Of a DNA stretch of 57,180 nt, positions 1 through 57,180 are shown piece by piece. A model generated the notes under the pieces. It was not told where the DNA came from and ran no database searches. It saw only the letters and a program-made list of their open reading frames with translations. This DNA is from Prevotella sp. Lineage in GTDB: Bacteria > Bacteroidota > Bacteroidia > Bacteroidales > Bacteroidaceae. The DNA is taken from contig JAFVFY010000028.1 of the NCBI GenBank assembly GCA_017475265.1, positions 1 through 57,180 on the forward strand, given 5' to 3'. The position numbers and the translations under genes are program-made. Positions within the stretch are counted from its first letter, which is position 1. Each line of letters begins with the position of its first letter.

Positions 1-33
1 AAGTTGGGGCTTATGCCTTACCTATAATATATT

Positions 34-166
34 GTTATGAGAAGTAATTATGCTAAGTAATTCGAAAAATTATCAAGCAATCAGCAATTTAGCATCAGCA
101 TGGGTATGACTACTTTGCATAACGATAAACTTGTCATAAAATTGTTTATGCGTAGCTTCTCATAAC
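34..166. repeat. Short inverted-repeat segment, possible MITE or IS end
   Basis: GTTATGAGAAG at 34-44 is matched by its exact reverse complement CTTCTCATAAC at 156-166. The enclosed 111 bases are AT-rich and hold no gene. The right arm stops exactly where the IS4-type transposase similarity begins at 167, so the segment may be a small insertion that cut the transposase, or the end of another element. No target duplication could be identified. Confidence 0.35.
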
Positions 167-445
167 GTGTTCAAGTGGATCAAGCAGCATCTCCAGGTCA
201 AGCGATTCTGGGGCGAGTCCGAGAACGCCGTCCGCATCCAGATACATATCGCCATCATCACCTACTGCCTCATTGCCATCATCGAGCACGAACTCAAAGT
301 TGGCAGGCCCGTGTTCGAGGTCATGCGCATCCTTGGCAAGTCGGCCCTCACCACGGACAGCATCCGCGACCTCCTCCTGCCTCTCAGGCAGCAGACTGAC
401 GAGCAGGACGACGGCCAGCTTTTCATTGATTTTAAATTCGATTAA
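167..445 (+). pseudogene. IS4-type transposase, C-terminal remnant
   Basis: The reading frame gives about 92 residues beginning VFKWIKQHLQVKRFWG and continuing SENAVRIQIHIAIITY. This matches the C-terminal end of IS4-family (DDE) transposases, where the F-K-W-I-K-Q block holds the last part of the catalytic core. Intact family members are several hundred residues, so the N-terminal DNA-binding domain and most of the DDE core are missing. Nothing upstream in frame resembles a transposase, because the similarity starts immediately after an inverted-repeat arm at 166. It cannot be an active transposase. Family assignment is from recognised motifs; the exact IS name is not determined. Confidence 0.65.
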
Positions 446-488
446 CGGCATTTAACCAAATAGTTTTGTTAACAGTAATTAAGAGTCA

Positions 489-1015
489 CTAGTGGACGAA
501 TTCCTCGACGGTCTTCTTGCACAGCGCATTCTCCTCGCTCCGGTGCAGGAACCTGTTCAAATACACGGTGGCCTTCTCATAGCTCGTGTCAGAGGACAGC
601 CCGAGAACCATGTCCGCAAGGTCGGCTTCCCAGATGCGCTCCTTCGGGCGCAGCTTGGAAAAGGCCTCGCCGTAGAGATACACGCCTATGCGGCCCGTCT
701 CGCACTCTACCTCGCAATAGCGCTCCGTTACTCCTTCCTGCTGCTCTTTTTTTTAGAGAGTCGTTCCATGTGGCCGTTGGCAACCTCCCCAAGGAGCTTG
801 TTGCCGGCCGCAATCGCTGGTTTCTCGTAGGCTGCAATGGTGCGCTTCACGGCGTCTATGCTGCTGAAGTCGGCATCGCTCAGGCCGGGCACACCGCCAT
901 CGACTTTCACGACATGCTCCTCAACCGAGCCGTCTTCCAGTGTAATACGGGCGATGAGCTCCATCGCGGCACCTCTCTTGATTTCCTTCTCACTACAGTT
1001 CTTTTCTTGATTCAT
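489..1015 (-). pseudogene. UPF0236/ISLre2-like transposase N-terminus, split at an A8 run
   Basis: Two frames meet here on the minus strand. The first runs from ATG at 1015 (or an internal Met at 964, MELIARITLEDGSVEE) to a stop at 728-730. The second is open across the same place and continues to a stop at 489. They join at eight consecutive A residues (747-754 on the plus strand as T8). A one-base slip there gives KKKEQQEGVTERYCEVEC and then the block LGLSSDTSYEKATVYLNRFL. That block resembles the N-terminal region of UPF0236/ISLre2-type transposases, in which a repeated S-Y-x-x-A-x-x-x-L pattern precedes the helix-turn-helix. The joined product would be about 170 residues, far below the family's usual length, so it is a truncated remnant. 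Family assignment is tentative. Confidence 0.45.
747..754 (-). other. A8 slippery run joining two transposase frames
   Basis: The minus strand reads TCT AAA AAA AAG in the first frame, which ends 16 bases later at TAA. One extra A, or a -1 ribosomal shift, enters the second open frame. Runs of A are used by several IS families for programmed frameshifting, but here the downstream frame is truncated, so simple decay is equally possible. Confidence 0.4.
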
Positions 1016-1336
1016 TGTCGTATTGGGGATTTGTACGACGCAAAGTTAATCAAGATCCGACGCTTGTCAATGTCCGGTAAAGATCGTTTAACATATTGAA
1101 TATCAGCAGATTCAGCCGTATAACGACAAGTGCATATAGTTGTGTACCCCCCTATGTCCCAACCTCAAACCGGAAGGCCTATGCGCATATAAAAACGAAT
1201 ACAACCATCTGACAATCAAATATATGAGGGATTTACAGAGTCTCCAAACACCTTTCGGGAGGGTGTCTGAGAACATGCGGATTAGCAAAGTTTAACTCTC
1301 AAAGGCGACTTTTCAACCGCACAGGTCGAAAACTTA
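1016..1336. other. Gene-free spacer
   Basis: This spacer holds no convincing gene. CAAAGTTA at 1041-1048 (TAACTTTG on the minus strand) is a plausible -7 box for the transposase remnant starting at 1015. The remainder, about 1050-1336, shows no RNA gene, no tandem repeat and no coding bias that I can see. Confidence 0.5.
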
Positions 1337-1370
1337 TAAGGCTCATGAGACCGAGGTCGCATGAGCCTTA
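1337..1370 (-). terminator. Rho-independent terminator of proA
   Basis: TAAGGCTCATG (1337-1347) pairs perfectly with CATGAGCCTTA (1360-1370), and GACC/GGTC inside extends the stem. On the minus strand the hairpin is followed by AAGTTTTCG. It begins four bases after the proA stop codon. Confidence 0.8.
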
Positions 1371-1374
1371 TTGA

Positions 1375-2670
1375 TTATGGTCTTGTCTGGCCTTCACCCT
1401 CTATGAGCCACTTATAGGTAGTGATTTCCTCGAGGGCCATGGGGCCACGGGGGCCAAGCTTCTGGGTGCTGATGCCTATCTCGGCACCAAGACCAAACTG
1501 GGCTCCGTCGGTGAAGCTGGTGGGCGCGTTCCAATAGACACAGGCGGCATCGACATGCTGCTGGAAGAGGCGAGCGGTCTCTTCATTGGCTGTGATGATG
1601 GCCTCGCTATGTCCAGAACCGTAGCGGTCGATGTGCTCCAAGGCCTCGTCCAGGCTGCCGACGGTTTTGATGGCCATCTTGTAGTCCATGAACTCCGTGC
1701 CGAAGCTGTCGGGGGTAGCCTTTTGAAGGAGTTGAGAGTTCTTGCTGCGCAAGCGTCCTTCGGCCGAGCAGAGAGTTGAGAGTTGAGAGTTTGCTACCGC
1801 ATTATAAGCCTCCTCGTCGCAGTAAAGTGTTACGGGAATCTTGTGTGTGAGCAATGGCTCTGCGATTGCGGGCAGGTCAGCAAGACGGTCGCGGTGGATG
1901 ATGAGACAGTCCAACGCATTACAAACGGAGACACGGCGTGTCTTGGCGTTGGTAATAATGGCTCGACCCATATCGAGGTCGCCGTCCTTGTCGAAGTAGG
2001 TGTTCACCACGCCAGCACCGGTCTCAATGACGGGCACGCGGGCATTATCGCGAACAAAGTCTATCAGCCGCCGTCCGCCGCGAGGTATGCACAGGTCAAT
2101 GTAGCCCACGGCACCGAGCATCGCTCCCGTAGCTTCGTGGGTGGCGGGGAGCAGGGTCACCACGTCGGGGTCTACTCCATGCTGTCGCAGAACCTCGTGG
2201 ATAAGCTCCACGGCGGCACGGTTGCTGCTGTCAGCATCCTTGCCACCCTTCAGCACACAGGCATTACCGCTCTTGAAACAAAGGGAGAACACGTCGAAGG
2301 TGACGTTAGGCCGAGCCTCGTAAATCATGCCGATTACGCCGAAAGGCACACTCACCCGACAGAGCCGCAGTCCGTTAGCCAGCGTCTTCTGCTTCGTGAC
2401 ATGTCCCAGCGGCGAGGGCAGCGTGGCCACGTTACGCATGTCGGCGGCGATGGCCTCCAGTCGGGCTGGCGTGAGCTGTAGCCGGTCGTAGAGAGGATTA
2501 TCCTTGTCCATACGCGAGAGGTCGTCGCCATTGGCCTCAAGAATCATTTCCTGCCTGGCCACGATGGCATCGGCAACGTCAAGCAGCACACTGTTACGTT
2601 CTTCATCGGTAAGTAGAGCCAGGCTGCGGCTGGCACGCTTTACACGTTCAAATATTTCCTTCATTTCCAT
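1375..2670 (-). CDS. proA: Gamma-glutamyl phosphate reductase
   Basis: ProA reduces L-glutamyl 5-phosphate to glutamate semialdehyde with NADPH, the second step of proline synthesis, in the cytosol. The aldehyde-dehydrogenase fold is intact, with the nucleophile region [12 protein letters not shown] holding the catalytic Cys, and a C-terminal [13 protein letters not shown] block followed by RGPMALEE. The frame is open back to 2709, but a TAACTTTG -7 box lies at 2679-2686, so translation most likely starts at ATG 2670 ([10 protein letters not shown]) on a very short leader. About 20 residues near position 300 (NSQLSTL...KNSQLLQK) are foreign to the family and are encoded by a repeat at 1728-1791. 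proB and proC are not in the window. Confidence 0.95.
1728..1791 (-). repeat. In-frame repeat insertion inside proA
   Basis: The coding strand carries AACTCTCAACTCTCAACTC-type repeats on both sides of a GC-rich centre (TGCTCGGCCGAAGGACGC). The segment adds an NSQLSTL...KNSQLL peptide without breaking the ProA frame. A related motif is found in the HisC-like gene at 27091-27110. Confidence 0.7.
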
Positions 2671-2678
2671 AATGGCGG

Positions 2679-2709
2679 CAAAGTTACGAAGAAAGGACGG
2701 AACAGCCAA
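2679..2709 (-). promoter_or_regulatory. proA promoter
   Basis: Minus-strand -7 box TAACTTTG (2679-2686) and TTG (2707-2709) are separated by 20 bases, matching the Bacteroidetes TTTG-N(19-21)-TAnnTTTG pattern. Its position decides against the upstream TTG start at 2709. Confidence 0.7.
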
Positions 2710-2727
2710 GTGATTATGATAGATTAA

Positions 2728-4404
2728 CTAAACCAACTGGCGGGCTCTCTCAAGGGCAAGGTCGATATGGTTGCAGATATTCTCCTCGCCGAGGAGCTGG
2801 TTGAAGCCGTTGCGAACAAGCACGTCCTCCACCTTCTTGTTCACGCCAGAGAGGACGATGGTGATGCCCTCCTTCTGGCTCATCAAGCAGAGGTTCTCTA
2901 AGTTGTGCAAGCCCGTCGAGTCGATGAAGGGTACCTTGCGCATACGGATGATGCGCACCTTCGGACGGTTGCCGTAGCGGCCCATGAGGTCCTCGAAACG
3001 GTTACCAGCGCCGAAGAAGTAGGGGCCGTTGATCTCATAGACCTCCACGCCCTTCGGGATGGTGAGGTGCTCCAGGTTTCCTGCCTGCATGTCGGCGTCC
3101 TCGTTCAGGTCAATCTCGTCGTAGACAGCACGCACATCGGTGGTCTCGCTCATGCGGCGCATGAAGAGCAGACAGGCGCAGATGAGTCCCACCTCGATGG
3201 CCACGGTGAGGTCGAAGATAATCGTCAGGAAGAAGGTGAGGAGGAGCACGGTGATGTCGCTCTTCGGGTTGCGCATCAGGGCGCGGAACGAGCGCCAGCC
3301 GCTCATGCCGTAGCTCACGACGACGAGCACACCAGCCAGACAGGCCATGGGGATGTACTGCGCCAGAGGCATGAGGAAGAGGAAGATGAGCAGGAGCACC
3401 ACGGCGTGAACGATGCCGGCGATAGGCGAGCGTCCACCATTATTAATATTGGTCATGGTGCGGGCGATGGCTCCCGTGGCGGGTATGCCTCCGAAGAGCG
3501 GTGTGACGAGGTTGGCCACGCCCTGGCCTATCAATTCGGTGTTGGAATTGTGGTGATCGCCGATGACACCATCGGCAACGGTTGCCGACAGCAGGCTCTC
3601 AATAGCTCCTAGCACGGCGATGGTCAAGGCTGGGGCAACAAGACCCTTGATGGTCTCCCACGTCAATTCAGGCACCACGGCTCCAGGCAGCTGCGAAGAA
3701 ATGCTGAAGCGGTCGCCGATGGTCTCAATGCTGGTCACGCCGGCATACTGCTTCAAAAGCAGGGCGGCGACGGTCATCACGATGATGGCTATCAAAGAGC
3801 CGGGCACGCGTTTGCTCAACTTCGGAGCTATGGCAATGATGGCGACGCTGAGCAAACCGACGGCGGCACTCCACGGGTCGATGGTGCCCAGGTTCTGGAA
3901 GTAGGCTATCCACCGCTCGATGAAGTCGCTTGGTGCAGAGTCCATTTGCATACCAAGCAGGTCTTTCACCTGAGTAGTGAAGATGGTGACGGCGATGCCA
4001 CTAGTAAAGCCCACGATGATGGGATAGGGAATGTACTTGATAATGGTTCCAAGGTGGAGCAGTCCGAAGAGGATAAGAAACACGCCAGCCATGAGCGTGG
4101 CGATGGTCAGGCCAGTCATGCCGTACTGGCCGATGATGCCGGCCACAATAACGATAAAGGCTCCGGTTGGGCCGCCTATCTGCACTTTGCTGCCACCGAG
4201 GGCAGAGATGATAAAACCAGCCACGATGGCCGTGATGATGCCTTTTTCGGGCGAAACGCCACTGGCAATACCGAAGGCGATGGCCAGCGGAAGGGCTACG
4301 ATGCCCACGATGACACCGGCCATGAGGTCGGCCATGAACGTCTGTTTGTTGTAGTTGCGGAGGGCCGAGAACATCTTCGGCCGGAAGTCTAATTTCTTTT
4401 CCAT
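2728..4404 (-). CDS. SulP-family anion transporter with STAS domain
   Basis: This 558-residue inner-membrane protein belongs to the SulP/SLC26 family, which transports sulfate, bicarbonate or other inorganic anions with proton or sodium. The N-terminal part has many hydrophobic helices and the family motifs around ADLMAGVIVGIVALPLAIAF and GGPTGAFIVIVAGIIG. The C-terminal part from about residue 440 is a STAS domain containing VPFIDSTGLHNLENL, whose Ser-Thr position is the usual phosphorylation site in STAS regulators. Length is normal. A -7 box lies at 4433-4440. It is read in the same direction as proA, 18 bases upstream of the proA open frame, but proA has its own promoter. Which anion it carries cannot be read from the sequence. 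Confidence 0.92.
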   Translation of the reverse strand: MEKKLDFRPKMFSALRNYNKQTFMADLMAGVIVGIVALPLAIAFGIASGVSPEKGIITAIVAGFIISALGGSKVQIGGPTGAFIVIVAGIIGQYGMTGLTIATLMAGVFLILFGLLHLGTIIKYIPYPIIVGFTSGIAVTIFTTQVKDLLGMQMDSAPSDFIERWIAYFQNLGTIDPWSAAVGLLSVAIIAIAPKLSKRVPGSLIAIIVMTVAALLLKQYAGVTSIETIGDRFSISSQLPGAVVPELTWETIKGLVAPALTIAVLGAIESLLSATVADGVIGDHHNSNTELIGQGVANLVTPLFGGIPATGAIARTMTNINNGGRSPIAGIVHAVVLLLIFLFLMPLAQYIPMACLAGVLVVVSYGMSGWRSFRALMRNPKSDITVLLLTFFLTIIFDLTVAIEVGLICACLLFMRRMSETTDVRAVYDEIDLNEDADMQAGNLEHLTIPKGVEVYEINGPYFFGAGNRFEDLMGRYGNRPKVRIIRMRKVPFIDSTGLHNLENLCLMSQKEGITIVLSGVNKKVEDVLVRNGFNQLLGEENICNHIDLALERARQLV

Positions 4405-4432
4405 ATTGTTGTTACCCTATTGAAAACGAGTG

Positions 4433-4440
4433 CAAAAGTA
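4433..4440 (-). promoter_or_regulatory. -7 box of the SulP gene
   Basis: TACTTTTG on the minus strand, followed by GC and 29 bases upstream of the start codon at 4404. Confidence 0.6.
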
Positions 4441-4549
4441 CGACTTCTACATCATCCTGCCAAAGAAATGCATCAATAGTGCAACTTTATGCCATTTTAT
4501 TTGATGTATTTCTATTTTACTGTTCCGCAGGGTATAGGAATTGTGTCCT

Positions 4550-5047
4550 CTATTCCATCGCGCCGCTGAAGCTGATAGGGTCGCGGTTCTGCGACCTCAC
4601 GTTGATGAACGCCTCGCCCGTGTCAAACAGCTCTACCATATAATAATAAGTGTCCTCCTCGGTTTTCACGTTCATCTCCAACCGATAGAGGTTCGACTTT
4701 GGCTGGCTTTCTATGTAGTGCAGGATGGGAGCCTCGAAGTTCAGTCCTATCGAGGGCGAGGTGAATGGTGCCTGGTGAGCCTGTCCCAGATAGGGAAGAT
4801 AACTGCGCAGCGTGTCGCCCCGCAGCTCCAGGAAGAAATCGGATGTCACCGTCCGTGCCCCATAGCGAAGTGTATTCATCGAGATAATGCCGATATGCAA
4901 TTGCCTCTTTGCGACAGCCTCTTCAACAGTCTGCCGCATCTTCATACGCCGTTCAGCCTTCTCCTGCTGGGAGGCACAGTTAGCCAAAGCCAATGCCATG
5001 GATACCGTCAGCACCACCCCGCCTATCATCTTGACATATTGTTTCAT
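4550..5047 (-). CDS. DUF4251-type lipoprotein
   Basis: This gene encodes a 165-residue envelope protein. The start ATG at 5045-5047 is chosen because a TAACTTTG -7 box lies just upstream (5053-5060); the frame is open further but the extension is antisense to the neighbouring phosphoesterase gene. The N-terminus MKQYVKMIGGVVLTVSMALA ends in LANCAS, a lipoprotein signal with Cys at the cleavage site. The body has features of the Bacteroidetes DUF4251 family: a central 'DFFLELRGDTLRSYLPYLGQA' type segment and a C-terminal beta-rich half containing YRLEMNVKTEEDTYYYMVEL. The family's function is unknown. It is transcribed divergently from the phosphoesterase. Confidence 0.8.
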   Translation of the reverse strand: MKQYVKMIGGVVLTVSMALALANCASQQEKAERRMKMRQTVEEAVAKRQLHIGIISMNTLRYGARTVTSDFFLELRGDTLRSYLPYLGQAHQAPFTSPSIGLNFEAPILHYIESQPKSNLYRLEMNVKTEEDTYYYMVELFDTGEAFINVRSQNRDPISFSGAME

Positions 5048-5052
5048 GCGGG

Positions 5053-5060
5053 CAAAGTTA
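5053..5060 (-). promoter_or_regulatory. -7 box of the DUF4251 gene
   Basis: TAACTTTG on the minus strand lies 5 bases from the ATG at 5047, so the mRNA would be leaderless or nearly so. It fixes the start codon. Confidence 0.6.
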
Positions 5061-5155
5061 AGCATTTTATTTTGATTCACAAAGAAAACTACTGAGAATA
5101 TCTGTGAAATGCCTTTAATTCCATCAACCCACATAGTTTTTGTATGGATATATGC

Positions 5156-5184
5156 TTGAGTTTCATTTTTTCTTCGTACCTTTG
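5156..5184 (+). promoter_or_regulatory. Promoter of the YfcE-like gene
   Basis: TTG at 5156-5158 and TACCTTTG at 5177-5184 with 18 bases between them. The ATG follows at 5216. Confidence 0.65.
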
Positions 5185-5215
5185 TACCCGTAATTGCGAC
5201 AATAGACAAAAAAGC

Positions 5216-5707
5216 ATGAAGACAATTGGCATTATCAGCGATACGCACAGCTACTGGGACGAAAAGTACCTGCACTACTTTGAGCCGTGTGATGAGATAT
5301 GGCACGCGGGCGATATCGGGAGCGTGGAGGTGGCAGAACGATTGGCGGCGTTCCGTCCGCTGAGGGCTGTCTGCGGCAACTGCGACGGCGGCGACCTGAG
5401 ACTGATGTACCGCGAGCTGAACCGCTTCAAGTGCGAGGATGTCGATGTGCTCATCAAACACATCGGCGGCTATCCCGGAAACTACGACCCCAGCGTGCGC
5501 AATCTGCTCTTCACCAAGCCGCCAAAGCTCTTCATCGCCGGACACTCGCATATCCTCAAGGTGAAGTACGACAAGACGCTCGACTTGCTACACCTCAACC
5601 CCGGAGCAGCCAGCATGCAGGGCTGGCACAAGGAGCGCACACTGATGCGACTGGTCATCGACGGCGCGACGTTTAAAGACTTGGAGGTCATCACGCTTGC
5701 AGACTAA
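5216..5707 (+). CDS. YfcE/MJ0936-type metallophosphoesterase
   Basis: This 163-residue cytosolic protein has the full set of calcineurin-like metal-binding motifs: SDTHSYWDE near the N-terminus, HAGDIGS, GNCDGGD, and GHSH. In this family they bind two divalent metals and hydrolyse phosphodiesters in vitro; the physiological substrate is usually unknown. Translation is placed at MKTIGIISDTH (5216), downstream of a TACCTTTG box at 5177-5184 that excludes the ATG at 5144. The gene is complete and of normal family length. A 7-bp tandem repeat follows the stop codon directly. Confidence 0.9.
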   Translation: MKTIGIISDTHSYWDEKYLHYFEPCDEIWHAGDIGSVEVAERLAAFRPLRAVCGNCDGGDLRLMYRELNRFKCEDVDVLIKHIGGYPGNYDPSVRNLLFTKPPKLFIAGHSHILKVKYDKTLDLLHLNPGAASMQGWHKERTLMRLVIDGATFKDLEVITLAD

Positions 5708-5801
5708 AGACACAGACCACAGACTTTGGACTATAGACTTCAGACTACAGACTTTAGACTATAGACTTCAGACTACAGACTTTAGACTTTAGACTTTAGA
5801 C
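5708..5801. repeat. 7-bp tandem repeat (AGACTNN)
   Basis: About a dozen heptamers of the form AGACTTT/AGACTAT/AGACTTC/AGACTAC run without a break between the phosphoesterase stop codon and the next small gene. Copy number is likely to vary between strains. No coding role is seen. Confidence 0.85.
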
Positions 5802-5802
5802 A

Positions 5803-5976
5803 ATGAAACAGTATCTCGTAGAAATCGCCATTTGTACAATAGTTGCGGCAGTCGCAACGTTATTATTTTATATCATCGGACTGGACAAGACAGCACAGGA
5901 GGCCGCCACCACCTTCGGCACCTGCTTCCTCGTGATGTTCGTCCTCGGAATGTGGAACCGCCTGAAGAGGAAATAG
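5803..5976 (+). CDS. Small two-helix membrane protein
   Basis: An ATG frame of 57 residues reads MKQYLVEIAICTIVAAVATL, then a hydrophobic stretch, a short polar turn (GLDKTAQEAAT), a second hydrophobic helix (TCFLVMFVLGM) and a basic end WNRLKRK. This is a typical small inner-membrane hairpin with a positive cytoplasmic tail. It starts two bases after the heptamer repeat and precedes rfbB by 46 bases. I do not recognise a named family. Codon use is like that of its neighbours, which supports a real gene. Confidence 0.6.
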   Translation: MKQYLVEIAICTIVAAVATLLFYIIGLDKTAQEAATTFGTCFLVMFVLGMWNRLKRK

Positions 5977-5984
5977 CAAAACTA

Positions 5985-6020
5985 ACAAATCGTAAATAGA
6001 AAATTAGTAAATCGTAAATA
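5985..6020. repeat. AAATCGTAAATA direct repeats before rfbB
   Basis: AAATCGTAAATA occurs twice, at 5987-5998 and 6008-6019, with the period filled by GAAAATTAGT. It lies in the 46-base spacer between the small membrane gene and rfbB. Confidence 0.6.
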
Positions 6021-6022
6021 AT

Positions 6023-7156
6023 ATGAAGACCATCGTTATCACCGGCGGAGCCGGATTCATTGGCAGCCATGTGGTTCGCCTTTTCGTGAACAAGTACCCT
6101 GAGTATCACATCATCAACCTCGACAAGCTGACGTATGCCGGTAACCTGGCCAATCTGAAGGACATCGAGGACCGTCCGAACTACGAGTTCGTGAAGATGG
6201 ACATCTGCGACTTCGACGCCTTCTACCAGCTGATGCAGGACAAGAAGGTAGACGGCATCATCCACCTCGCCGCCGAGAGCCACGTGGACCGCTCTATCAA
6301 GGACCCGTTCACCTTTGCCAAGACTAACGTCATGGGAACGCTCTCGCTGCTCCAGGCCGCAAAGCTCTACTGGGAGAGCCTGCCGGAGAAGTACGAAGGC
6401 AAGCGCTTCTACCACATTAGTACCGATGAGGTCTATGGCACCCTGGAGCTGACACACCCCGAAGGCATCGAGCCGCCGTTCACCACCACCGCCTCCTCGG
6501 CAGAGCATCACTTAGCCTACGGCGACAAGTTCTTCCTCGAGACCACTAAGTACAATCCCCACTCGCCGTACAGCGCTGCAAAGGCTTCTTCAGACCACTT
6601 CGTCCGTGCCTACCACGACACCTACGGCATGCCCGTCGTCGTGACCAACTGCTCGAACAACTACGGCCCGTTCCAGTTCCCAGAGAAACTCATCCCCCTG
6701 TTCATTAATAATATAAGGCACCGCAAACCACTGCCTGTCTATGGAAAGGGCGAGAACGTGCGCGACTGGCTCTACGTCGAGGATCATGCCCGTGCCATCG
6801 ACCTCATCTTCCACAAGGGCAAGATTGCCGACACATACAACATCGGCGGCTTCAACGAGTGGAAGAACATCGACATCATCCGCGTGCTCATCAACACCGT
6901 GGACCGTCTCCTGGGTCGTAAGGAGGGCGAGGACATGGACCTCATCACCTACGTCACCGACCGTGCCGGCCACGACCTGCGCTACGCCATCGACAGCACG
7001 AAGCTGCAGCGCGAGCTCGGCTGGGAGCCCAGCCTGCAGTTCGAGGAGGGCATCGAAAAGACCGTCCGCTGGTATCTCGACAACCAAGAGTGGCTCGACA
7101 ACGTCACGAGCGGCGACTACCAGAAGTACTACGACAACATGTACAAGAACAGGTAA
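6023..7156 (+). CDS. rfbB: dTDP-glucose 4,6-dehydratase
   Basis: RfbB/RmlB converts dTDP-glucose to dTDP-4-keto-6-deoxyglucose with bound NAD. The 377-residue protein begins MKTIVITGGAGFIGSH, which contains the GxxGxxG Rossmann motif. It continues with HLAAESHVDRS, the active-site STDEVYG, and YSAAKASSDH with the Tyr-x-x-x-Lys pair. It is slightly longer than many RmlB proteins because of a segment SAEHHLAYGDKFFLETTKYN that is usual in the Bacteroidales subtype. It opens the amino-deoxysugar cluster whose next genes (8957-11456) lie beyond a transposase insertion. rfbA, which would make dTDP-glucose, is not in the window. Confidence 0.95.
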   Translation: MKTIVITGGAGFIGSHVVRLFVNKYPEYHIINLDKLTYAGNLANLKDIEDRPNYEFVKMDICDFDAFYQLMQDKKVDGIIHLAAESHVDRSIKDPFTFAKTNVMGTLSLLQAAKLYWESLPEKYEGKRFYHISTDEVYGTLELTHPEGIEPPFTTTASSAEHHLAYGDKFFLETTKYNPHSPYSAAKASSDHFVRAYHDTYGMPVVVTNCSNNYGPFQFPEKLIPLFINNIRHRKPLPVYGKGENVRDWLYVEDHARAIDLIFHKGKIADTYNIGGFNEWKNIDIIRVLINTVDRLLGRKEGEDMDLITYVTDRAGHDLRYAIDSTKLQRELGWEPSLQFEEGIEKTVRWYLDNQEWLDNVTSGDYQKYYDNMYKNR

Positions 7157-7176
7157 AAGCCCATCTAAGCCCTTCA

Positions 7177-7234
7177 GTAGCAAACCCTCCGCAGCCTCTT
7201 CTGTAGCAAACCCTCCGCAGCCTCTTCTGTAGCA
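7177..7234. repeat. 26-bp direct repeat
   Basis: GTAGCAAACCCTCCGCAGCC followed by TCTTCT begins at 7177, 7203 and, partially, at 7229. It lies between rfbB and the first REP unit. Confidence 0.8.
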
Positions 7235-7353
7235 AAAGCCCCGAAGGGGCGACAAGACTAGAGACGGGGGTGACAACCCCCGGAACAGTGACATCGACCA
7301 GGACAAAAGCCCCGAAGGGGCGACAGATTACAGACGGGGGTGCAAGCCCCCGG
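7234..7353. repeat. Pair of REP-like palindromic units, left of the transposase
   Basis: Two units (7234-7283 and 7305-7353) share one layout: a hairpin GCCCCGAAGGGGC, a spacer GACARNNTANAGAC, then a hairpin GGGGGTG...CCCCC and GG. They run in the same direction and stand 23 bases before the transposase start. Confidence 0.85.
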
Positions 7354-7376
7354 CGAAGGGACAACAAAACAATCCA

Positions 7377-7832
7377 ATGGCCAGTTCATTAGTAAAAATA
7401 GATATTCATCTCATTTTCCACGTCAAAAGCACGGGCGTTACCATGCGTGAGAACGATTTGCCGCGAATATTCCAATATATCGGTGGCATCATCCGTGAAA
7501 TGAACGCAATACCCATGGAAATTGGCGGAATGAAAGACCATGTGCATATTTTTACGTCGCTCCCAAAAACTGTAGCATTGACCGATTTCGTCAGGGACAT
7601 CAAGGCCAACAGCAGCAGATGGATAAAGCAAATAGACCATTATTATGCACCATTTGCCTGGCAAGATGGTTATGGGGCGTTTTCGGTCAGCCCTTCGTTG
7701 TCGGAAAAGACAGTCAATTACATAAGGAATCAAAAGGAACACCATCGCAAGAGATCGTTTAGGGAAGAATACAAACTTTTCCTGGATGCCTACGGTATAG
7801 ATTATGACGAGAAATATGCGTTTAGTGATTAA
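7377..7832 (+). CDS. REP-associated tyrosine transposase (IS200/Y1 type)
   Basis: This 151-residue Y1 transposase belongs to the TnpA_REP group of HUH single-strand nucleases. The metal-binding HUH motif is seen in GGMKDHVHIF, and the nucleophilic Tyr in VNYIRNQKEHH with the family's Tyr-x-x-x-Gln arrangement. The length is normal and both catalytic motifs are present, so it may be active. Inverted pairs of REP-like palindromes flank it at 7234-7353 and 7851-7970, which is the standard setting for such enzymes and points to the hairpins as its substrates. It lies between rfbB and the rest of the sugar cluster, so it probably entered an older operon. Confidence 0.9.
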   Translation: MASSLVKIDIHLIFHVKSTGVTMRENDLPRIFQYIGGIIREMNAIPMEIGGMKDHVHIFTSLPKTVALTDFVRDIKANSSRWIKQIDHYYAPFAWQDGYGAFSVSPSLSEKTVNYIRNQKEHHRKRSFREEYKLFLDAYGIDYDEKYAFSD

Positions 7833-7850
7833 TATCTGCCGCCCCTTCGG

Positions 7851-7970
7851 CCGGGGGCTTACACCCCCGTCTGTAATCTGTCGCCCTTTCAGGGCTTTTG
7901 TCTTGGTCGGTGTCACTGCTCCGGGGGTTATCACCCCCGTCTGTAATCTTACCGCCCCTTTGGGACTTTC
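7851..7970. repeat. Pair of REP-like units, right of the transposase, inverted
   Basis: Units at 7851-7899 and 7921-7970 are the reverse complement of those on the left (CCGGGGGCTTACACCCCCG, then TCTGTAATCTGTCGCCC). Both pairs point away from the transposase gene symmetrically, forming a composite about 740 bases long. Confidence 0.85.
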
Positions 7971-7987
7971 TGCGACTTCGGGACTTT

Positions 7988-8950
7988 ATGCAACAACTGT
8001 GTGAAACTAATACAAAAATGGTATCCTCCAAATTCAATACAAGGAATGTCTTCACGACCCTCTGCCTGATTGCACTGGGAGTTCTTGCTTTGTGCGGGGC
8101 TTCCATATTCAAGAGGGGGGCACTCGTTCCTGTTTTGATTACCTGGGGAGCGTTTTCGTTGGTGTTTTACATCGGCTATCTGGCCTCCTTGAAGCGTATT
8201 ACAGTATTGCCAGACGGGCTTGAGACCCAGAACTTATTGCTGCCATTCTGGAAACGGTACTACCGTTTCGCGGAGTTCGACTATGTCTTGACCGACTATA
8301 GTAGAACAGGGGAAGTGCTCCGGTTGATAAAGGACGGAAAACGGATAGTGAGCATTGCTTCTTACTTATATTCCAATTATGACGAAATAAAAGAGGCTGT
8401 TGCAGTGAAGGACAAGAGCAGTTTCGCTGCAAGAGACAATGCAGAAGTGGTCTCTGAATACGCAAAGTTGCGCTTGTATGGAATTGCAGCAGGCTTTTTA
8501 TTTCTAATGTTAACTGGGGTAGGAATGTGTTTCGCCGACGTGATGGATGGCACGCCAGTGCAACTGGGTGTAGTCCTTTTCGGGGCAATGGAGACATTGT
8601 TTTTTGGCGCTTGCTTGTTTCTCCATCTTTTCCCGTACAAAAAGGTGTCCCTATGGCGTGGACAGGTAGAGGTGAGACGCCTGTTATGGCCGTTCAAACC
8701 CTGGTACTATGACCTAGCAGATTTCGACGGTTTCTATCACGTGATGCAGAAATCCAATGGCCAGTTAGGGTCAAGAGACGAATATGGCCTCTGGCTTGTG
8801 AAAGACGGCCGACTGGCATTAGGAATCGAAGAACCAATGTACAAGAATTATGAGGAGCTGAAAAACGCTTTCCAGTCTGGCCGTTGTCTGGGACATTTGC
8901 AGTTCATAGGCTTCCAGTCGTTAAAATACTACTTTGGTAAAAGAATATAA
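7988..8950 (+). CDS. Membrane protein with two repeated halves, unknown function
   Basis: About 320 residues. I do not recognise the family. The layout is two hydrophobic helix pairs, each followed by a soluble block. The first pair is VFTTLCLIALGVLALCGASI and VPVLITWGAFSLVFYIGYLA. The second is near GIAAGFLFLMLTGVGMCFA. Each soluble block has the same order: a short beta-strand run, then 'LLLPFWKRYYRFAEFDYV' in the first and 'LLWPFKPWYYDLADFDGF' in the second, followed by 'LWLVKDGRLALGI'-like strands and YxNYxE. The blocks resemble bacterial PH-like membrane domains. The frame is open back to 7898, but that part is REP sequence, so ATG 7988 (or 8018) is more likely. It precedes the ketoisomerase gene by six bases. 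Confidence 0.7.
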   Translation: MQQLCETNTKMVSSKFNTRNVFTTLCLIALGVLALCGASIFKRGALVPVLITWGAFSLVFYIGYLASLKRITVLPDGLETQNLLLPFWKRYYRFAEFDYVLTDYSRTGEVLRLIKDGKRIVSIASYLYSNYDEIKEAVAVKDKSSFAARDNAEVVSEYAKLRLYGIAAGFLFLMLTGVGMCFADVMDGTPVQLGVVLFGAMETLFFGACLFLHLFPYKKVSLWRGQVEVRRLLWPFKPWYYDLADFDGFYHVMQKSNGQLGSRDEYGLWLVKDGRLALGIEEPMYKNYEELKNAFQSGRCLGHLQFIGFQSLKYYFGKRI

Positions 8951-8956
8951 TTGAAG

Positions 8957-9364
8957 ATGAAACCAGAAAAAGCCCGTATCATCGACCTTCCGAAGATTGT
9001 TGACCCGCGCGGCAACCTCACCGTGGCGGAGCAGCTGAAGAACATCCCATTCGGCATCGCTCGTGTCTACTGGACCTACGACGTGCCGGGCGGTGAGCGG
9101 CGTGGCGGCCATGCCCACCGCACCTGCGAAGAGATCATCATCGCCGTCAGCGGCTCCTTCGATGTGGAGGTCTTCGACGGAAAGGAACGGCAAACCTTCC
9201 ACCTCAACCACCCTTACCAGGGCCTCTACGTGGGCACCAATGTCTGGCGCACGCTGGAGGACTTCTCCTCCGGTGCCGTCTGTCTCGTCCTCGCCTCGGA
9301 GCTGTTCGACGAGGACGAGTACATCTACGATTACGACGAGTTCCTCGAAATCGCCAAGAAGTAA
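8957..9364 (+). CDS. dTDP-4-keto-6-deoxyglucose 3,4-ketoisomerase (FdtA/QdtA type)
   Basis: This 135-residue cupin belongs to the WxcM-like/FdtA group, which moves the keto group of dTDP-4-keto-6-deoxyglucose from C4 to C3. Diagnostic blocks are DPRGNLTVAEQ, the His-rich GGERRGGHAHRTCEE, SGSFDVEVFDG and LYVGTNVWRTLEDFS. The ATG at 8957 is preferred over an in-frame TTG at 8951. FdtA and QdtA differ only in whether the C4 hydroxyl ends axial (Fuc3N) or equatorial (Qui3N), which cannot be decided here. The product would feed the aminotransferase at 10308-11456. Confidence 0.88.
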   Translation: MKPEKARIIDLPKIVDPRGNLTVAEQLKNIPFGIARVYWTYDVPGGERRGGHAHRTCEEIIIAVSGSFDVEVFDGKERQTFHLNHPYQGLYVGTNVWRTLEDFSSGAVCLVLASELFDEDEYIYDYDEFLEIAKK

Positions 9365-9366
9365 AA

Positions 9367-10311
9367 ATGTTCACCATCCGCCGATACACCCCCGCCGACA
9401 AGAGCATCTGGGACCTTTACGTCGCCAAGTCGAAGAACGCCACGTTCCTCTTCCGCCGCGACTACATGGACTACCACAGCGACCGCTTCCGCGACCACTC
9501 ACTGCTCTTTTTCAAGGGCAGCAGGCTCTATGCCCTCCTGCCCGCAAACATTGAGGGCGACACCCTCTTCTCTCACCATGGACTGACCTACGGCGGCCTG
9601 CTCATGGACAAGGAGGTCTGCACGGCCGACGTGCTAACGCTCTTTGAGGAGCTGAACGACTACCTCCGACAGCAGGGCATCCGCAAGGTGCTCTACCGCG
9701 CTATCCCTTGGGTCTACCACCGTCTGCCCGCCGAGGAGGACCTCTATGCCATGTTCTGGAAGTGCGGCGCACGGCTGCAGCAGCGTATGTCGGGAACGGT
9801 CATCTTCATGGACGCCGGCCTGCGCTGGCGCAAGGACCACCGCCGCCGACTGCGCCAGGCGCAGGAGTCCTGTTTGCGCGTGGAGCGTGACGGCAGCTTA
9901 GAGGCGTTCTGGCCACTGATGAACGACAACCTGCAGCAGAAGTTCGGAGCCAGCTCCGTGCACACCCTCGACGAGATCCTGCTGCTGAAGAGCCGATTCC
10001 CCAACGAGATCATCCAGTACAACGCCTACCTCGGCGACGAGATCGTGGGCGGCATCACCTTCTACGTCATGGGCCACGTGCTCCACGGCCAGTACAGCGG
10101 TACCAACGACGCCGGCAAACAGCTTGGTGCCATGGAAGCCATCTACGACCAGGTGATGTACCGCGACTTCCCGCACATCCGCTACCTGGACTTCGGCACC
10201 AGCAATGAGGAAGGCGGCCTCATCCTCAACGAGGGCCTCATCGCCCACAAGGAGGGCTACGGCGGTCGCACCGTGATGTACGACACCTACGAATGGAAGA
10301 TTGAGCCATGA
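9367..10311 (+). CDS. GNAT/FemAB-like acyltransferase
   Basis: A 314-residue cytosolic protein with the layout of double-GNAT, FemAB-like acyltransferases. The N-terminal half is TIRRYTPADKSIWDLYVAKS, and the C-terminal half contains DEIVGGITFYVMGHVLHGQY and DFGTSNEEGG. It starts two bases after the ketoisomerase gene and overlaps the aminotransferase by four bases (ATGA), so it is translationally coupled. By position it probably N-acylates the dTDP-3-amino-3,6-dideoxyhexose made by the next gene. FdtC-type acetyltransferases are usually left-handed-beta-helix enzymes, so the use of a GNAT here is inferred only from context. Confidence 0.7.
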   Translation: MFTIRRYTPADKSIWDLYVAKSKNATFLFRRDYMDYHSDRFRDHSLLFFKGSRLYALLPANIEGDTLFSHHGLTYGGLLMDKEVCTADVLTLFEELNDYLRQQGIRKVLYRAIPWVYHRLPAEEDLYAMFWKCGARLQQRMSGTVIFMDAGLRWRKDHRRRLRQAQESCLRVERDGSLEAFWPLMNDNLQQKFGASSVHTLDEILLLKSRFPNEIIQYNAYLGDEIVGGITFYVMGHVLHGQYSGTNDAGKQLGAMEAIYDQVMYRDFPHIRYLDFGTSNEEGGLILNEGLIAHKEGYGGRTVMYDTYEWKIEP

Positions 10312-11456
10312 AGTACCTGGACCTGAAAGCCATCAATGAACCATACGAGCACGCTGCCGACGAGGTGTTGCGCAGCGGCTGGTATCTGCGGGGGGAGGCC
10401 ACACGCCGATTTGAGCAGCACTATGCCGAGTATATCGGGACGAAGCACTGCGTGGGCTGTGCCAACGGCCTCGACGCGCTGACGCTCATCCTCCGTGCCT
10501 ACAAGGAACTGGGGCGGTTGAAGGACGGCGACGAGGTCATCGTACCGGCAAACACCTACATCGCCACCATCCTCTCCATCACCGAGAACCGTCTCGTGCC
10601 CGTGCTTGTGGAGCCCCGCATCGATACGCTCCAGATAGACGACAGCCTGATAGAGCAGGCCATCACGGAAAAGACCCGTGCCGTCATGATTGTCCACCTC
10701 TATGGCCGCTGCGCCTACACCGCCCGCATCGGTGACCTCTGCCAGCAGCACGGCCTCTTGCTCCTTGAGGACAACGCCCAGGCACATGGCTGCGCATTTA
10801 GAAATACGCTGCTATGCAAAAAAACCGGCAGCTTCGGCCATGCCGCCGGCCACAGCTTCTACCCCACGAAGAACCTCGGGGCCTTTGGCGATGCCGGCGC
10901 CGTGACCACCGACGACGACGAACTGGCCGACATGGTGCGCGCCCTGGGCAACTACGGCTCGTCTCGCCACTACGTCTTCGACCATGTGGGCCGCAACAGC
11001 CGCCTCGACGAAATCCAAGCCGCCATCCTCGACGCAAAGCTGCCTCACCTCGACGAGGCCAACCGTCGACGAAGGGAAATCGCCGATATATATATAAATA
11101 ATGTGGAGCACCCCGACATCATCATCCCCAACAGCCACAAAGGTAATGTCCTTTTCACTCCCCCTTCACTCCCCTTTCACTCCCCCTTCACTCCCGACAA
11201 CGTCTACCACATCTTCCCCATCCTCTCCTCCCGCCGCGACGAACTGAAGCAATATCTTGCCGACAACGGCGTGCAGACGGAGGTGCACTACCCCATCCCG
11301 CCCCACCGCCAACGCTGTTACCCCGGATTTTCCGGGCTGTCCCTGCCCATCACCGAACGTATACACCGCGAAGAGCTGTCGCTACCCTGCAACCCCGCCA
11401 TGACCGACGAGGAAGCCCGCCACGTGGCAGCGTTGCTCAATGCCTTCCCCCAATAG
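10308..11456 (+). CDS. DegT/DnrJ/EryC1 sugar aminotransferase (FdtB/QdtB-like)
   Basis: This PLP enzyme transfers an amino group from glutamate to the 3-keto sugar, giving dTDP-3-amino-3,6-dideoxyhexose. Family motifs are GLDALTLILRAYKE, VPANTYIATILSI, LEDNAQAHGC and the PLP-lysine block SFYPTKNLGAFGDAGAV. A further block is GRNSRLDEIQAAIL. Start ATG overlaps the acyltransferase stop. Near residue 280 the sequence [20 protein letters not shown] is foreign to the family and comes from a repeat at 11147-11197; the fold resumes at VYHIFPILSSRRDEL. FdtB-type activity is inferred from the neighbouring ketoisomerase. Confidence 0.88.
   Translation: MKYLDLKAINEPYEHAADEVLRSGWYLRGEATRRFEQHYAEYIGTKHCVGCANGLDALTLILRAYKELGRLKDGDEVIVPANTYIATILSITENRLVPVLVEPRIDTLQIDDSLIEQAITEKTRAVMIVHLYGRCAYTARIGDLCQQHGLLLLEDNAQAHGCAFRNTLLCKKTGSFGHAAGHSFYPTKNLGAFGDAGAVTTDDDELADMVRALGNYGSSRHYVFDHVGRNSRLDEIQAAILDAKLPHLDEANRRRREIADIYINNVEHPDIIIPNSHKGNVLFTPPSLPFHSPFTPDNVYHIFPILSSRRDELKQYLADNGVQTEVHYPIPPHRQRCYPGFSGLSLPITERIHREELSLPCNPAMTDEEARHVAALLNAFPQ
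11147..11197 (+). repeat. In-frame CACTCCCC-type repeat inside the aminotransferase gene
   Basis: Tandem CTTTTCACTCCCCCTTCACT-type units lie on the coding strand. They begin with a GGTAATGTCC core that is shared with the copies in mutS, the nucleotidyltransferase and the spacers. The segment keeps the frame and adds about 17 residues. Confidence 0.8.
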
Positions 11457-11459
11457 CCC

Positions 11460-12089
11460 ATGGACTACCTCCACAAAGAGCATATCGCACGCAGCACCAA
11501 CGAGGTGGAGTGGCATCCGCTGCGTCCATTCCTACCCGAGAACGCTCGTGTCCTCTTTCTGGGCAGCTTCCCGCCGCAGCGCAAACGCTGGTGCATAGAT
11601 TTCTACTACCCCAACTTCACCAACGACCACTGGCGCATCGAAGGTCTGGTATTCTTCGGCGACCCCATGTACTTTGTAGACCAAGCAGCCCGCCGCTTCA
11701 AAAAGGACGACATCGAAGCCTTCTGCCGGGAGAAGGGCATCGCCTTCTACGACACCGCCACAGCCATACGCCGCCTGAAAGACAACGCCTCCGACAAGTT
11801 CCTCGAGGTGGTCGAGCCCACCGACATCGCCGCCCTGCTGCGCCAGCTGCCCCATCTGCGGGCCATCGCCACTACGGGCGAGAAAGCCACCGCCACCATC
11901 TGCGCCACGCTCGCCATCGCCGAAACACCAAAGACGGGCACTTCGACACCCATCCCTGGCATCTGCAACAAAGACGGCGAGCAGATTACCCTCCACCGTC
12001 TGCCCTCCTCCTCGCGCGCCTATCCGATGTCGCTGGAGAAAAAGGCCGAGGCCTACCGCCACATGTTCAACGCAGTTTTTCCTGAATGA
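11460..12089 (+). CDS. Uracil-DNA glycosylase-family protein
   Basis: 209 residues of the uracil-DNA-glycosylase superfamily, in the small cytosolic group common in Bacteroidetes. The N-terminal motif ARVLFLGSFPPQRKRW corresponds to the family's GxxPG-like catalytic loop, and ITLHRLPSSSRAYPMSLEKK occupies the place of the C-terminal HPS-type loop. ATATGEKATATI lies in the core. It probably removes damaged or mismatched bases from DNA; the exact substrate is not predictable. It starts three bases after the aminotransferase stop, so it is cotranscribed with the sugar genes although unrelated in function. Confidence 0.75.
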   Translation: MDYLHKEHIARSTNEVEWHPLRPFLPENARVLFLGSFPPQRKRWCIDFYYPNFTNDHWRIEGLVFFGDPMYFVDQAARRFKKDDIEAFCREKGIAFYDTATAIRRLKDNASDKFLEVVEPTDIAALLRQLPHLRAIATTGEKATATICATLAIAETPKTGTSTPIPGICNKDGEQITLHRLPSSSRAYPMSLEKKAEAYRHMFNAVFPE

Positions 12090-12123
12090 CGGCCCACTCA
12101 AAACAAGAAAATTACTGAAATAG

Positions 12124-12154
12124 TTGTCGGTTAGCGCAAAAAGACGTATCTTTG
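12124..12154 (+). promoter_or_regulatory. Promoter of the cytidylate-kinase-like gene
   Basis: TTG (12124-12126), 20 bases, TATCTTTG (12147-12154). The ATG follows 16 bases later. Confidence 0.7.
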
Positions 12155-12170
12155 CCACAAAATTGCGAAA

Positions 12171-12797
12171 ATGAACAATACGACCTCCCATCTTATCATC
12201 AATATAGGCCGTCAGCTGGGTTCCGGCGGCCACGACATAGGCCATCTGCTGGCCGAGCGTTTCTCCGCCCGTTACTTCGACCGCGAGATACTCAACCTGG
12301 CGGCACGCGAGAGCGGACTCTCCGAGCGATTCCTGGAGCAGAACGACGAGAGCAAGAGCTTCTTCCGCACGTTTATGCATATCCCTGGCGGACTGGCCTC
12401 GACCATGAGCGTAACCTCGCGCCAAGGTTTTTCGCAAGACAGCTTCTTCCAGCTGCAGAGCGACGCCATACGCCATGCCGCCGAGGAAGGTCCCTGCGTA
12501 TTCGTGGGCCGCTGCGCCGACTACGTGCTGCGCGACATCCCCACGTGTGTCAACATCTTTGTCACCGCCCCGCTGTCTTTCCGTATCGACCGCGTGGCCC
12601 ATCAGCACGGGTGCACGCCCGACGAGGCACGCCGCATCATAGAGAAAGGCGAGAGCCGGCGCGCCGCGTACTATAACTACTACACCGGCAAGCACTGGGG
12701 AGACGCCAGTGGATACCACCTCTGCCTGGACTCCTCCGTATTGGGCATCGAAGGCTCCGCTCAGTTCATCGCACAGTTCATAGAGCAAAAACTTTAA
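12171..12797 (+). CDS. Cytidylate kinase-like protein
   Basis: 208 residues matching the cytidylate-kinase-like family (Cytidylate_kin2). The P-loop region is INIGRQLGSGGHDIGHLLAE. It is followed by YFDREILNLAARESGLSE, the F-V-G-R-C-A-D-Y-V-L-R block, and NIFVTAPLSFRIDRVA. These proteins are P-loop kinases related to Cmk, but their substrate is usually untested and many genomes also carry a canonical cmk. It has its own promoter at 12124-12154. The length is normal and no key residue appears lost. Confidence 0.85.
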   Translation: MNNTTSHLIINIGRQLGSGGHDIGHLLAERFSARYFDREILNLAARESGLSERFLEQNDESKSFFRTFMHIPGGLASTMSVTSRQGFSQDSFFQLQSDAIRHAAEEGPCVFVGRCADYVLRDIPTCVNIFVTAPLSFRIDRVAHQHGCTPDEARRIIEKGESRRAAYYNYYTGKHWGDASGYHLCLDSSVLGIEGSAQFIAQFIEQKL

Positions 12798-12829
12798 GCC
12801 GTTCTTTCTGTGACGGAGCGTGTTGAAAA

Positions 12830-12910
12830 TTCCCACGGTGGGAACGAAACATTCCCGCCGTGGGAACGAATTATTCCCACGGTGGGAACAGAATATTCCC
12901 ACGGTGGGAA
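12830..12910. repeat. 22-bp tandem array of TTCCCACGGTGGGAA palindromes
   Basis: Four palindromes TTCCCACGGTGGGAA (second copy TTCCCGCCGTGGGAA) begin at 12830, 12852, 12874 and 12896, an exact 22-base period. Each is a 7-bp dyad about one central base. The array lies between the kinase-like gene and the rpmH promoter. Confidence 0.9.
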
Positions 12911-13042
12911 TTTTCCGTGCTTTCAACCGCACAGTACGGGAAAAGCCGTCCAAACTCTGAGGACTATTCTGAGAAAAAGTAGACAAATAATGAGCAAAAC
13001 AGCCATAAAATAGTGAAAATTAATAAATTATTCGCCGTTTTC

Positions 13043-13073
13043 TTGCGTAATTGAAAAGAAAAGCGTACCTTTG
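13043..13073 (+). promoter_or_regulatory. rpmH promoter
   Basis: TTG (13043-13045), 20 bases, TACCTTTG (13066-13073). The ATG of rpmH is 36 bases downstream. Confidence 0.75.
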
Positions 13074-13108
13074 CAGCCCGAAATAAAATAACCCAAAAGA
13101 ATACAGCA

Positions 13109-13264
13109 ATGAAAAGAACATTTCAGCCCCACAATCGCCGCCGCGTGAACAAGCATGGTTTCCGCGAGCGCATGGCCACAAAGAACGGCCGCCGCGTGCT
13201 GGCTTCACGCCGTGCCAAGGGCCGTAAGAAGCTCACCGTCTCTGACGAGCACCACGGAAAGTAA
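13109..13264 (+). CDS. rpmH: Ribosomal protein L34
   Basis: The 51-residue product begins [20 protein letters not shown] and continues [20 protein letters not shown], the universally conserved L34 sequence of the large ribosomal subunit. A short acidic-His tail ([10 protein letters not shown]) is typical of Bacteroidetes. It has its own promoter and terminator, so it is a single-gene unit here. The classical partner rnpA and the dnaA region are not adjacent. Confidence 0.97.
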
Positions 13265-13288
13265 TCGCTCACAGCGCAAGAAGAAAAT

Positions 13289-13330
13289 CGGGATGGAGAA
13301 CCACAATGAGGTGCTTCTATCCCGCTTTTT
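13289..13330 (+). terminator. Rho-independent terminator of rpmH
   Basis: CGGGAT (13289-13294) pairs with ATCCCG (13319-13324). Inner AGAACCAC/GTGCTTCT lengthens the stem imperfectly. It is followed by CTTTTTG. Confidence 0.75.
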
Positions 13331-13340
13331 GTTAATGACA

Positions 13341-13428
13341 GAAAAACTTTTCTGACAAAAGGACAAAGTTTTTTTGACAGAAGAACAAAGTTTTTTTGAC
13401 AGAAGAACAAAAGAACAAAAGAACAAGA
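13341..13428. repeat. 22-bp tandem array ACAAAG-T7-GACAGAAGA
   Basis: Units begin at 13341 (diverged), 13363 and 13385 with exact 22-base steps, and then decay into AGAACAAA repeats up to the lgt start codon. The array follows the rpmH terminator and forms the presumed lgt leader. Confidence 0.8.
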
Positions 13429-13430
13429 TA

Positions 13431-14267
13431 ATGATTGACACATTATTATATATTATATGGAACCCCGACCTCACGGCGTTCCAACTCGGTTCGTTCAGCA
13501 TCCGCTGGTACTCCCTGTGCTGGCTCGTCGGCCTTCTCGTGGCCTACCTCGTGGTGCGCTGGCTGTATAAAGACCAGAAGATACCGCAAGAGAAGTTCGA
13601 GCCGCTGTTCATCTACTGCTTCTTGGGCATCCTCATCGGTGCCCGACTGGGCCACTGCATCTTTTACCAGCCCGACTATTTCCTCACCTCCGGTCGCGGC
13701 TTCATCGAGATGCTCCTGCCCATCCACTTCGACCACGACGGCTCGTGGCACATCGTGGGCTATCAGGGACTGGCGTCGCACGGCGGCACGCTGGGCCTCA
13801 TCCTTGCCCTGCTGCTCTACTGCCGACGGCTGAAGATGCCGATGTGGCAAGTGCTCGACAACATCGCCATCGCCACCGGCACCACCGCCTGCTTCATCCG
13901 ACTGGGAAACCTCATGAACTCGGAAATCATCGGCCGTGCCACCGACGTGCCCTGGGCTTTCGTCTTTGAGCGCGTCGACCAGATGCCGCGCCACCCGGGA
14001 CAGCTTTACGAGGCCATCGCCTACGCCGTCTACTTCCTGCTCTGCATCGTGCTCTACAAGAAGTATCCAAAGCGTGTCGGCACGGGCTTCTACTTCGGTT
14101 TCTGTCTCTTCTTCATTTTCACCTTCCGCTTCTTCATCGAGTATACCAAGGAGGTGCAGGAAGCTTTCGAGCAGTCGCTGCCGCTCGACATGGGCCAACT
14201 GCTCTCACTGCCGTTCATAGCCGTGGGACTGTGGTTCATGGTGAAAGGATGGAAGAAGGCTGTGTAG
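13431..14267 (+). CDS. lgt: Prolipoprotein diacylglyceryl transferase
   Basis: Lgt moves diacylglycerol from phosphatidylglycerol to the lipobox Cys of prolipoproteins in the inner membrane. The 278-residue protein has seven or so hydrophobic helices, the SHGGTLGLI motif with the essential His, and the Lgt signature [25 protein letters not shown] follows. The start at 13431 ([20 protein letters not shown]) is chosen because the longer open frame from 13374 is made only of the upstream 22-bp repeat. It is convergent with mutS, seven bases apart. Several lipoproteins in this window would be its substrates. Confidence 0.95.
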
Positions 14268-14274
14268 GTCGTTT

Positions 14275-16995
14275 CTACTTCCCTGCCACGATTTTCTTAA
14301 TATCGTTCAGTTTGTTCAGGGCTTCGACGGGCGTAAGATTGTTCACGTCGAGGCCCAGGATTTCGTCGCGTATCTGACAGAGCACGGGGTCATCGAGCTG
14401 GAAGAAGCTCAGCTGCAAGCCCTCGCGGCTATCGGCAATCTCGGCCAGCGGCTTACCGGCCTTGCCCACCTGGGCGTTCTCGCTCTCAAGCTGTTTTAAA
14501 ATGACGTTGGCACGTTTCACAATGCTGCGGGGCATACCCGAAATCTCAGCCACGTGGATACCGAAGGAGTGTTCCGAGCCTCCGCGCTCCAACTTGCGCA
14601 GGAAGATGACCTTGCCGTCGACCTCCTTCACGCTGACGTTGTAGTTCTTGATACGCGAGAAGTTCTTCTCCATCTCGTTCAGCTCGTGGTAGTGGGTGGC
14701 AAAGAGGGTGCGCGCCCTGGCCTTTTGCTGCTCATGCAGATACTCCACAATAGCCCACGCGATGCTGATGCCGTCGTAGGTCGACGTGCCACGGCCCAGC
14801 TCGTCGAAGAGCACGAGCGAGCGCGGCGTCACATTATTTAATATATTGGAGGCCTCGGTCATCTCGACCATGAAGGTCGACTCGCCCAGCGAGATATTGT
14901 CCGACGCGCCCACGCGGGTGAAAATCTTGTCCACCATGCCGATGCGGGCGCTCTCGGCGGGCACGAAGCAGCCTATCTGAGCTAGCAGCACGATGAGGGC
15001 CGTCTGTCTTAACAGGGCCGACTTACCCGCCATGTTCGGGCCGGTGATGATGACGATTTGCTGCCGCTCCTGGTCGAGCTGTATGTCGTTGGGCACGTAA
15101 CGTTCGTCGATGGGCAGCTCGGTCTCGATGACAGGATGGCGGCCCTGGCGGATGTCAATGACGTCGCTGTCGTCGATGACGGGGCGCACATAGCGGTGCT
15201 CCTCGGCCGTCTTGGCGAAGCCCAGGAGACAGTCGAGCTGTGCCAGCAGCGTGGCGTTGATCTGTATCTGTGGGATGAACTCCTGGATGGCCTCCACCAG
15301 TTCAGCAAAGAGACGCGCCTCCAAAGAGAGAATCTTGTCCTCAGCCCCGAGAATCTTCTCCTCGTATTCCTTCAGCTCTTGGGTGATGTATCGCTCTGCC
15401 TGCGCCAGCGTCTGCTTGCGCACCCACTCGGGCGGCACCTTGTCCTTGTAGGTATTCCTTACCTCCAGGTAATAGCCAAAGACGTTGTTGTAGCCAATCT
15501 TCAACGACTGTATGCCCGTCTGCTGGGCCTCGCGCTCCTGAATCTGCAGCAGATAGTCCTTGCCGCTGTAGGCGATGCGACGCAGCTCGTCAAGCTCAGC
15601 GTTCACGCCGTCGGCGATGACACCGCCCTTCTGCACCTGCTGCGGCGGGTCGTTGACAATCTCGCGGGCGATGCGGTCGCGGATGCTCTCGCAGAGGGAG
15701 AGTCGCTCGCCGATGGAGTGGATGACAGAAGGAGTGAGAGGGGAGTGAAGGGGGAGTGAAGGGGGAGTGAAAGGGATGTTACTTTCGTGGGCATCATCGG
15801 AATCCTGGGGGACGCGGGTGGTGGAACAAGCTCCTTTCACCACAGCCACGGCCAGCAGGGCGTTCTTCAGCTGGTTCACTTCGCGCGGCGACACTCGGCC
15901 CACAGCAACACGGGAAATGATGCGCTCCAGATCACCTACGCGGTGCAGTTGTTCGTCGACCACTTGGCGGAAGTCGGGCTCGCGGTAGAAATATTCCACC
16001 ACGTCGAGGCGCTCTTCGATGGGTTTCTTGTCCTTCAGCGGGAACACCAGCCAGCGGCGCAGCATACGGCTGCCCATGGGCGTGATGGTCCCGTCGATGA
16101 CATCGAGCAGGCTTCGCCCGTCGTCCTGCATGGGCTGAATCAGCTCCAAGGAGCGGATGGTGAACTTGTCAAGGCGCACGTATTTCTCCTCCTCGATGCG
16201 TGAGAGATGGGTGATGTGGCCGATGTGGGTGTGCTGCGTCTGCTCCAGATAGTAGAGGATGGCGCCGGCAGCGATGACTCCGCTGCGCAGGTGTTCCACA
16301 CCGAAGCCCTTGAGGCTCTTCACATTGAAGTGCTTCAGCAGCTTCTGCATCGCGCTCTGCTCGGTAAACACCCAGTCGTCCATCTGGAAGGTGACGTTGC
16401 GCGTGCCGAAATAGCGTTCAAAGTCCTGGCGGCGGTCGCGCTCGTAGAGCACCTCCTTCGGCTGGAAATTGCCCAGCAACTTCTCCACGTAGTCGTAGGT
16501 TCCCTCGCCCACGAGGTATTCGCCCGTCGAGATGTCGAGGAAGGCAACGCCACAGGCAGCCTTGCCGAAGTTCACGGCACAGAGGAAGTTGTTCTCCTTG
16601 TAGTTCAGCACGTTGTCCGAGAGGGCCACGCCGGGGGTCACCAGCTCGGTGATGCCGCGCTTCACAAGCTTCTTCGTCAGTTTCGGGTCCTCCAACTGGT
16701 CGCAGATGGCCACGCGCTTGCCGGCGCGGATGAGTTTCGGCAAGTATGTATCGAGAGCATGGTGGGGGAATCCCGCCATCTCGTCGCCCTTGTTATAGCC
16801 GTTGTTGCGCTTGGTGAGGGTTATGCCCAGTATGCGCGAGGCCGTGACGGCATCGTCACAGTAGGTCTCGTAGAAGTCGCCGCAGCGGAACAGCAGCACC
16901 GCGTCGGGGTGCTTCGCCTTCAGGTCGAAGAACTGCTTCATCATCGGGGTCAACTCCCTGCTGTCTTTATGTGCTGCCATTTGCTTGCTATTCAT
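14275..16995 (-). CDS. mutS: DNA mismatch repair protein MutS
   Basis: MutS binds mismatches and starts methyl-independent repair. Domains are in the normal order. The N-terminal mismatch-binding domain starts with [20 protein letters not shown] and contains [10 protein letters not shown] with the Phe-x-Glu reading motif. The core and clamp follow. The C-terminal ATPase has Walker [14 protein letters not shown], Walker [17 protein letters not shown] and ATHYHEL. The 906-residue length is slightly above usual because about 20 residues near position 405 ([20 protein letters not shown]) come from a repeat at 15730-15780. The insertion lies in the lever/core region before a helix starting [11 protein letters not shown], outside the catalytic motifs. 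Start M1 follows a TACCTTTG box; M6 is an alternative. Confidence 0.97.
15730..15780 (-). repeat. In-frame CACTCCCC-type repeat inside mutS
   Basis: On the coding strand, AGTAACATCCC is followed by tandem TTTCACTCCCCC units. The peptide is [17 protein letters not shown], in the same frame as the copy in the aminotransferase gene ([17 protein letters not shown]). Confidence 0.85.
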
Positions 16996-17012
16996 TTATT
17001 AGTGGCTGGGTG

Positions 17013-17020
17013 CAAAGGTA
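17013..17020 (-). promoter_or_regulatory. -7 box of mutS
   Basis: TACCTTTG on the minus strand, 17 bases before the start codon at 16995. Its upstream part overlaps the hairpin at 17028-17060. Confidence 0.65.
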
Positions 17021-17027
17021 CAAAAAA

Positions 17028-17060
17028 TTATGCATCAACACACGTAATGTTGATGCATAA
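17028..17060 (-). terminator. Terminator hairpin overlapping the mutS promoter
   Basis: TTATGCATCAACA (17028-17040) and TGTTGATGCATAA (17048-17060) form a perfect 13-bp stem with a 7-base loop. The minus strand continues into TTTTTTG, as expected for the terminator of the gene ending at 17101. The plus strand continues TTTTGATTTTTT. Confidence 0.8.
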
Positions 17061-17100
17061 TTTTGATTTTTTAGCTGTTTAAGCGGTTATTGTTAGCTTC

Positions 17101-18972
17101 TTAGTTTTCGGCCATGATGGTGATGACGTTTGAGATATCAGCCACATCAACTGTGCCGTCACTGTTCACATCAGCAGCAGGATACTGGGCAGTACCGGCC
17201 ATGACGCTGATGATAGCGGATATGTCGGCCACGTCTACGGTGCCGTCGCCATTCACGTCGCCCATAATGCCTTGCTGCTGGCCTGCCTCCACGGCATCCT
17301 TAGTCAGCTTAATCTGGTAAGCTTCGTTGGCTGTGTTCACAATACCTGTTACAATAATGTTCTCCACTCCGGCATCGGCCAGGTCCTTAAGGTTCTTGCT
17401 GTTGTTGACCACAACAAGCTCTGCTTCTTCGTCCTGAAGGAAGTAACTGGTGCTGCTGACCTTAGGCTCACCTGTATTCTCATCAATGACAGGATTTCCA
17501 CTCTCATCGGTCTTATAGGTCACCTTACGTACCAGCTTTGCGGTGAGCGTCACCAGGTCGCAAATGTGTTTGCCCTCGTCGACAGCTGTCAGCGTGGTCT
17601 GCACGGGCACGGCCTCCTCCTCGCTCTCTGTGACAATCAGACCATTGGCATTGGTGTAGGCATTAGACTTTACCTCAGGCAGTAGCTTGTACACCTCATA
17701 GTCTACACGAATCGTGCCGTTAACCACGGCATTGTTCTTGAAGAGTTCCTTGATGGCATCGACCTTGTAGAAGCAGAGGGCTGATCCGTTCTCACGCACA
17801 TAGATATAGTTGCCATCGTTGAAGAGCACCTTGGCATCGGTAAGCGTCAATTCAATGTCTCCTGTGGGGCTTTCCAGTGCGAGGAGATCTTTTATGCTTG
17901 CCACTTTAACCTTTGCCTCGGGCACCTCGCCCTCCTCAATGGTGGCCTCGCCCTTACCGCGAATCTCAAACGGGGTAATCTCCCACGTACCACAGCTCTC
18001 AGTTGTACTGGTGTACTTAAATGCTACCTGTATCTTCTTGCCATCGGCCTTCGATGCGATGTCGATGGAACTCTCAATGAAAGTCCAGCCAAGAGCATCG
18101 GGATAGGTAATGCCATCTACGGGAGTCCAATCGCCTCCATCAACACTCATGAGGATAGTGGTCTGCGTCTTGGCGTCGTCGATCGATTTGAACTTATTCA
18201 ATGCCTGTGAGAGGACAATCTTAGTCTCGGTGGCATTTGCCAAGTCGATGACCGGCGAGACAAGCCAGCTCTCAGATTCGAAAGCGGCCTGATTATAAGC
18301 CGAAGCGACGGCACCGTACTTGCTGTCGCTTTTCCAAATGTAGGTAAAACCCTCGGGCAGCGACTTGTTGTCGACCGTGAATTTGCCAAAATTGCTGGTA
18401 AATAGTTCGGAGTAGAGCGTCTTCTCATCGTCAACGGGGTCGATTATTCCACCACCGCCAAGGGTGACAACAGCCTTGCTGAACTGTGTGTTGCCAGCAA
18501 TGGTGATGGTAACGCTCTGGGCTTCGCCAGTCCATGTCATCTCACTGTTTGTCTGCTTGGTGACCTGAGTCAGTGTACCGCTGTCTGCAGTGTTGTTGTT
18601 AGCCACAAGGCTCTTGTTGGTCGAGATGGTCATCTCAATCTTCGTAATCTTCTCGCCTGCCGATGCGAAGGTGATTGTTCCGTCATACATACGAAGACGC
18701 GGATTGGTGGCCCAGAGACGGTTGCGGTTGTTGGCTTCGGCATCGGAGGCCGTCACGGTGACGGTCACGCCGTCAATCGCAGCCGAGGTGGTCGTTTCGT
18801 TGAACTCACCATCAGCAACATAATCTGCACCTGTACCAGAAGAATAACTGGTAATAGTGGGGAAAATCGTAGCAATGTCGTTGTTGAAGTCAAAAACCAC
18901 ATCCTCGGCCATTGCCTGACCTGCGAAGAGCACAAACATGCTCATCAACAATAAACGTAATGTTTTTTTCAT
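17101..18972 (-). CDS. Secreted protein with anchor-J-like and dockerin-type repeats
   Basis: A 623-residue exported protein. The signal peptide MKKTLRLLLMSMFVLFAGQA ends at AMA-E. A beta-rich region up to about residue 175 precedes a jelly-roll segment (SWLVSPVIDLANATETKIVL ... CGTWEITPFEIRG) typical of choice-of-anchor J domains. An OB-like region follows (GDIELTLTDAKVLFNDGNYI). The last 54 residues contain two calcium-binding dockerin I loops, GDVNGDGTVDVADISAI and ADVNSDGTVDVADISNV, with all Asp/Asn ligands present. In clostridia dockerins dock enzymes to scaffolds; in Bacteroidales such tails occur on many non-cellulosomal secreted proteins. Binding target unknown. Confidence 0.8.
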   Translation of the reverse strand: MKKTLRLLLMSMFVLFAGQAMAEDVVFDFNNDIATIFPTITSYSSGTGADYVADGEFNETTTSAAIDGVTVTVTASDAEANNRNRLWATNPRLRMYDGTITFASAGEKITKIEMTISTNKSLVANNNTADSGTLTQVTKQTNSEMTWTGEAQSVTITIAGNTQFSKAVVTLGGGGIIDPVDDEKTLYSELFTSNFGKFTVDNKSLPEGFTYIWKSDSKYGAVASAYNQAAFESESWLVSPVIDLANATETKIVLSQALNKFKSIDDAKTQTTILMSVDGGDWTPVDGITYPDALGWTFIESSIDIASKADGKKIQVAFKYTSTTESCGTWEITPFEIRGKGEATIEEGEVPEAKVKVASIKDLLALESPTGDIELTLTDAKVLFNDGNYIYVRENGSALCFYKVDAIKELFKNNAVVNGTIRVDYEVYKLLPEVKSNAYTNANGLIVTESEEEAVPVQTTLTAVDEGKHICDLVTLTAKLVRKVTYKTDESGNPVIDENTGEPKVSSTSYFLQDEEAELVVVNNSKNLKDLADAGVENIIVTGIVNTANEAYQIKLTKDAVEAGQQQGIMGDVNGDGTVDVADISAIISVMAGTAQYPAADVNSDGTVDVADISNVITIMAEN

Positions 18973-19013
18973 AGTAATAATTGTATTAATTGGTAATAAA
19001 TATTTATCACGTG

Positions 19014-19021
19014 CAAAGGTA
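19014..19021 (-). promoter_or_regulatory. -7 box of the dockerin-protein gene
   Basis: TACCTTTG on the minus strand, 41 bases upstream of the start codon at 18972. Confidence 0.6.
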
Positions 19022-19104
19022 CGACTTTATTTTCAAGTGACAAATTTTTTTAGGCTAAAATGCAAAGAACAACGAAAAAATAGTTATAGTTCAACGAGAG
19101 CTAT

Positions 19105-19193
19105 GGTTTTGCTCAGCAAACCTGCTGCGTTTGCTCAGCCTCCGCAGCTGGTTTGTTCAGCAAACGCAGCCGGTTTGTACAACAAAAGCACCG
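19105..19193. repeat. 22-bp-period array with GTTTG...CAAAC dyads
   Basis: Units begin at 19105, 19127, 19150 and 19172 (steps 22, 23, 22). Cores are GGTTTTGCTCAGCAAACC, GCGTTTGCTCAGCCTCC, GGTTTGTTCAGCAAACGC and GGTTTGTACAACAAAAGC. It occupies the 346-base spacer between the dockerin gene and glsA. Otherwise that spacer holds only the two promoters. Confidence 0.8.
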
Positions 19194-19273
19194 CCCTTGA
19201 CCCATTCAGCGGCTTTTTTGGCAGAATTGCAAACTTTTTCCTGACAATATTTCGCTATTAGAAAGATTTTGAG

Positions 19274-19281
19274 TACTTTTG
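19274..19281 (+). promoter_or_regulatory. -7 box of glsA
   Basis: TACTTTTG followed by C, 38 bases before the ATG at 19320. No clear TTG element lies at the expected distance. Confidence 0.55.
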
Positions 19282-19319
19282 CACTCTGAAAACCGAATAA
19301 CTGTATTCAAAGTGTCATA

Positions 19320-20147
19320 ATGGAAGGCATTACCGAGAAGACGATTGACATAGAGAAGGTTCTCCGTGCGAAGATGGGCGCGAAGGCACGTTGGATTCCT
19401 GGTTTCGCCGTGAACTGGCTGAAGAAGATTACCCACGAAGACGACAACAACAGGTTCCTCTGGGATGCCCGCGACCTGAAGGGCACAGAGTGGCTCGAGG
19501 CCTGCCTGAAGTATCTTGATACGCGCATCGAGGTGGAGGGCATGGAGAACCTGCCGCCGAAGGACGACGGACGGCTCTACACTTTTGTGAGCAACCACCC
19601 CATGGGCGGCATCGACGGAGTGGCACTGGGCAGCCTCATCGGCCGCCACTACGACGACCGTTTCCGCTACCTGGTGAATGACCTGCTGATGAACCTCCCC
19701 GGACTGGCTCCACTCTGCATTCCCATCAACAAGACGGGCAGTCAGAGCCGCGACTTCCCCCGCATGGTGGAGGAAGGCTTCCGTGGTGACTGGCATCTGC
19801 TGATGTTCCCCGCCGGACTGTGCTCCCGCCGCCACAACGGCGAGATACGCGACCTGCCGTGGAAGAAAACCTTCATCACTAAGAGCGTAGAGACCCACCG
19901 CGACATCGTTCCCATACATTTCGGAGGCCGCAACAGCGACTTTTTCTACCGCCTGTCGAACATCAGCGACCGCTACGTGAAGAAGGTGAACATCGCCATG
20001 CTCTTCCTCGTAGACGAGATGTACAAAAACCGAGGCAACACCTTCCCCGTGAAGATTGGCAAACCCATACCCTGGCAAACCTTCGACAAGAGCAAAACGC
20101 CCGCACAGTGGGCAGAAGCAGTCAAAGAAAAGATTTACACCTTTTAA
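19320..20147 (+). CDS. glsA: Glycine-lipid O-acyltransferase (PlsC-like)
   Basis: 275 residues of the lysophospholipid acyltransferase (PlsC) superfamily. The catalytic His-Asp block is VSNHPMGGIDGVALGSLIG. FPAGLCSRRHNGEIRDLPWK corresponds to the phosphate-binding motif. It is followed after 57 bases by a GNAT-type gene of the GlsB/OlsB family. In Bacteroides thetaiotaomicron the adjacent glsB and glsA genes make glycine lipids: GlsB N-acylates glycine with a 3-hydroxy fatty acid and GlsA adds the second acyl chain. The assignment rests on family plus adjacency. The protein should act at the cytosolic face of the inner membrane. Confidence 0.78.
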   Translation: MEGITEKTIDIEKVLRAKMGAKARWIPGFAVNWLKKITHEDDNNRFLWDARDLKGTEWLEACLKYLDTRIEVEGMENLPPKDDGRLYTFVSNHPMGGIDGVALGSLIGRHYDDRFRYLVNDLLMNLPGLAPLCIPINKTGSQSRDFPRMVEEGFRGDWHLLMFPAGLCSRRHNGEIRDLPWKKTFITKSVETHRDIVPIHFGGRNSDFFYRLSNISDRYVKKVNIAMLFLVDEMYKNRGNTFPVKIGKPIPWQTFDKSKTPAQWAEAVKEKIYTF

Positions 20148-20157
20148 CCAGCCCATA

Positions 20158-20195
20158 AAACCCATTAAGACCCATTAGACCCATTAAGACCTATA
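20158..20195. repeat. CCCATTAAGA direct repeats between glsA and glsB
   Basis: CCCATTAAGA and variants (AACCCATTAAGACCCATTAG, ACCCATTAAGACC) recur three to four times in the 57-base spacer between the two genes. Confidence 0.65.
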
Positions 20196-20204
20196 ACAAA
20201 AACC

Positions 20205-21200
20205 ATGGAACTACCTATCATCCCTCCCATTGACAAAGAGGTGCTCAAAGCCGAGCTGACGCCCGACCGCCAGCTGCGCATGACTAACAAGAGCAACAAC
20301 AAGATATTCGTCGTCACCGCCCACGATGCCCCCAACGTGATGCGCGAGATTGGCCGTCTGCGCGAAGAGGCCTTCCGCGAGGCTGGCGGCGGCACGGGCA
20401 AGGACTGCGACATCGACGAGTTCGACATCTGCGAGAACTGCTACAAGCAACTCATCGTCTGGAACCCCGACGACGAGGAAATCATCGGCGGCTACCGCTA
20501 CTTGGAGGGTACGAAGTGGGACATCGACCCACAGACGGGACAGCCCCACCTGGCCACGAGCCACATGTTCCATTTCTCCGAGCGTTTCCTGCGCGACTAC
20601 ATGCCCTATACCATCGAGCTGGGCCGCTCCTTTGTCTCCCTGCCCTATCAGAGTTCCCGCATGGGGGCGAAGAGTCTCTTTGCCCTCGACAACCTCTGGG
20701 ACGGCCTGGGCGCGCTGACCGTCGTCATGCCCAACGTGCGCTATTTCTTCGGCAAGATGACCATGTATCCCAGCTACATCCGCGAGGGCCGCGACATGAT
20801 TCTCTATTTCTTGCAAAAGCACTTCGGCGACAAGGACAAGCTCGTCATCCCCATGAAACCGCTGAAAATCGAGACCGACGAGAAACAACTCGCCACGCTT
20901 TTCTGTAAAGATGATTTCAAGGATGATTACCGCATACTGAATCGCGAAATACGCCGACTGGGCTACAACATCCCACCGCTGGTGAATGCCTACATGAGCC
21001 TCTCACCCACGATGAAGCTCTTCGGCACGGCCATCAACTATGGCTTCGGCGACGTTGAGGAGACAGGCATCCTCATCGCCATGGACGAGGTGCTAGAAGA
21101 GAAGCGTATGCGCCACATTGACTCCTTCATAAAAGAACACCCCGAGGCAATGAAAATTACCAGCGGGGCGGGAAAGGTTGTCTACAAGACGAACTACTGA
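20205..21200 (+). CDS. glsB: Glycine N-acyltransferase (GlsB/OlsB-like)
   Basis: 331 residues matching the GNAT-fold, hemolysin-like acyltransferases that include ornithine-lipid OlsB and glycine-lipid GlsB. Visible family features are VMREIGRLREEAFREAGGGT, the CDIDEFD block, IVWNPDDEEIIGGYRYLEG and ELGRSFVSLPYQ. The C-terminal part from about residue 225 is an extra domain usual in Bacteroidetes members. It uses a 3-hydroxyacyl-ACP donor in characterised homologues. It follows the PlsC-like gene in the same direction and is probably cotranscribed. Substrate glycine is inferred from the Bacteroides system. Confidence 0.78.
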   Translation: MELPIIPPIDKEVLKAELTPDRQLRMTNKSNNKIFVVTAHDAPNVMREIGRLREEAFREAGGGTGKDCDIDEFDICENCYKQLIVWNPDDEEIIGGYRYLEGTKWDIDPQTGQPHLATSHMFHFSERFLRDYMPYTIELGRSFVSLPYQSSRMGAKSLFALDNLWDGLGALTVVMPNVRYFFGKMTMYPSYIREGRDMILYFLQKHFGDKDKLVIPMKPLKIETDEKQLATLFCKDDFKDDYRILNREIRRLGYNIPPLVNAYMSLSPTMKLFGTAINYGFGDVEETGILIAMDEVLEEKRMRHIDSFIKEHPEAMKITSGAGKVVYKTNY

Positions 21201-21215
21201 TTTTTATCTTTAACC

Positions 21216-21340
21216 ACGAATTTTACGAATGGCTCGGATTATCTGAACCACGAATTATACGAATTACACGAATTGCCCGAATTCTCTCTAATTCCTCAAA
21301 TTGGAATAGAAGGAGAATTCGGGCAATTCGTTCAATTCAT
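21216..21340. repeat. ACGAATT-rich inverted repeat
   Basis: ACGAATTGCCCGAATTCTC (21268-21286) and its perfect reverse complement (21313-21331) form a 19-bp stem around 26 bases. ACCACGAATTxTACGAAT motifs precede it. It fills the spacer between the convergent ends of glsB and the next gene, so it may also work as a bidirectional terminator. Confidence 0.85.
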
Positions 21341-21343
21341 GGT

Positions 21344-24300
21344 TTACTTGCGCACGATAACTTTGCGCCCGCCCACGATGTTCACACCCTTCTGTGCCTT
21401 GCTCAGACGCTGGCCCTGCAGGTTGTAGAACACGGAGGACTCAGAGGGGACAGAGGTCACGGAGTGGATTCCTACGGCATTGGCAGGTTCAACCTTCACC
21501 TTCACGGCGTTGACCACGATGCCTTCACTCAGGTCGATGAGCATGGCCACGACGTAAAGCTGGCTCTTGTCCTGGATGATGGGTTCGTATGCAGTGTTGT
21601 AGCAGTAGTCGGGATAGAAGGTATAGGTGTGCTCCACGGGAACGTCGGCCTTCACGCTCTGCGGTATGCTTTCAGCGATACCACCGATTTGGGAGATTCC
21701 CACGGCCACATCGTTGAACACCAGGCCGGAAATGGTACTACCCTTCGAGGCCATCTCCTTCAGGTCTGCACTCACCGATGTCTCGCCCGAGTAGTAGTTC
21801 TGCTGGTCCCAGTCGGTGCCTGCAGCTCCTGTCAGCCCGTCCTCCACGAGCACATACTCCAGGGCGAAGTTAGCGTTGTCATCGCTATAGGGGAAGGTAA
21901 CGTTTGCCGTCACGTTCACTTCGTCCTCTGCCTCGTTGAGTTCTGCCTTCAGGTCGATTTCAGCATTGGCAAACATGGCGTTGCGCCACTGCAGGATGTC
22001 GAGCGTGCTGAAGTGCGAGTCATCGTAAGGCTCACCTCCGTAGGGGTCAACGCTCATGCCGCGGTCAATCCATGCGCCGGGAAAGCCAGATACTGGTGAG
22101 GGGAAGTAGGCCGATGGCATGATTTCCATCGGGTCATCGTTGTGGTAGCTGACGGTGACGAAGTCGTCGGCATAGCTCTTCTTCAGCAGTTCAAGTGCGA
22201 CGAAGCCGCGTGTGCACCATCCGCACCATGTGCCGGTGTACTCCTCCATCAGAGTGCGCTTCTTGGGCACGGTGTTGAGCACCTGTATTGGGGTCACGGC
22301 CTCGGGAGCCTGATCCATGTTGTCCTGTCCGTTCACCTTCACCACGCGCATCGTGAAGTCGTAGGTTCCGGCCTCGCTGATAGCGGGCAGTGTGAAGCTG
22401 GCGTAGGTGTTCAGGCCGAACTGTCCCTTCACCTTGCTGGTAATAGTTTTTGTGTAAGTCTTTCCGTCGAGCTTGTACTCCACGTCCATGGACTTTATGC
22501 CAGCGGCTCCGTGGTTGACGAACTCCTGAGTGACAGTAATCTCGTCGCCGACCTTCGCATAGACATTGTTGCCGGCCACAGGAGCTGCGGCGTTGTCGAC
22601 GATGTTGGCACCACTGACGGTCACGTCAATGACGGCCGACATACCTGCATCCTGGCTCAGGTCCTCCCACTTCAGCAGATTGCGGCTCATGTGGATATAC
22701 ATACCGCTCTCCTTCACCTGGTCAATGACGGTTACCGGTCCGCCATCAGTGCTACTAGCTTTATCGATGGTCACGGAATAGCCTACATAGACACCCTCGG
22801 CGGGAATGAGGTAGGGCTTGGGCAGGGTGACGGTACAGCTTCCGGTCTTGGTGGGGGTTACGTCGATGCACACCAGATCGGGTACGTTCACGTTGTTCTC
22901 CACACGCAACTGGCTCGACAGCCACACCTTGTAGCCACTGGTACCCGAAGTCTTTTTCACCTGGAAGGTAATCTCGTCAATGTGGCTGCCAGTGATGGCA
23001 TCATCCTGCAGGTGTATGGCCACGTCGTAGGTCTGCGGTGTCCAGTTGCCAAACGTGGTACGGTTTTCGTTACCCGTATAGGGACTCAAGGTGATGCTGC
23101 TTCCCTGGTTGGCGGGGTCGATGTCGGGATATTCGGGCGTGGCAGCCTCGGGCTGTATGTCGGTGAAGAGGGTTGGCATGTCGTACCATGCTATCTCTGA
23201 GCGATGTTCTTCGCCAGCACCACGGTAGATGGCCTGTATACCGTAGGCCTCGGCACCGCCGTTGAAGAAGTAGATGGTGTGTTGTGTACCGCTGACAGCG
23301 AAGTCCCAACCGTCTGCGTAGTCGAAAGGTATCTCAGTCATCGTGGGCACCGTCTGGTAAATATGGTCGTAAGCTGAGAACTCATAGACTTTCTCCTCAC
23401 CGTTTACGCGCGTATAAATAAGGTATGTCAGCTTCTCGGGCAGGATGAAGTTGCCGTCGGTGTCCTCAGTCAAGATGTCAAAGTCGAATACTCCCCAACC
23501 GTATTGGTAGTTGTAGAAATAGTCGAAGCCATACTCGGAGATGCCGTTCCAGACGGGCGTCTGCGGCGTGGCGGCCACCTCGGCGAAGGGCTTCAGTGAT
23601 GCCTCGTTGAAGGCGGCAGCATAGCTCACGGCATCGGTCCCGGCGTTGATGAGGAAGCACGAGCTGTTGGTAAATTCGCGTGTCAGCGGGTCGTAGTCAA
23701 AGGTAATGTCAGCATTGTCCAAGATGTAGGACGTGTAGGTTTCGCCATATTCTTCATAATATACCTCTTCTATCTTGGCCGACATAAGGTACTGGAAATA
23801 GCCGGTCGTGAGGTCGGCACCCAGGAACTGTCCTTTGGGGAACGTAGCTTTATTGCCGTTGATGGTGCCATGAATCCAGGCATCTGGCATACCGGCATAT
23901 ATGCCCTTCACCCACACCTCGTTGTCCTTGAATCCTACCTGTACTATTGAACCCACAACGTCAGGTGCAGTGATGGCATAGTCCGTCGTCTCCAGACCCT
24001 CTGGTGCTTCGGCGGGCTGCTCAGTGACGGTGTTCATGGTGATGTTCCAGTCGGCAAAGCCCGTCCATGCTCCGTCTGCGGTGGCAAGTCCAATTACACG
24101 GGAGCCATCGGCCAGGTTGCTGGCAGAGGTGATGATGCCCTCCTTCTTGTTGTAGTTGAACGTCAACTGCTGGCTGGTATTATCCTTTACGAAGGTGTTG
24201 TTAGAGAATTTCATCATCGTAGCGTAGTAGGTTGAGCCACTCTCCTCGTAGATGGGCTGCGGCAGCTTGAAGGTGATGGTGCTTCCACTGAGTGTGCCCT

Positions 24301-24727
24301 CTATCCATCCGCCAGTGTTGAACTGCGTGATGATGTCCTTCATGTAGACCTTGTTGTCGGCACCAAAAACCACTTCAGCCACCTTGCCGCTTACTTCGGC
24401 ATAGAACACGCCGAAAAGCGATGCACCGTAGGCCTCGCCACTGCGGCTCATCAGCATGTACTCACCTTCAGGCTGGTTGGTGATGACTGCAGCCTTATAC
24501 GGTGCACGCAGAGTGGTGGGTAACGCTTCCGGGCGTTGCAATCCCTTCATCGTCCAGGTGCTTTTCTGACTCTGCAGCACCTCGCCCAGCGATGGCTTAA
24601 TGCTGCGTTGCAATGCCTGAGTGGAAGTCTGAGTCTTCAGCTCAGTCAGTCTCTTCGACCCGTTCTGGGCCATGCCTACCGTCGCCACAAAGAGGGCGAC
24701 AAGTGTCAAGAGTGTAAATCTTCTCAT
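21344..24727 (-). CDS. Large secreted protein with Omp28-type thioredoxin-like domain
   Basis: 1127 residues. The signal peptide MRRFTLLTLVALFVATVGMA is cleaved before QNGSK. Residues up to about 540 are beta-rich repeats with alternating 'GWIEGTLSGSTITFKLPQ' and 'DAWIHGTINGNKATFPKGQF' blocks. A second beta region precedes EEYTGTWCGWCTRGFVALE at about 830, a CxxC site in the style of Omp28-related outer-membrane proteins. The end VFYNLQGQRLSKAQKGVNIV and a short Lys/Arg tail match the C-terminal signals common on exported Prevotella proteins. Its role is unknown; a redox or disulfide function is only suggested by the CxxC. It follows the LolA-like gene by 31 bases. Confidence 0.75.
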   Translation of the reverse strand: MRRFTLLTLVALFVATVGMAQNGSKRLTELKTQTSTQALQRSIKPSLGEVLQSQKSTWTMKGLQRPEALPTTLRAPYKAAVITNQPEGEYMLMSRSGEAYGASLFGVFYAEVSGKVAEVVFGADNKVYMKDIITQFNTGGWIEGTLSGSTITFKLPQPIYEESGSTYYATMMKFSNNTFVKDNTSQQLTFNYNKKEGIITSASNLADGSRVIGLATADGAWTGFADWNITMNTVTEQPAEAPEGLETTDYAITAPDVVGSIVQVGFKDNEVWVKGIYAGMPDAWIHGTINGNKATFPKGQFLGADLTTGYFQYLMSAKIEEVYYEEYGETYTSYILDNADITFDYDPLTREFTNSSCFLINAGTDAVSYAAAFNEASLKPFAEVAATPQTPVWNGISEYGFDYFYNYQYGWGVFDFDILTEDTDGNFILPEKLTYLIYTRVNGEEKVYEFSAYDHIYQTVPTMTEIPFDYADGWDFAVSGTQHTIYFFNGGAEAYGIQAIYRGAGEEHRSEIAWYDMPTLFTDIQPEAATPEYPDIDPANQGSSITLSPYTGNENRTTFGNWTPQTYDVAIHLQDDAITGSHIDEITFQVKKTSGTSGYKVWLSSQLRVENNVNVPDLVCIDVTPTKTGSCTVTLPKPYLIPAEGVYVGYSVTIDKASSTDGGPVTVIDQVKESGMYIHMSRNLLKWEDLSQDAGMSAVIDVTVSGANIVDNAAAPVAGNNVYAKVGDEITVTQEFVNHGAAGIKSMDVEYKLDGKTYTKTITSKVKGQFGLNTYASFTLPAISEAGTYDFTMRVVKVNGQDNMDQAPEAVTPIQVLNTVPKKRTLMEEYTGTWCGWCTRGFVALELLKKSYADDFVTVSYHNDDPMEIMPSAYFPSPVSGFPGAWIDRGMSVDPYGGEPYDDSHFSTLDILQWRNAMFANAEIDLKAELNEAEDEVNVTANVTFPYSDDNANFALEYVLVEDGLTGAAGTDWDQQNYYSGETSVSADLKEMASKGSTISGLVFNDVAVGISQIGGIAESIPQSVKADVPVEHTYTFYPDYCYNTAYEPIIQDKSQLYVVAMLIDLSEGIVVNAVKVKVEPANAVGIHSVTSVPSESSVFYNLQGQRLSKAQKGVNIVGGRKVIVRK

Positions 24728-24758
24728 AAATACTGGTTTTGTTAATTAATTATTGTGA

Positions 24759-25340
24759 TTACTTAAACTGGAAGTTCGTGAAAGTGTACTCTGTGTAATT
24801 GCCGGCCTTCTCGTTCATGCGCAACGAGCGCAACTGTGAGGTGGCGGCATCGATGGTGAGCACAAACGAGGTGAACATCATGCGCCGTTGCTGCTTCTTG
24901 TCGGCTGCCTCGGGAGTGATGGTGAGAACGAGCTGCTTACCGTCCTTCTTTATGGTGACCTCCTTCAGCGTGGCAATGTCCTGTGAACCGCCAGCAAGGA
25001 TGGACTCAAAAACTTTCTGGAACGTAGCAAACTGCGGGTTCTGCTGACTCGTGGTAATGTGCTTCTTGCCCTTGACGGTCATGGTGAAGGTGCTGCCCTC
25101 CATGAGCAGTGCATCCTTGCCGCCGTCGATGGCTATCTCCACCGTGGCGGGCTGCTTCATAGTAAGCGTACCCTGAGCGGTGACATCATTAGCCAATGCG
25201 GCCTTGTGGGTGATGCGGGTGGCGGCAGCTGTGGCAGTGTGACCCTTGAAATGGCTGACGGCACGTTGGAAGTCGCTGCCCTGAGCGAATATGCCAATTT
25301 GGACAAAAAGAATGGCTAAAATAAAAAATAATCGTTTCAT
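24759..25340 (-). CDS. LolA-like periplasmic lipoprotein carrier
   Basis: 193 residues. The signal peptide MKRLFFILAILFVQIGIFA is followed by QGSDF. The mature part has the LolA/LolB-like half-barrel pattern: GTLTMKQPATVEIAIDGGKD, then a strand with FTMTVKGKKH, and the C-terminal FVLTIDAATSQLRSLRMNEK. LolA shuttles lipoproteins through the periplasm; Bacteroidetes carry several diverged paralogues, so a direct role in lipoprotein export is only likely. It is the first gene of a two-gene unit with the large secreted protein. Confidence 0.7.
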   Translation of the reverse strand: MKRLFFILAILFVQIGIFAQGSDFQRAVSHFKGHTATAAATRITHKAALANDVTAQGTLTMKQPATVEIAIDGGKDALLMEGSTFTMTVKGKKHITTSQQNPQFATFQKVFESILAGGSQDIATLKEVTIKKDGKQLVLTITPEAADKKQQRRMMFTSFVLTIDAATSQLRSLRMNEKAGNYTEYTFTNFQFK

Positions 25341-25400
25341 GGACTGTTGGTAATTAAAGTGGTAATTCTCTTTCCTTTACACTAATTGTGATAAAACCTT

Positions 25401-26180
25401 TCACAAATTATGTAGCAATTGTTGAGCACGTTCATAGTCCTCGGGGGTATCAATCTCGTAGGAGAAGAAATCGGTGGTGTCTACAACGCGGAAGGTGTGG
25501 CGTTGGGGAATAAGACGCTCGAAAGCCCGCTCATAAAAGATGTCAATGAGCTTTTCATTTAGAATCATCTGGTCTAGTTCACGGAAGAGGGCCTTGCTAT
25601 AGTCAGCATTTATCTTTTCAATTCCGACGGACTCACCTATAGCATTAGCAGGATTGCAGGTCTTACTGATTTCGGTGATGTGCATGTCTCCATCCACAAC
25701 GACCTTCATCTCCTCCTCGCCCAGCTCGTGACGGTTGACGGCAAGAGCAGACTCCTCACAGCGGGCTATGGTGAGCACGGTCTCAGGGTCGCAGAGGATA
25801 TCGCTATCCATGAGTAAGAACTCACGACCGCGAACCACCTGGCCCGCCATCCACAGGGAGTATATATTATTATTGTGCTCGTAGTCGGTATTGTGGAGGA
25901 AGGTGAAATTAGGGAGTGAAGGGGGAGTGAAAGGGGAGTGATGGGGGAGTGAAAGGGACGATACCTTTTGCTCTCCATATTGCTCGGTGAGGAAGTCACG
26001 GATTTGGTCGGCGCGGTAGCCGGTGACAACAACAAACTCAGTGATGCCAGCCTGAAGCATGGCGTCAACAGTACGCTGCAACAGCGTCTTGCCATCAACG
26101 GTGAGCAGACACTTCGGCTTCGTATCGGTAAGTGGACGGAGGCGCTTTGCCATGCCCGCTGCAAGTATTACTCCAATCAT
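25401..26180 (-). CDS. Sugar/choline-phosphate-type nucleotidyltransferase
   Basis: 259 residues, start at MIGVILAAGMAKRLRPLTD (26180). The frame is open to 26276 but that part is repeat sequence. The N-terminal GxGxRxxPLT-like loop and KPKCLLTVDGKTLLQRTVD mark a NTP_transf_3/LicC-type pyrophosphorylase. LMDSDILCDPETVL holds the metal-binding Asp, and VVDGDMHITEISK follows. A repeat-derived peptide ([18 protein letters not shown]) interrupts the chain near residue 80-100, between EQYGEQK and FLHNTDYEHNNNIYSLW. LicC-like enzymes make CDP-choline or similar CDP-linked groups. It directly follows a HisC-like aminotransferase gene, so the two may make and activate one amino-alcohol phosphate; that is inference. 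Confidence 0.82.
   Translation of the reverse strand: MIGVILAAGMAKRLRPLTDTKPKCLLTVDGKTLLQRTVDAMLQAGITEFVVVTGYRADQIRDFLTEQYGEQKVSSLSLPHHSPFTPPSLPNFTFLHNTDYEHNNNIYSLWMAGQVVRGREFLLMDSDILCDPETVLTIARCEESALAVNRHELGEEEMKVVVDGDMHITEISKTCNPANAIGESVGIEKINADYSKALFRELDQMILNEKLIDIFYERAFERLIPQRHTFRVVDTTDFFSYEIDTPEDYERAQQLLHNL
25911..25962 (-). repeat. In-frame CACTCCCC-type repeat inside the nucleotidyltransferase gene
   Basis: The coding strand reads AAGGTATCGTCCCTTTCACT followed by tandem CCCCCATCACTCCCCTTTCA-type units. It is translated as [17 protein letters not shown], a different frame from the copies in mutS and the aminotransferase gene, and is still open. Confidence 0.85.
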
Positions 26181-26191
26181 AGTTTTATTAT

Positions 26192-26310
26192 TGGGAGTGA
26201 AGAGGAAGTGAAGGGGAAGTGAAAGGGGAGTGAAAGGGACATTACTATTGGATGCAGGAAGTGACGTCCCTTTCACTCCCCTTTCACTCCTCTTTTACTC
26301 CCCTTTCACT
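26192..26310. repeat. Full inverted GGAGTGAA element between two genes
   Basis: A purine arm (GGAGTGAAGAGGAAGTGAAG... to GGGACATTAC, 26192-26243) faces a pyrimidine arm starting GACGTCCCTTTCACTCCCC (about 26263-26310), with a short unrelated centre. It separates the nucleotidyltransferase from the HisC-like gene. Its right end supplies the last codons and the stop of the HisC-like gene. Confidence 0.85.
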
Positions 26311-27359
26311 ACTTTTAATATGATATCGCAGACGGCCTGGGTCTGCTCCTTGCGACCCAGCGTAATGCGGACGCAAGACTCCAAGCCCTTGTCGGTCATG
26401 AACTTAATCTTGTAGCTCTCGGCGGCGAGGGCCTGCTGAAGGGCTTCCTTCTTCTCGGAGGGGTACTTGATGAGGATGAAGTTGGCCACGCTCTTATAGA
26501 CCTTGAAGCCGGGCAGCGAGCCAAGGCAACGCTTGTAGAGCTGGCGACCCCACTCCATGTCATCGGCCACGCGGCGGTAGTGCTCGTCGCTGTCCAGAGC
26601 TGCCAGAGCGACGGCCTCGGAGAAACGGTTGTAGCCCAGGTACTTGTTCACGTAACTCTCGAACTGCTCGTGGCCCTTGCCGATGAAGCCGAAGCCACAG
26701 CGAAGGCCGGGCAGACCGTAGAATTTCGACAGCGTACGTGAGATAATGAGGTTCGAGTATTTGTTCACTAACGGAGCGATATAACCGGTGTCCATGTTCA
26801 TGAAGCTGGCGTAGGCCTCGTCGATGAGCACCATCGTGTCGTTGGGGATGTTCTCCATGATACGGCTTACCTCCTCCGGTGAGAGGCTGTTGCCTGTGGG
26901 GTTGTTGGGTGAGGCAAGCAGCAACATACGCGGATGCACGCGATTGGTGTACTCGATAACCTCGTCAACGTCATAGGCGAAGGTGTCGTCCTTTTCGTGC
27001 AACGGGTACATCTCGAAGGTGCCGCCACACTCACTAGCCACACGGTTGTAGTACCACCATGAGAACTCAGGGATGAGGATGGTGGTGTTGGGAGTTGAGA
27101 GTTGTGAGTTCACCGAAAGGAAATAGTGGATGGCGTTCTTCAGCATGTCCTCGCCGCCGTAGGTGAGGAGCACCTGCTCCTCAGGCACATGGTAAATCTC
27201 ACTCAGGCGTACACTGATGATGCTTTTCTTGCCCTGATCATAGATGCGAGTATAGAAACACAGGTCCTTGGGGTCGAAGCTGCGTATGGCCTCGACCACC
27301 TTCTCGCTTGGTTCAAAATTGAATTCGTTACGGTCTAAGAAATTCATTTTCTCGTTCAT
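26295..27359 (-). CDS. HisC-like class I/II aminotransferase
   Basis: 354-residue PLP enzyme of the histidinol-phosphate aminotransferase / threonine-phosphate decarboxylase group. Landmarks are LLTYGGEDMLKNAI, LASPNNPTGNSLS, MVLIDEAYASF and the PLP-lysine block SRTLSKFYGLPGLRCGFGFI. Pairing with the downstream nucleotidyltransferase argues against simple histidine synthesis. Two parts are repeat-derived: NSQLSTPN near residue 84, and the last residues VVKGE with stop TAA, which are encoded by the end of the GGAGTGAA element. A TACCTTTG box at 27408-27415 precedes it. True substrate unknown. Confidence 0.8.
   Translation of the reverse strand: MNEKMNFLDRNEFNFEPSEKVVEAIRSFDPKDLCFYTRIYDQGKKSIISVRLSEIYHVPEEQVLLTYGGEDMLKNAIHYFLSVNSQLSTPNTTILIPEFSWWYYNRVASECGGTFEMYPLHEKDDTFAYDVDEVIEYTNRVHPRMLLLASPNNPTGNSLSPEEVSRIMENIPNDTMVLIDEAYASFMNMDTGYIAPLVNKYSNLIISRTLSKFYGLPGLRCGFGFIGKGHEQFESYVNKYLGYNRFSEAVALAALDSDEHYRRVADDMEWGRQLYKRCLGSLPGFKVYKSVANFILIKYPSEKKEALQQALAAESYKIKFMTDKGLESCVRITLGRKEQTQAVCDIILKVVKGE
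27091..27110 (-). repeat. In-frame AACTCTCAACTC repeat inside the HisC-like gene
   Basis: AACTCACAACTCTCAACTCC on the coding strand gives NSQLSTPN between HYFLSV and TTILIPEFSWW. It matches the family found in proA at 1728-1791. Confidence 0.65.
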
Positions 27360-27407
27360 ATCGCTTTTTTGTGAATGTTATTCTATATAATATACGGAAT
27401 TAGGCCG

Positions 27408-27415
27408 CAAAGGTA
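27408..27415 (-). promoter_or_regulatory. -7 box of the HisC-like gene
   Basis: TACCTTTG on the minus strand, 48 bases from the start codon at 27359 and directly next to the terminator of the fimbrial operon. Confidence 0.6.
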
Positions 27416-27427
27416 CGAAAAAGCACA

Positions 27428-27467
27428 GTAACGGCCAAAGGTTTATGGAAAAACCTTTGGCCGTTAC
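27428..27467 (-). terminator. Terminator of the fimbrial operon
   Basis: GTAACGGCCAAAGGTTT (27428-27444) and AAACCTTTGGCCGTTAC (27451-27467) form a perfect 17-bp stem with a 6-base loop. T runs follow on both strands, but only the minus-strand operon ends here. Confidence 0.9.
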
Positions 27468-27519
27468 ACCTTTTTTCACCTTATTTCGCAGGTTTGAGGA
27501 TGAATAGTCAATGGAATAA

Positions 27520-29307
27520 TCATTCATCCACCTCTATGTCCTCATACGAGTTGGGGTAGTTGTCACGCATAATGTCAGGGATGATGCTACTGTCGCCAAT
27601 ACCACTAACACCCTTAATGTTAATCTTATAGAAATTGTTTCTCACGATGGCATATTCCATCGGTATCATGTGAGTTGGGGTGTCTGTCTGGTGGCGAATC
27701 CAGTAGGTGTAATAGGTCTCATATACACCCATGTTGAACTTGCACTGCTTGATGCCATAGGCTTTCAACTGGCTGTCTGTGTAGTGCTCCAGCTCGTCAA
27801 GGGTAAGGTCTCCCGCTTCATTGATGGCCTGTATGGAGCCGTAGAAATTGTACTTATACAGATAGATGGCATCGGGCCAGTACTCTGGTCGTCTCTCTGG
27901 CTTGAGGGTGCGCGTGTCGTTATCGTAGATATAGACGATTCCAGGGCTTACGGCTCCCTTGAACACTATGCCCACCGAATATCCGTTCTTCTGACAATCG
28001 TTGCGGACAGTGTTTTCCAATATGTAGGCATAACCAAAATTTCCAGCGGTGGGCATAGAGGCGAACCCCTCTGTGGTGAAATTGCCAAACCACGATGCAT
28101 AATAGTCCTTGAAACGCTTAGCATCAGTGACATTTGCAGTCTTCTTGAAGAAGAGTGGATCTAGAATATAGTCATTATCGCTGTGCTGGAAAAGATAATA
28201 TTGCCTGTTGAGGTTCACTAACTTATAGTTTGTGATATTGATGTCAGCATACTTTGCCCCGTCGTGTTTCAGCTCAAAGCTATTAGATTTCACACCAATC
28301 TGCAGCTTTGCCAGTACACGTTCCATCTCTATCGTCATACTGTAGTTTTTCCCTTCCCATGGCACCAGGTCTATGGAAAGCAGTGCCTTAGCATCGCTTG
28401 TCATGACAGGTCCAGTAGAGGGGATGTTTGGCTCGATGCCTGAATGATAGGTGATAGAGTCAATCATGTTGAGGAAGTCGTCCTGGTCTTCAATGTCTTC
28501 AGGCGTATGGACATAGTTGGCGATGGCGAAGATGTTATAAAGCCCAACTTTAACATGTTTGGGGGACATGATGTAGGTGATGTCGTAGTAGCTTTCGGGA
28601 TATTCCGTATCCTCGACGAGGTCCTCGACAACAAGCTTTGTTGCAAGTTTCTTGGTCTCAGCGTCGAAGAAGAACAGCTCAAGGTGACTGATGATGTATT
28701 CATTCTGGAAATAGTCTGCACCTGGGTTGGGAGTCGGCACCTTCATTCTGAACGAGATATTGGCCTTAGCTGGAGGAGTCTCGTCACCAAGCAGCGACTG
28801 TAGCAAATTGTCAATCGTGGAGTAATCGGCCAAAGGATTGTCTGTCAGCACTGCGCATACCTTACCCATGCCGTCTACGATATAAGTGCGTGGAATACCG
28901 CTTTTGGCAAACTTATAATAGAGCGATTTGTCGCTAGCGGTATGGAAGGGCATTGTCAGTTTCTCTTTGTTCCAGTATTCCTCCACTTCGGCGACACTCT
29001 GGCTACGCGGAACGTTAAGGACAGGAACCTTTTCACCATATTTATCGTAGATTTGTTGGAGCACGGGGAACTCCTTCTGACAATCAGGGCAACCTGTATC
29101 GAAGAACGATAGCATGTAGACCTGTCCTTCCAACGATGCCGATGACACCTCGCCACCGTCAGCACTGGTAAGCATAAATGAGGGGACAGCATCGCCTACG
29201 TTCACGATACTCTCACTATTGCCGTCTGTGTTGTCATCATTTATGCAACCTGTCAGGATGATGACAAGAAAGACCAACCACGCTACGGGTGACTTGTTTA
29301 CTCCCAT
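27520..29307 (-). CDS. Lipoprotein fusing a TlpA-like thioredoxin domain to a Mfa1-like fimbrillin
   Basis: 595 residues. The lipobox LTGC puts the lipidated Cys at 21. Residues about 37-170 are a TlpA/AhpC-type thioredoxin domain: VGDAVPSFMLTSADGGEV, FFDTGCPDCQKEFPVLQQ with CPDC at 73-76, then SGIPRTYIVDGMGKV with the cis-Pro. The remaining 400 residues resemble Mfa1-type fimbrillins: SFRMKVPTPNPGADYF, EMERVLAKLQIGVKSNSFEL, and near the end MEYAIVRNNFYKINIKGVSG, the same signature as the fimbrillin two genes upstream. The end lacks the LxVxVxPW strand usual after that signature. Last gene of the fimbrial operon; likely a tip or accessory subunit. The fusion is unusual. Confidence 0.8.
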   Translation of the reverse strand: MGVNKSPVAWLVFLVIILTGCINDDNTDGNSESIVNVGDAVPSFMLTSADGGEVSSASLEGQVYMLSFFDTGCPDCQKEFPVLQQIYDKYGEKVPVLNVPRSQSVAEVEEYWNKEKLTMPFHTASDKSLYYKFAKSGIPRTYIVDGMGKVCAVLTDNPLADYSTIDNLLQSLLGDETPPAKANISFRMKVPTPNPGADYFQNEYIISHLELFFFDAETKKLATKLVVEDLVEDTEYPESYYDITYIMSPKHVKVGLYNIFAIANYVHTPEDIEDQDDFLNMIDSITYHSGIEPNIPSTGPVMTSDAKALLSIDLVPWEGKNYSMTIEMERVLAKLQIGVKSNSFELKHDGAKYADINITNYKLVNLNRQYYLFQHSDNDYILDPLFFKKTANVTDAKRFKDYYASWFGNFTTEGFASMPTAGNFGYAYILENTVRNDCQKNGYSVGIVFKGAVSPGIVYIYDNDTRTLKPERRPEYWPDAIYLYKYNFYGSIQAINEAGDLTLDELEHYTDSQLKAYGIKQCKFNMGVYETYYTYWIRHQTDTPTHMIPMEYAIVRNNFYKINIKGVSGIGDSSIIPDIMRDNYPNSYEDIEVDE

Positions 29308-29313
29308 GAGATG

Positions 29314-30366
29314 TCAGAGTTTTAGGTGGCGGTAAGCCCTCAGCCGCCAGCTGTTGACTTGCAACTGCAGCAATTGGTTGAGGCCGTCGCCAGAGAGGAA
29401 GAACACAATAGTATAGAAGTCCTGCCTATCAAGATATTCCTGCACGGTGAGCTGCCGGCCAGCATTGGTGTAGAGGGAACCAATCATTCCGATATATTCG
29501 GGAAGCGAGATGTTGAAAACACTTTCTCCCGTTTCGTTCTTCTCCAGGATAAGGCGGCAGTCGGTACTCTCCATCAGTCGCAAGGTGGAGATTCCGAACT
29601 TCGTGCCATGCAGTAGGCCGTAGTCGATGTCGTCGACGGTGACAGTGTCCTGGGCAAAAGGCTTGTATGTTACAGCCTCACTAGACACTAGCCTGTTACG
29701 AGCATCCATAGTACTGTTGGCCGAGACAACTTTCATGGTGTAATCACCAGGCAGGATTTCTTGGCTCTCGTCGAGCGGCACAACGAGACATGCCAGATGA
29801 TTGGTGTTCTTCATCATGTACACGTCATGCACGGCGTATGCGTTGTCATAGTGCACGGTCGACAGACAGCCATAGAACAAGTCTGGCAATCGTCCGGCAT
29901 AGTTTTCGCGTTCGGCAAGCGAAAGACGGAACTCATCCAGCGGTAGATTATTGCCGGACAAAGCATACTCGCTGTTGCCGATGCCACTCCACACCACGAA
30001 CTGATAGTCACCCTCGGGAAGGTTCTCCACCCTGACACGATGGTTATATGTTCTCAGAAGATTCATAGGCGCGTCAATGCGAGTGACATAGTTGCCCACG
30101 GTGTCATAGACGAATACCGATACATCCTTCACGTATTCTGGTGCTGCCTCCACATCAAGAATATTGTATGTGTAATGCAATTTCAGCCAGAAACCGTATG
30201 GACAGTCATCATAATCGTCCTTGACCCAGGTGCAGGATGTGGTCAGCAGCAGGCATGCCAAGAGCAAGCCCCAAAGGGAAAACCTCTGGACTGGCACGGA
30301 GCCTGTACGGGCTGGCACATGACCTGCCCCTACAACACGATTTCTGTAAGGTCTCTGACTATCCAT
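29314..30366 (-). CDS. FimB/Mfa2-family fimbrial anchor lipoprotein
   Basis: 350 residues of the FimB/Mfa2 family, outer-membrane lipoproteins that anchor and limit the length of Bacteroidales fimbriae. Family features are DDCPYGFWLKLHYTYN right after the lipidated Cys (TTSCTWVKDDY), VSVFVYDTVGNYVTRI, and YQFVVWSGIGNSEY. The first 28 residues before the hydrophobic signal (FSLWGLLLACLLLTTSC) are odd: they hold RNRVVGAGHVPARTGSVPVQ, which is encoded by a GTAGGGGC...GCCAGCCCG repeat. An internal start may therefore be used. The gene overlaps the end of the preceding fimbrillin by 37 bases and stops six bases before the fusion gene. Confidence 0.82.
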   Translation of the reverse strand: MDSQRPYRNRVVGAGHVPARTGSVPVQRFSLWGLLLACLLLTTSCTWVKDDYDDCPYGFWLKLHYTYNILDVEAAPEYVKDVSVFVYDTVGNYVTRIDAPMNLLRTYNHRVRVENLPEGDYQFVVWSGIGNSEYALSGNNLPLDEFRLSLAERENYAGRLPDLFYGCLSTVHYDNAYAVHDVYMMKNTNHLACLVVPLDESQEILPGDYTMKVVSANSTMDARNRLVSSEAVTYKPFAQDTVTVDDIDYGLLHGTKFGISTLRLMESTDCRLILEKNETGESVFNISLPEYIGMIGSLYTNAGRQLTVQEYLDRQDFYTIVFFLSGDGLNQLLQLQVNSWRLRAYRHLKL

Positions 30367-31808
30367 GGCTTAACGTTTAACTCCACCTTCAAGCGGGTTT
30401 CTCCTTCGTCTGGGGTGTCGGGATCGACAGGAATCGTTCCGTCTCCAAGATCAGAGACGTTGGAGATGAGCATACGGTAGAGGTTGTTGCGAACGATAGC
30501 GAACTCCATCACGCCCATTTGTGTGGGCCTGTTGTTGTCCAGATGGCGTATCCAGTAATTGTAGTAGCAGCAGTAACCTTCGTCGGTCTTCTCGAATTTC
30601 TGGGCCTTTGAGCTGGATGCTGCAGCTCCAGAGGCAGTGAGAGCCACTGCCAGCGCATCAGCCGAATTGTAGAACTTATACTGATAATAGTAAAGCACCT
30701 CTGGGTAATTCTCTTTGTCAGTGAGCAACTGCAGAGTGCCAGTGTTGTTTAGATAATAGACATTGTTGGCAGGTTCCATGACAGCCTTGAAGATGACACC
30801 CGTGGAGTAGCCATTCTTCTGTGCTGGTGCAAGGCAGCAATTCTCCAGGCTGTAGGCTGTCTTGTAATTAGGTGTCTGGCTAGCTGGATTAAATGTGTTC
30901 CATCTCACCTTCTTGATGATGTCGCCGAAATAGTTCACGTAGTACTGATCAGCATTGGTAAAACCAGAGGCATTGATGGTCTTCTTGAAGAAATAGGGGT
31001 CAATGACGTACCCGTTGACATCGGCAACATTGCCGAAGTTAGCCTGAATATTCCACTGAGGCTCAGTAAGGGAGAGGAGCACTGCAACGTGACGGAAAGT
31101 GTAATAATACTTGGGCAAGTTCACGATGTAATACCCGTTAAGCTTCACTGAGGCATATTTTACACCGTTGGGGTCGGTCAGCTCGTACGTTTCCAAAGAT
31201 TTGGCAATGTCGAGACGTGCTAGGACACGTTCCAACTTGATATTCACTACATTGACGTCATTTTCGTTAGGGGTTTCAGTAATGATTGTGGCTTCATTAT
31301 CAGCCGCGCGATTAGACATAACGATACCTCCGGAAATATCCTCAATGAGTGCCTGTGCGTAGGTGACACTGTCAATGTCGGCCAAGAACTGCTCTTCCGT
31401 GTCAGTCTTGATTTGCCTATAAGTGTTGGCGGTGACGAAGATGTCGTAGACACCCTGTGCTATAGAAATAGGATCGGTCTCATAGATGACGTTGCCGTCA
31501 GCATCAGAACCCTTGCGGGTAATGTTGGTCAGTGGGACACTCTTCGCGAAATGTTTCGTGACATTGTCAAAGAAATACACACGGGCAACGTTCACTTTGT
31601 ACTCATCGACAGTACCCTGCACATGCTCATAGCTGTCTTCTGCGCTACGGGTAGTGTTTGACGAATTACTCTGTAATCGGAACACAATGTTTCCCTCTTT
31701 CAATGTTTCATTGCTGCCGCCGACAGCGATGTCATCGGTCTGGCTGCAACTGCAAAGGAAAGCAACTGCCACGACCAGCAGTTGAGAGATTTTGGTGGAA
31801 TTAAACAT
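30330..31808 (-). CDS. Mfa1-like major fimbrillin
   Basis: 492-residue lipoprotein. MFNSTKISQLLVVAVAFLCS ends at CSQTDD. Fimbrillin features are an Arg/Lys-rich cleavage-type region after the N-terminal strand (NSSNTTRSAEDSYEHVQGTV), IKLERVLARLDIAKSLETYE, and the C-terminal MEFAIVRNNLYRMLISNVSD followed by LKVELNVKPW, the donor-strand region of Mfa1-type subunits. In Porphyromonas an Arg-specific gingipain trims the precursor before polymerisation; which protease acts here is unknown. Likely the shaft subunit, followed by its anchor. Confidence 0.85.
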   Translation of the reverse strand: MFNSTKISQLLVVAVAFLCSCSQTDDIAVGGSNETLKEGNIVFRLQSNSSNTTRSAEDSYEHVQGTVDEYKVNVARVYFFDNVTKHFAKSVPLTNITRKGSDADGNVIYETDPISIAQGVYDIFVTANTYRQIKTDTEEQFLADIDSVTYAQALIEDISGGIVMSNRAADNEATIITETPNENDVNVVNIKLERVLARLDIAKSLETYELTDPNGVKYASVKLNGYYIVNLPKYYYTFRHVAVLLSLTEPQWNIQANFGNVADVNGYVIDPYFFKKTINASGFTNADQYYVNYFGDIIKKVRWNTFNPASQTPNYKTAYSLENCCLAPAQKNGYSTGVIFKAVMEPANNVYYLNNTGTLQLLTDKENYPEVLYYYQYKFYNSADALAVALTASGAAASSSKAQKFEKTDEGYCCYYNYWIRHLDNNRPTQMGVMEFAIVRNNLYRMLISNVSDLGDGTIPVDPDTPDEGETRLKVELNVKPWIVRDLTEIVL

Positions 31809-31829
31809 AATATAATTAGGTTTTAACAG

Positions 31830-33287
31830 TTATTTTTTGATCTTACCGAATTCTTCAAGTTGAGGTGTGGCTTCGGGTACGCCCTGACTCTTTGCCTGAT
31901 TCACAAGCTGTATTGCCTTGTCGAGGTCGCCCTTGAGATAGGCCACGAGACCCTCGTTCATCGTCTTTTCCGGACAGTTCTTCACCTTACTAAGGTATTC
32001 TGCGGCATCGCCGGCCTCGCCCTTCTTGATGGAGAGATAGGCCATGGTGAGGTTGATGTAGCTGTCGTTGGGGTAGAGCAGATAGGCCTTGCGGATGATG
32101 GAGTTGTACTTCTCCTGATTGTTGGAATACTTGTCGGCCAGCTTGTAGATTTCGTTGAGATTGAGGTTGATGGGGCGAGTCTCAAACACCTTCTCTGACT
32201 CCTCCACAGTAAAGGGCCTCACGGTGTAGATAACGTTGTAGTTGGTGCATCGCAGCTCCGGGAACACATTCTTCAGCACGTAGGCATAACCCTGTGGGGT
32301 CTCTTTACGCATACGTTTCTCCTTATCGTCGGGAGTATTGCTGCTGGTAGCTATGCTGAGCAGTTTTTCGCGTTGGGGAACATCACCATGATTCCTGAGA
32401 TACTTGATGAAGCCATCCCAGTTCTCACCCCTTCCGCTGGCCTGAATATTGATGCCTTTTGCTATGCCAGTGCTCTGCAAATAAGCTTTCAGTGAATTAG
32501 TTCGGTTCTCACTGAGCATAGTGTTGTGGGCGAAGCCGCCTTCAGGAGAAGCATAGCCGTCGATGGTCATCTTTTGGATGGTAACATTCGAGTCGTTCTT
32601 CACGATGTTCACCGAGTTGTGTATCTTCTGTAGCTCCGTGGGGTTGCTCATGTAGTCGGGCTTGATGTCCCACTTGTTCACCACGAAACACAGGTAAGCT
32701 GAACCTTTCTCCTCGCGCACCTTAACAGACTTGTCGGCAGGGGGAAGCAAATAGACAGGATAAAGTTCGGGCTTGTATACCTTCTCTTCCTTGGGGAAGC
32801 CTCCCAGGACTATCTCGCCCCTGTCCTTCTGCCTGTTGCAGGAACAGCTCAGCAAACGCAGCTTCAGCACAGCATCATCCATCCATGACTCGTACTTCAC
32901 AGTGCGCAGATACTCGAAGTCAAGATTCTTCCCGTTCTTCTTGCGCAAGGCCAAGGCTTCGGGGTAGTCATTCTTTAGGTCACGCTCAAAGTAGACATGC
33001 TGGTTCTTGCTGTTCAGGAAAATGAGAGGCAGCTCGGCCTTGCGCATGTTGACGGTATCGACAATCTCCGGCGACAGCACGACCGACTGCAACGCAGGAA
33101 CATCCTGTATGGCTGTTATCTGCATCGACACCACGACGTTGCTGTCTACCACGGCCATCGTAGAGCGATTGACCGTCATTACATAGTCATATTTGGGACT
33201 GAACTGCCTGACGTCGTCGGCCAGTGCGACCGACGCCTGAGCCAGCAATAGACAGAGCAGCAATTTGATTATTTTATATGATTTCAT
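31830..33287 (-). CDS. DUF3868/OmpA-like protein of the fimbrial operon
   Basis: 485 residues with signal peptide MKSYKIIKLLLCLLLAQASV ending ALA-D. The N-terminal part (to about 150) is a DUF3868-type beta domain. The middle has an OmpA-like core: IQKMTIDGYASPEGGFAHNT, LSENRTNSLKAYLQSTGIAK and ASGRGENWDGF, with the Asp/Arg residues used for peptidoglycan binding. The C-terminal 100 residues are TPR-like helices (YNSIIRKAYLLYPNDSYINL). Such genes regularly accompany Mfa-type fimbriae with a DUF3575 partner, as here, and probably help place fimbriae in the outer membrane. Confidence 0.82.
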   Translation of the reverse strand: MKSYKIIKLLLCLLLAQASVALADDVRQFSPKYDYVMTVNRSTMAVVDSNVVVSMQITAIQDVPALQSVVLSPEIVDTVNMRKAELPLIFLNSKNQHVYFERDLKNDYPEALALRKKNGKNLDFEYLRTVKYESWMDDAVLKLRLLSCSCNRQKDRGEIVLGGFPKEEKVYKPELYPVYLLPPADKSVKVREEKGSAYLCFVVNKWDIKPDYMSNPTELQKIHNSVNIVKNDSNVTIQKMTIDGYASPEGGFAHNTMLSENRTNSLKAYLQSTGIAKGINIQASGRGENWDGFIKYLRNHGDVPQREKLLSIATSSNTPDDKEKRMRKETPQGYAYVLKNVFPELRCTNYNVIYTVRPFTVEESEKVFETRPINLNLNEIYKLADKYSNNQEKYNSIIRKAYLLYPNDSYINLTMAYLSIKKGEAGDAAEYLSKVKNCPEKTMNEGLVAYLKGDLDKAIQLVNQAKSQGVPEATPQLEEFGKIKK

Positions 33288-33338
33288 ATTCTCAATCTTC
33301 TATTCAATCTTCAATTCTGAATGGTCAAAGGCCAATGG

Positions 33339-33923
33339 TCAAAAGACATAGATGATGCTCAGCCCTAGTCTCGAAAAGCCGAAATAGTGATAGGTACCCT
33401 CGTCACGGAGCGCACCGCATACCTCGCAGTCATACTTCTTATAATCAATATAGGTATAACCGATACCTATTTCGGCTCCTATGTTCCAGTGCTTTTCCAG
33501 AGCATATTCGTATCCGCCGCCTATGCCGCCGCCTACAAACCAGCCTTCATAGCGATTAGGCTTCAGGCCGTTCAGCACCCCGAAGAACAAGTCCTTATTG
33601 CCTATGTTGAACTGTCCGCCGTGTGCGTAGGGTCCCCAGAAGAAACCGTTCATCAGCTGGCAAGGCCAGAAACGGTATTGTGCCTGCACTGTCCAATGCT
33701 TGTGCACACTATCATCGCCACGCTTCCAGGGACGGACGCTACCATAGATATCAAACGACGTATTTTTATGATAGGGAATCTCCACGCCAGCCGAAAGGGC
33801 TCCCATAGCATCGAAAATGAGATTGTTGCTGATAGCCAAATGTTGGGCGTTGGAAGAAAGTGCTGTCCCTGTAAATAGCAACAGGGAAAGTATATGTCTA
33901 TACATCCAAGAATTGTATTTCAT
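33339..33923 (-). CDS. DUF3575 outer-membrane protein of the fimbrial operon
   Basis: 194 residues with a cleaved signal ending SNA-Q. The body is a small beta-barrel-like protein of the DUF3575 family: NLIFDAMGALSAGVEIPYHK, FDIYGSVRPWKRGDDSVHKH, FRFWPCQLMNG-type strand, then FFWGPYAHGGQFN and YEYALEKHWNIGAEIGIGYT, ending on an aromatic residue (LSIIYVF), as outer-membrane barrels do. It is the first gene of the five-gene fimbrial unit. The partner DUF3868 protein follows. Confidence 0.82.
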   Translation of the reverse strand: MKYNSWMYRHILSLLLFTGTALSSNAQHLAISNNLIFDAMGALSAGVEIPYHKNTSFDIYGSVRPWKRGDDSVHKHWTVQAQYRFWPCQLMNGFFWGPYAHGGQFNIGNKDLFFGVLNGLKPNRYEGWFVGGGIGGGYEYALEKHWNIGAEIGIGYTYIDYKKYDCEVCGALRDEGTYHYFGFSRLGLSIIYVF

Positions 33924-33932
33924 AGTTAATCT

Positions 33933-33975
33933 AGTACTGAAGTACTTTTATACTTCATTAAACATCGCAAAGTTA
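33933..33975 (-). promoter_or_regulatory. Fimbrial operon promoter with AGTACT dyad
   Basis: TAACTTTG (33968-33975, minus strand) is the -7 box. Between it and the start codon, AGTACTGAAGTACT (33933-33946) is a six-base dyad about a GA centre, in the leader where a repressor or an RNA structure could act. No TTG element was found at the usual distance. Confidence 0.5.
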
Positions 33976-34038
33976 AAAAAAACAACTTTACGCTCTTGTT
34001 TTGTTAGTATTTTTTTTAATAGTTTCTTTTTCTTTAAC

Positions 34039-35094
34039 CTATCCCTTTGTCTTCATCAGCAATATCCCAATGGCAATCCAGATGATTTCGCGGACGCGAC
34101 AGATAATGCTCACGAAGATGCCAAGGGCGGCGGAGAGGCCCAGTGCTGCGATGGAAACCACGAAGCCACCCTCCTGCACTCCGAGCTGCATGGGCAGGAA
34201 CCCGAGGAGGTTGGCCAAGAGAGTGGTCAGTGAAAGGATAAGGATAGAGTGTAGGAAGGTAAGGGTGATACCCGTGAAACCTCCGCCACAGTCAACACCA
34301 AAGAGCAAAAGCATGAAGAGAATCTCCAAGGCCTGGACGATGCGTGCGAGATACTCCAGGGCAAGACTGCTGTAGAAAGCTCGCTTATCCTGCTGGTGCA
34401 GGGCAGCTATCTGCTCGTCGACATGGCGCAGCTGCTCGGCGTGGGTTGTCTGAAAACGGGTGGCCCAGCCTTTCAGGCCTGGCATCTTGCTCAGCCAACC
34501 GAAGATGGTCACGGCAACGCCGTTCTTATACCCCCTCGAAAGAACATAAAAGGCTGCAAGGCAGAAGATGATGATGGCGACGAAGACAACAGCAATGACA
34601 GGTGTCAGCGGCAGGTCGCCGATGGCGGCAAGACCAAGATATAAGAATATTGTAGAGAACCAAAGCAGGAAATGAGCCAGGAAGTGCATCATGGCATAGA
34701 GAATGACGCTGGAGGTGGCCCGCTCGGTGCCGATGTCCTTCGACAGCTCCATGATGCGGTAGGGTTCGCCACCAAGGCCGCCCACGGGTGTGGCGTAGTT
34801 GAGGGCGTAGCCAGTGATGGTGAGGCGGTAGATACGCCAAAAAGAAGGAACCCCTCCCCCACCGCCTCCTATTATAGGGCGAGGGTGGGTTTTTATAATG
34901 CACATCCACGCCCAGGCATTAATCGCATATATGACGACCCAGATGCCGATGATGGGGATGAGCCAGTAGCCTGCTTGACAAAGGTGCTGCCATAGCTCGG
35001 CAAAGCTGATGTCGAAAGTGAAAAGCATCACCACGACTGCTGCCACGCCGATGAAGAAGAAGAGGTTGTTAAGCCGCTGTTTGGTCCAAGTCAT
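34039..35094 (-). CDS. UPF0104/LPG-synthase-TM-like membrane protein
   Basis: 351-residue protein with about eight hydrophobic helices of the lysylphosphatidylglycerol-synthase transmembrane family (UPF0104). Conserved blocks are AELWQHLCQAGYWLIPIIGI, ITGYALNYATPVGGLGGEPY and LPMQLGVQEGGFVVSIAALG. Homologous domains are thought to flip or move lipids. It lies 75 bases downstream of a CDP-alcohol phosphotransferase gene, so a shared lipid pathway is plausible. The segment THPRPIIGGGGGGVPSF, between the second and third helices, is partly encoded by a G-rich repeat at 34848-34893. Confidence 0.78.
   Translation of the reverse strand: MTWTKQRLNNLFFFIGVAAVVVMLFTFDISFAELWQHLCQAGYWLIPIIGIWVVIYAINAWAWMCIIKTHPRPIIGGGGGGVPSFWRIYRLTITGYALNYATPVGGLGGEPYRIMELSKDIGTERATSSVILYAMMHFLAHFLLWFSTIFLYLGLAAIGDLPLTPVIAVVFVAIIIFCLAAFYVLSRGYKNGVAVTIFGWLSKMPGLKGWATRFQTTHAEQLRHVDEQIAALHQQDKRAFYSSLALEYLARIVQALEILFMLLLFGVDCGGGFTGITLTFLHSILILSLTTLLANLLGFLPMQLGVQEGGFVVSIAALGLSAALGIFVSIICRVREIIWIAIGILLMKTKG
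34848..34893 (-). repeat. In-frame G-rich repeat inside the membrane protein gene
   Basis: The coding strand has CCCACCCTCGCCCTATAATA followed by GGAGGCGGTGGGGGAGGGG. It adds HPRPIIGGGGGG in a loop. A related GGTGGGGGAGGTGG block occurs in tatD at 48599-48636. Confidence 0.65.
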
Positions 35095-35103
35095 TCTCTC
35101 TGT

Positions 35104-35164
35104 CTCGTTATCTCGTTATCTCGTTATTACGTTATCACGTCATCACGTTATCACGTCATTACGA
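35104..35164. repeat. 8-bp tandem repeat (CTCGTTAT/CACGTCAT)
   Basis: Seven or more octamers CTCGTTAT, TACGTTAT, CACGTCAT fill the spacer between the CDP-alcohol phosphotransferase gene and the flippase-like gene. Confidence 0.85.
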
Positions 35165-35169
35165 TTTTG

Positions 35170-36150
35170 TCAAAGATTGTCGGCGATGCGCTTGCAGAAG
35201 GCTTCGTGCCGTTTATTCACGTAGAGGCAGAGAAGACCCATGCCAACGATTTCCCAGACGAAGTTCATGGCAGGCACGTCGAGCAGACAGAAAAGGAAGA
35301 GGAAGGCGGAACGGAAATTGAACGTCAGCATTCCGTTCCACGGCATGATAGCCAACGAATGGCGATGAATATCCTCGCGCACATCGGCGGGGATGTTACT
35401 GGTGCTGCCGAACTTCTCCTTCAACCGGGCCAAGAGGCGCTGGAACTGGGGGGTTGCCTTCTCCTGCTTGCGGGTGTAGTCAATATACGACTTCTGGAAC
35501 GACCGCTCATAAGCCGGGACTTCAGGTCCCATCTGGTCGTATATCTCCTGCTGCCTTTTGGAGTTATCCAGTTCGCTGCCCTTCTCGCCCTTGAGGAAGA
35601 AGAGGTGTACCTGAATGTAGTAGTCGGCCAGGCGCTGCTGTAAGGCAAGTCCTGCAAAGCCAGAAACGACACCGAGGATGTACACCACGATGGTGGCGAT
35701 AATAACGTTCTGCTCTGTTTCATTGATGCCCAGCAACGAGAACTCCAGCTCATGGTGCTGGTAGAAACGCCATACGAGGGCATGGTAAATGGGGATGAAC
35801 CACGTGAAACCGGCCAAGCCGTCAAGGATACGGCCCAGGCGGCTCTTCTTGCCCGTCAGTCGGGCCAGCTGGCCGTCGGTGCAGTCGAGCAGGTCGGCCA
35901 CCATAAGCATCGCAATGGCAATAAGGTTCATTATGAGTCCCATAGTTCCCTCGTAGTAGAAGCAGCCGCTGGCGAAGAACACACAACTGGCGGCACCGAC
36001 AATCATCGAAAGGATGGTCACCGTGTTTGGATGTACACCGAGCTTGGCGAAGAACACCGAGAGATAGTAGCACAGTGGACGGATGACATGATAGTCGAGC
36101 CAGTCTTCAGTCTCGGCAGATTTCAGGGTTTTGAATATTTTCTCGTTCAT
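35170..36150 (-). CDS. CDP-alcohol phosphatidyltransferase-family protein
   Basis: 326 residues starting MNEKIFKTLKSAETEDWLDY; the frame is open to 36201 but that part is repeat. The CDP-alcohol phosphotransferase motif is seen as DCTDGQLAR, then eight residues, then GRILDGLAG. The canonical pattern DxxDGxxAR-x8-GxxxDxxxD is met except that the last Asp, the presumed general base, is Gly here. Six or so membrane helices surround it. The long loop YYIQVHLFFLKGEKGSELDN is extra. It probably joins a polar alcohol to a CDP-linked lipid, but the changed residue makes activity uncertain. Downstream of waaA and upstream of the flippase-like gene. Confidence 0.78.
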   Translation of the reverse strand: MNEKIFKTLKSAETEDWLDYHVIRPLCYYLSVFFAKLGVHPNTVTILSMIVGAASCVFFASGCFYYEGTMGLIMNLIAIAMLMVADLLDCTDGQLARLTGKKSRLGRILDGLAGFTWFIPIYHALVWRFYQHHELEFSLLGINETEQNVIIATIVVYILGVVSGFAGLALQQRLADYYIQVHLFFLKGEKGSELDNSKRQQEIYDQMGPEVPAYERSFQKSYIDYTRKQEKATPQFQRLLARLKEKFGSTSNIPADVREDIHRHSLAIMPWNGMLTFNFRSAFLFLFCLLDVPAMNFVWEIVGMGLLCLYVNKRHEAFCKRIADNL

Positions 36151-36162
36151 CTTTCTAAGGGG

Positions 36163-36202
36163 AGTAAAGGAGGAGTGAAAGGGGAGTGAAGGGGACGTCA
36201 CA
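36163..36202. repeat. GGAGTGAA half element between waaA and the phosphotransferase
   Basis: GGAGTAAAGGAGGAGTGAAAGG-type units end in GGGGACGTCAC. It has the same core as the full elements at 26192, 37508 and 42983, but only the purine arm. Confidence 0.8.
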
Positions 36203-37508
36203 TCTGGGGTAAGGTATCTGATAGTATTTTTTTAGTAGCCCCAGCTTTCTGCTCCACGTATTGTCCAGCAGCGCGACCGGCGGCAGCGGTGAATTGTGGG
36301 TCGGAGTCGAAACGATCCATGAGGCGGGCGAAGTCGTCGTAGGACTTTATCTCAAAACCGCCGCCACAGGCTTTCAGTTCCTGAGCCTCTTGGAACTTCT
36401 CGTTGTTGGGGCCGAAGATGACGGGGACGCCCCATACAGCGGCCTCCACCGTGTTGTGGATGCCCACTCCGAAGCCGCCGCCCACGTAGGTCACGGTGGC
36501 GTAGCGGTAGATGCTGGAGAGGAGGCCGAAGCAGTCGATGATAAGGGCCGAAGCCCCCCCTACGGCCCCCGAGAGGGCTTCTATAGTTTTGTCGGTAGAG
36601 ACTATCGTGCCCCCCTCGGGGGGCGAAAGGGGGGCTTTTGTGTATCTTGTCACTTCTATCCCTTCCAACATCTTCTCTATCTGCTGCAAATGGTCTTCGC
36701 CGATGACATGTGGGGCGATGACGAGCTTCCATTCAGGGTGCTCACGGAAATAGCGGATGAAGATTTCCTCGTCAGGAGGCCAGGAAGAACCAGCAATAAA
36801 GACCTTACAGTTTTGAGGCTTGGAATTTGAAGTTTGAGATTTCAAGAAATCATCCACCATTGGCAACACCTTTGCTTGCTCCTTTATCTGAAGCACGCGA
36901 TCGAAGCGGGTGTCGCCGGTTATGGTGACATTCGTCAAGCCGATGCTGGCGAGCAGCTCTCGGCTCTTCTCGTTCTGCACGTAGAAATGGGTAAAGCACT
37001 TCAGAACACGGCCATATTGTCGTCCGTACCAGCGGAAGAACACCTGCCCTTCGCGGAAAATGCTGCTGACACTGTAAGCAGGCACGTTGCGGTGTTTCAG
37101 GATGTGGAGGTAGTTGTACCAGAACTCGTACTTGATGAAGAATGCCATCTCCGGACGTATGAGCCTGAGGAAGCGGCGGGCATTGAGCGGTGTGTCGAGT
37201 GGCAGGTAGCAGATGATGTCGGCTCCGTCGTAGTTCTTGCGCACCTCGTAGCCCGAAGGCGAGAAGAACGTGAGCAGAATCTTCAGCTCAGGTCTCTCTC
37301 TGCGCAGCTGTTCCATCAGTGGCCGTCCCTGCTCGAACTCACCAAGTGAGGCGGCATGGAACCACACGTATCGTGCTCCCGGCTCCACCTTCTCGCGAAG
37401 CACACGGAACGCGTCGCGTTCACCACGCCACATCTTCCGCACCTTGTCATTGAAGCGGCTGGCGACGGCAACACCGAGGAGGTACAAGTATATTATAAAG
37501 TTGTACAT
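36198..37508 (-). CDS. waaA: 3-deoxy-D-manno-octulosonic acid (Kdo) transferase
   Basis: 436-residue inner-membrane-attached glycosyltransferase that adds Kdo to lipid A precursor. The N-terminal membrane anchor MYNFIIYLYLLGVAVASRFN, VWFHAASLGEFEQGRPLMEQ with the catalytic Glu, TFFSPSGYEV and the C-terminal YVGGGFGVGIHNTVEAAVWG are diagnostic. Two foreign stretches are present. TSNSKPQNCK near 230 is encoded by a TTCAAATTCCAAGC-type repeat (36809-36845). APLSPPEGGTIVSTDKTIEA onwards near 295-325 is encoded by a second repeat (36551-36638). Both lie between, not within, conserved blocks. Confidence 0.92.
   Translation of the reverse strand: MYNFIIYLYLLGVAVASRFNDKVRKMWRGERDAFRVLREKVEPGARYVWFHAASLGEFEQGRPLMEQLRRERPELKILLTFFSPSGYEVRKNYDGADIICYLPLDTPLNARRFLRLIRPEMAFFIKYEFWYNYLHILKHRNVPAYSVSSIFREGQVFFRWYGRQYGRVLKCFTHFYVQNEKSRELLASIGLTNVTITGDTRFDRVLQIKEQAKVLPMVDDFLKSQTSNSKPQNCKVFIAGSSWPPDEEIFIRYFREHPEWKLVIAPHVIGEDHLQQIEKMLEGIEVTRYTKAPLSPPEGGTIVSTDKTIEALSGAVGGASALIIDCFGLLSSIYRYATVTYVGGGFGVGIHNTVEAAVWGVPVIFGPNNEKFQEAQELKACGGGFEIKSYDDFARLMDRFDSDPQFTAAAGRAAGQYVEQKAGATKKILSDTLPQM
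36551..36638 (-). repeat. In-frame SPPEGG-type repeat inside waaA
   Basis: Inverted GC-rich ends (CCCCCCTACGGCCCCCGAGAG and CCCCCCTCGGGGGGCGAAAG) enclose an AT-rich centre with CTATAGTTTTG and ACTATCGTG. Translation APLSPPEGGTI...KTIEALSGAVGGAS matches, in the same frame, the insertion in rnc. Confidence 0.85.
36809..36845 (-). repeat. Second in-frame repeat inside waaA
   Basis: The coding strand has ATCTCAAACTTCAAATTCC followed by AAGCCTCAAAACTG, giving SQTSNSKPQNC in a loop before KVFIAGSSWPPDE. The pattern is a short direct repeat of TCAAA. Confidence 0.55.
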
Positions 37509-37640
37509 AATATTTGTGGAGTGAAAGGGGAGTGAAGGGGAAGTGAAAGGGGAGTGAAAGGGACGTTACTTTTGGGGTTGAGAAAGTATCGTCCCTTTCA
37601 CTCCATCTTCACTCCCTTTTCACTCCACCTTCACTCCCTA
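37508..37640. repeat. Full inverted GGAGTGAA element between gltX and waaA
   Basis: The purine arm from about 37516 to GGGACGTTAC (37559-37568), centre TTTTGGGGTTGAGAAAGTAT, and pyrimidine arm CGTCCCTTTCACTCC... to about 37638. The pyrimidine arm encodes the last residues and the stop codon of gltX. Confidence 0.85.
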
Positions 37641-39195
37641 AAATATCTATAGCTTTCTTTGTGCGCCGCAGCGTCTCCTCCTTTCCGAGGAAGGCCGATA
37701 GCTCGTACATATCAGGACCTTGTCCGGTGCCGACGAGGGCGATGCGCCATGCGTTCCAGGGCTTGAAGCCCGTCTGCTCCACCCAGGGGTCGATGACGGC
37801 TTTCTGGCCTTCCACGCTCCAATCGGTGATGGTTTCCAGCACGGCCACCATCTGTCGCATCTGGTCGGCGGTCTGCTCGTTCCAGTTCTTGCGGATGAAC
37901 TTGTCGCCTTCACGGTCAAAGTCGGTGGGAGCCACGAAGAAGAACTTGCAGAGGGGCCAGAGGTCGCTGGGGAAGGAAACATTACGCTTTCTCTTGTTGC
38001 CCTGTTTATCCTCAACTTCGATGACTTTCGTCTTCATCATCCTCACCACTTCTGCCTCCTGCTCGGCGGTGGCAGTGATACCGTTCTCTTTCAGCACCTT
38101 GTCAAAGGCTGGACACCAGTCGGCATCGGGACGCTGCAGGAGATACTGGCGGTTGAACCATTCAGCCTTAATATAATCAAACTTCGCTCCGGCCTTCGAG
38201 CATTTCGACAGGTCGAAGAGGCTGACCATCTCGTCCAAGGTCATGAGTTCCTGATCGTTGCCGGGATTCCAGCCAAGCAGAGCCAGGAAGTTGATGACGG
38301 CTTCGGGCAAGTATCCTTGTTCACGATAGCCAGAGCTGACTTCACCCGTCTTGGGGTCGTGCCATTCCAAGGGGAATACGGCGAAGCCCAGCTTGTCGCC
38401 GTCGCGCTTTGAGAGCTTGCCGTTGCCAACAGGCTTCAGCAGCAGCGGCAGATGGGCAAAGCGCGGCATGGTGTCCTGCCAACCGAAAGCCTGGTAGAGC
38501 AGCACGTGGAGCGGAGCCGACGGCAGCCACTCCTCGCCACGGATGACGTGGGTGATCTCCATCAGATGGTCATCGACGATGTTGGCCAGATGGTACGTCG
38601 GCAGCTGGTCGGCACTCTTGTAGAGCACCTTGTCATCAAGTGTATCGCTCTTCACGCGCACCTCACCGCGAATCATATCGTCGACGAGCACCTCCTGTCC
38701 GGCATCTATCTTGAAGCGCACCACGTACTGCTTGCCCTCGGCGATGAGCTTCTCCACCTCCTCAGCGGGCAGCGTCAGCGAGTTACGCATCTGCCCACGG
38801 GTCGAGTTATCGTACTGGAAGTTTTCTATTTCCGCGCGTTTGGCGTCCAGCTCCTCGGGTGTATCGAAGGCGATGTAAGCCTTGCCCTCGTTGAGCAGCT
38901 GCTGCACATATTTCTTATAGATGTCGCGGCGCTCGCTCTGGCGGTAGGGGCCGTAGTTGCCGCCGAAGGAAACGCCCTCGTCGAAACGTATGCCTAACCA
39001 CTGGAAGGCCTCAATAATGTAAGCCTCGGCTCCTGGCACAAAGCGTGTACTATCAGTGTCCTCGATGCGGAAAACGAAGTCGCCGCCGTGCTGGCGGGCA
39101 AACAGGTAGTTGTAAAGCGCAGTGCGCACACCGCCTATGTGAAGGGGTCCCGTAGGACTGGGCGCAAAGCGCACCCTAACGCGTCTGTCTGACAT
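37609..39195 (-). CDS. gltX: Glutamate--tRNA ligase
   Basis: Class I aminoacyl-tRNA synthetase that charges tRNA-Glu. It starts [20 protein letters not shown] at 39195 because the TACCTTTG box at 39226-39233 lies inside the longer frame. HIGH-like PTGPLHIGG and KMSKS-like [10 protein letters not shown] motifs are present, with the anticodon-binding helical domain after about 330. 528 residues is slightly above usual. The last ten residues (GSEGGVKRE and stop TGA) are read from a GGAGTGAA repeat, so the original stop has been replaced. Confidence 0.95.
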
Positions 39196-39225
39196 AATTT
39201 TAAAGTGTTTATTTACAATTGGCTG

Positions 39226-39233
39226 CAAAGGTA
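39226..39233 (-). promoter_or_regulatory. -7 box of gltX
   Basis: TACCTTTG on the minus strand, 30 bases before the chosen start codon. It rules out the in-frame start at 39228. Confidence 0.65.
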
Positions 39234-39340
39234 CGCAAAAACTTTAGGCTATGCAAATAAATTAAATATTATTCAATTTTACATGGACAGGCGGAAAGAT
39301 GGCAGAGCAGTCCCTAGGTTTGTTAATCTTCCATAATCAC

Positions 39341-39371
39341 TTGGCGGTTACATCAATTCTTCGTAATTTTG
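39341..39371 (+). promoter_or_regulatory. rodA promoter
   Basis: TTG (39341-39343), 20 bases, TAATTTTG (39364-39371). The ATG follows at 39392. Confidence 0.65.
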
Positions 39372-39391
39372 CGCTCCCAATTTAAAAACTT

Positions 39392-40855
39392 ATGCATAAC
39401 GAAGAGAAGGGCGTGCTGCGCTCGCTGGACTATGTGACCATCATCATCTACATGCTGCTGCTGGTTGGCGGTTGGATTAGTGTGTGCGGAGCGAGCTACA
39501 CCTACGGCGAACCATCGGAGATTTTCTCGCTGGATTCACGTTCGGGCATGCAGATTGTGTGGATAGGCACATCGCTGGTGTTGGGCCTTGTACTCCTGCT
39601 GCTCGATGATCGTCTCTACGACACCTTCGCCTTCGCCCTCTACGGCTTTCTTATTGTACTGCTCTTCGCCACCATCTTCAACCCCCATAGCATCAAGGGC
39701 AGCCATTCGTGGCTCGTACTGGGCCCGTTGCGTATTCAACCGGCAGAGTTCGCGAAGTTTACCACCGCCCTGGCGCTGGCGAAGTTCATGGGCAGCTATG
39801 GCTACGACATTCACCGTACGCGCGACTTCCTCATCACGCTGGGGTTTATCTTTGCGCCTATGGCGTGCATCGTCTTGCAGCGCGAAACGGGGTCGGCACT
39901 GGTTTATCTGGCCTTCTTCCTCATGCTCTACCGCGAGGGCATGACGGGCAGCGTGCTCTTCACGGGCGTGGCAATGGTTGTCTACTTCGTGGTTGGCATA
40001 CGCTATGCCGAACCATTGCTGTTCAATACGCCTACGAGCATCGGCATGTTCATAGTGCTCTTGTTGGTGCAGCTCTTCTCGTCAGTGATGATTGGGGTGT
40101 TCTGCCGCAACTGGCGCGAGGCTCTTGCATGGATAGGCCTATGCTTGGGCGTAACGCTGATAGGACTGCTCTTTGCCGTCTATGTCATCCCGTTTAACCT
40201 CGTATGGGTTCAGGTGCCATTGTGCGTGGCACTGGTGGCCTGGCTCGTTTGGCAGGCCTTGGGTTCGACGATAAAGAACTACTGGTGGGTGGCGGCCTTC
40301 ACCCTCGGCTCACTGGTATTCTATAGTTCTGCTGACTATGCCCTCGACCACATGCTACAAGACCATCAGCGCATCCGCATAAAGGTGTTGCTGGGCCTGG
40401 TGGAAGACCCCAAGGGCGTGGGTTACAATGTGCACCAAAGCGAGATTGCCATCGGCTCGGGAGGTCTGGAAGGAAAGGGATTTCTCAATGGCACACAGAC
40501 GAAACTGAAGTACGTGCCCGAGCAGGACACCGACTTCATCTTCTGTACCGTGGGTGAAGAGGAGGGCTTTGTGGGAGCTGCCGGCGTGCTGCTGCTTTTC
40601 CTGGGACTTATCCTGCGCCTCATCCATTTGGCCGAGCGACAACCCACGACCTTTGGTCGCGTCTATGGCTACTGTGTGCTCTCGGTGTTCCTCTTCCACG
40701 TGTTCATCAACGTGGGAATGGTGCTGGGACTGACACCCGTCATAGGCATTCCCCTTCCCTTCTTCAGCTACGGAGGCTCGTCGCTGTGGGGATTCACGCT
40801 ACTGCTTTTCATCTTCCTGCGCATCGATGCAGGAAGGAACCGGCTACATGCCTAA
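39392..40855 (+). CDS. rodA: Rod-shape peptidoglycan polymerase RodA
   Basis: 487 residues of the SEDS family. RodA polymerises lipid II with a partner class B penicillin-binding protein during elongation. About ten membrane helices are visible. SEDS motifs are LGPLRIQPAEFAKFTTALAL, RETGSALVYLAFFLMLYREG and the C-terminal GIPLPFFSYGGSSLWGFTLL. HQSEIAIGSGGLEGKGFLNG and VPEQDTDFIFCTVGEEEGFV hold the catalytic-loop region with Asp. RodA rather than FtsW is favoured by the lack of division partners and the Bacteroidetes sequence type. The gene has its own promoter; mrdA, its usual partner, is not adjacent. Confidence 0.9.
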   Translation: MHNEEKGVLRSLDYVTIIIYMLLLVGGWISVCGASYTYGEPSEIFSLDSRSGMQIVWIGTSLVLGLVLLLLDDRLYDTFAFALYGFLIVLLFATIFNPHSIKGSHSWLVLGPLRIQPAEFAKFTTALALAKFMGSYGYDIHRTRDFLITLGFIFAPMACIVLQRETGSALVYLAFFLMLYREGMTGSVLFTGVAMVVYFVVGIRYAEPLLFNTPTSIGMFIVLLLVQLFSSVMIGVFCRNWREALAWIGLCLGVTLIGLLFAVYVIPFNLVWVQVPLCVALVAWLVWQALGSTIKNYWWVAAFTLGSLVFYSSADYALDHMLQDHQRIRIKVLLGLVEDPKGVGYNVHQSEIAIGSGGLEGKGFLNGTQTKLKYVPEQDTDFIFCTVGEEEGFVGAAGVLLLFLGLILRLIHLAERQPTTFGRVYGYCVLSVFLFHVFINVGMVLGLTPVIGIPLPFFSYGGSSLWGFTLLLFIFLRIDAGRNRLHA

Positions 40856-41383
40856 CAGAAATCTATAGCCTCTCCAACCATTCCAGAAGGGAGCGGCAGG
40901 ATTATGGCTATAGGCAATCATAACGACACGACCAATAATGTATTCCTCGGAGACGAAGCCCAAGAGGCGCGAGTCGACGGGATTGTCTTTGTTGATGCTT
41001 TCCAACCAGTAGTAATCTGCATCGGCACAGTCCTTCAGACTGGGCACGACGAGTGTCTCACCAGCCACGTCGAGGGTATCGCCAGGCAATCCCTTGCATC
41101 GGCAAATAACGATGTCACCCTCTGTGGGATGCTCAAAAGCCAGGATGTCGCCCTTTTCAATGGGCTGTCGCCATAGTCGTCCGTAACCGAAGAACGAGTT
41201 GTCGCCTCCGCCCACACGCAGGCCGTAGCTCCAGCGGTTTACCAGCACGCGGTCGCCCGCCTCGAAAGCAGGACTAAGACCACCTCCATTGATGGTATAG
41301 ATAGTCATGCCCACGGCGCGGAAAGCGACCATCACCAGAAGGGCGATGGCCAGCGAGATGAGGAATTTCAGCCAGGTGCGCAT
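40844..41383 (-). CDS. Signal-peptidase-I-like protein lacking catalytic residues
   Basis: 179 residues starting MRTWLKFLISLAIALLVMVA, one membrane helix. Domain order is that of S26 signal peptidases: the box around INGGGLSPAFEAGDRVLVNR, then IEKGDILAFEHPTEGDIVIC, RCKGLPGDTLDVAGE, and NPVDSRLLGFVSEEYIIGRV. Aligned with the canonical SGSMxPTLxxGD and YIKRxxGLPGD boxes, the nucleophile Ser is Gly35 and the general-base Lys is Cys. The neighbour at 41434-42969 keeps both. It is therefore probably a pseudoenzyme acting as partner or regulator. Ser37, two residues away, is the only candidate replacement. The stop overlaps the rodA 3' end by 12 bases (convergent). Confidence 0.8.
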   Translation of the reverse strand: MRTWLKFLISLAIALLVMVAFRAVGMTIYTINGGGLSPAFEAGDRVLVNRWSYGLRVGGGDNSFFGYGRLWRQPIEKGDILAFEHPTEGDIVICRCKGLPGDTLDVAGETLVVPSLKDCADADYYWLESINKDNPVDSRLLGFVSEEYIIGRVVMIAYSHNPAAPFWNGWRGYRFLLGM

Positions 41384-41433
41384 TTTCGGTTGTTCGGTTC
41401 GTAGCGACTGAATCGCAACATACGTGACGAGAG

Positions 41434-42969
41434 CTACTTGATGTTGTCGACGAATCGGAAGAGACGACCCCAGCGAATGCCACCGCCGAAGAGACCGCGG
41501 TCGGGGTCGCTGCTCCACCAGATGAAGATGGGCTTGCCCACGATGTGGTCTTCGGGCACGAAGCCCCAGTAGCGTGAGTCGGCCGAGTTGTGGCGGTTGT
41601 CGCCCATCATCCAGTAGTAGTCCATCTTAAAGGTATAGGTGTTGGTCTCTTCACCGTTGATGTATATCTTGCCGTTGCGCAGTTCTATGTCGTTCTTCTC
41701 GTAGACCTTGATGGGACGCTCGTAGACGGCATAGTTGTCGAGTGTGAGCTTGATACTCTCACCCTTCTTAGGAATCCAGACGGGGCCATAGTTGTCGCGT
41801 GTCCAGTGGGTGTTGCCGCTGGAGGGATAGATGTCAATGGACGGCTCGCTGACCGTCGGCGTGATGCTCTCCACGAGGTCTTTGCGCTCTGAGAGGGCCT
41901 TCATCGTGGCCTTCGTCATAGGCATGATACTGTGGGTGTTGCGCATCTGGTCGGTAAGCGTGATTTGTCCGTTGCTCTTGAAATAGCCCCTGTCGGCATC
42001 GCTCAGGCCGAGGTCTTCGCAGGTGATGCCGTACTCCCGCATGAAATCGTTCTGCATAACCGCACCGTTGTGGAAATGCACCTCGTAGGAATACTGCACC
42101 TCGTCAGGCTCTTTGTTAGGCTGGCCGTCGAGATAAACGATGTGGTCTTTTATCTGGAGCGTCTGTCCGGGCAGTCCTACGCAACGTTTTACATAGTTCT
42201 CGCGGCGGTCGGTGGGTCGCCAGTCTACCTGACCCAGGGGTATGGCACCAGGTTGGGGACTGAAGCCGGGGTTGTGCTTGATGAACTCCGAACCGAGACC
42301 GTAAATCTGCTTCAGGCGCATCAGCTGGTCGTACTTCGACAGCGAATCGATAGGCAGTGCCGTGGGATAAAGCTGCTGGAAGATGCCCTGTCCGAAGTCG
42401 TAGCAAAACTGATAATAGTATGTCTGGTAGGGCGGCTCGGTGATGATGGTATCACCAGCGGGATAGTTGAACACGACGATGTCGTTCAGCTCTACGTTGC
42501 CCAAGCCTTTTACACGGCGGTAGTCCCAGTGGGGCCACTCAATGTACGACTTCAGGTTGCCGAAGGGCAGCGTGTGCTGCGTCAGGGGAACGGTCAACGG
42601 CGTCTCAGGGATGCGTGGGCCGTAGCTCACCTTACTAACGAAGAGGTAGTCGCCCGTGAGCAACGACTTCTCCAGCGATGATGAGGGGATGACATAGTTC
42701 TGGAAGAAGAACTGATTAATAAAATAGACGGCTACAAGGGCGAACACGATAGCATCGACCCACGACATGACTGCTCGCACGGGACCCTCGGCATCCTTCC
42801 ACCACTGCCAATTGATCTTCTTCGAGATATAGGCATCGTAGATAAAGGGCACGACAATGAGACCCAGCCACGACTTCACCCAATAGAGGAAGAGCAGGTA
42901 GAGCACGAGCACGATGATGAACTTTAGCCATTGCAGCTTCTTATTTACTTTCTTCTTTTCTCGTTTCAT
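41434..42969 (-). CDS. lepB: Signal peptidase I
   Basis: 511-residue inner-membrane protease that removes signal peptides from exported proteins. Two N-terminal helices are followed by YVIPSSSLEKSLLTGDYLFV with nucleophile Ser98, NYVKRCVGLPGQTLQIK with the catalytic Lys, and MMGDNRHNSADSRYWGFVPE (boxes D/E). The protein is much longer than that of E. coli because of a large insert in the periplasmic part (about residues 120-230 and 290-400), which is normal for Bacteroidales. It lies between dapB and the inactive paralogue in one transcriptional direction. Confidence 0.93.
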   Translation of the reverse strand: MKREKKKVNKKLQWLKFIIVLVLYLLFLYWVKSWLGLIVVPFIYDAYISKKINWQWWKDAEGPVRAVMSWVDAIVFALVAVYFINQFFFQNYVIPSSSLEKSLLTGDYLFVSKVSYGPRIPETPLTVPLTQHTLPFGNLKSYIEWPHWDYRRVKGLGNVELNDIVVFNYPAGDTIITEPPYQTYYYQFCYDFGQGIFQQLYPTALPIDSLSKYDQLMRLKQIYGLGSEFIKHNPGFSPQPGAIPLGQVDWRPTDRRENYVKRCVGLPGQTLQIKDHIVYLDGQPNKEPDEVQYSYEVHFHNGAVMQNDFMREYGITCEDLGLSDADRGYFKSNGQITLTDQMRNTHSIMPMTKATMKALSERKDLVESITPTVSEPSIDIYPSSGNTHWTRDNYGPVWIPKKGESIKLTLDNYAVYERPIKVYEKNDIELRNGKIYINGEETNTYTFKMDYYWMMGDNRHNSADSRYWGFVPEDHIVGKPIFIWWSSDPDRGLFGGGIRWGRLFRFVDNIK

Positions 42970-42982
42970 TGTTTTATTTGTT

Positions 42983-43115
42983 GGGGAGTGAAGGGGGAGT
43001 GAAAAGGAAGTGAAAGGGGAGTGAAAGGGACGTCACCTTCTGTCTCTTATGGAAATGCAGGAACTATCGTCCCTTTCACTCCCCTTTCACTTCTCCTTCA
43101 CTCCCCTTTCACTCC
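42983..43115. repeat. Full inverted GGAGTGAA element between dapB and lepB
   Basis: The purine arm 42983-43030 ends GGGACGTCAC. The centre is TTCTGTCTCTTATGGAAATG and flanking bases. The pyrimidine arm starts CGTCCCTTTCACTCCCC and ends about 43115. Same design as 26192-26310 and 37508-37640. Confidence 0.88.
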
Positions 43116-43116
43116 A

Positions 43117-43830
43117 TTAAAAGTTAAACATGTCCGAAATTGTAAGCAGCCCGCTATGCTCCTTGGTGTACTCGGCAGCGAGCACGGCACCAAGGGCAAA
43201 TCCTCGGCGCGAATGTGCATCATGGGTGATGGTGATGCAGTCCTCCAGCGAGTCATAGCGGATAGTGTGGATGCCTGGCACCTCACCACGGCGAATATGG
43301 TCGACGCGCAACTTACTTGAATCGGTGGTGTCTTCGGCCCACTGTTCCTTGCGGTCAAGCCGTTCCACGATTTCCTCGGCCAGGGTGATGGCCGTACCCG
43401 ACGGATGGTCAAGCTTATGCACATGATGGGTCTCCTCCATCTCCACGTCGTACTGCGGGAACTGGTTCATTATCTTAGCCAAATAGCGGTTTACGGCCGA
43501 GAAGATGGCCACGCCGATGGAGAAGTTCGATGCCCAGAAAAGGGTCTTACCCTCCTCACACATCCGCCGCACGTCGTCGCCGTGCTCCTTCATCCAGCCG
43601 GTAGAGCCGGAAACGACCTTCACACCCTGTTCCCAGGCTTTCAGGTAGTTGCCATAGGCGGCTTGCGGAGCGGTGAACTCTATGGCCACGTCAGCAGAGC
43701 GAAAGGCATCGCTGTCAAAGTCCTGCAGGTTGTCAATGTCGATGATGCTCACGATTTCGTGACCGCGGCTGAGGGCAATTTGCTCAATCATCTTACCCAT
43801 CTTGCCATAACCTATCAATGCTATTTTCAT
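43117..43830 (-). CDS. dapB: 4-hydroxy-tetrahydrodipicolinate reductase
   Basis: DapB reduces hydroxy-tetrahydrodipicolinate in the lysine/diaminopimelate pathway. The 237-residue protein starts MKIALIGYGKMGKMIEQIAL (Rossmann GxGxMG). It has AIEFTAPQAA, VVSGSTGWM, WASNFSIGVAIF and MEETHHVHKLDHPSGTA with the catalytic His-His and Lys. The normal Bacteroidetes short form. It ends MFNF just before the GGAGTGAA element and is followed by lepB. Confidence 0.95.
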   Translation of the reverse strand: MKIALIGYGKMGKMIEQIALSRGHEIVSIIDIDNLQDFDSDAFRSADVAIEFTAPQAAYGNYLKAWEQGVKVVSGSTGWMKEHGDDVRRMCEEGKTLFWASNFSIGVAIFSAVNRYLAKIMNQFPQYDVEMEETHHVHKLDHPSGTAITLAEEIVERLDRKEQWAEDTTDSSKLRVDHIRRGEVPGIHTIRYDSLEDCITITHDAHSRRGFALGAVLAAEYTKEHSGLLTISDMFNF

Positions 43831-43836
43831 TGTTTT

Positions 43837-43957
43837 AGCCCCCTAAGTTAGGGGGTTGGGGGTCTGAACAAGCGTACATCGACCCATTAATGATTATTCT
43901 AAATTGCTGGGGGGTCATGCGCCTGTTCAGACCCCCAACCCCCTATCTTAGGGGGCT
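43837..43957. repeat. Inverted repeat AGCCCCCTAAGTTAGGGGGT
   Basis: A 34-base arm (43837-43870) containing GTTGGGGGTCTGAACA is repeated in reverse at 43924-43957 with one mismatch. The centre is 53 bases. The same family lies between acpP and fabF at 46251-46373. It fills the spacer between rnc and dapB. Confidence 0.9.
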
Positions 43958-43964
43958 CATATCC

Positions 43965-44984
43965 CTACGATGTATATGCTGCGGCCTCGGCAGCAGCGAT
44001 AATATCTTCACGCGACTTCTCCACAGGGTTGTGGGTGATGTCGGAGAGGTCGAACTCGTCAGAGGCCCCCTCTTCGGCCCCCGAGGGGACTACTATAGTT
44101 TTGCCCCTTGAGGTTTTGGAGGTCTCGTCTATCGTGCCCCCCTCGGGGGGCGAAGGAGGGGCTTGTTCTAGGCTTGGTGCCACGCTTACCGGTTCCTCCT
44201 CCATCTTTGTGCGATTGCTTTTTGCCTGGAAGATGGCATCGATGAACTGCGGCTCACGACGGAGGCGCTGCAGGGTATTCTTCGATGCTTCCTGCTGCGC
44301 TTCCTTCTTGGAGAAACCTTGTCCCTTACCGCCTTCCACACCTTCTATCATCACGACATAGCCGAAGACTGGCGAACCCTTTTCATCGGTGGTCTGCTTG
44401 AGTATCTGAAACTCCATCTTCACACGGTTCTTCTGCGTCCACTCCAACAACTTCGACTTGAAGTTTACCTCCTTGTAGGCCACCTTGTCGATGTTCACCA
44501 TCTGCGCCAGTATGCGTTTCTTCATGAAGCGCATCACGGCATCGTAGCCCTGGTCAAGATAGATAGCGCCAACAATTGCCTCGAAGGCGTTTCCAGCCAT
44601 ATAACTATTGTGTGAACGTTGCTGTCCGTTGCTCTGTATCAACTCCGTCAGTCCCATTTCCTTGGCCAGCTTACCCAGCGAGTCACGGCTGACGAGCTTC
44701 GACCGAGTATTGGTGAGGAACCCCTCGGGCTTGCGTTCGAAATGCTCAAAGACAATATGACCCACAGTAGCGTCAAGCATCGCATCGCCAAGGAACTCCA
44801 GCCGCTCATTGTGCAGCGGGCGTCCCTTGTCGTTGCGCTGTCCCGAACTCTTGTGGGTCAGTGCCAGTTTGTAGTGGCTGATGTTATTCGGATAGAAGCC
44901 TATCACCTGTCGCAGCTGCCGCCGCAATTCCTTATCATCGCGGAAGGGCAGGCGCAGGCGTTCGATAATGTCTCTAAGGTTCAT
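43965..44984 (-). CDS. rnc: Ribonuclease III
   Basis: RNase III cleaves double-stranded RNA (rRNA maturation, mRNA decay). Start at MNLRDIIERLRLPFRDDKEL (44984). The signature NERLEFLGDAMLDATVGHIV holds the catalytic Glu/Asp, and AFEAIVGAIYLDQGYDA holds the second metal-binding Glu. A dsRNA-binding domain follows (SKLLEWTQKNRVKMEFQILK ... FSKKEAQQEASKNTL). The last 90 residues form a tail beyond the dsRBD, of which about 35 (APPSPPEGGTI ... PSGAEEGAS) come from a repeat at 44062-44165. The start overlaps the fabF stop by 11 bases. Confidence 0.93.
   Translation of the reverse strand: MNLRDIIERLRLPFRDDKELRRQLRQVIGFYPNNISHYKLALTHKSSGQRNDKGRPLHNERLEFLGDAMLDATVGHIVFEHFERKPEGFLTNTRSKLVSRDSLGKLAKEMGLTELIQSNGQQRSHNSYMAGNAFEAIVGAIYLDQGYDAVMRFMKKRILAQMVNIDKVAYKEVNFKSKLLEWTQKNRVKMEFQILKQTTDEKGSPVFGYVVMIEGVEGGKGQGFSKKEAQQEASKNTLQRLRREPQFIDAIFQAKSNRTKMEEEPVSVAPSLEQAPPSPPEGGTIDETSKTSRGKTIVVPSGAEEGASDEFDLSDITHNPVEKSREDIIAAAEAAAYTS
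44062..44165 (-). repeat. In-frame SPPEGG-type repeat in the rnc tail
   Basis: GC-rich ends (GGCCCCCTCTTCGGCCCCCG and CCCCCCTCGGGGGGCGAAGG) enclose TACTATAGTTTTG and CTATCGTG, as in the waaA copy. It is about 16 bases longer than that copy but keeps the same reading frame. Confidence 0.85.
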
Positions 44985-46236
44985 ACTTCTTGAACACCAC
45001 ACAGGCGTTGTGTCCTCCGAAACCGAAGGTGTTGCTCAGAGCGGCACGGACGGTACGCTTTTGTGCCTTGTTGAACGTGAAGTTCAGGTTGTAGTCAATC
45101 TCTGGGTCATCGTCGCCCTCCTCGTGGTTGATGGTGGGCGGCACGATGTCGTTCTTCACAGCGAGCAGCGTGGCCATAGCCTCTACGGCACCGGCAGCAC
45201 CGAGCAGGTGGCCAGTCATAGACTTCGTGCTGCTGATGTTCAGCTTGAAGGCTGCATCGCCAAAGACTTCCTTGATGGCCTTTGCCTCGGAGATGTCTCC
45301 CACATGCGTAGAAGTGCCATGCACATTGATGTAGTCAATATCCTCAGGCTTTAGGCCTGCATCTTCGAGTGCATTCTGCATGACGAGCTTGGCACCCAGT
45401 CCCTCGGGATGCGAGGCAGTGATGTGGTAAGCGTCGCCGCTCATACCAGCACCTATCATTTCGGCATAGATTTTTGCTCCACGAGCCTTGGCATGCTCCA
45501 GCTCCTCCAGGATGAGGCATCCGGCACCCTCGGCAATGACGAATCCGTCGCGACTGGCACTAAAGGGACGGCTGGCCTTCTCAGGCTCATCATTGCGGGT
45601 GGAGAGAGCCTTCATGGCATTGAAGCCACCCACGCCACAGGCACAGATGGCGCTCTCGGCACCTCCGGCGAGGATGGCGTTGGCCTTGCCCAGGCGGATG
45701 AGATTGAAAGCGTCGGCCAGTGCATTTGACGATGAGGCACAGGCAGAGGCTGTGATATAGTTGGGGCCATGGAAACCGTACATGATGGAAATCTGTCCGG
45801 CGGCAATATCGGCAATCATCTTAGGGATGAAGAACGGACTGAACTTCGGCCCTTCCTCTTTATGCACACCATAGTAGGACACCTCCTCTTGGAAAGTATT
45901 GATACCACCGATGCCCACACCATAGACCACACCAATGCGGTTCTTGTCAACCTTCTCCAAGTCCATAGCACTATCCTCCACAGCCTGCTTGGCAGCAATA
46001 AGTGCCAGCTGGGTGTAGCGGTCCATCTTGCGAGCCTCCTTGCGGTCGAGGTAGTCGTTCACGTCAAGGTTTTTGACCTCGCATGCAAACTTGGTCTTGA
46101 AATTCGTTACGTCGAAGCTTTGTATCGGTGCTGCGCCACTGACTCCCGCCAAAAGGTTTTTCCACATCTCCTCGGGGTTGTTTCCCACGGGTGTCACGGC
46201 GCCAAGTCCTGTTACAACAACTCGTTTTAGTTCCAT
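44974..46236 (-). CDS. fabF: Beta-ketoacyl-ACP synthase II
   Basis: FabF elongates acyl-ACP by condensation with malonyl-ACP. Start at MELKRVVVTGLGAVTPVGNN (46236); further upstream is repeat. The catalytic triad is visible: Cys in TASACASSSNALADAFNLIR, His in NVHGTSTHVGDISEAKAI, and His in STKSMTGHLLGAAGAVEAM. 420 residues, normal. acpP precedes and rnc follows, the usual Bacteroidales order. Confidence 0.96.
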   Translation of the reverse strand: MELKRVVVTGLGAVTPVGNNPEEMWKNLLAGVSGAAPIQSFDVTNFKTKFACEVKNLDVNDYLDRKEARKMDRYTQLALIAAKQAVEDSAMDLEKVDKNRIGVVYGVGIGGINTFQEEVSYYGVHKEEGPKFSPFFIPKMIADIAAGQISIMYGFHGPNYITASACASSSNALADAFNLIRLGKANAILAGGAESAICACGVGGFNAMKALSTRNDEPEKASRPFSASRDGFVIAEGAGCLILEELEHAKARGAKIYAEMIGAGMSGDAYHITASHPEGLGAKLVMQNALEDAGLKPEDIDYINVHGTSTHVGDISEAKAIKEVFGDAAFKLNISSTKSMTGHLLGAAGAVEAMATLLAVKNDIVPPTINHEEGDDDPEIDYNLNFTFNKAQKRTVRAALSNTFGFGGHNACVVFKKYEP

Positions 46237-46250
46237 AGGATTCTTGTTTA

Positions 46251-46373
46251 AGCCCCCTAAGTCAGGGGGATGGGGGTCTGAACAATTGCTGTCCCCCAAT
46301 GTTTGTTATACGAATTGAGGGTCTGAATGATGAAAAACTCGTTCAGACCCCCAACCCCCTAAGCTAGGGGGCA
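46251..46373. repeat. Inverted repeat GCCCCCTAAGTCAGGGGGAT between acpP and fabF
   Basis: GCCCCCTAAGTCAGGGGGAT plus GGGGGTCTGAAC (46252-46283) is matched in reverse by GTTCAGACCCCCAACCCC and CTAAGCTAGGGGGC (46341-46372). A second internal GGGTCTGAA occurs at 46320. Same family as 43837-43957. Confidence 0.88.
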
Positions 46374-46380
46374 AAAAAAA

Positions 46381-46617
46381 TTACTTAAGATTATCCTCGA
46401 TATAGGCAATGGCATCGGCCACCGTTCCAATCTTCTCGGCCTTGTCATCGGGAATGCTTACTCCGAACTCCTTCTCAAACTCCATGATAAGTTCGACTGT
46501 ATCAAGAGAATCGGCCCCCAGGTCGTTGGTGAAACTTGCCTCGGGCTTAACCTCGGACTCTTCAACACCAAGTTTGTCAACAATAATGGCCTTTACTTTG
46601 CTTTCAATTTCTGACAT
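46381..46617 (-). CDS. acpP: Acyl carrier protein
   Basis: 78 residues starting [20 protein letters not shown]. The phosphopantetheine site is Ser in [20 protein letters not shown]. Acidic four-helix protein of standard length carrying acyl chains for FabF and for the lipid acyltransferases. The frame is open upstream to 46695 but that part has no family similarity. It precedes fabF with only the inverted repeat between. A CAAAGTAA at 46683-46690 is a weak -7 candidate. Confidence 0.96.
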
Positions 46618-46806
46618 GATTTTACTTTTTAAAATGTTAATAAATAATGTTCTAAATTCAGAGATTCTTTGAAAATCGGGTGCAAAGTAACACATTTTCT
46701 TTCAGCTACACAAACTTTTTTACAAAAAACAACCATTTGTGTGCACACACAGTAGGGTAGTGTGCACATTTTTGACGTTTTTTTCGATTTTCTGTGGCTT
46801 TTGTTT

Positions 46807-46814
46807 TACCTTTG
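46807..46814 (+). promoter_or_regulatory. -7 box of the MATE gene
   Basis: TACCTTTG, then CAGCC, then the GTG start. The expected transcription start falls on or next to the start codon. Confidence 0.7.
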
Positions 46815-46819
46815 CAGCC

Positions 46820-48097
46820 GTGAACAGGAAAATTCTGGCCTTGACCCTGCCCAGCATCGCCTCAAACATCACCGTGCCGCTGCTCGGACTCTGCGATGTG
46901 ACCATCATGGGACATATAGGCGGAGCCACCAGTATCGCGGCCATCGCCGTAGGGTCGATGATTTTCAACGTGATGTACTGGCTCTTCGGTTTCCTGCGCA
47001 TGGGGACGAGCGGGATTACGGCTCAGGCATACGGCAGGGGAGGGGGGATGCTGGAGATACTGAAGAGCAGCCTCCTGATGGCCCTTCTCCTCGGCGCGGC
47101 CATCGTGGTGCTGCAAGTGCCGCTTCAGTGGCTGTCGTTCTGGCTCATGCAGATGCAGGACGACGTGAGCCAGCTCTGTATACATTATTATTATATATGC
47201 GTGTGGGGAGCTCCGGCCATGCTCGGCCTCTACAGCCTCATGGGCTGGTTCATCGGTATGCAGGACACGCGCACACCCATGATGATTGCCATCGGGCAGA
47301 ACGTGATGAACATTCTCCTCTCGCTCTTCCTCGTCATCGTGCTCCACCAGGGCATCGTAGGCGTTGCCCTGGGCACGATGCTCAGCCAGTGGGCGGCGTT
47401 TCTGGCGGCCTTGTTATTCGCGAAACGAAAAGTCGAAGAAAAGGGGCTCCAAAGGCCGTCGGAGTTTACCCAAAAGACGCTGAAACGTCTCCTCACACCG
47501 CATTTCAGGGTCTATCTCGATATTTTCCTGCGCACGCTCTGTCTCGTAGCCGTAAACCTCTACTTCACGTCTGCTGGTTCGGCACAAGGGGCACTGACAC
47601 TGGCGGCAAACACGCTGCTCATGCAGTTCTTCATGTTCTTCAGCTATGTGATGGACGGTTTTGCTTTCGCTGGCGAGGCCCTTGCAGGCAAGAGCTATGG
47701 GGCCGGCGACGGAGTGACACTGCGACGCGTAGTGAGACTGCTGTTCGGCTGGGGGCTGGCTGTGGCGGCAATATTCACCGTAGCCTACTGGCTGCTGGGT
47801 ACAGAGGTATTGCGTCTGCTCACCAGCGATGCCGAGGTAGTCACCGCCGCCGAGGGTTACATGGCTTGGGCGGTGCTCATACCCGCTGCGGGCATGGCGG
47901 CCTTTGTGTGGGACGGAATCTTTATCGGCATCACCGAAACGAGGGGTATGCTCTGGTCGTGCCTCGTGGCCTCCGTGGCCTTCTTTGCCATCTATCTGCT
48001 GCTGGCACCAATAATGGCCAACCATGCTCTATGGCTGGCCTTACTCGTATACCTGGCGCTGCGCGGACTGCTGCAGACGCTGATTTTCATTCACTAA
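46820..48097 (+). CDS. MATE-family efflux transporter
   Basis: 425 residues with about twelve membrane helices in two halves, of the DinF-like MATE group that exports cationic drugs or metabolites by proton or sodium antiport. The N-terminus VNRKILALTLPSIASNITVP LLGLCDVTIMGHIGG is the usual MATE start. GTG 46820 is chosen because TACCTTTG lies six bases upstream, making an mRNA that is leaderless or nearly so; the ATG at 46739 lies before the promoter. It converges with tatD and overlaps it by 11 bases at the 3' end. Substrate unknown. Confidence 0.88.
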   Translation: MNRKILALTLPSIASNITVPLLGLCDVTIMGHIGGATSIAAIAVGSMIFNVMYWLFGFLRMGTSGITAQAYGRGGGMLEILKSSLLMALLLGAAIVVLQVPLQWLSFWLMQMQDDVSQLCIHYYYICVWGAPAMLGLYSLMGWFIGMQDTRTPMMIAIGQNVMNILLSLFLVIVLHQGIVGVALGTMLSQWAAFLAALLFAKRKVEEKGLQRPSEFTQKTLKRLLTPHFRVYLDIFLRTLCLVAVNLYFTSAGSAQGALTLAANTLLMQFFMFFSYVMDGFAFAGEALAGKSYGAGDGVTLRRVVRLLFGWGLAVAAIFTVAYWLLGTEVLRLLTSDAEVVTAAEGYMAWAVLIPAAGMAAFVWDGIFIGITETRGMLWSCLVASVAFFAIYLLLAPIMANHALWLALLVYLALRGLLQTLIFIH

Positions 48098-48881
48098 AGA
48101 ATACTCTGGCGACATTCTCGTTGGTGCGATCCGCCATTTCCTCCTCGCTGATGCCATAGGCCTGTGCCAGACGGGCAAGCACCTGAACTACAAAGGCTGG
48201 CTCGTTGCGCTGGCCGCGATGGGGAACGGGAGCCATATAGGGCGAGTCGGTCTCCAGCACAATGCGGTCTAAGGGCACCACAGCGGGCAGCACCTCCGGC
48301 AGATGGCTTTTCTTGAAGGTCGATACCCCACCAATACCCAGCACGAAGCGTGGGAACTCCAACAATTGCTGCGCCTCGATTTCATTGCCAGTGAAACAAT
48401 GGAAAACGCCGCCAGGAAGGTCGTCCTGATAACGTTTCAGGATAGCGACCATTTCATTTTGCGCCTTGCGGCAATGTATCATCAGCGGCAACCGCGTCTC
48501 TATCGACCAACGTACCTGCTCTTCGAAAGCCAGCATCTGCTCTTGCTCGAACTCGCGGCTCCAGTAGAAGTCAAGACCCACCTCGCCGATGGCGATGAGA
48601 CCACCTCCCCCACCCGTTCCAGAGGTAGGGAGGAGTTGACGTATCTCCTGTAGCACTTCGCGCCAATCAGCACGAACCTCTTCAGGATGTAGGCCCACCA
48701 TGGGGTAGAGCGTTCCTGAGTACTCCTGGCACAGTTCAATGATACGCCGTGATGACGGCAAGTCAATGGCAGGCACGAACATCTGCATCACACCAGCCTC
48801 GACGGCACGGGCAATCACCTCGGCACGGTCATCATTGTACTCCTCACCGTCGAGGTGGCAGTGGGTGTCAATTATTTCCAT
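48087..48881 (-). CDS. tatD: TatD-family metal-dependent DNase
   Basis: 264 residues of the TatD amidohydrolase-fold family, 3'-5' exonucleases. Metal motifs are EIIDTHCHLDGEEYNDDRAE, IAIGEVGLDFYW, LPLMIHCRKAQNEM, GVFHCFTGNEIE and VLETDSPYMAPVP. LLPTSGTGGGGG before LIAIGEVGLDF is an insertion from a G-rich repeat (48599-48636) right before a metal-binding strand. It starts three bases from the stop of the DUF5686 gene upstream, so it is in the same operon. Confidence 0.92.
   Translation of the reverse strand: MEIIDTHCHLDGEEYNDDRAEVIARAVEAGVMQMFVPAIDLPSSRRIIELCQEYSGTLYPMVGLHPEEVRADWREVLQEIRQLLPTSGTGGGGGLIAIGEVGLDFYWSREFEQEQMLAFEEQVRWSIETRLPLMIHCRKAQNEMVAILKRYQDDLPGGVFHCFTGNEIEAQQLLEFPRFVLGIGGVSTFKKSHLPEVLPAVVPLDRIVLETDSPYMAPVPHRGQRNEPAFVVQVLARLAQAYGISEEEMADRTNENVARVFFSE
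48599..48636 (-). repeat. In-frame G-rich repeat inside tatD
   Basis: The coding strand carries CTCCCTACCTCTGGAACGGG followed by TGGGGGAGGTGG, read as LPTSGTGGGGG. Related to the insertion at 34848-34893. Confidence 0.65.
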
Positions 48882-48884
48882 AGT

Positions 48885-51461
48885 TTAGAATGTGAGACGG
48901 AAGATAAAACGTATGCCCCATTTCTCGCTGGTGTCCAGCCCGAGGTAGTTCAGTCGGCGAACGTACTCCACGTGTAAGATTTTGAAGATGTTGTGCACAC
49001 CAGCGATGGCCTCAAAGTAGGGCACCTTGGGATTCATCACGTGACATCCCGTAGGGAAGTACATCAGCATGGGGTCGCCAGGATTCTTGTCGGGGTCGTT
49101 CTTGTCCGAGAGGTCACCCCAGAGCATGTTGATGGCCAGGTATTCACGCCACTTCAGCTTCTTCAGCAGGGGCACACGGTTGAAAAACTTGCCGTTCATG
49201 TCCCACGAGAGCATCGCCGAGGCGTAGCGGTCGTTGAGGAACTCCATGTTGTTGATGAGGTTGAACATCTCCTCCTCGATGATGAACGACTGATTGGCCA
49301 CAGGGTGGATAAGCAACATATAGGGCACCTTGTTCCACTGTATGCCAGCCTTCAGGTGGAGGTCCACCTTTCCCCAGCTGTTGAGCCAGAAGCGCTGGTA
49401 GAGCTTTGCCTCTGTGAAATTGGAATTGTACTGTCCGCCGAGCACGTTCTTGAATCCGAAGGTGTGGCTGATGGACATCGATGGCGCATCGTGGTTGATG
49501 GTCACACGGCGCTGCTTACTGTTGATGTAAGTCTCGCTGGGGGCGAAACGCAGCTCGGCAAAGAGCTCGGTGGTGCGCATGAACTCACCGTTGGGCTTCA
49601 GACCGTCGTAATCGACCCGCGGCTGGTCGAGCGTGCGGAACGACATGGCACCGCAGGCCTCATACTCCTCAGTCTTCAGACTCAGTGTCGTGCGCAGACC
49701 GCCATACATCTCGTACTCGAAGGAGAGTTTCTGGCGGTTGTTGATGGTCATCTTGTTGATGCCCGCCCACTTGAACGCCACGAGGAAGTTGTCCTTGTCC
49801 GTAGGCAGATAGCGGTCGCTGGGCGACGACATGTCGTAGGTGCTCTCCAGCTTCAGCGTGCGCTTGGGGTACTCCCAGGGCATGTAGACCTTGTCGATGA
49901 ACGAGTAGGTCAGACCGCCATGGTAGTAGTTCTTGTGGCTGCCGAAACCGTATGCATAGTAGCCCTCGGCAAAGAAACGCTTGCAGAGATTCGCCGTGGT
50001 CTTCAGCGAGAGGCGCGTGCGCCAGCCGTCAATCTGGTTGCGCGAGATGAGGGTGTTCACCGGCGAAATGTCAATCTTGTTCGGATCGCCCGTCTCAATG
50101 GAGTTCTCAATGAGGGCGTTCAGGCCATACATGATGTACTTGAAGCCCTTGATTTTCTGGATGTTCTCCACGAAGCCACCCATCGACTCCTCACTCTTCG
50201 TCAGCTCCACCTGTCGGTATTTGCTCCAGAACTGCTTGCTCTGCATACCGGCGTCCGGCTCACGAATCTCCGTGCGGGCACCCTTGAAGAGCCGCTTCGG
50301 CAGCTCGTCGAAGGAGTAGTCGCTGAAGCGCGTGGTGCGTATGACGATGGCCTGCTGCAGGAACTTGGCAAAGGAGAGCTCGGTGATGGCATCGTCCCTC
50401 GTGAGCACCCACTCGCCGTTGGGCAACTGCTCGAACTCCTGCTCTATGTGCATGTTCTTCACGAAGTTCACCGAACTCTGCTTCGGCAGCGTCAGCTCAC
50501 AGCGGCGCACGTGGTAGCTGCTGTCCTTCAGGATATAGATGTCACCACGGAAGCCGAAGTCCATCTGATTGTTGGGCAGGAAGTGCAGGTGTATGCAGCT
50601 ATCGGACAACTCCCCTTCCTGACGTGAGACGGCCACCGTATCCACTATATAGAACCTATAGAAACTGATGGCATCCTTGCCGATGGGCGAGGTGAAGGGG
50701 TACTGCAGAAGGCGTATCTGATCCTCGTAGAGGTCTACGTCGGTGAACACGTCCTTCATCACGATATTCAGGATGTCACCCGTCTGGAAGAGGTCGTTGA
50801 TGCCCGATGACTGCTGACCCTTGATGTACGTCTTTTTCGACTCTGGGTTCTTGCGGTAGACAATCTCAGAGGCCGTCTCGTCAACGCTCAGCGGCAGAAT
50901 CATCTTCAGGTTGTACTGGCACACTTCAACTTGCTCCATGAGCCAAGGGGTGCTGGAGAAAGGCTTTTTCGATAGCATCTCTGGCGTAAGGTCGTTGGCG
51001 GCAAGGGTGAGCTTCTCGTATTTCTCATACTTGTAGTAGTCGTGGTTGGCCAGATTGGTCTCTTTCTTCTTCTCGATGACCTTGCGCATCAAGTCCACGG
51101 CGGGGTTGTTCTTGCGGCTGTATCTCACGCGCTTCGACTTCACAGTCACCTCGGCCACCTGTCCGCCGTCGGGCGAAAGCTTCACGTCCATGTGGCTGCG
51201 GGTGTCATAGTCGATCTCTACGACCTGCGTCTTGTAGCCAACGGCACTGTAGGTGATGCTCCAGCCGTTATGGCGGTCTATGCGGTAGTGGCCGTTCTCG
51301 TCGGAGACGACAGCCACGTTATGTCCCTTATAGACCACGCTGGCGTAGGGAATCCCCTCTCCTGTCTCCTGGTCGATGACAGTGCCCATGATAATCTGTG
51401 CCGCAGACGTCAGACAAAAGGCTGTCAGCAGCACTGAAAGAAAGAATAATCGTCGTATCAT
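48885..51461 (-). CDS. DUF5686 outer-membrane protein with carboxypeptidase-like domain
   Basis: 858 residues. The signal MIRRLFFLSVLLTAFCLTSA is cleaved before QIIMG. A carboxypeptidase-regulatory-like beta-sandwich (GTVIDQETGEGIPYASVVYK ... YKTQVVEIDY) occupies about 22-100. The rest is the Bacteroidetes DUF5686 family: RVRYSRKNNPAVDLMRKVIE, then a long part rich in alternating strands ending FIFRLTF with a C-terminal Phe, as expected for an outer-membrane barrel. Function unknown; the N-terminal domain is shared with SusC-type transporters but no plug is seen. tatD follows after three bases. Confidence 0.85.
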   Translation of the reverse strand: MIRRLFFLSVLLTAFCLTSAAQIIMGTVIDQETGEGIPYASVVYKGHNVAVVSDENGHYRIDRHNGWSITYSAVGYKTQVVEIDYDTRSHMDVKLSPDGGQVAEVTVKSKRVRYSRKNNPAVDLMRKVIEKKKETNLANHDYYKYEKYEKLTLAANDLTPEMLSKKPFSSTPWLMEQVEVCQYNLKMILPLSVDETASEIVYRKNPESKKTYIKGQQSSGINDLFQTGDILNIVMKDVFTDVDLYEDQIRLLQYPFTSPIGKDAISFYRFYIVDTVAVSRQEGELSDSCIHLHFLPNNQMDFGFRGDIYILKDSSYHVRRCELTLPKQSSVNFVKNMHIEQEFEQLPNGEWVLTRDDAITELSFAKFLQQAIVIRTTRFSDYSFDELPKRLFKGARTEIREPDAGMQSKQFWSKYRQVELTKSEESMGGFVENIQKIKGFKYIMYGLNALIENSIETGDPNKIDISPVNTLISRNQIDGWRTRLSLKTTANLCKRFFAEGYYAYGFGSHKNYYHGGLTYSFIDKVYMPWEYPKRTLKLESTYDMSSPSDRYLPTDKDNFLVAFKWAGINKMTINNRQKLSFEYEMYGGLRTTLSLKTEEYEACGAMSFRTLDQPRVDYDGLKPNGEFMRTTELFAELRFAPSETYINSKQRRVTINHDAPSMSISHTFGFKNVLGGQYNSNFTEAKLYQRFWLNSWGKVDLHLKAGIQWNKVPYMLLIHPVANQSFIIEEEMFNLINNMEFLNDRYASAMLSWDMNGKFFNRVPLLKKLKWREYLAINMLWGDLSDKNDPDKNPGDPMLMYFPTGCHVMNPKVPYFEAIAGVHNIFKILHVEYVRRLNYLGLDTSEKWGIRFIFRLTF

Positions 51462-51496
51462 TTGATTATATTCTTACGCTTGTTTAAAAAGTGGTG

Positions 51497-51504
51497 CAAA
51501 ATTA
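51497..51504 (-). promoter_or_regulatory. -7 box of the DUF5686 gene
   Basis: TAATTTTG on the minus strand, 35 bases before the start codon at 51461. Confidence 0.55.
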
Positions 51505-51560
51505 CAACAAAGTTTCATAACGCTTGTTAGCTGTTACAATCTTTTAGCCTTTTTTAATGA

Positions 51561-52106
51561 CACAACAATAAAAATGCTGACAAGGCCGTTTATCTCATTG
51601 CCCTCCTCAACTTCCGGCTAGAAGGACTTGAGAAGGAGCTGCGCACCGACGTGGCACTCATGGACATGAAGCGGCACACGCTCTTCTCCGACAAGGTACG
51701 CATGGTATTCCTCCAGCTGCCCTATTTCACAAAGGAACTGGATGAATGCGAAGATATTTTCGAACGAATCATTTACGTATTGAAGCACATGGATATATTA
51801 CAGCGGATGCCGTTCCTGGCACAGGATGCCGTTTTCAAGCGGCTCTCAGAGATTGCCGACGTCGCGTCGCTCTCCAAGGAAGAGCGCAGAGAGTATGACA
51901 AGAGCCTGAAGCACTACCGCGACACCATCGCCGTGATGCACGGCCAGTGGCTTGAGGGTCATGCCTCCGGGCTTGCTGAAGGCATGGAGAAAGGCATTGA
52001 GAAGGCCAAGTATGAAGATGCACGACAGATGAAAGCCGACAATATGCCAGTGGAGTTTATTGCCAAATATACCGGCCTCACGAAAGAAGTGATAGAGGTC
52101 TTGTAA
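51561..52106 (+). pseudogene. Rpn-family nuclease/transposase, 5'-truncated
   Basis: An open frame without a start codon begins at 51561 and reads NADKAVYLIALLNFRLEGLE. It is followed by VALMDMKRHTLFSDKVRMVF, LPYFTKELDECEDIFERIIY and a C-terminal coil with GLAEGMEKGIEKAK. This is the C-terminal half of the PD-(D/E)XK Rpn/PDDEXK_2 family, abundant in Bacteroidales as recombination-promoting nucleases. The nuclease core with its catalytic residues lies upstream of 51561 in intact genes and is absent. ATG 51651 could still start a 151-residue fragment, but it would lack the active site. Confidence 0.8.
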
Positions 52107-52945
52107 CCACCGTTAAACTCTAATTCTTCTTAAATAATCTCCGAGTCGCCCAGCGGTTCGGATTTTTGTTCGTATCTTTACAGTTGCAAAGTTACTAACT
52201 TTTCGGGTAACGGCAAAGCTTTTAGTAAATTGTAACAGTTTTCGTACAAGTTCCAAACCGGTGTAAAGACATCAGCAACAGTGGCACAGCCATTGTCGCT
52301 GCTGTTGAAAAATATTTACATTGACCCCTCTGAGAATCCGATTTTTTGAATGAGGTGTTTGGTGGATTTTGCGTATGAGCCAGTTTTGACAGGGTTCGTT
52401 TCCGCGTTTTTCACGCCACTGCTCAGCTATGGGCTTTTTGCCCCTTAAAACTGTTTCGTTTTAGTCGGTTTTTACCGAAAAAGGTGGTCTTGTAGTACAA
52501 GACCATATCTTTTGTAGTACAAGACCATATCTTTTGTAGTACAAAACCATATCTTTTGTAGTACAAGACCATATCTTTTGTAGTACAAGACCATAGCTTT
52601 TGTAGTACAAAACCATAGCTTTTGTTGAACAAAACCAGTGCTTTTCTACTACTAACCCGCTCACTTACTACCATTAGACTGGCTGTTTGGCTCCAAAAAG
52701 GCCTCAATGGATGCCTCGAAGACCCTTTTTCGGGGTATTTTCCAACCGCGAAAAACACCTGTTTTAAGCGAAATAGAGGTAAACAAGTGTTAAGTTTGTG
52801 TAATTTTAAGTCACTTTCTGCACAAAAGAGGGGGATTTGTGCAGGGTTATGAAGCGCGATTCCTGCAAAAAACAGCCGGTTTAGGCAGCTTTTTGCGCTA
52901 GATGGTCATCTTTTAGGAACACTTTTTTCTGCACTTTTTCTTTAC
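52107..52945. other. Gene-poor accessory spacer
   Basis: About 840 bases with no convincing gene. The only clear structure is the 22-bp array at 52486-52640. TAAGTTTG at 52791-52798 could be a -7 box for the nuclease-like gene downstream. The stretch 52850-52950 is open in the frame of that gene but has neither a start codon nor similarity. Confidence 0.5.
52486..52640. repeat. 22-bp tandem array with TTGTAGTACAA dyads
   Basis: TAGTAC recurs at 52493, 52515, 52537, 52559, 52581 and 52603 with exact 22-base steps, and TTGAAC takes its place at 52625. The unit is CTTTTGTAGTACAAGACCAT plus two bases. Each core TTGTAGTACAA is a perfect odd palindrome. Confidence 0.93.
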
Positions 52946-53014
52946 ATTTCACTTGAACTTGCCAAACTACACATTCTGACGGGGGCTGACTTTATCCGTC
53001 AACTGAAGCTGATT

Positions 53015-53479
53015 GTGTCAAGTGGAGAGTTCCACCCTGTGGAAGGGGAGAAAGACATCTTTTCCGTTGGTGGTGAAAACGGCGAGAACTACGACAACCT
53101 GATGAATGCTGCCCGGAAGGCCGTTGAGCATGGGTACAGGGTGTTCCTTCTTCCAAATCCTAAAGGCATCAGGACGGCAGACTTCATCTTTGAGCGGAAG
53201 GGAGTTTACAAGATGTTTGACCTGAAAACTATTACAGGGAAAAGTTCTGTTAGCACGCGCTTGATGGAATCTATTGGCCAAACGAATCATGTTGTACTTA
53301 ATATGGCTACTGATTACGAACCTCGTTTGTTGGCCAAAGACATACAAGCATATTTCGAGAGTAACCGTGACGCGAGAGAAGTGCTTATACTGAAAGGCTT
53401 AAAGTTCTTGTCAGTGTCACGTCGCTTCGTTGAGGGCAACGATTATGTCAAGATGTTCATGAAACGCTATCTCAGATAG
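53015..53479 (+). CDS. PD-(D/E)XK nuclease-like protein, copy A (start codon doubtful)
   Basis: The C-terminal 130 residues match the CdiA-C-type toxin fold: NAARKAVEHGYRVFLLPNP, then RTADFIFERKGVYKMFDLKT with the Asp...Asp-x-Lys nuclease pattern, SIGQTNHVVLNMATDY and EVLILKGLKFLSVSRRF. It is a paralogue of the gene at 53849. Similarity between the two extends upstream of the GTG at 53015 (ELAKLHILTGADFIRQLKLI versus ELALLHTLNGGDFSRQVEKI) back to about 52952, but no ATG, GTG or TTG exists there in frame. Either the 5' end was lost or a rare start is used. It is followed by a hairpin shared with a convergent RNA candidate. Confidence 0.6.
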   Translation: MSSGEFHPVEGEKDIFSVGGENGENYDNLMNAARKAVEHGYRVFLLPNPKGIRTADFIFERKGVYKMFDLKTITGKSSVSTRLMESIGQTNHVVLNMATDYEPRLLAKDIQAYFESNRDAREVLILKGLKFLSVSRRFVEGNDYVKMFMKRYLR

Positions 53480-53481
53480 CA

Positions 53482-53506
53482 AAAGAGCCTCCTATGGAGA
53501 CTCTTT
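53482..53506. terminator. Bidirectional terminator after nuclease-like gene A
   Basis: AAAGAGCCTCC (53482-53492) and GGAGACTCTTT (53496-53506) pair with one mismatch about a 3-base loop. T runs follow on the minus strand (TTTTGC); the plus strand gives CTTTAATC. It sits between the gene and the convergent RNA. Confidence 0.75.
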
Positions 53507-53575
53507 AATCTGGGTAGTGTCGATATAGTCTTGCCCTCTCGGGATTCTGCCCGGATAGCCAAACTTGAGGTTTGA
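53482..53575 (-). ncRNA. Candidate structured small RNA, copy A
   Basis: The minus strand has a TATCTTTG -7 box (53581-53588). The transcript would start near 53575 and run about 95 bases to the terminator hairpin. It contains a first hairpin CAAAC-CTCAA-GTTTG (53560-53574), then a 21-base segment 53540-53560 identical to copy B, with CGGG...CCCG, then GGGCAAGACTATATCGACAC. No plausible coding frame. Copy B at 54405-54527 has the same order. Promoter, structure and conservation all suggest an RNA gene; no known family is recognised. Confidence 0.55.
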
Positions 53576-53580
53576 CGCTG

Positions 53581-53659
53581 CAAAGATAAGCATTTTTCCC
53601 GTCCCCTCCAAATTTTTCCTCAACTTTCTTTGCTGGTTTACAAACATTTTGTAATTTTG
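53581..53659. promoter_or_regulatory. Divergent promoter region, copy A
   Basis: Minus-strand TATCTTTG at 53581-53588 and plus-strand TAATTTTG at 53652-53659 face away from each other. The left part, GCATTTTTCCCGTCCCCTCC and then AAATTTT, is identical to copy B at 54533-54611. Confidence 0.65.
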
Positions 53660-53848
53660 TAGCCGACACTGTAGGGGCTGGCCCCATGCCAGCCCGATGC
53701 CCTCGAGGGCAATGCGGTGCCAAGACATCGATGGGACACCGGAGGCTGAAAACACCGTTTGTAAAGACAGCCGAAGGGAAAGGCGTTTAACGGACGTTAC
53801 CGTTCTGTGCCCTCAAACTTAGCATCGGGCGGGAACAAACAGTAATTA
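53660..53848 (+). promoter_or_regulatory. Structured leader of nuclease-like gene B
   Basis: About 185 bases between the TAATTTTG box and the ATG, with no gene. Several short stems can be drawn in order: GGGCTGGC/GCCAGCCC, the palindrome GCCCTCGAGGGC, CGGTG/CACCG, GGCTG/CAGCC and AACGG/CCGTT. The first stem belongs to a GTAGGGGC...GCCAGCCCG repeat also seen in the fimbrial anchor gene. Confidence 0.5.
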
Positions 53849-54403
53849 ATGGGCGAACATAGCAACGACATAACACAGGAACTGGCACTACTACATACTC
53901 TCAATGGCGGTGATTTCTCACGTCAGGTGGAAAAGATAGCCCACCGTGGCGAGTTTCACCTGATTGAGGGTGAAACAGATATATACTCCGTAGGCGGTGA
54001 ACAGAGCGATGACTACCAGAACCTACTCGTTGCCGCACGCAAGGCAGTAGAGTTTGGTTATCGGGTATATATGCTTCCTAATCCGCGTAACATCCGTACC
54101 GCTGATTTCATTTTTGAGAAAAGAGGCATATTTCGCCTGTATGATTTGAAGACAGTTTACGGAAAGTCATCTGTAGGGCAGAACCTATTGGACTCCATCG
54201 GACAGTGCAATCGTATTCTTTTGAACATAACGCGAGAATACAATACTCGTTCGCTGGCATACGCCATTAAAAGATACTTCGAGATAAGCGATAAAGCCGT
54301 TGAAGTTCTCGTCATCAAAGGCCGTAAGCGCGTCTCTGTCAATCGTCCAATGGCTATGAGTGATACCTTTTTCCCAATGTTCAAAAAAGCATACGAAAGA
54401 TAA
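53849..54403 (+). CDS. PD-(D/E)XK nuclease-like protein, copy B
   Basis: 184 residues, MGEHSNDITQELALLHTLNG at the start. The helical N-terminus (about 1-35) is followed by GEFHLIEGETDIYSVGGEQ, a helix with AARKAVEFGYRVYMLPNP, then RTADFIFEKRGIFRLYDLKT and SIGQCNRILLNITREYNTRS. The Asp...Asp-x-Lys pattern and the following Gln-containing helix match CdiA-C-like PD-(D/E)XK toxins. No secretion signal and no immunity-like neighbour are seen. In polymorphic toxins this domain sits at the end of a large protein; as a stand-alone gene its role is unknown. The stop codon overlaps the terminator hairpin shared with the convergent RNA. Confidence 0.7.
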   Translation: MGEHSNDITQELALLHTLNGGDFSRQVEKIAHRGEFHLIEGETDIYSVGGEQSDDYQNLLVAARKAVEFGYRVYMLPNPRNIRTADFIFEKRGIFRLYDLKTVYGKSSVGQNLLDSIGQCNRILLNITREYNTRSLAYAIKRYFEISDKAVEVLVIKGRKRVSVNRPMAMSDTFFPMFKKAYER

Positions 54404-54427
54404 AACCATCCTAAAAGGGATGGTTTT
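54402..54427. terminator. Bidirectional terminator after nuclease-like gene B
   Basis: AAAACCATCC (54402-54411) and GGATGGTTTT (54418-54427) form a perfect 10-bp stem. It overlaps the TAA stop codon at 54401-54403 and can end transcripts from both sides. Confidence 0.8.
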
Positions 54428-54527
54428 AAAGCGGAGTAGTGATCGTGATGTCTTGCTCCAAGGGCGGTGTCGGTACTGTCCTGCCCCCCGCGGGATTCTG
54501 CCCGGATAGCCAAAACATTTGTTTTGA
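54405..54527 (-). ncRNA. Candidate structured small RNA, copy B
   Basis: TATCTTTG (54533-54540, minus) starts a transcript of about 120 bases. The first hairpin is CAAAAC-ATTT-GTTTTG (54511-54526), one pair longer than in copy A with both arms changed together. The 21 bases 54491-54511 are identical to copy A. GGGCAGGACAGTACCGACAC follows. It ends at the terminator after gene B. The middle part before the terminator is longer than in copy A and unrelated. Confidence 0.55.
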
Positions 54528-54532
54528 CGCTG

Positions 54533-54611
54533 CAAAGATAAGCATTTTTCCCGTCCCCTCCAAATTTTTTGGCAGTTTTCTTTGTCGATTCATAAATATT
54601 TAATAATTTTG
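54533..54611. promoter_or_regulatory. Divergent promoter region, copy B
   Basis: Minus-strand TATCTTTG (54533-54540) and plus-strand TAATTTTG (54604-54611). Spacing and left half match copy A; here the plus-strand side drives the BspA-like gene. Confidence 0.65.
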
Positions 54612-54657
54612 CAGCGTCGCTTGTTCGCTCACTCGTGGGTGGCGGGCGGCCATATAT

Positions 54658-54693
54658 ATGAGAAAGACGATTCTTAAATCCATAATAATATGA
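54658..54693 (+). CDS. Possible 11-residue leader peptide
   Basis: ATG 54658 encodes MRKTILKSIII and its stop TGA overlaps the BspA-like start codon as ATGA. Such an overlap suggests translational coupling. It is too short for coding evidence, so it may be chance. Confidence 0.3.
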   Translation: MRKTILKSIII

Positions 54694-55583
54694 AAACGAA
54701 ATTATTAAGTTTTTTGCTTCTGCTATTATGCAGTCCAGCATCCGCATTTGTCATGGATGGCATAAATTATAATGTCACATCGGAGGAAAACTTAGAAGCG
54801 GAAGTTGGAAGTAACTCCGGTTTCTCTGGAGAAGCAGTCATACGCTCCGAAGTAGAGTATAATGGAAAGAAATATTCCGTGGCGAGCATACGAAACCAGG
54901 CTTTCTCTGGTTGCAGCGGCTTGACTTCCGTCACGATTCCCAACAGCGTGACGAGCATAGGAGTCGCTGCTTTCGTTAGTTGCTATGGCCTGAAATCTGT
55001 GCATATTTCCGATGTAGCAGCATGGTGTTCAATATCATTTAGCAATTATTATTCCAATCCTCTATCTTATGCGGCCCATCTTTATCTTGGGGAAGAGGAA
55101 ATAAAAGACTTGGTAATTCCTAACAGCGTGACGACCATAGGTGAGTCAGCTTTCTATGGTTGCAGCGGCCTGACCTCCGTCACGATTCCCAACAGCGTGA
55201 CGAGCATAGGAGGCTCTGCTTTCCGGGAATGCAGTGGCCTAACCTCTGTTACGATTCCTAACAGCGTGACAAGCATAGGAAGAACCGCTCTCCATGGAAC
55301 AGGATGGTATAATAACCAACCTGACGGAATCTTGTATCTTGACAATTGGTTGATAGGATATAAAGGTGAAAAGCCAACAGGGAATGTGGTGATTGCTGAA
55401 GGAACAAGAGGATTAGCTGGCTCTGCTTTCAGTGTTTGCAACGGCCTGACCTCCGTCACGATTCCTAACAGCGTGACGAACGTTGGAGAGTATGCTTTTT
55501 ATGATTGTAGCAGTCTGACTTCCCTCACGATTCCCAACAGCGTGACAAGCATAGGAGAAGCTGCTTTCTGGAATTGTATTTAG
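54690..55583 (+). CDS. BspA-like leucine-rich-repeat surface protein, short form
   Basis: 297 residues. The signal peptide MKTKLLSFLLLLLCSPASA is cleaved before FVMDG. The rest is a series of LRR_5 (BspA) repeats of about 23 residues, GLTSVTIPNSVTSIGxxAFxxCS, five or more copies being nearly identical at DNA level. A variant block (WCSISFSNYYSNPLSYAAHL) interrupts the series. It stops at GEAAFWNCI within a repeat, with no C-terminal sorting signal, so it is probably shortened by recombination among its own repeats. BspA proteins bind host matrix or other bacteria. Its promoter is copy B of the divergent region. Confidence 0.85.
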   Translation: MKTKLLSFLLLLLCSPASAFVMDGINYNVTSEENLEAEVGSNSGFSGEAVIRSEVEYNGKKYSVASIRNQAFSGCSGLTSVTIPNSVTSIGVAAFVSCYGLKSVHISDVAAWCSISFSNYYSNPLSYAAHLYLGEEEIKDLVIPNSVTTIGESAFYGCSGLTSVTIPNSVTSIGGSAFRECSGLTSVTIPNSVTSIGRTALHGTGWYNNQPDGILYLDNWLIGYKGEKPTGNVVIAEGTRGLAGSAFSVCNGLTSVTIPNSVTNVGEYAFYDCSSLTSLTIPNSVTSIGEAAFWNCI

Positions 55584-55676
55584 AGTCCTCTAAACAACTA
55601 TAAACAATGAAAAACACATAGAGATAAATCTCTGTATATCAACCACTTTTAGATTTTAACACTTCAGACTTGCTTT

Positions 55677-55707
55677 TTGGTGGTTCTCAAAAATCCGCTT
55701 ACCTTTG
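55677..55707 (+). promoter_or_regulatory. Promoter of the excisionase-like gene
   Basis: TTG (55677-55679), 20 bases, TACCTTTG (55700-55707). The gene begins about 250 bases later, leaving a long leader. Confidence 0.65.
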
Positions 55708-55766
55708 CAACGCATTTCTACCGCGGAGAATTTTGAGGGCTGTTATTTTACCATCTCGTGGACAGG

Positions 55767-55894
55767 GTTGACAAAGGTTGACAAGAGTGGACAACTGTTG
55801 ACTGATGAACGAGAGGGAAAAGATCAAGGAAGTGACCTCATTTGAAGAACGCATCATCGTGGAATGAGTTGACAATGGGTGTCAATGATTGACG
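55767..55894. repeat. Helically phased RTTGACA array
   Basis: GTTGACA-like heptamers start at 55767, 55777, 55787 (GTGGACA) and 55797 (GTTGACT), exactly 10 bases apart. A second group starts at 55868, 55878 (GGTGTCA) and 55888 (ATTGACG), again 10 apart. It lies in the 371-base spacer before the excisionase-like gene. That spacer otherwise holds the promoter and a 20-codon frame. Confidence 0.75.
55805..55867 (+). CDS. Possible 20-residue peptide in the long leader
   Basis: ATG 55805 to TGA 55867 encodes MNEREKIKEVTSFEERIIVE, a charged helical peptide. It lies between the two heptamer groups. It may be a leader peptide or a remnant; no ribosome-binding site is obvious. Confidence 0.3.
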   Translation: MNEREKIKEVTSFEERIIVE

Positions 55895-55955
55895 AAAGTT
55901 CACTCCGTGGCGGTTTGCAAGAAATTGATTGTAAAACCACATAAAAAGGAGTCAA

Positions 55956-56930
55956 ATGAGAAAGACAAGAAAATGCGCCTTCTGTGGAAAGGAGTTCACT
56001 TGTAACAGCGGTTCGCAGAGGTATTGTTCAGAACATTGTGCCGAGGCAGCAAAGGTTCAGCGCAAGAAGAGACAACAGGACTTTTTGAAGGCAGTCCAGC
56101 CTGTTATAGACATCGCCAGCCAGGAGTACCTTACATTCTCCAAGGCTGCCATCCTCATGGGATGCTCCCGTCAGTACGTTTACAAGTTGGTAAACGAGGG
56201 TAAACTTCCTGCATCCCGAATCAGCAGCCGTATGGCATTCATCCGCAAGGCAGACATTGAAAAGATGCTTGCAGGAAATCCTTATCATCGTGTCTTGCCA
56301 ACATCCAAACCTAAGAATCCTTCTTCCCTTTCGTTGAAGAAGGAACATGATTCAAGTAAGTCAACGAGGAAAGAGAACTCTTTTCAAGACATTGAACCAC
56401 TTGAATACATCTCTGGCGAGGACGTTATGGCAACCTACAAGGTTAAGAAGTCATGGCTCTATGTTTCAGCCAAGAGAAACAACATACCTGTGTGCAAGAT
56501 TGCAGGCAAAAACTATTATAGGCGAAAGCACATGGATGCACTCTTCGGAGTTTCCGCTGAGATAGAAGCCTTGACAGAATGGCTGACAACGGAAGAAGCT
56601 GAAACACTCTATTCTACGTCCAAGGAATCACTCCGTACCCAAGCCTACCGCCGCCATATTCCCACCAAGCGAGAATATGGCAAGACTTATTATTCAAAGA
56701 TACATCTTGATGACATCTTCCGTCCTGACCTGAAGGCGAGTGATGACTATTACACTACAGCCGAAGCTGCTGAGAAGTACGGCATGACCAAGAGCAACAT
56801 CTGCGTAATCGTCAAGACGAACCACCTTACAAAGGTGAAAGTCGGTGTACAGAACCTCATCGTCAAGGAGGAATTAGACCGAATAATGGCAAGCAGACTG
56901 TCGCAATTCGGTGCTTACAGGCTCCAATAA
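55956..56930 (+). CDS. Excisionase-like DNA-binding protein with several HTH domains
   Basis: 324 residues. A Cys-rich N-terminus (CAFCGKEF...CSEHC, about 8-32) looks like a small zinc finger. Three MerR/Xis-type helix-turn-helix units follow: YLTFSKAAILMGCSRQYVYK (about 57-105), EYISGEDVMATYKVKKSWLY (about 150-200) and a WLTTEEAETLYSTSKESLRT block (about 210-255). A fourth similar block, YYTTAEAAEKYGMTKSNICV, lies near 268. A strong ribosome-binding site AAAGGAG precedes the ATG. It is followed by a tyrosine integrase, so it probably controls or assists excision of an integrative element. Confidence 0.8.
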   Translation: MRKTRKCAFCGKEFTCNSGSQRYCSEHCAEAAKVQRKKRQQDFLKAVQPVIDIASQEYLTFSKAAILMGCSRQYVYKLVNEGKLPASRISSRMAFIRKADIEKMLAGNPYHRVLPTSKPKNPSSLSLKKEHDSSKSTRKENSFQDIEPLEYISGEDVMATYKVKKSWLYVSAKRNNIPVCKIAGKNYYRRKHMDALFGVSAEIEALTEWLTTEEAETLYSTSKESLRTQAYRRHIPTKREYGKTYYSKIHLDDIFRPDLKASDDYYTTAEAAEKYGMTKSNICVIVKTNHLTKVKVGVQNLIVKEELDRIMASRLSQFGAYRLQ

Positions 56931-56948
56931 CGCCCAATAATAGGCATC

Positions 56949-57017
56949 AACTGCGTGAATGTACAATTATCCTGGAGTTATGAATGGGTTAGTTGGTCAC
57001 ACTTTCATCACGCAGTT
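56949..57017. repeat. Inverted repeat AACTGCGTGA between regulator and integrase
   Basis: AACTGCGTGA (56949-56958) and TCACGCAGTT (57008-57017) are exact reverse complements 49 bases apart. The right arm overlaps TTACTTTG (57015-57022), a weak -7 box for the integrase. It could be a regulator operator or an integrase site. Confidence 0.6.
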
Positions 57018-57079
57018 ACTTTGCACTCGCTATGAGACACATAGCCTTCGATTATTAACAAAACAAATTTCATACAAGT

Positions 57080-57180
57080 ATGAGTAACATTTGTAAGACA
57101 GTAACCTTGCGTACGCGTAAGATAAAGAAAGGTACGCAACTGAGCTTCTACCTTGACTACTATCCCGGCTACAGGGACGA
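57080..57180 (+). CDS. Tyrosine-type integrase, N-terminus only
   Basis: The first 33 codons, MSNICKTVTLRTRKIKKGTQ and then LSFYLDYYPGYRD, match the arm-binding N-terminal domain of Bacteroidales tyrosine recombinases, where a basic 'LRxRKxKxGxxSLYLDxY' pattern is usual. The catalytic domain lies beyond the window. With the preceding excisionase-like gene it marks the left end of an integrative element that continues to the right. Confidence 0.8.
   Translation, partial: MSNICKTVTLRTRKIKKGTQLSFYLDYYPGYRD

Follow-up and report, generated by a model that had tools for sequence, protein, structure and literature searches.

Comparative genomics points to structured RNAs as putative immunity factors of CdiA_C-like nucleases in Prevotella and some phages

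Background

Among the described systems closest to the locus analysed here are type III toxin-antitoxin systems, MuF polymorphic toxins and the PD-(D/E)XK toxins of CDI systems. ToxI, the RNA partner in the type III system ToxIN, contains a pseudoknot. By the description of the type III layout given in PMC12373285, the RNA array lies ahead of the toxin gene and the two are transcribed together across a terminator, and in C. difficile the RNA RCd22 binds the AbiF protein directly. The MuF toxins are a known family, for which PMC5576092 describes a small ORF after 89.4% of 191 toxins, taken as a protein immunity gene; protein immunity genes are also described for Bacteroidales MuF toxins such as Bxa (PMC11699363). 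In the sources consulted here, immunity to MuF and CDI-type toxins is attributed to proteins. The CDI toxin fold 4G6V is, by description, a tRNase (PMC9086364).

In this work, a comparative genomics approach was applied to a 57,180-nt stretch of Prevotella sp. DNA (assembly GCA_017475265.1, contig JAFVFY010000028.1, positions 1 to 57,180), hereafter the window. The evidence throughout is comparative sequence, and most of the genomes used are metagenome-assembled. No description of a nuclease-RNA pair of the kind reported below was found in the papers searched in open-access PubMed Central (most subscription papers and preprints lie outside it), and the statement of the initial annotation that it recognised no named system with such a design holds within the same papers.

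Organization of the locus

Two CdiA_C-like nuclease genes stand in tandem in the window, and the end of each abuts a short RNA candidate on the opposite strand. Nuclease 1 (52856..53479, plus strand) is a PD-(D/E)XK frame open from stop to stop (PF18451, E 3.2e-5, below the cut-off); its homology to relatives begins at about 52946, its listed start is a GTG at 53015, and because it aligns from so far upstream yet contains no ATG, the gene may be 5'-damaged. Facing it on the minus strand is RNA A (53480..53577), a member of the family named here RNA1 with a single P3 module (covariance model E 2.5e-23, the copy being in the training set of the model). According to the family alignment, the P3 hairpin at 53512..53536 is the most conserved part of this RNA. 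A terminator stem common to nuclease 1 and RNA A occupies 53482..53506, as judged from the fold and the letters. The -7 box of RNA A, TATCTTTG (53581..53588, minus strand), has a TTTG at 53609-53612 with a spacer of 20 nt, and a plus-strand box, TAATTTTG (53652..53659, TTTG at 53629-53632), faces nuclease 2. The latter gene (53849..54403, plus strand) is intact and encodes a PD-(D/E)XK protein of 184 aa with a modelled CdiA-CT-like fold. Its end shares a terminator stem (54401..54428, terminator scan and letters) with RNA B (54429..54529, minus strand; E 7.2e-25, also in the training set), an RNA1 member with two P3 modules (54462-54487 and 54433-54459) and its own -7 box TATCTTTG at 54533..54540 (minus strand, TTTG at 54561-54564). 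A further TAATTTTG box, found by box search and letters at 54604..54611 on the plus strand, faces a BspA-like gene and lies outside the pair.

The two-copy layout proposed by the initial annotation is therefore present at both places. Copy A does stand between paralogous genes, the two nucleases being 53% identical, and copy B does stand beside a BspA-type LRR gene (54690-55583, PF13306), which shows no sign of membership in the nuclease-RNA pair. The 21-base identical core reported for the two RNAs is real, but the shared stretches are longer: 47 nt starting at 53571 and 54523, comprising the RNA 5' end plus promoter, and 24 nt at 53540-53563 and 54491-54514. The divergent promoter pair was likewise recovered, with minus-strand boxes at both RNAs and opposing plus-strand boxes at 53652 and 54604. 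As for the bidirectional terminators, that of copy B appears in the terminator scan, whereas that of copy A is an 11-bp stem seen in the fold and absent from the scan list. Upstream of the pair lie a remnant of a PD-(D/E)XK family transposase (51651-52106, PF12784, E 1.3e-12) and, immediately before nuclease 1, a tandem array of units of about 22 nt (52495-52640), recognized by eye.

Distribution and structure of RNA1

A pattern search of the genome gave four copies of the RNA core, one of them with two mismatches, and these were used to seed a covariance model of RNA1. Further copies in related genomes, to which the initial annotation had tied its RNA candidate, were found: the model identified 10 in the window's own genome, which also holds 9 nuclease places (several of them fragments), and 140 matches across 69 of the 299 genomes of the genus. 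The counts below refer to 105 RNAs (107 matches minus two repeats of the same places, L015), which are the better-scoring part of the 140, about a quarter of the matches, mostly the lowest-scoring, falling outside; the E-values of the model are rough. Rfam gave no match above the gathering score at the RNA places. A borderline Rfam match to Acido-Lenti-1 RNA lies elsewhere in the window (7851-7896; 37.8 bits, cut-off 37).

In 102 distinct RNA1 rows, 91.6% of the cells of P1, P2 and P3 are paired, versus 84.8% in shuffles and 27.7-49.1% in slid controls, and 142 cells are double-changed versus 61.2 in shuffles. The 82 distinct rows found through their nucleases gave similar pairing numbers, in an alignment that was fitted to the model. 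Among 91 distinct rows, pair 44-66 is G-C in 54 and A-U in 32, pair 48-63 is A-U in 68 and G-C in 20, pair 27-38 occurs as G-C, C-G or A-U, and pair 46-64 is C.A in 42, C-G in 26 and U.G in 21, C.A and U.G being near-isosteric. The change in hairpin 1 between the window copies, earlier read as compensated, is a real difference but consists of one extra A-U pair; the compensatory changes appear across the family. P3 is the conserved part of the RNA, P1 varies in sequence and keeps its pairing, and P2 varies in extent, with a short hairpin at one extreme and long insertions at the other. Counted with a strict text pattern, two P3 modules are present in 12 of the 105 RNAs, one in 92 and none in one. 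Pairing of the P3 loop with the terminator arm into a pseudoknot was considered and dropped, as the candidate pairs, inspected by eye, do not follow each other.

The RNA1 model contained neither of the promoter elements, and a TAnnTTTG box is present in the 14 nt preceding 95 of the 105 RNA starts, versus 11 of 2100 random 14-mers; a TTG occurs in the -33 zone of 101 of the 105, the random background referring to the box. Single boxes are weak evidence, because the window contains 43 of them where 21.6 are expected. A sigma-70 scan of the window, which does not cover Bacteroidetes promoters, found promoters no commoner than in shuffles. In the RNA1 rows seen, the terminator-like stems differ in sequence and keep their place.

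Linkage of RNA1 to the nuclease gene

Viewed from the RNA, 62 of the 105 copies have an opposite-strand nuclease behind the 3' end (tblastn with the two window nucleases), all but three within 100 nt of it; by profile, an intact nuclease lies opposite 44 copies and a nuclease fragment opposite 22, 33 copies have neither, and 6 run up against a contig end. The nuclease profile, made from 24 RNA-flanked nucleases, was searched without using the RNA. Viewed from the protein, RNA1 stands at -2 to +35 nt from the match end at 83 of 83 loci (the best 80 of 170 GTDB-contig loci plus 3 of 3 viral ones), the weakest RNA matches being those of L183 (E 0.02) and L164 (E 3.6e-4). Full-length nucleases, defined as matches that start at profile residue 9 or earlier and extend to 181 or beyond, with partial matches omitted, have RNA1 within -4 to +82 nt at 67 of 68 places in the 299 genus genomes; this set and the 83 loci overlap, many genes being in both. 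The single exception is a MuF fusion (L153, in G157), where the same slot, not matched by the models, contains a near-promoter box (TATCTTCG) together with hairpins and a terminator. One partial match outside the 68 (residues 25-183, L152 in G119) has an RNA of another family, RNA2, and no RNA1, and two nuclease fragments (L013, L161) have no clear RNA1. Homologous nucleases standing everywhere without the RNA, which the initial annotation named as speaking against its proposal, are thus almost absent, and its reading of a toxin with an RNA partner is strongly supported insofar as the two form a linked pair.

The type of RNA, with one or two P3 modules, changes 4 times on the nuclease tree versus a mean of 12.2 in shuffles, none of 500 being as low; linkage alone would give the same clustering. 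In this tree, proteins under 150 aa were omitted, P3 was counted by text pattern and L164 belongs to no group. RNA1 copies without a nuclease adjoin toxin-antitoxin-like or mobile genes at L068, L072, L075, L109 and L038 (PIN, HepT-like, DUF2442, UmuC-like), and the 33 of 105 RNAs that stand beside such other genes could indicate a wider role of the RNA or a chance placement within variable islands.

The nuclease family and its MuF fusions

Both window nucleases miss the curated CdiA_C (PF18451) cut-off of 26.6 bits, with 18.6 and 24.5 bits, and the modelled fold, for which CdiA-CT 4G6V is the best match, supports a distant kinship to CdiA_C. None of the 50 fold entries listed was a ToxN-type chain, an absence from that list that excludes nothing. 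Across 44 sequences, D86 and K101 of the PD-(D/E)XK motif are invariant and D99 is nearly so, and a second nuclease clade carries ExK; D86, D99 and K101, or the ExK, are presumably the catalytic residues. A kinship to ribosomal protein L23 was rejected, the match being weak (E 0.03 and 0.007) and judged to be chance. No match was found in the plasmids searched or by PADLOC; one of 50,697 phage records matched, as did three loci on viral contigs. Three distant matches were found phylum-wide. Behind L321 stand a promoter box and a candidate hairpin RNA; no promoter box lies behind L322 or L323, and L322 is a short match in an unusual frame.

The nuclease forms the C-terminus of a MuF protein in prophages and viral contigs; the window nucleases are standalone, without a MuF domain. 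Of six fusions tested for the MuF domain (PF04233, Phage_Mu_F), five scored above the 29.6-bit cut-off (30.9-61.4 bits) and the sixth (L152) reached 13.9 bits; for one fusion several of its PHROG matches are head and packaging proteins. As a control, 30 of 38 MuF places of the genus were considered: four carry the nuclease, three of them with RNA1, and the other 26 have no RNA1, three of these (L341, L345, L353) giving a weak match to a nuclease profile (E 0.0004-0.004). The frames were readable in 23 of the 26, with at least 150 nt behind the stop in 22. The RNA therefore follows the nuclease domain and not MuF or the prophage, and hitch-hiking of RNA1 with either was rejected on the same counts. 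Nine MuF loci were read beyond the RNA: a small same-strand ORF follows in L149 (81 aa) and L152 (65 aa), small other-strand ORFs in L289 (two) and L153, and in L150, L151, L163 and L164 the first ORF met on the same strand encodes a phage-type protein of 187-218 aa, with none near in L165. Judging from these frames, a protein immunity gene is possible at L149, L152 and L289.

Other toxin-like clades and their RNAs

An order-wide survey of 295 genomes revealed two further genera with a distant nuclease clade, which in one family was found in 6 of 14 genomes, all of one genus, a single genome having as many as 11 matches. Among 37 places listed, 26 are distinct by the last 60 nt, and 24 of these 26 have a convergent promoter box behind the stop codon. 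The RNA in this slot, RNA2, was identified in 23 of the 26 by a strict word and in 25 by eye, L287 lacking it, and its 3' part adopts an H-type pseudoknot fold. Among the 21 distinct modules that fit a text pattern, the second stem has 91.2% of its cells paired versus 60.1% in shuffles and at most 57.8% when slid, and 48 double-changed cells versus 12.5 and at most 18, respectively. All seven pairs are double-changed, which is less telling, as 166 of 500 shuffles are likewise. RNA2 also accompanies MuF fusion L152 and the nuclease of phage vB_RanS_PJN03, which has 30% identity over 80% of the query and whose protein gave no MuF match. In this phage (L289, 4615-5245), two small opposite-strand ORFs follow the RNA2 gene and could be extra immunity or regulatory genes.

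Another toxin-like family of about 147 aa, LPD3-like by a weak match (E 4.8e-4, below the cut-off), was found because it adjoins an RNA copy, copy C. The 26 places listed (L362-L391) include 19 distinct ones, 16 with RNA3, 2 with RNA4 and the last cut by a contig end. In 15 of the 19, RNA3 is a tandem pair of hairpins, each of about 34 nt, and in another it is a single one. Its covariation (90.6% paired, 23 double-changed cells) exceeds that of shuffles (83.0%, 6.8), and its count of further pair types is not above shuffles. Copy C itself (contig C89 of the window's own genome; L003 1485-1740, L389) is a composite in which an RNA1 core is joined to two repeats of the RNA3 hairpin; composites are also noted for L362 and L386. 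The composite converges on an LPD3-like gene that is a remnant in the window's genome and intact in a relative, which suggests a swapping of putative antitoxin modules.

Proposed function and alternatives

Judged from the comparisons above, the unit probably consists of a nuclease toxin and a separately transcribed structured RNA that acts as its immunity factor, or antitoxin. An antidote is suggested by the recurrence of the same pairing in almost every relative examined and in some phages, and by the asymmetry that full nucleases are almost never without the RNA while RNAs are often without the nuclease. The nuclease belongs to the PD-(D/E)XK enzymes of CdiA-CT type and may be a tRNase. As the C-terminal cargo of a MuF minor head protein in prophages, it would, if it behaves like other MuF toxins, be delivered together with the phage particle. 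The RNA would be expressed from its own promoter, read towards the toxin stop codon and folded into a small scaffold. The conserved module of this scaffold (P3 in RNA1, the pseudoknot in RNA2, the tandem hairpins in RNA3) would bind and block the toxin in the lysogen or host, on the model of ToxI and RCd22 with their toxins. Standalone pairs such as those of the window probably derive from phage cargo that was domesticated and retained for toxin-antitoxin or anti-competitor use, and RNAs without a nuclease would be orphan immunity genes.

Direct binding to the nuclease is the most likely route by analogy, because the RNA is neither complementary to the start of the toxin mRNA nor similar to the tRNAs tested. 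For 77 of the 83 loci, complementarity to the mRNA 5' region did not exceed that of shuffled RNAs (mean z 0.07, one pair below -2). Three RNA1 cores showed no likeness to 33 tRNAs of the window's genome (40 matches, 30 loci used, tRNA-Ala not among them): their best scores were equalled by 19, 17 and 90 of 100 shuffles, and with scores at shuffle level for these 33 tRNAs, mimicry of or decoy for tRNA has no support. More broadly, we give an even chance to the view that a general, so far unrecognised class of RNA immunity is in use among phages of Bacteroidota and the domesticated descendants of these phages. In this view, at least two toxin families (CdiA_C nuclease and LPD3-like), virion-borne or standalone, would each have a dedicated convergent antitoxin RNA (RNA1-RNA4), with modules swapped and joined, as RNA1 and RNA3 on C89, for protection against more than one toxin.

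The convergent layout, which differs from type III as defined, speaks against the immunity reading, and four other explanations have to be weighed. The RNA might be a required cofactor or guide that forms an active ribonucleoprotein with the nuclease, on the pattern of RNA-guided effectors, for defence or phage competition. Such a cofactor would also be expected to accompany nearly every full nuclease, and the structured, conserved RNA core and the clustering of RNA type with nuclease clade agree with it. We nevertheless regard it as unlikely: the many RNAs without a nuclease, 33 of 105, are what immunity and not a cofactor would lead one to expect, and no variable unpaired segment fit to be a guide is obvious, hairpin 1, the part considered for this, varying yet staying paired. 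The nearest fold, 4G6V, described as a tRNase in PMC9086364, also counts against a cofactor. The 4G6V toxin is not known to require one. The adjacent, opposite-strand position and the promoter box would suit an RNA that acts on the nuclease mRNA, in antisense (type I-like) or by another trans-acting route, and is no ligand of the protein. This explanation is made quite improbable by an overlap with the gene confined to the vicinity of the shared terminator and by the lack of excess complementarity to the mRNA 5' region in the 77 pairs.

Tandem toxin-RNA units with a cassette-like look (in the window, and at L060 and L068 with three RNAs each), together with RNAs that adjoin other toxin-antitoxin-like genes, would fit a DNA-level element for recombination or packaging, a cassette end or an integron-like unit, in which RNA folding is incidental. 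The promoter box at a fixed place, the terminators, the compensatory changes and the differing RNA families that fill the same slot make such an element very improbable. The other proposal of the initial annotation, a mobile expression cassette lending its promoter to varied cargo, draws on the opposite-facing promoter boxes between the window units; judged from the side that faces the nuclease, it is hardly credible, as the constant partner is a nuclease whose end faces the RNA 3' end at -2 to +35 nt in 83 of 83 cases.

Comparison with known systems

If the antitoxin reading is true, RNA immunity would join together phage effectors, type III-like RNA antitoxins and the little-known noncoding RNAs of Bacteroidota, and it would explain toxin-like genes without an evident immunity gene. 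It would also provide several searchable RNA families and open two questions to experiment: by what means an RNA blocks a tRNase-like enzyme, and whether phage-borne toxins are held off by orphan RNAs in the cell.

The polyvalent proteins with LPD3 domains are related to the present systems through the weak LPD3 match of the second toxin-like family, whose genes differ in being paired with RNA3 or RNA4; a term search of the text of PMC5512222 did not return "noncoding RNA". The CDI toxins of the PD-(D/E)XK type (CdiA-CT of B. pseudomallei 1026b, 4G6V; E479, 5J4A) are borne by CdiA and have CdiI as a protein partner, whereas the nucleases described here are standalone or fused to MuF and an RNA adjoins their genes. 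Like the MuF polymorphic toxins of temperate phages, including Bxa of Bacteroides stercoris, the fusions join PF04233 to a C-terminal putative toxin domain; they differ in that a convergent RNA gene adjoins the end of this domain, and beyond the RNA a small ORF is not consistently present. The type III systems (ToxIN, CptIN, TenpIN, AbiQ and the type III-like AbiF-RCd22, the last being phage-encoded, as are some of the pairs here) resemble the present pairs in combining a protein toxin, here a putative one, with a small structured RNA. Their tandem repeats may have a counterpart in the RNA3 modules and the two-P3 form of RNA1, and the ToxI pseudoknot one in RNA2. The best fold match of the nuclease, in turn, is CdiA-CT, and instead of the upstream, co-transcribed RNA by which type III is described in PMC12373285, the RNA is convergent, lies behind the toxin and has its own promoter box. 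Because of this difference in layout, the pair is proposed to work like a type III system and is not filed as a member.

What the first reader, a model, noticed from the sequence alone, without database searches (positions are those of the whole stretch)
53482..54611. Duplicated cassette: nuclease-like gene, convergent structured RNA, divergent promoter
Two copies share one layout: a stop codon or gene end, a bidirectional terminator, an RNA candidate read backwards, then a divergent promoter pair that drives the next gene. The RNA copies share a 21-base identical core. Their first hairpin differs by one pair on both arms (CAAAC/GTTTG versus CAAAAC/GTTTTG), which is a compensated change and argues for RNA structure. 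Copy A stands between two paralogous nuclease-like genes; copy B stands between a nuclease-like gene and a BspA-like surface gene. It could be a toxin with an RNA partner, or a mobile expression cassette that supplies a promoter to different cargo. I recognise no named system with this design.
Basis: partly seen in the sequence, partly recalled or inferred. Interest (0 to 1): 0.8.

Follow-up and report, generated by a model that had tools for sequence, protein, structure and literature searches.

The report
Nuclease with a convergent RNA partner
A small toxin-like nuclease gene in a rumen-type Prevotella genome was, wherever a full-length copy was examined, followed head to head by a small structured RNA gene, in bacteria and in phages, which suggests that the RNA is the nuclease's antidote.

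Summary
The two RNA copies belong to a dispersed RNA family (core roughly 60-110 nt) with its own Bacteroidota-type promoter and a hairpin core with strong compensatory change. It converges on a PD-(D/E)XK nuclease whose nearest solved fold is the CdiA-CT toxin 4g6v. Loci found by protein alone had the RNA in 82 of 82 cases, 28-66 nt past the nuclease match. In the genus sample, 45 of 45 full-length nucleases had it (44 by model, one by eye). The reverse does not hold: 47 of 105 RNA hits had no nuclease match nearby. A sister clade of the nuclease pairs with a second, pseudoknot-like RNA in the same place; RNA type follows nuclease clade, not host. In phage contigs the nuclease ends MuF-like head proteins, and the RNA follows. 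No protein neighbour is common (10 of 82 loci at most). Best reading: an RNA antitoxin or immunity RNA for a CdiA-CT-like nuclease. It works like type III toxin-antitoxin systems but is not filed as one: gene order differs. Toxicity and RNA-protein binding are inferred, not shown. The 'mobile expression cassette' reading is not supported.

The parts
52946..53479 (+). Nuclease A (CdiA-CT-like PD-(D/E)XK); full-length frame, but the usual start codon is missing upstream; first in-frame start listed is GTG 53015
   Evidence: 53% identity to nuclease B; PF18451 E 3.2e-5, below cut-off
53482..53506 (.). Inverted repeat, presumed terminator hairpin between nuclease A and RNA A
   Evidence: fold; direct reading; not listed by the scan
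53480..53578 (-). RNA A (RNA-I family, one 27-nt hairpin module); conserved core 53510-53578
   Evidence: seed member of model R1
53581..53588 (-). TATCTTTG promoter element of RNA A (Bacteroidota -7 type, motif recalled)
   Evidence: direct reading; same element at the same spacing in 77 of 82 related loci
53652..53659 (+). TAATTTTG, presumed promoter element of nuclease B on the divergent side
   Evidence: direct reading only; inference
53849..54403 (+). Nuclease B, 184 aa, intact; D86, D99, K101, Q119 invariant in the 38 aligned sequences
54401..54428 (.). Terminator hairpin shared by nuclease B and RNA B
54404..54530 (-). RNA B (RNA-I family, two hairpin modules: first within 54461-54530, second 54433-54459)
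   Evidence: (E 2.8e-15 with a model that did not include it)
54533..54540 (-). TATCTTTG promoter element of RNA B
   Evidence: direct reading; family spacing
54604..54611 (+). TAATTTTG, presumed promoter element of the BspA-like gene
   Evidence: direct reading only; inference
54690..55583 (+). BspA-type LRR protein; neighbour, not part of the system
   Evidence: no common protein neighbour in 82 loci

Best explanation
The unit is a toxin-antitoxin-like pair: a CdiA-CT-like PD-(D/E)XK nuclease and a convergently transcribed, independently promoted, structured RNA that keeps the nuclease inactive. Shown by comparison: the conserved pairing, the promoter element, the RNA structure, the intact active-site residues, and the match of RNA type to nuclease clade. 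Inferred: that the nuclease is toxic (probably cutting tRNA; tRNase activity of CdiA-CT kin is recalled), and that the RNA acts by binding the nuclease protein rather than its mRNA. In the chromosome the pair would be a stand-alone toxin-antitoxin module, perhaps against phages: when infection stops RNA synthesis, the RNA decays and frees the nuclease. In phages the same domain ends the MuF-like head protein, and the RNA takes the place where an immunity gene is usually found.
Against: No expression, toxicity or binding data. Lone RNAs show some decay: 30 of 38 examined kept the promoter element against 78 of 82 paired ones, so part of their survival may be chance or search bias; a few lie at contig ends, where the nuclease may simply be cut off. 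Two phage loci (L237, L276) carry an extra related 75-84 aa ORF upstream of the RNA that could be a protein immunity gene. The neighbour test would miss a very diverse or very short immunity protein. PF18451 scores lie below Pfam's cut-off. Samples overlap in species, so counts are not fully independent.
Confidence: 0.66

Rival explanations
1. The RNA is a cofactor or guide of the nuclease, as in RNA-guided nucleases, and the pair acts on DNA or RNA targets.
For: Close pairing of a nuclease with an adjacent structured RNA; RNA type follows nuclease clade.
Against: Many RNAs persist without a nuclease match (47 of 105 hits). By eye no variable guide segment at a fixed place in the alignments. 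The nearest solved folds are CdiA-CT toxins.
Confidence: 0.12
2. The RNA is a type I-like antisense regulator that pairs with the nuclease mRNA or blocks it by convergent transcription.
For: Convergent layout with touching 3' ends; the shared terminator is complementary by nature.
Against: In 45 of the 82 loci the RNA core pairs with its own nuclease mRNA (3' end left out) hardly better than with others (mean fraction of others pairing better 0.486). The core is conserved across nucleases of 41-83% identity to nuclease B and is held by structure.
Confidence: 0.13
3. Bystander: the RNA and nuclease are simply parts of a dispersed repeat or mobile element and have no functional link.
For: Multi-copy, patchy distribution (34 of 150 genus genomes have the nuclease; up to 12 RNA copies in a genome); related promoter-like repeats lie elsewhere without the RNA.
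Against: No full-length nuclease without the RNA in 45, 82 or 24 loci. A different RNA type fills the same place in a distant clade and in phages. Compensatory change shows selection on the RNA.
Confidence: 0.07

Closest known systems
Type III toxin-antitoxin systems (ToxIN, CptIN, TenpIN)
   Same: A nuclease toxin with a structured RNA antitoxin and an intrinsic terminator between them (PMC5086642, passages seen); RNA-II looks pseudoknotted, as ToxI is.
   Different: There the RNA lies upstream in one operon, as tandem repeats, and the toxin has the ToxN fold. Here the RNA converges from its own promoter, most copies have one module (copy B has two), and the toxin matches PD-(D/E)XK nucleases.
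AbiF/RCd22 of Clostridioides difficile (Rfam RF03085)
   Same: RNA antitoxin acts on the toxin protein in cis and in trans; hairpin motifs; prophage link (PMC12373285, abstract and passages seen).
   Different: Toxin is of the Abi_2 family and the RNA is upstream of the gene. No RF03085 or Abi_2 match here.
CdiA-CT/CdiI toxin-immunity pairs (PDB 4g6v, 5j4a)
   Different: Immunity there is a protein; no common protein neighbour was found here. The window's genes have no CdiA part.
MuF polymorphic toxins of temperate phages
   Same: L063 matches PF04233. Viral loci L235, L236, L276 and phage CDS L237 look like MuF-type fusions by eye and by gene order.
   Different: There a small ORF follows in 89.4% of 191 genes (PMC5576092, passages seen). 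In L235 the gap between the toxin gene and the next gene holds the RNA.

Membership tests
Type III toxin-antitoxin | RNA antitoxin gene upstream of the toxin in one operon, one promoter | tested here: not met
   RNA convergent in 82 of 82 loci, own promoter element seen in 78; feature per passages of PMC5086642
Type III toxin-antitoxin | Antitoxin is an array of tandem repeats | tested here: inconclusive
   Most copies have one hairpin module; two in 7 of 80 loci by a strict motif count (L158 also by model), and in copy B of the window
Type III toxin-antitoxin | ToxN/CptN fold of the toxin | tested here: inconclusive
   Model pLDDT 88.6 matches CdiA-CT PD-(D/E)XK nucleases instead and has invariant D, DxK, Q; ToxN is not among the rows shown, which alone excludes nothing
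Type III toxin-antitoxin | RNA binds and inhibits the toxin protein | not testable with these tools
   Only indirect: RNA type follows nuclease clade; no cognate mRNA preference
Type I toxin-antitoxin | RNA pairs with toxin mRNA | tested here: inconclusive
   Duplex energies show no cognate preference in 45 of 82 loci; overlap of the 3' ends not excluded
Type I toxin-antitoxin | Very small hydrophobic toxin (feature recalled) | tested here: not met
   184-residue alpha/beta protein
CdiA_C (PF18451) toxin domain | Pfam gathering score 26.6 reached | tested here: not met
   24.5 and 18.6 bits
CdiA_C (PF18451) toxin domain | CdiA-CT-type PD-(D/E)XK fold with catalytic residues | tested here: met
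MuF polymorphic toxin | N-terminal MuF domain | tested here: not met
   Window proteins show none; relative L063 has PF04233
AbiF/RCd22 | Abi_2 protein and RF03085 RNA | tested here: not met
   Neither listed for the window proteins or region

The most novel reading that the evidence does not exclude
Immunity to a phage-borne and chromosomal polymorphic toxin is provided by an RNA, not a protein. Two unrelated RNA classes have each specialised on one clade of CdiA-CT-like nuclease, and moved with it between phages and Bacteroidota hosts. The RNA may mimic the nuclease's natural RNA substrate and block its active site.
Probability: 0.42. Interest if true: 0.88.

Novelty: new variant of a known kind. 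Interest (0 to 1): 0.79.

Why it matters
Polymorphic toxins such as CdiA and MuF are described as toxin-plus-immunity-protein pairs. A nuclease domain of that type whose only constant partner is an RNA would open RNA immunity as a mechanism, add a new toxin fold and gene order to RNA-inhibited toxins, and give a directly testable pair. It also explains a repeat family, present in up to a dozen copies per genome in rumen-type Prevotella, for which the Rfam scans made here found no family.

Tried and rejected
Mobile promoter cassette: rejected, since the constant partner of the RNA is the nuclease and not the gene behind the divergent promoter. Known RNA family: at gathering threshold the whole window gave only Acido-Lenti-1, far away; permissive scans of this region (best E 2.5) and of nine related loci (best E 0.062, at about half its gathering score) gave nothing convincing. 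Known defence family: PADLOC gave no match for nuclease frames A and B. Ribosomal protein L23 matches of the nuclease (NCBIfam 21.8 bits against a cut-off of 134; PDB E 0.033 and 0.017 at best) were taken as chance. tRNA mimicry: the P2 loop of one subtype resembles a tRNA T-arm by eye, other subtypes do not, so it is not claimed. My own crude terminator test found hairpin plus T-rich tail in 31 of 80 loci only. Plasmids: no match. A class-wide search with the sister clade found only this genome in 395, so the system is rare outside a few genera. A viral scan with the L114 domain alone found nothing.

In print: the searches listed no paper on an RNA partner of a CdiA-CT or MuF nuclease; listings only, apart from the six papers whose passages I saw. 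The passages of PMC2864571 and PMC8040213 do not describe it; their supplements, which hold the motif lists, could not be opened, so an earlier unnamed listing is possible.

Counts and what was dropped: of the 47 lone RNA hits 38 were fetched and read; one more (C89) had been read before, and of the other eight only G103:C236 was looked at. At least four of the 47 lie within 400 nt of a contig end on the nuclease side (two of the 38; G103:C236 and G072:C20 by their places). The 82 loci are the best 80 of 167 genome relatives plus 2 viral. Loci and genomes overlap in species. Two of the 45 full-length genus hits carry a stop. Of 22 partial genus hits 6 had no model hit: one has RNA-II (G119), the others are broken, at contig ends or traces. 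In one search I left out seven RNA-II segments by hand and re-picked one; one search repeats the test with all 27.

Full report
What is in the window. Between 52946 and 54540 two units lie in tandem: nuclease A, hairpin, RNA A (read backwards), divergent promoter, nuclease B, terminator, RNA B (read backwards), divergent promoter, and then a BspA-type LRR gene. Each RNA has its own element TATCTTTG on the minus strand (TAnnTTTG, the -7 type of Bacteroidota promoters as I recall it). Folding each copy alone gives z of about -2, which would not convince by itself.

A repeat family in one genome. A DNA search of this genome (4.75 Mb, 135 contigs) gave 20 places. Reading them showed true RNA copies and sites that share only promoter-like sequence. 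With a covariance model the genome has 10 RNA matches. A protein search gave 10 rows: one is weak (C107, E 0.147), two are the halves of one broken copy (C127), so there are about eight nuclease loci. Three are full-length open frames (A, B and C114), and A lacks its usual start codon; the rest carry a stop or are partial. So RNAs outnumber usable nucleases.

The nuclease needs the RNA. In 150 genomes of the genus, 34 have the nuclease. Of 67 places, 45 are full length; 44 of these have a model hit converging within 400 nt, as do 16 of 22 partial ones. The one exception has the RNA with an expanded middle part, seen by eye. A separate scan of named genomes by protein pattern returned 80 loci, mostly Prevotella and other Bacteroidales assemblies from ruminants, and a viral scan returned 2. 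All 82 have an RNA match 28 to 66 nt past the nuclease match (E up to 1 allowed; weakest L236 0.013 and L172 0.01). In 78 the promoter element is there, in 77 at one spacing, against 1.3% of random 25-mers. These loci partly repeat the species of the genus sample.

The RNA does not need the nuclease. Of 105 RNA matches in 46 of 150 genomes, 47 had no nuclease match nearby; at least four of these are cut by a contig end. I fetched and read 38. In 11 tblastn still found nuclease sequence: eight 3'-end remnants, two inner pieces, and one full-length tandem neighbour (L118). With the promoter test, 30 of 38 kept the element (29 with the slightly different test). This is what one expects of an antidote kept after its toxin decays. 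The lower promoter share than in paired loci shows that some lone RNAs are decaying too.

RNA structure. On 90 distinct rows of an alignment fitted to the model, 90.7% of cells pair, 9 of 12 pairs change on both sides, and none of 500 shuffles reaches any of the five measures; slid partners pair in at most 50.5%. RNAalifold on the same rows finds five hairpin pairs on its own, three with two-sided change. Two further positions exchange A.C for G.U: T.G 39, C.A 36, C-G 20 and never T-A in one; A.C 41, C.C 24, G.T 22, A-T 3, C.A 1 and 4 gaps in the other. G.U pairs in the stem support the minus strand, because on the plus strand they would be mismatches (inference).

A second RNA in the same place. 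A profile of the nuclease found relatives in only 2 other genomes of 295 in the order. All six places had a promoter, a different RNA and a terminator-like hairpin converging on the gene (by eye). Searching one of those families (14 genomes) gave 24 full-length or nearly full-length nucleases. All 24 end at this second RNA, judged by eye: 22 with the promoter visible, 2 cut by contig ends; a few are near copies of each other. It carries a variable 5' part and a pseudoknot-like 3' part, CCG-AUUAAGUUCG-stem-CUACGG-stem. In 27 sequences the stem arms fit each other better than swapped arms (mean 7.5 against 5.6 pairs; 0 of 2000 permutations; 21 different arms), though a few single stems are short (one search gave the same on 19). 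Broken nucleases L263 and L267 lacked an RNA. L244, a distant broken relative, has a promoter-like and hairpin-like stretch that I could not assign.

RNA type follows the nuclease. In a tree of 55 nucleases the RNA-I and RNA-II rows are each one side of a branch with support 100/100. Hosts cross: L266 sits in a genome of the RNA-II family but has an RNA-I nuclease and an RNA-I; L114 is in the window's own genus but has an RNA-II nuclease and an RNA-II; phage vB_RanS_PJN03 has RNA-II.

Phages. In viral contig L235 the order, read by eye from the ORFs, is terminase, portal, MuF-type protein ending in the nuclease, RNA, lysozyme-like gene. The gap between the toxin gene and the next gene holds the RNA. 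The near relative L063 matches Phage_Mu_F (PF04233). L236 has a like fusion by eye and an RNA-I. L276 and phage PJN03 have RNA-II. In these last two a related small ORF of 75 to 84 aa lies upstream of the RNA; tblastn finds it in no other locus held. It is a possible protein immunity gene.

No other partner. Among ORFs of 40 aa or more within 1.5 kb of the 82 nucleases (75 with at least 800 nt downstream) the most frequent protein cluster occurs in 10 loci and runs over or beside the RNA itself. Among 27 RNA-II loci it is 6, again over the RNA; the next, in 5, is a 335-aa protein on the RNA's strand. The RNA is the only constant neighbour that these tests see; a very diverse immunity protein could escape them.

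How it likely works. Steady RNA made from a separate promoter keeps the nuclease inactive, most likely by binding it. Pairing with the mRNA is less likely: over 45 of the 82 loci the RNA pairs with its own mRNA hardly better than with others. Loss of transcription, as in phage infection or loss of the locus, would free the toxin. In MuF fusions the toxin would travel with the phage head, and the RNA would protect the lysogen. None of these functional steps was tested.

Comparison. It works like type III toxin-antitoxin systems and AbiF/RCd22, but fails their test of gene order; repeats are present in a minority only, and the toxin matches another fold. It shares its fold with CdiA-CT/CdiI and its phage context with MuF toxins, both described with protein immunity. 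I found no report of this pair in the searches named under Tried and rejected.

Noticed in passing
window 7851-7896 (+): Acido-Lenti-1 RNA match just above its gathering score (37.8 against 37 bits).
   Followed up: no
window 52485-52640: Tandem TTGTAGTACAAGACCATATCTT-type repeats upstream of nuclease A; a similar spurious ORF over them occurs near the copies on C9 and C114.
   Followed up: partly
L011, L012, L013, L014, L016, L019: Divergent promoter-like intergenic repeat (GCAAAATTAC...TTTGGAGGGAACGGGAAAAATGC) shared with the two window copies but without the RNA.
   Followed up: partly
window 51651-52106 (+): Fragment of an Rpn/PDDEXK_2-type nuclease-transposase.
   Followed up: no
window 55956-56930 (+): Protein with repeated excisionase-like HTH_17 domains; weak match to MAD1 of a methylation-associated defence system.
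   Followed up: no
L057 nuclease ORF; L137: Nuclease domain in one open frame with a TetR regulator (L057, PF00440), and in L137 in one frame with a sequence that looks like a Nudix protein by eye.
   Followed up: partly
L196 674-745 and 798-868 (-): Two full RNA-I matches in tandem after one nuclease.
   Followed up: no
L237 4615-4842 (-), L276 3677-3931 (-): Related 75-84 aa ORFs just upstream of RNA-II in two phage loci only; possible immunity or regulatory protein.
   Followed up: partly
L244: Distant broken nuclease relative with a promoter-like element and an unassigned short hairpin transcript candidate, possibly a third RNA type.
   Followed up: no
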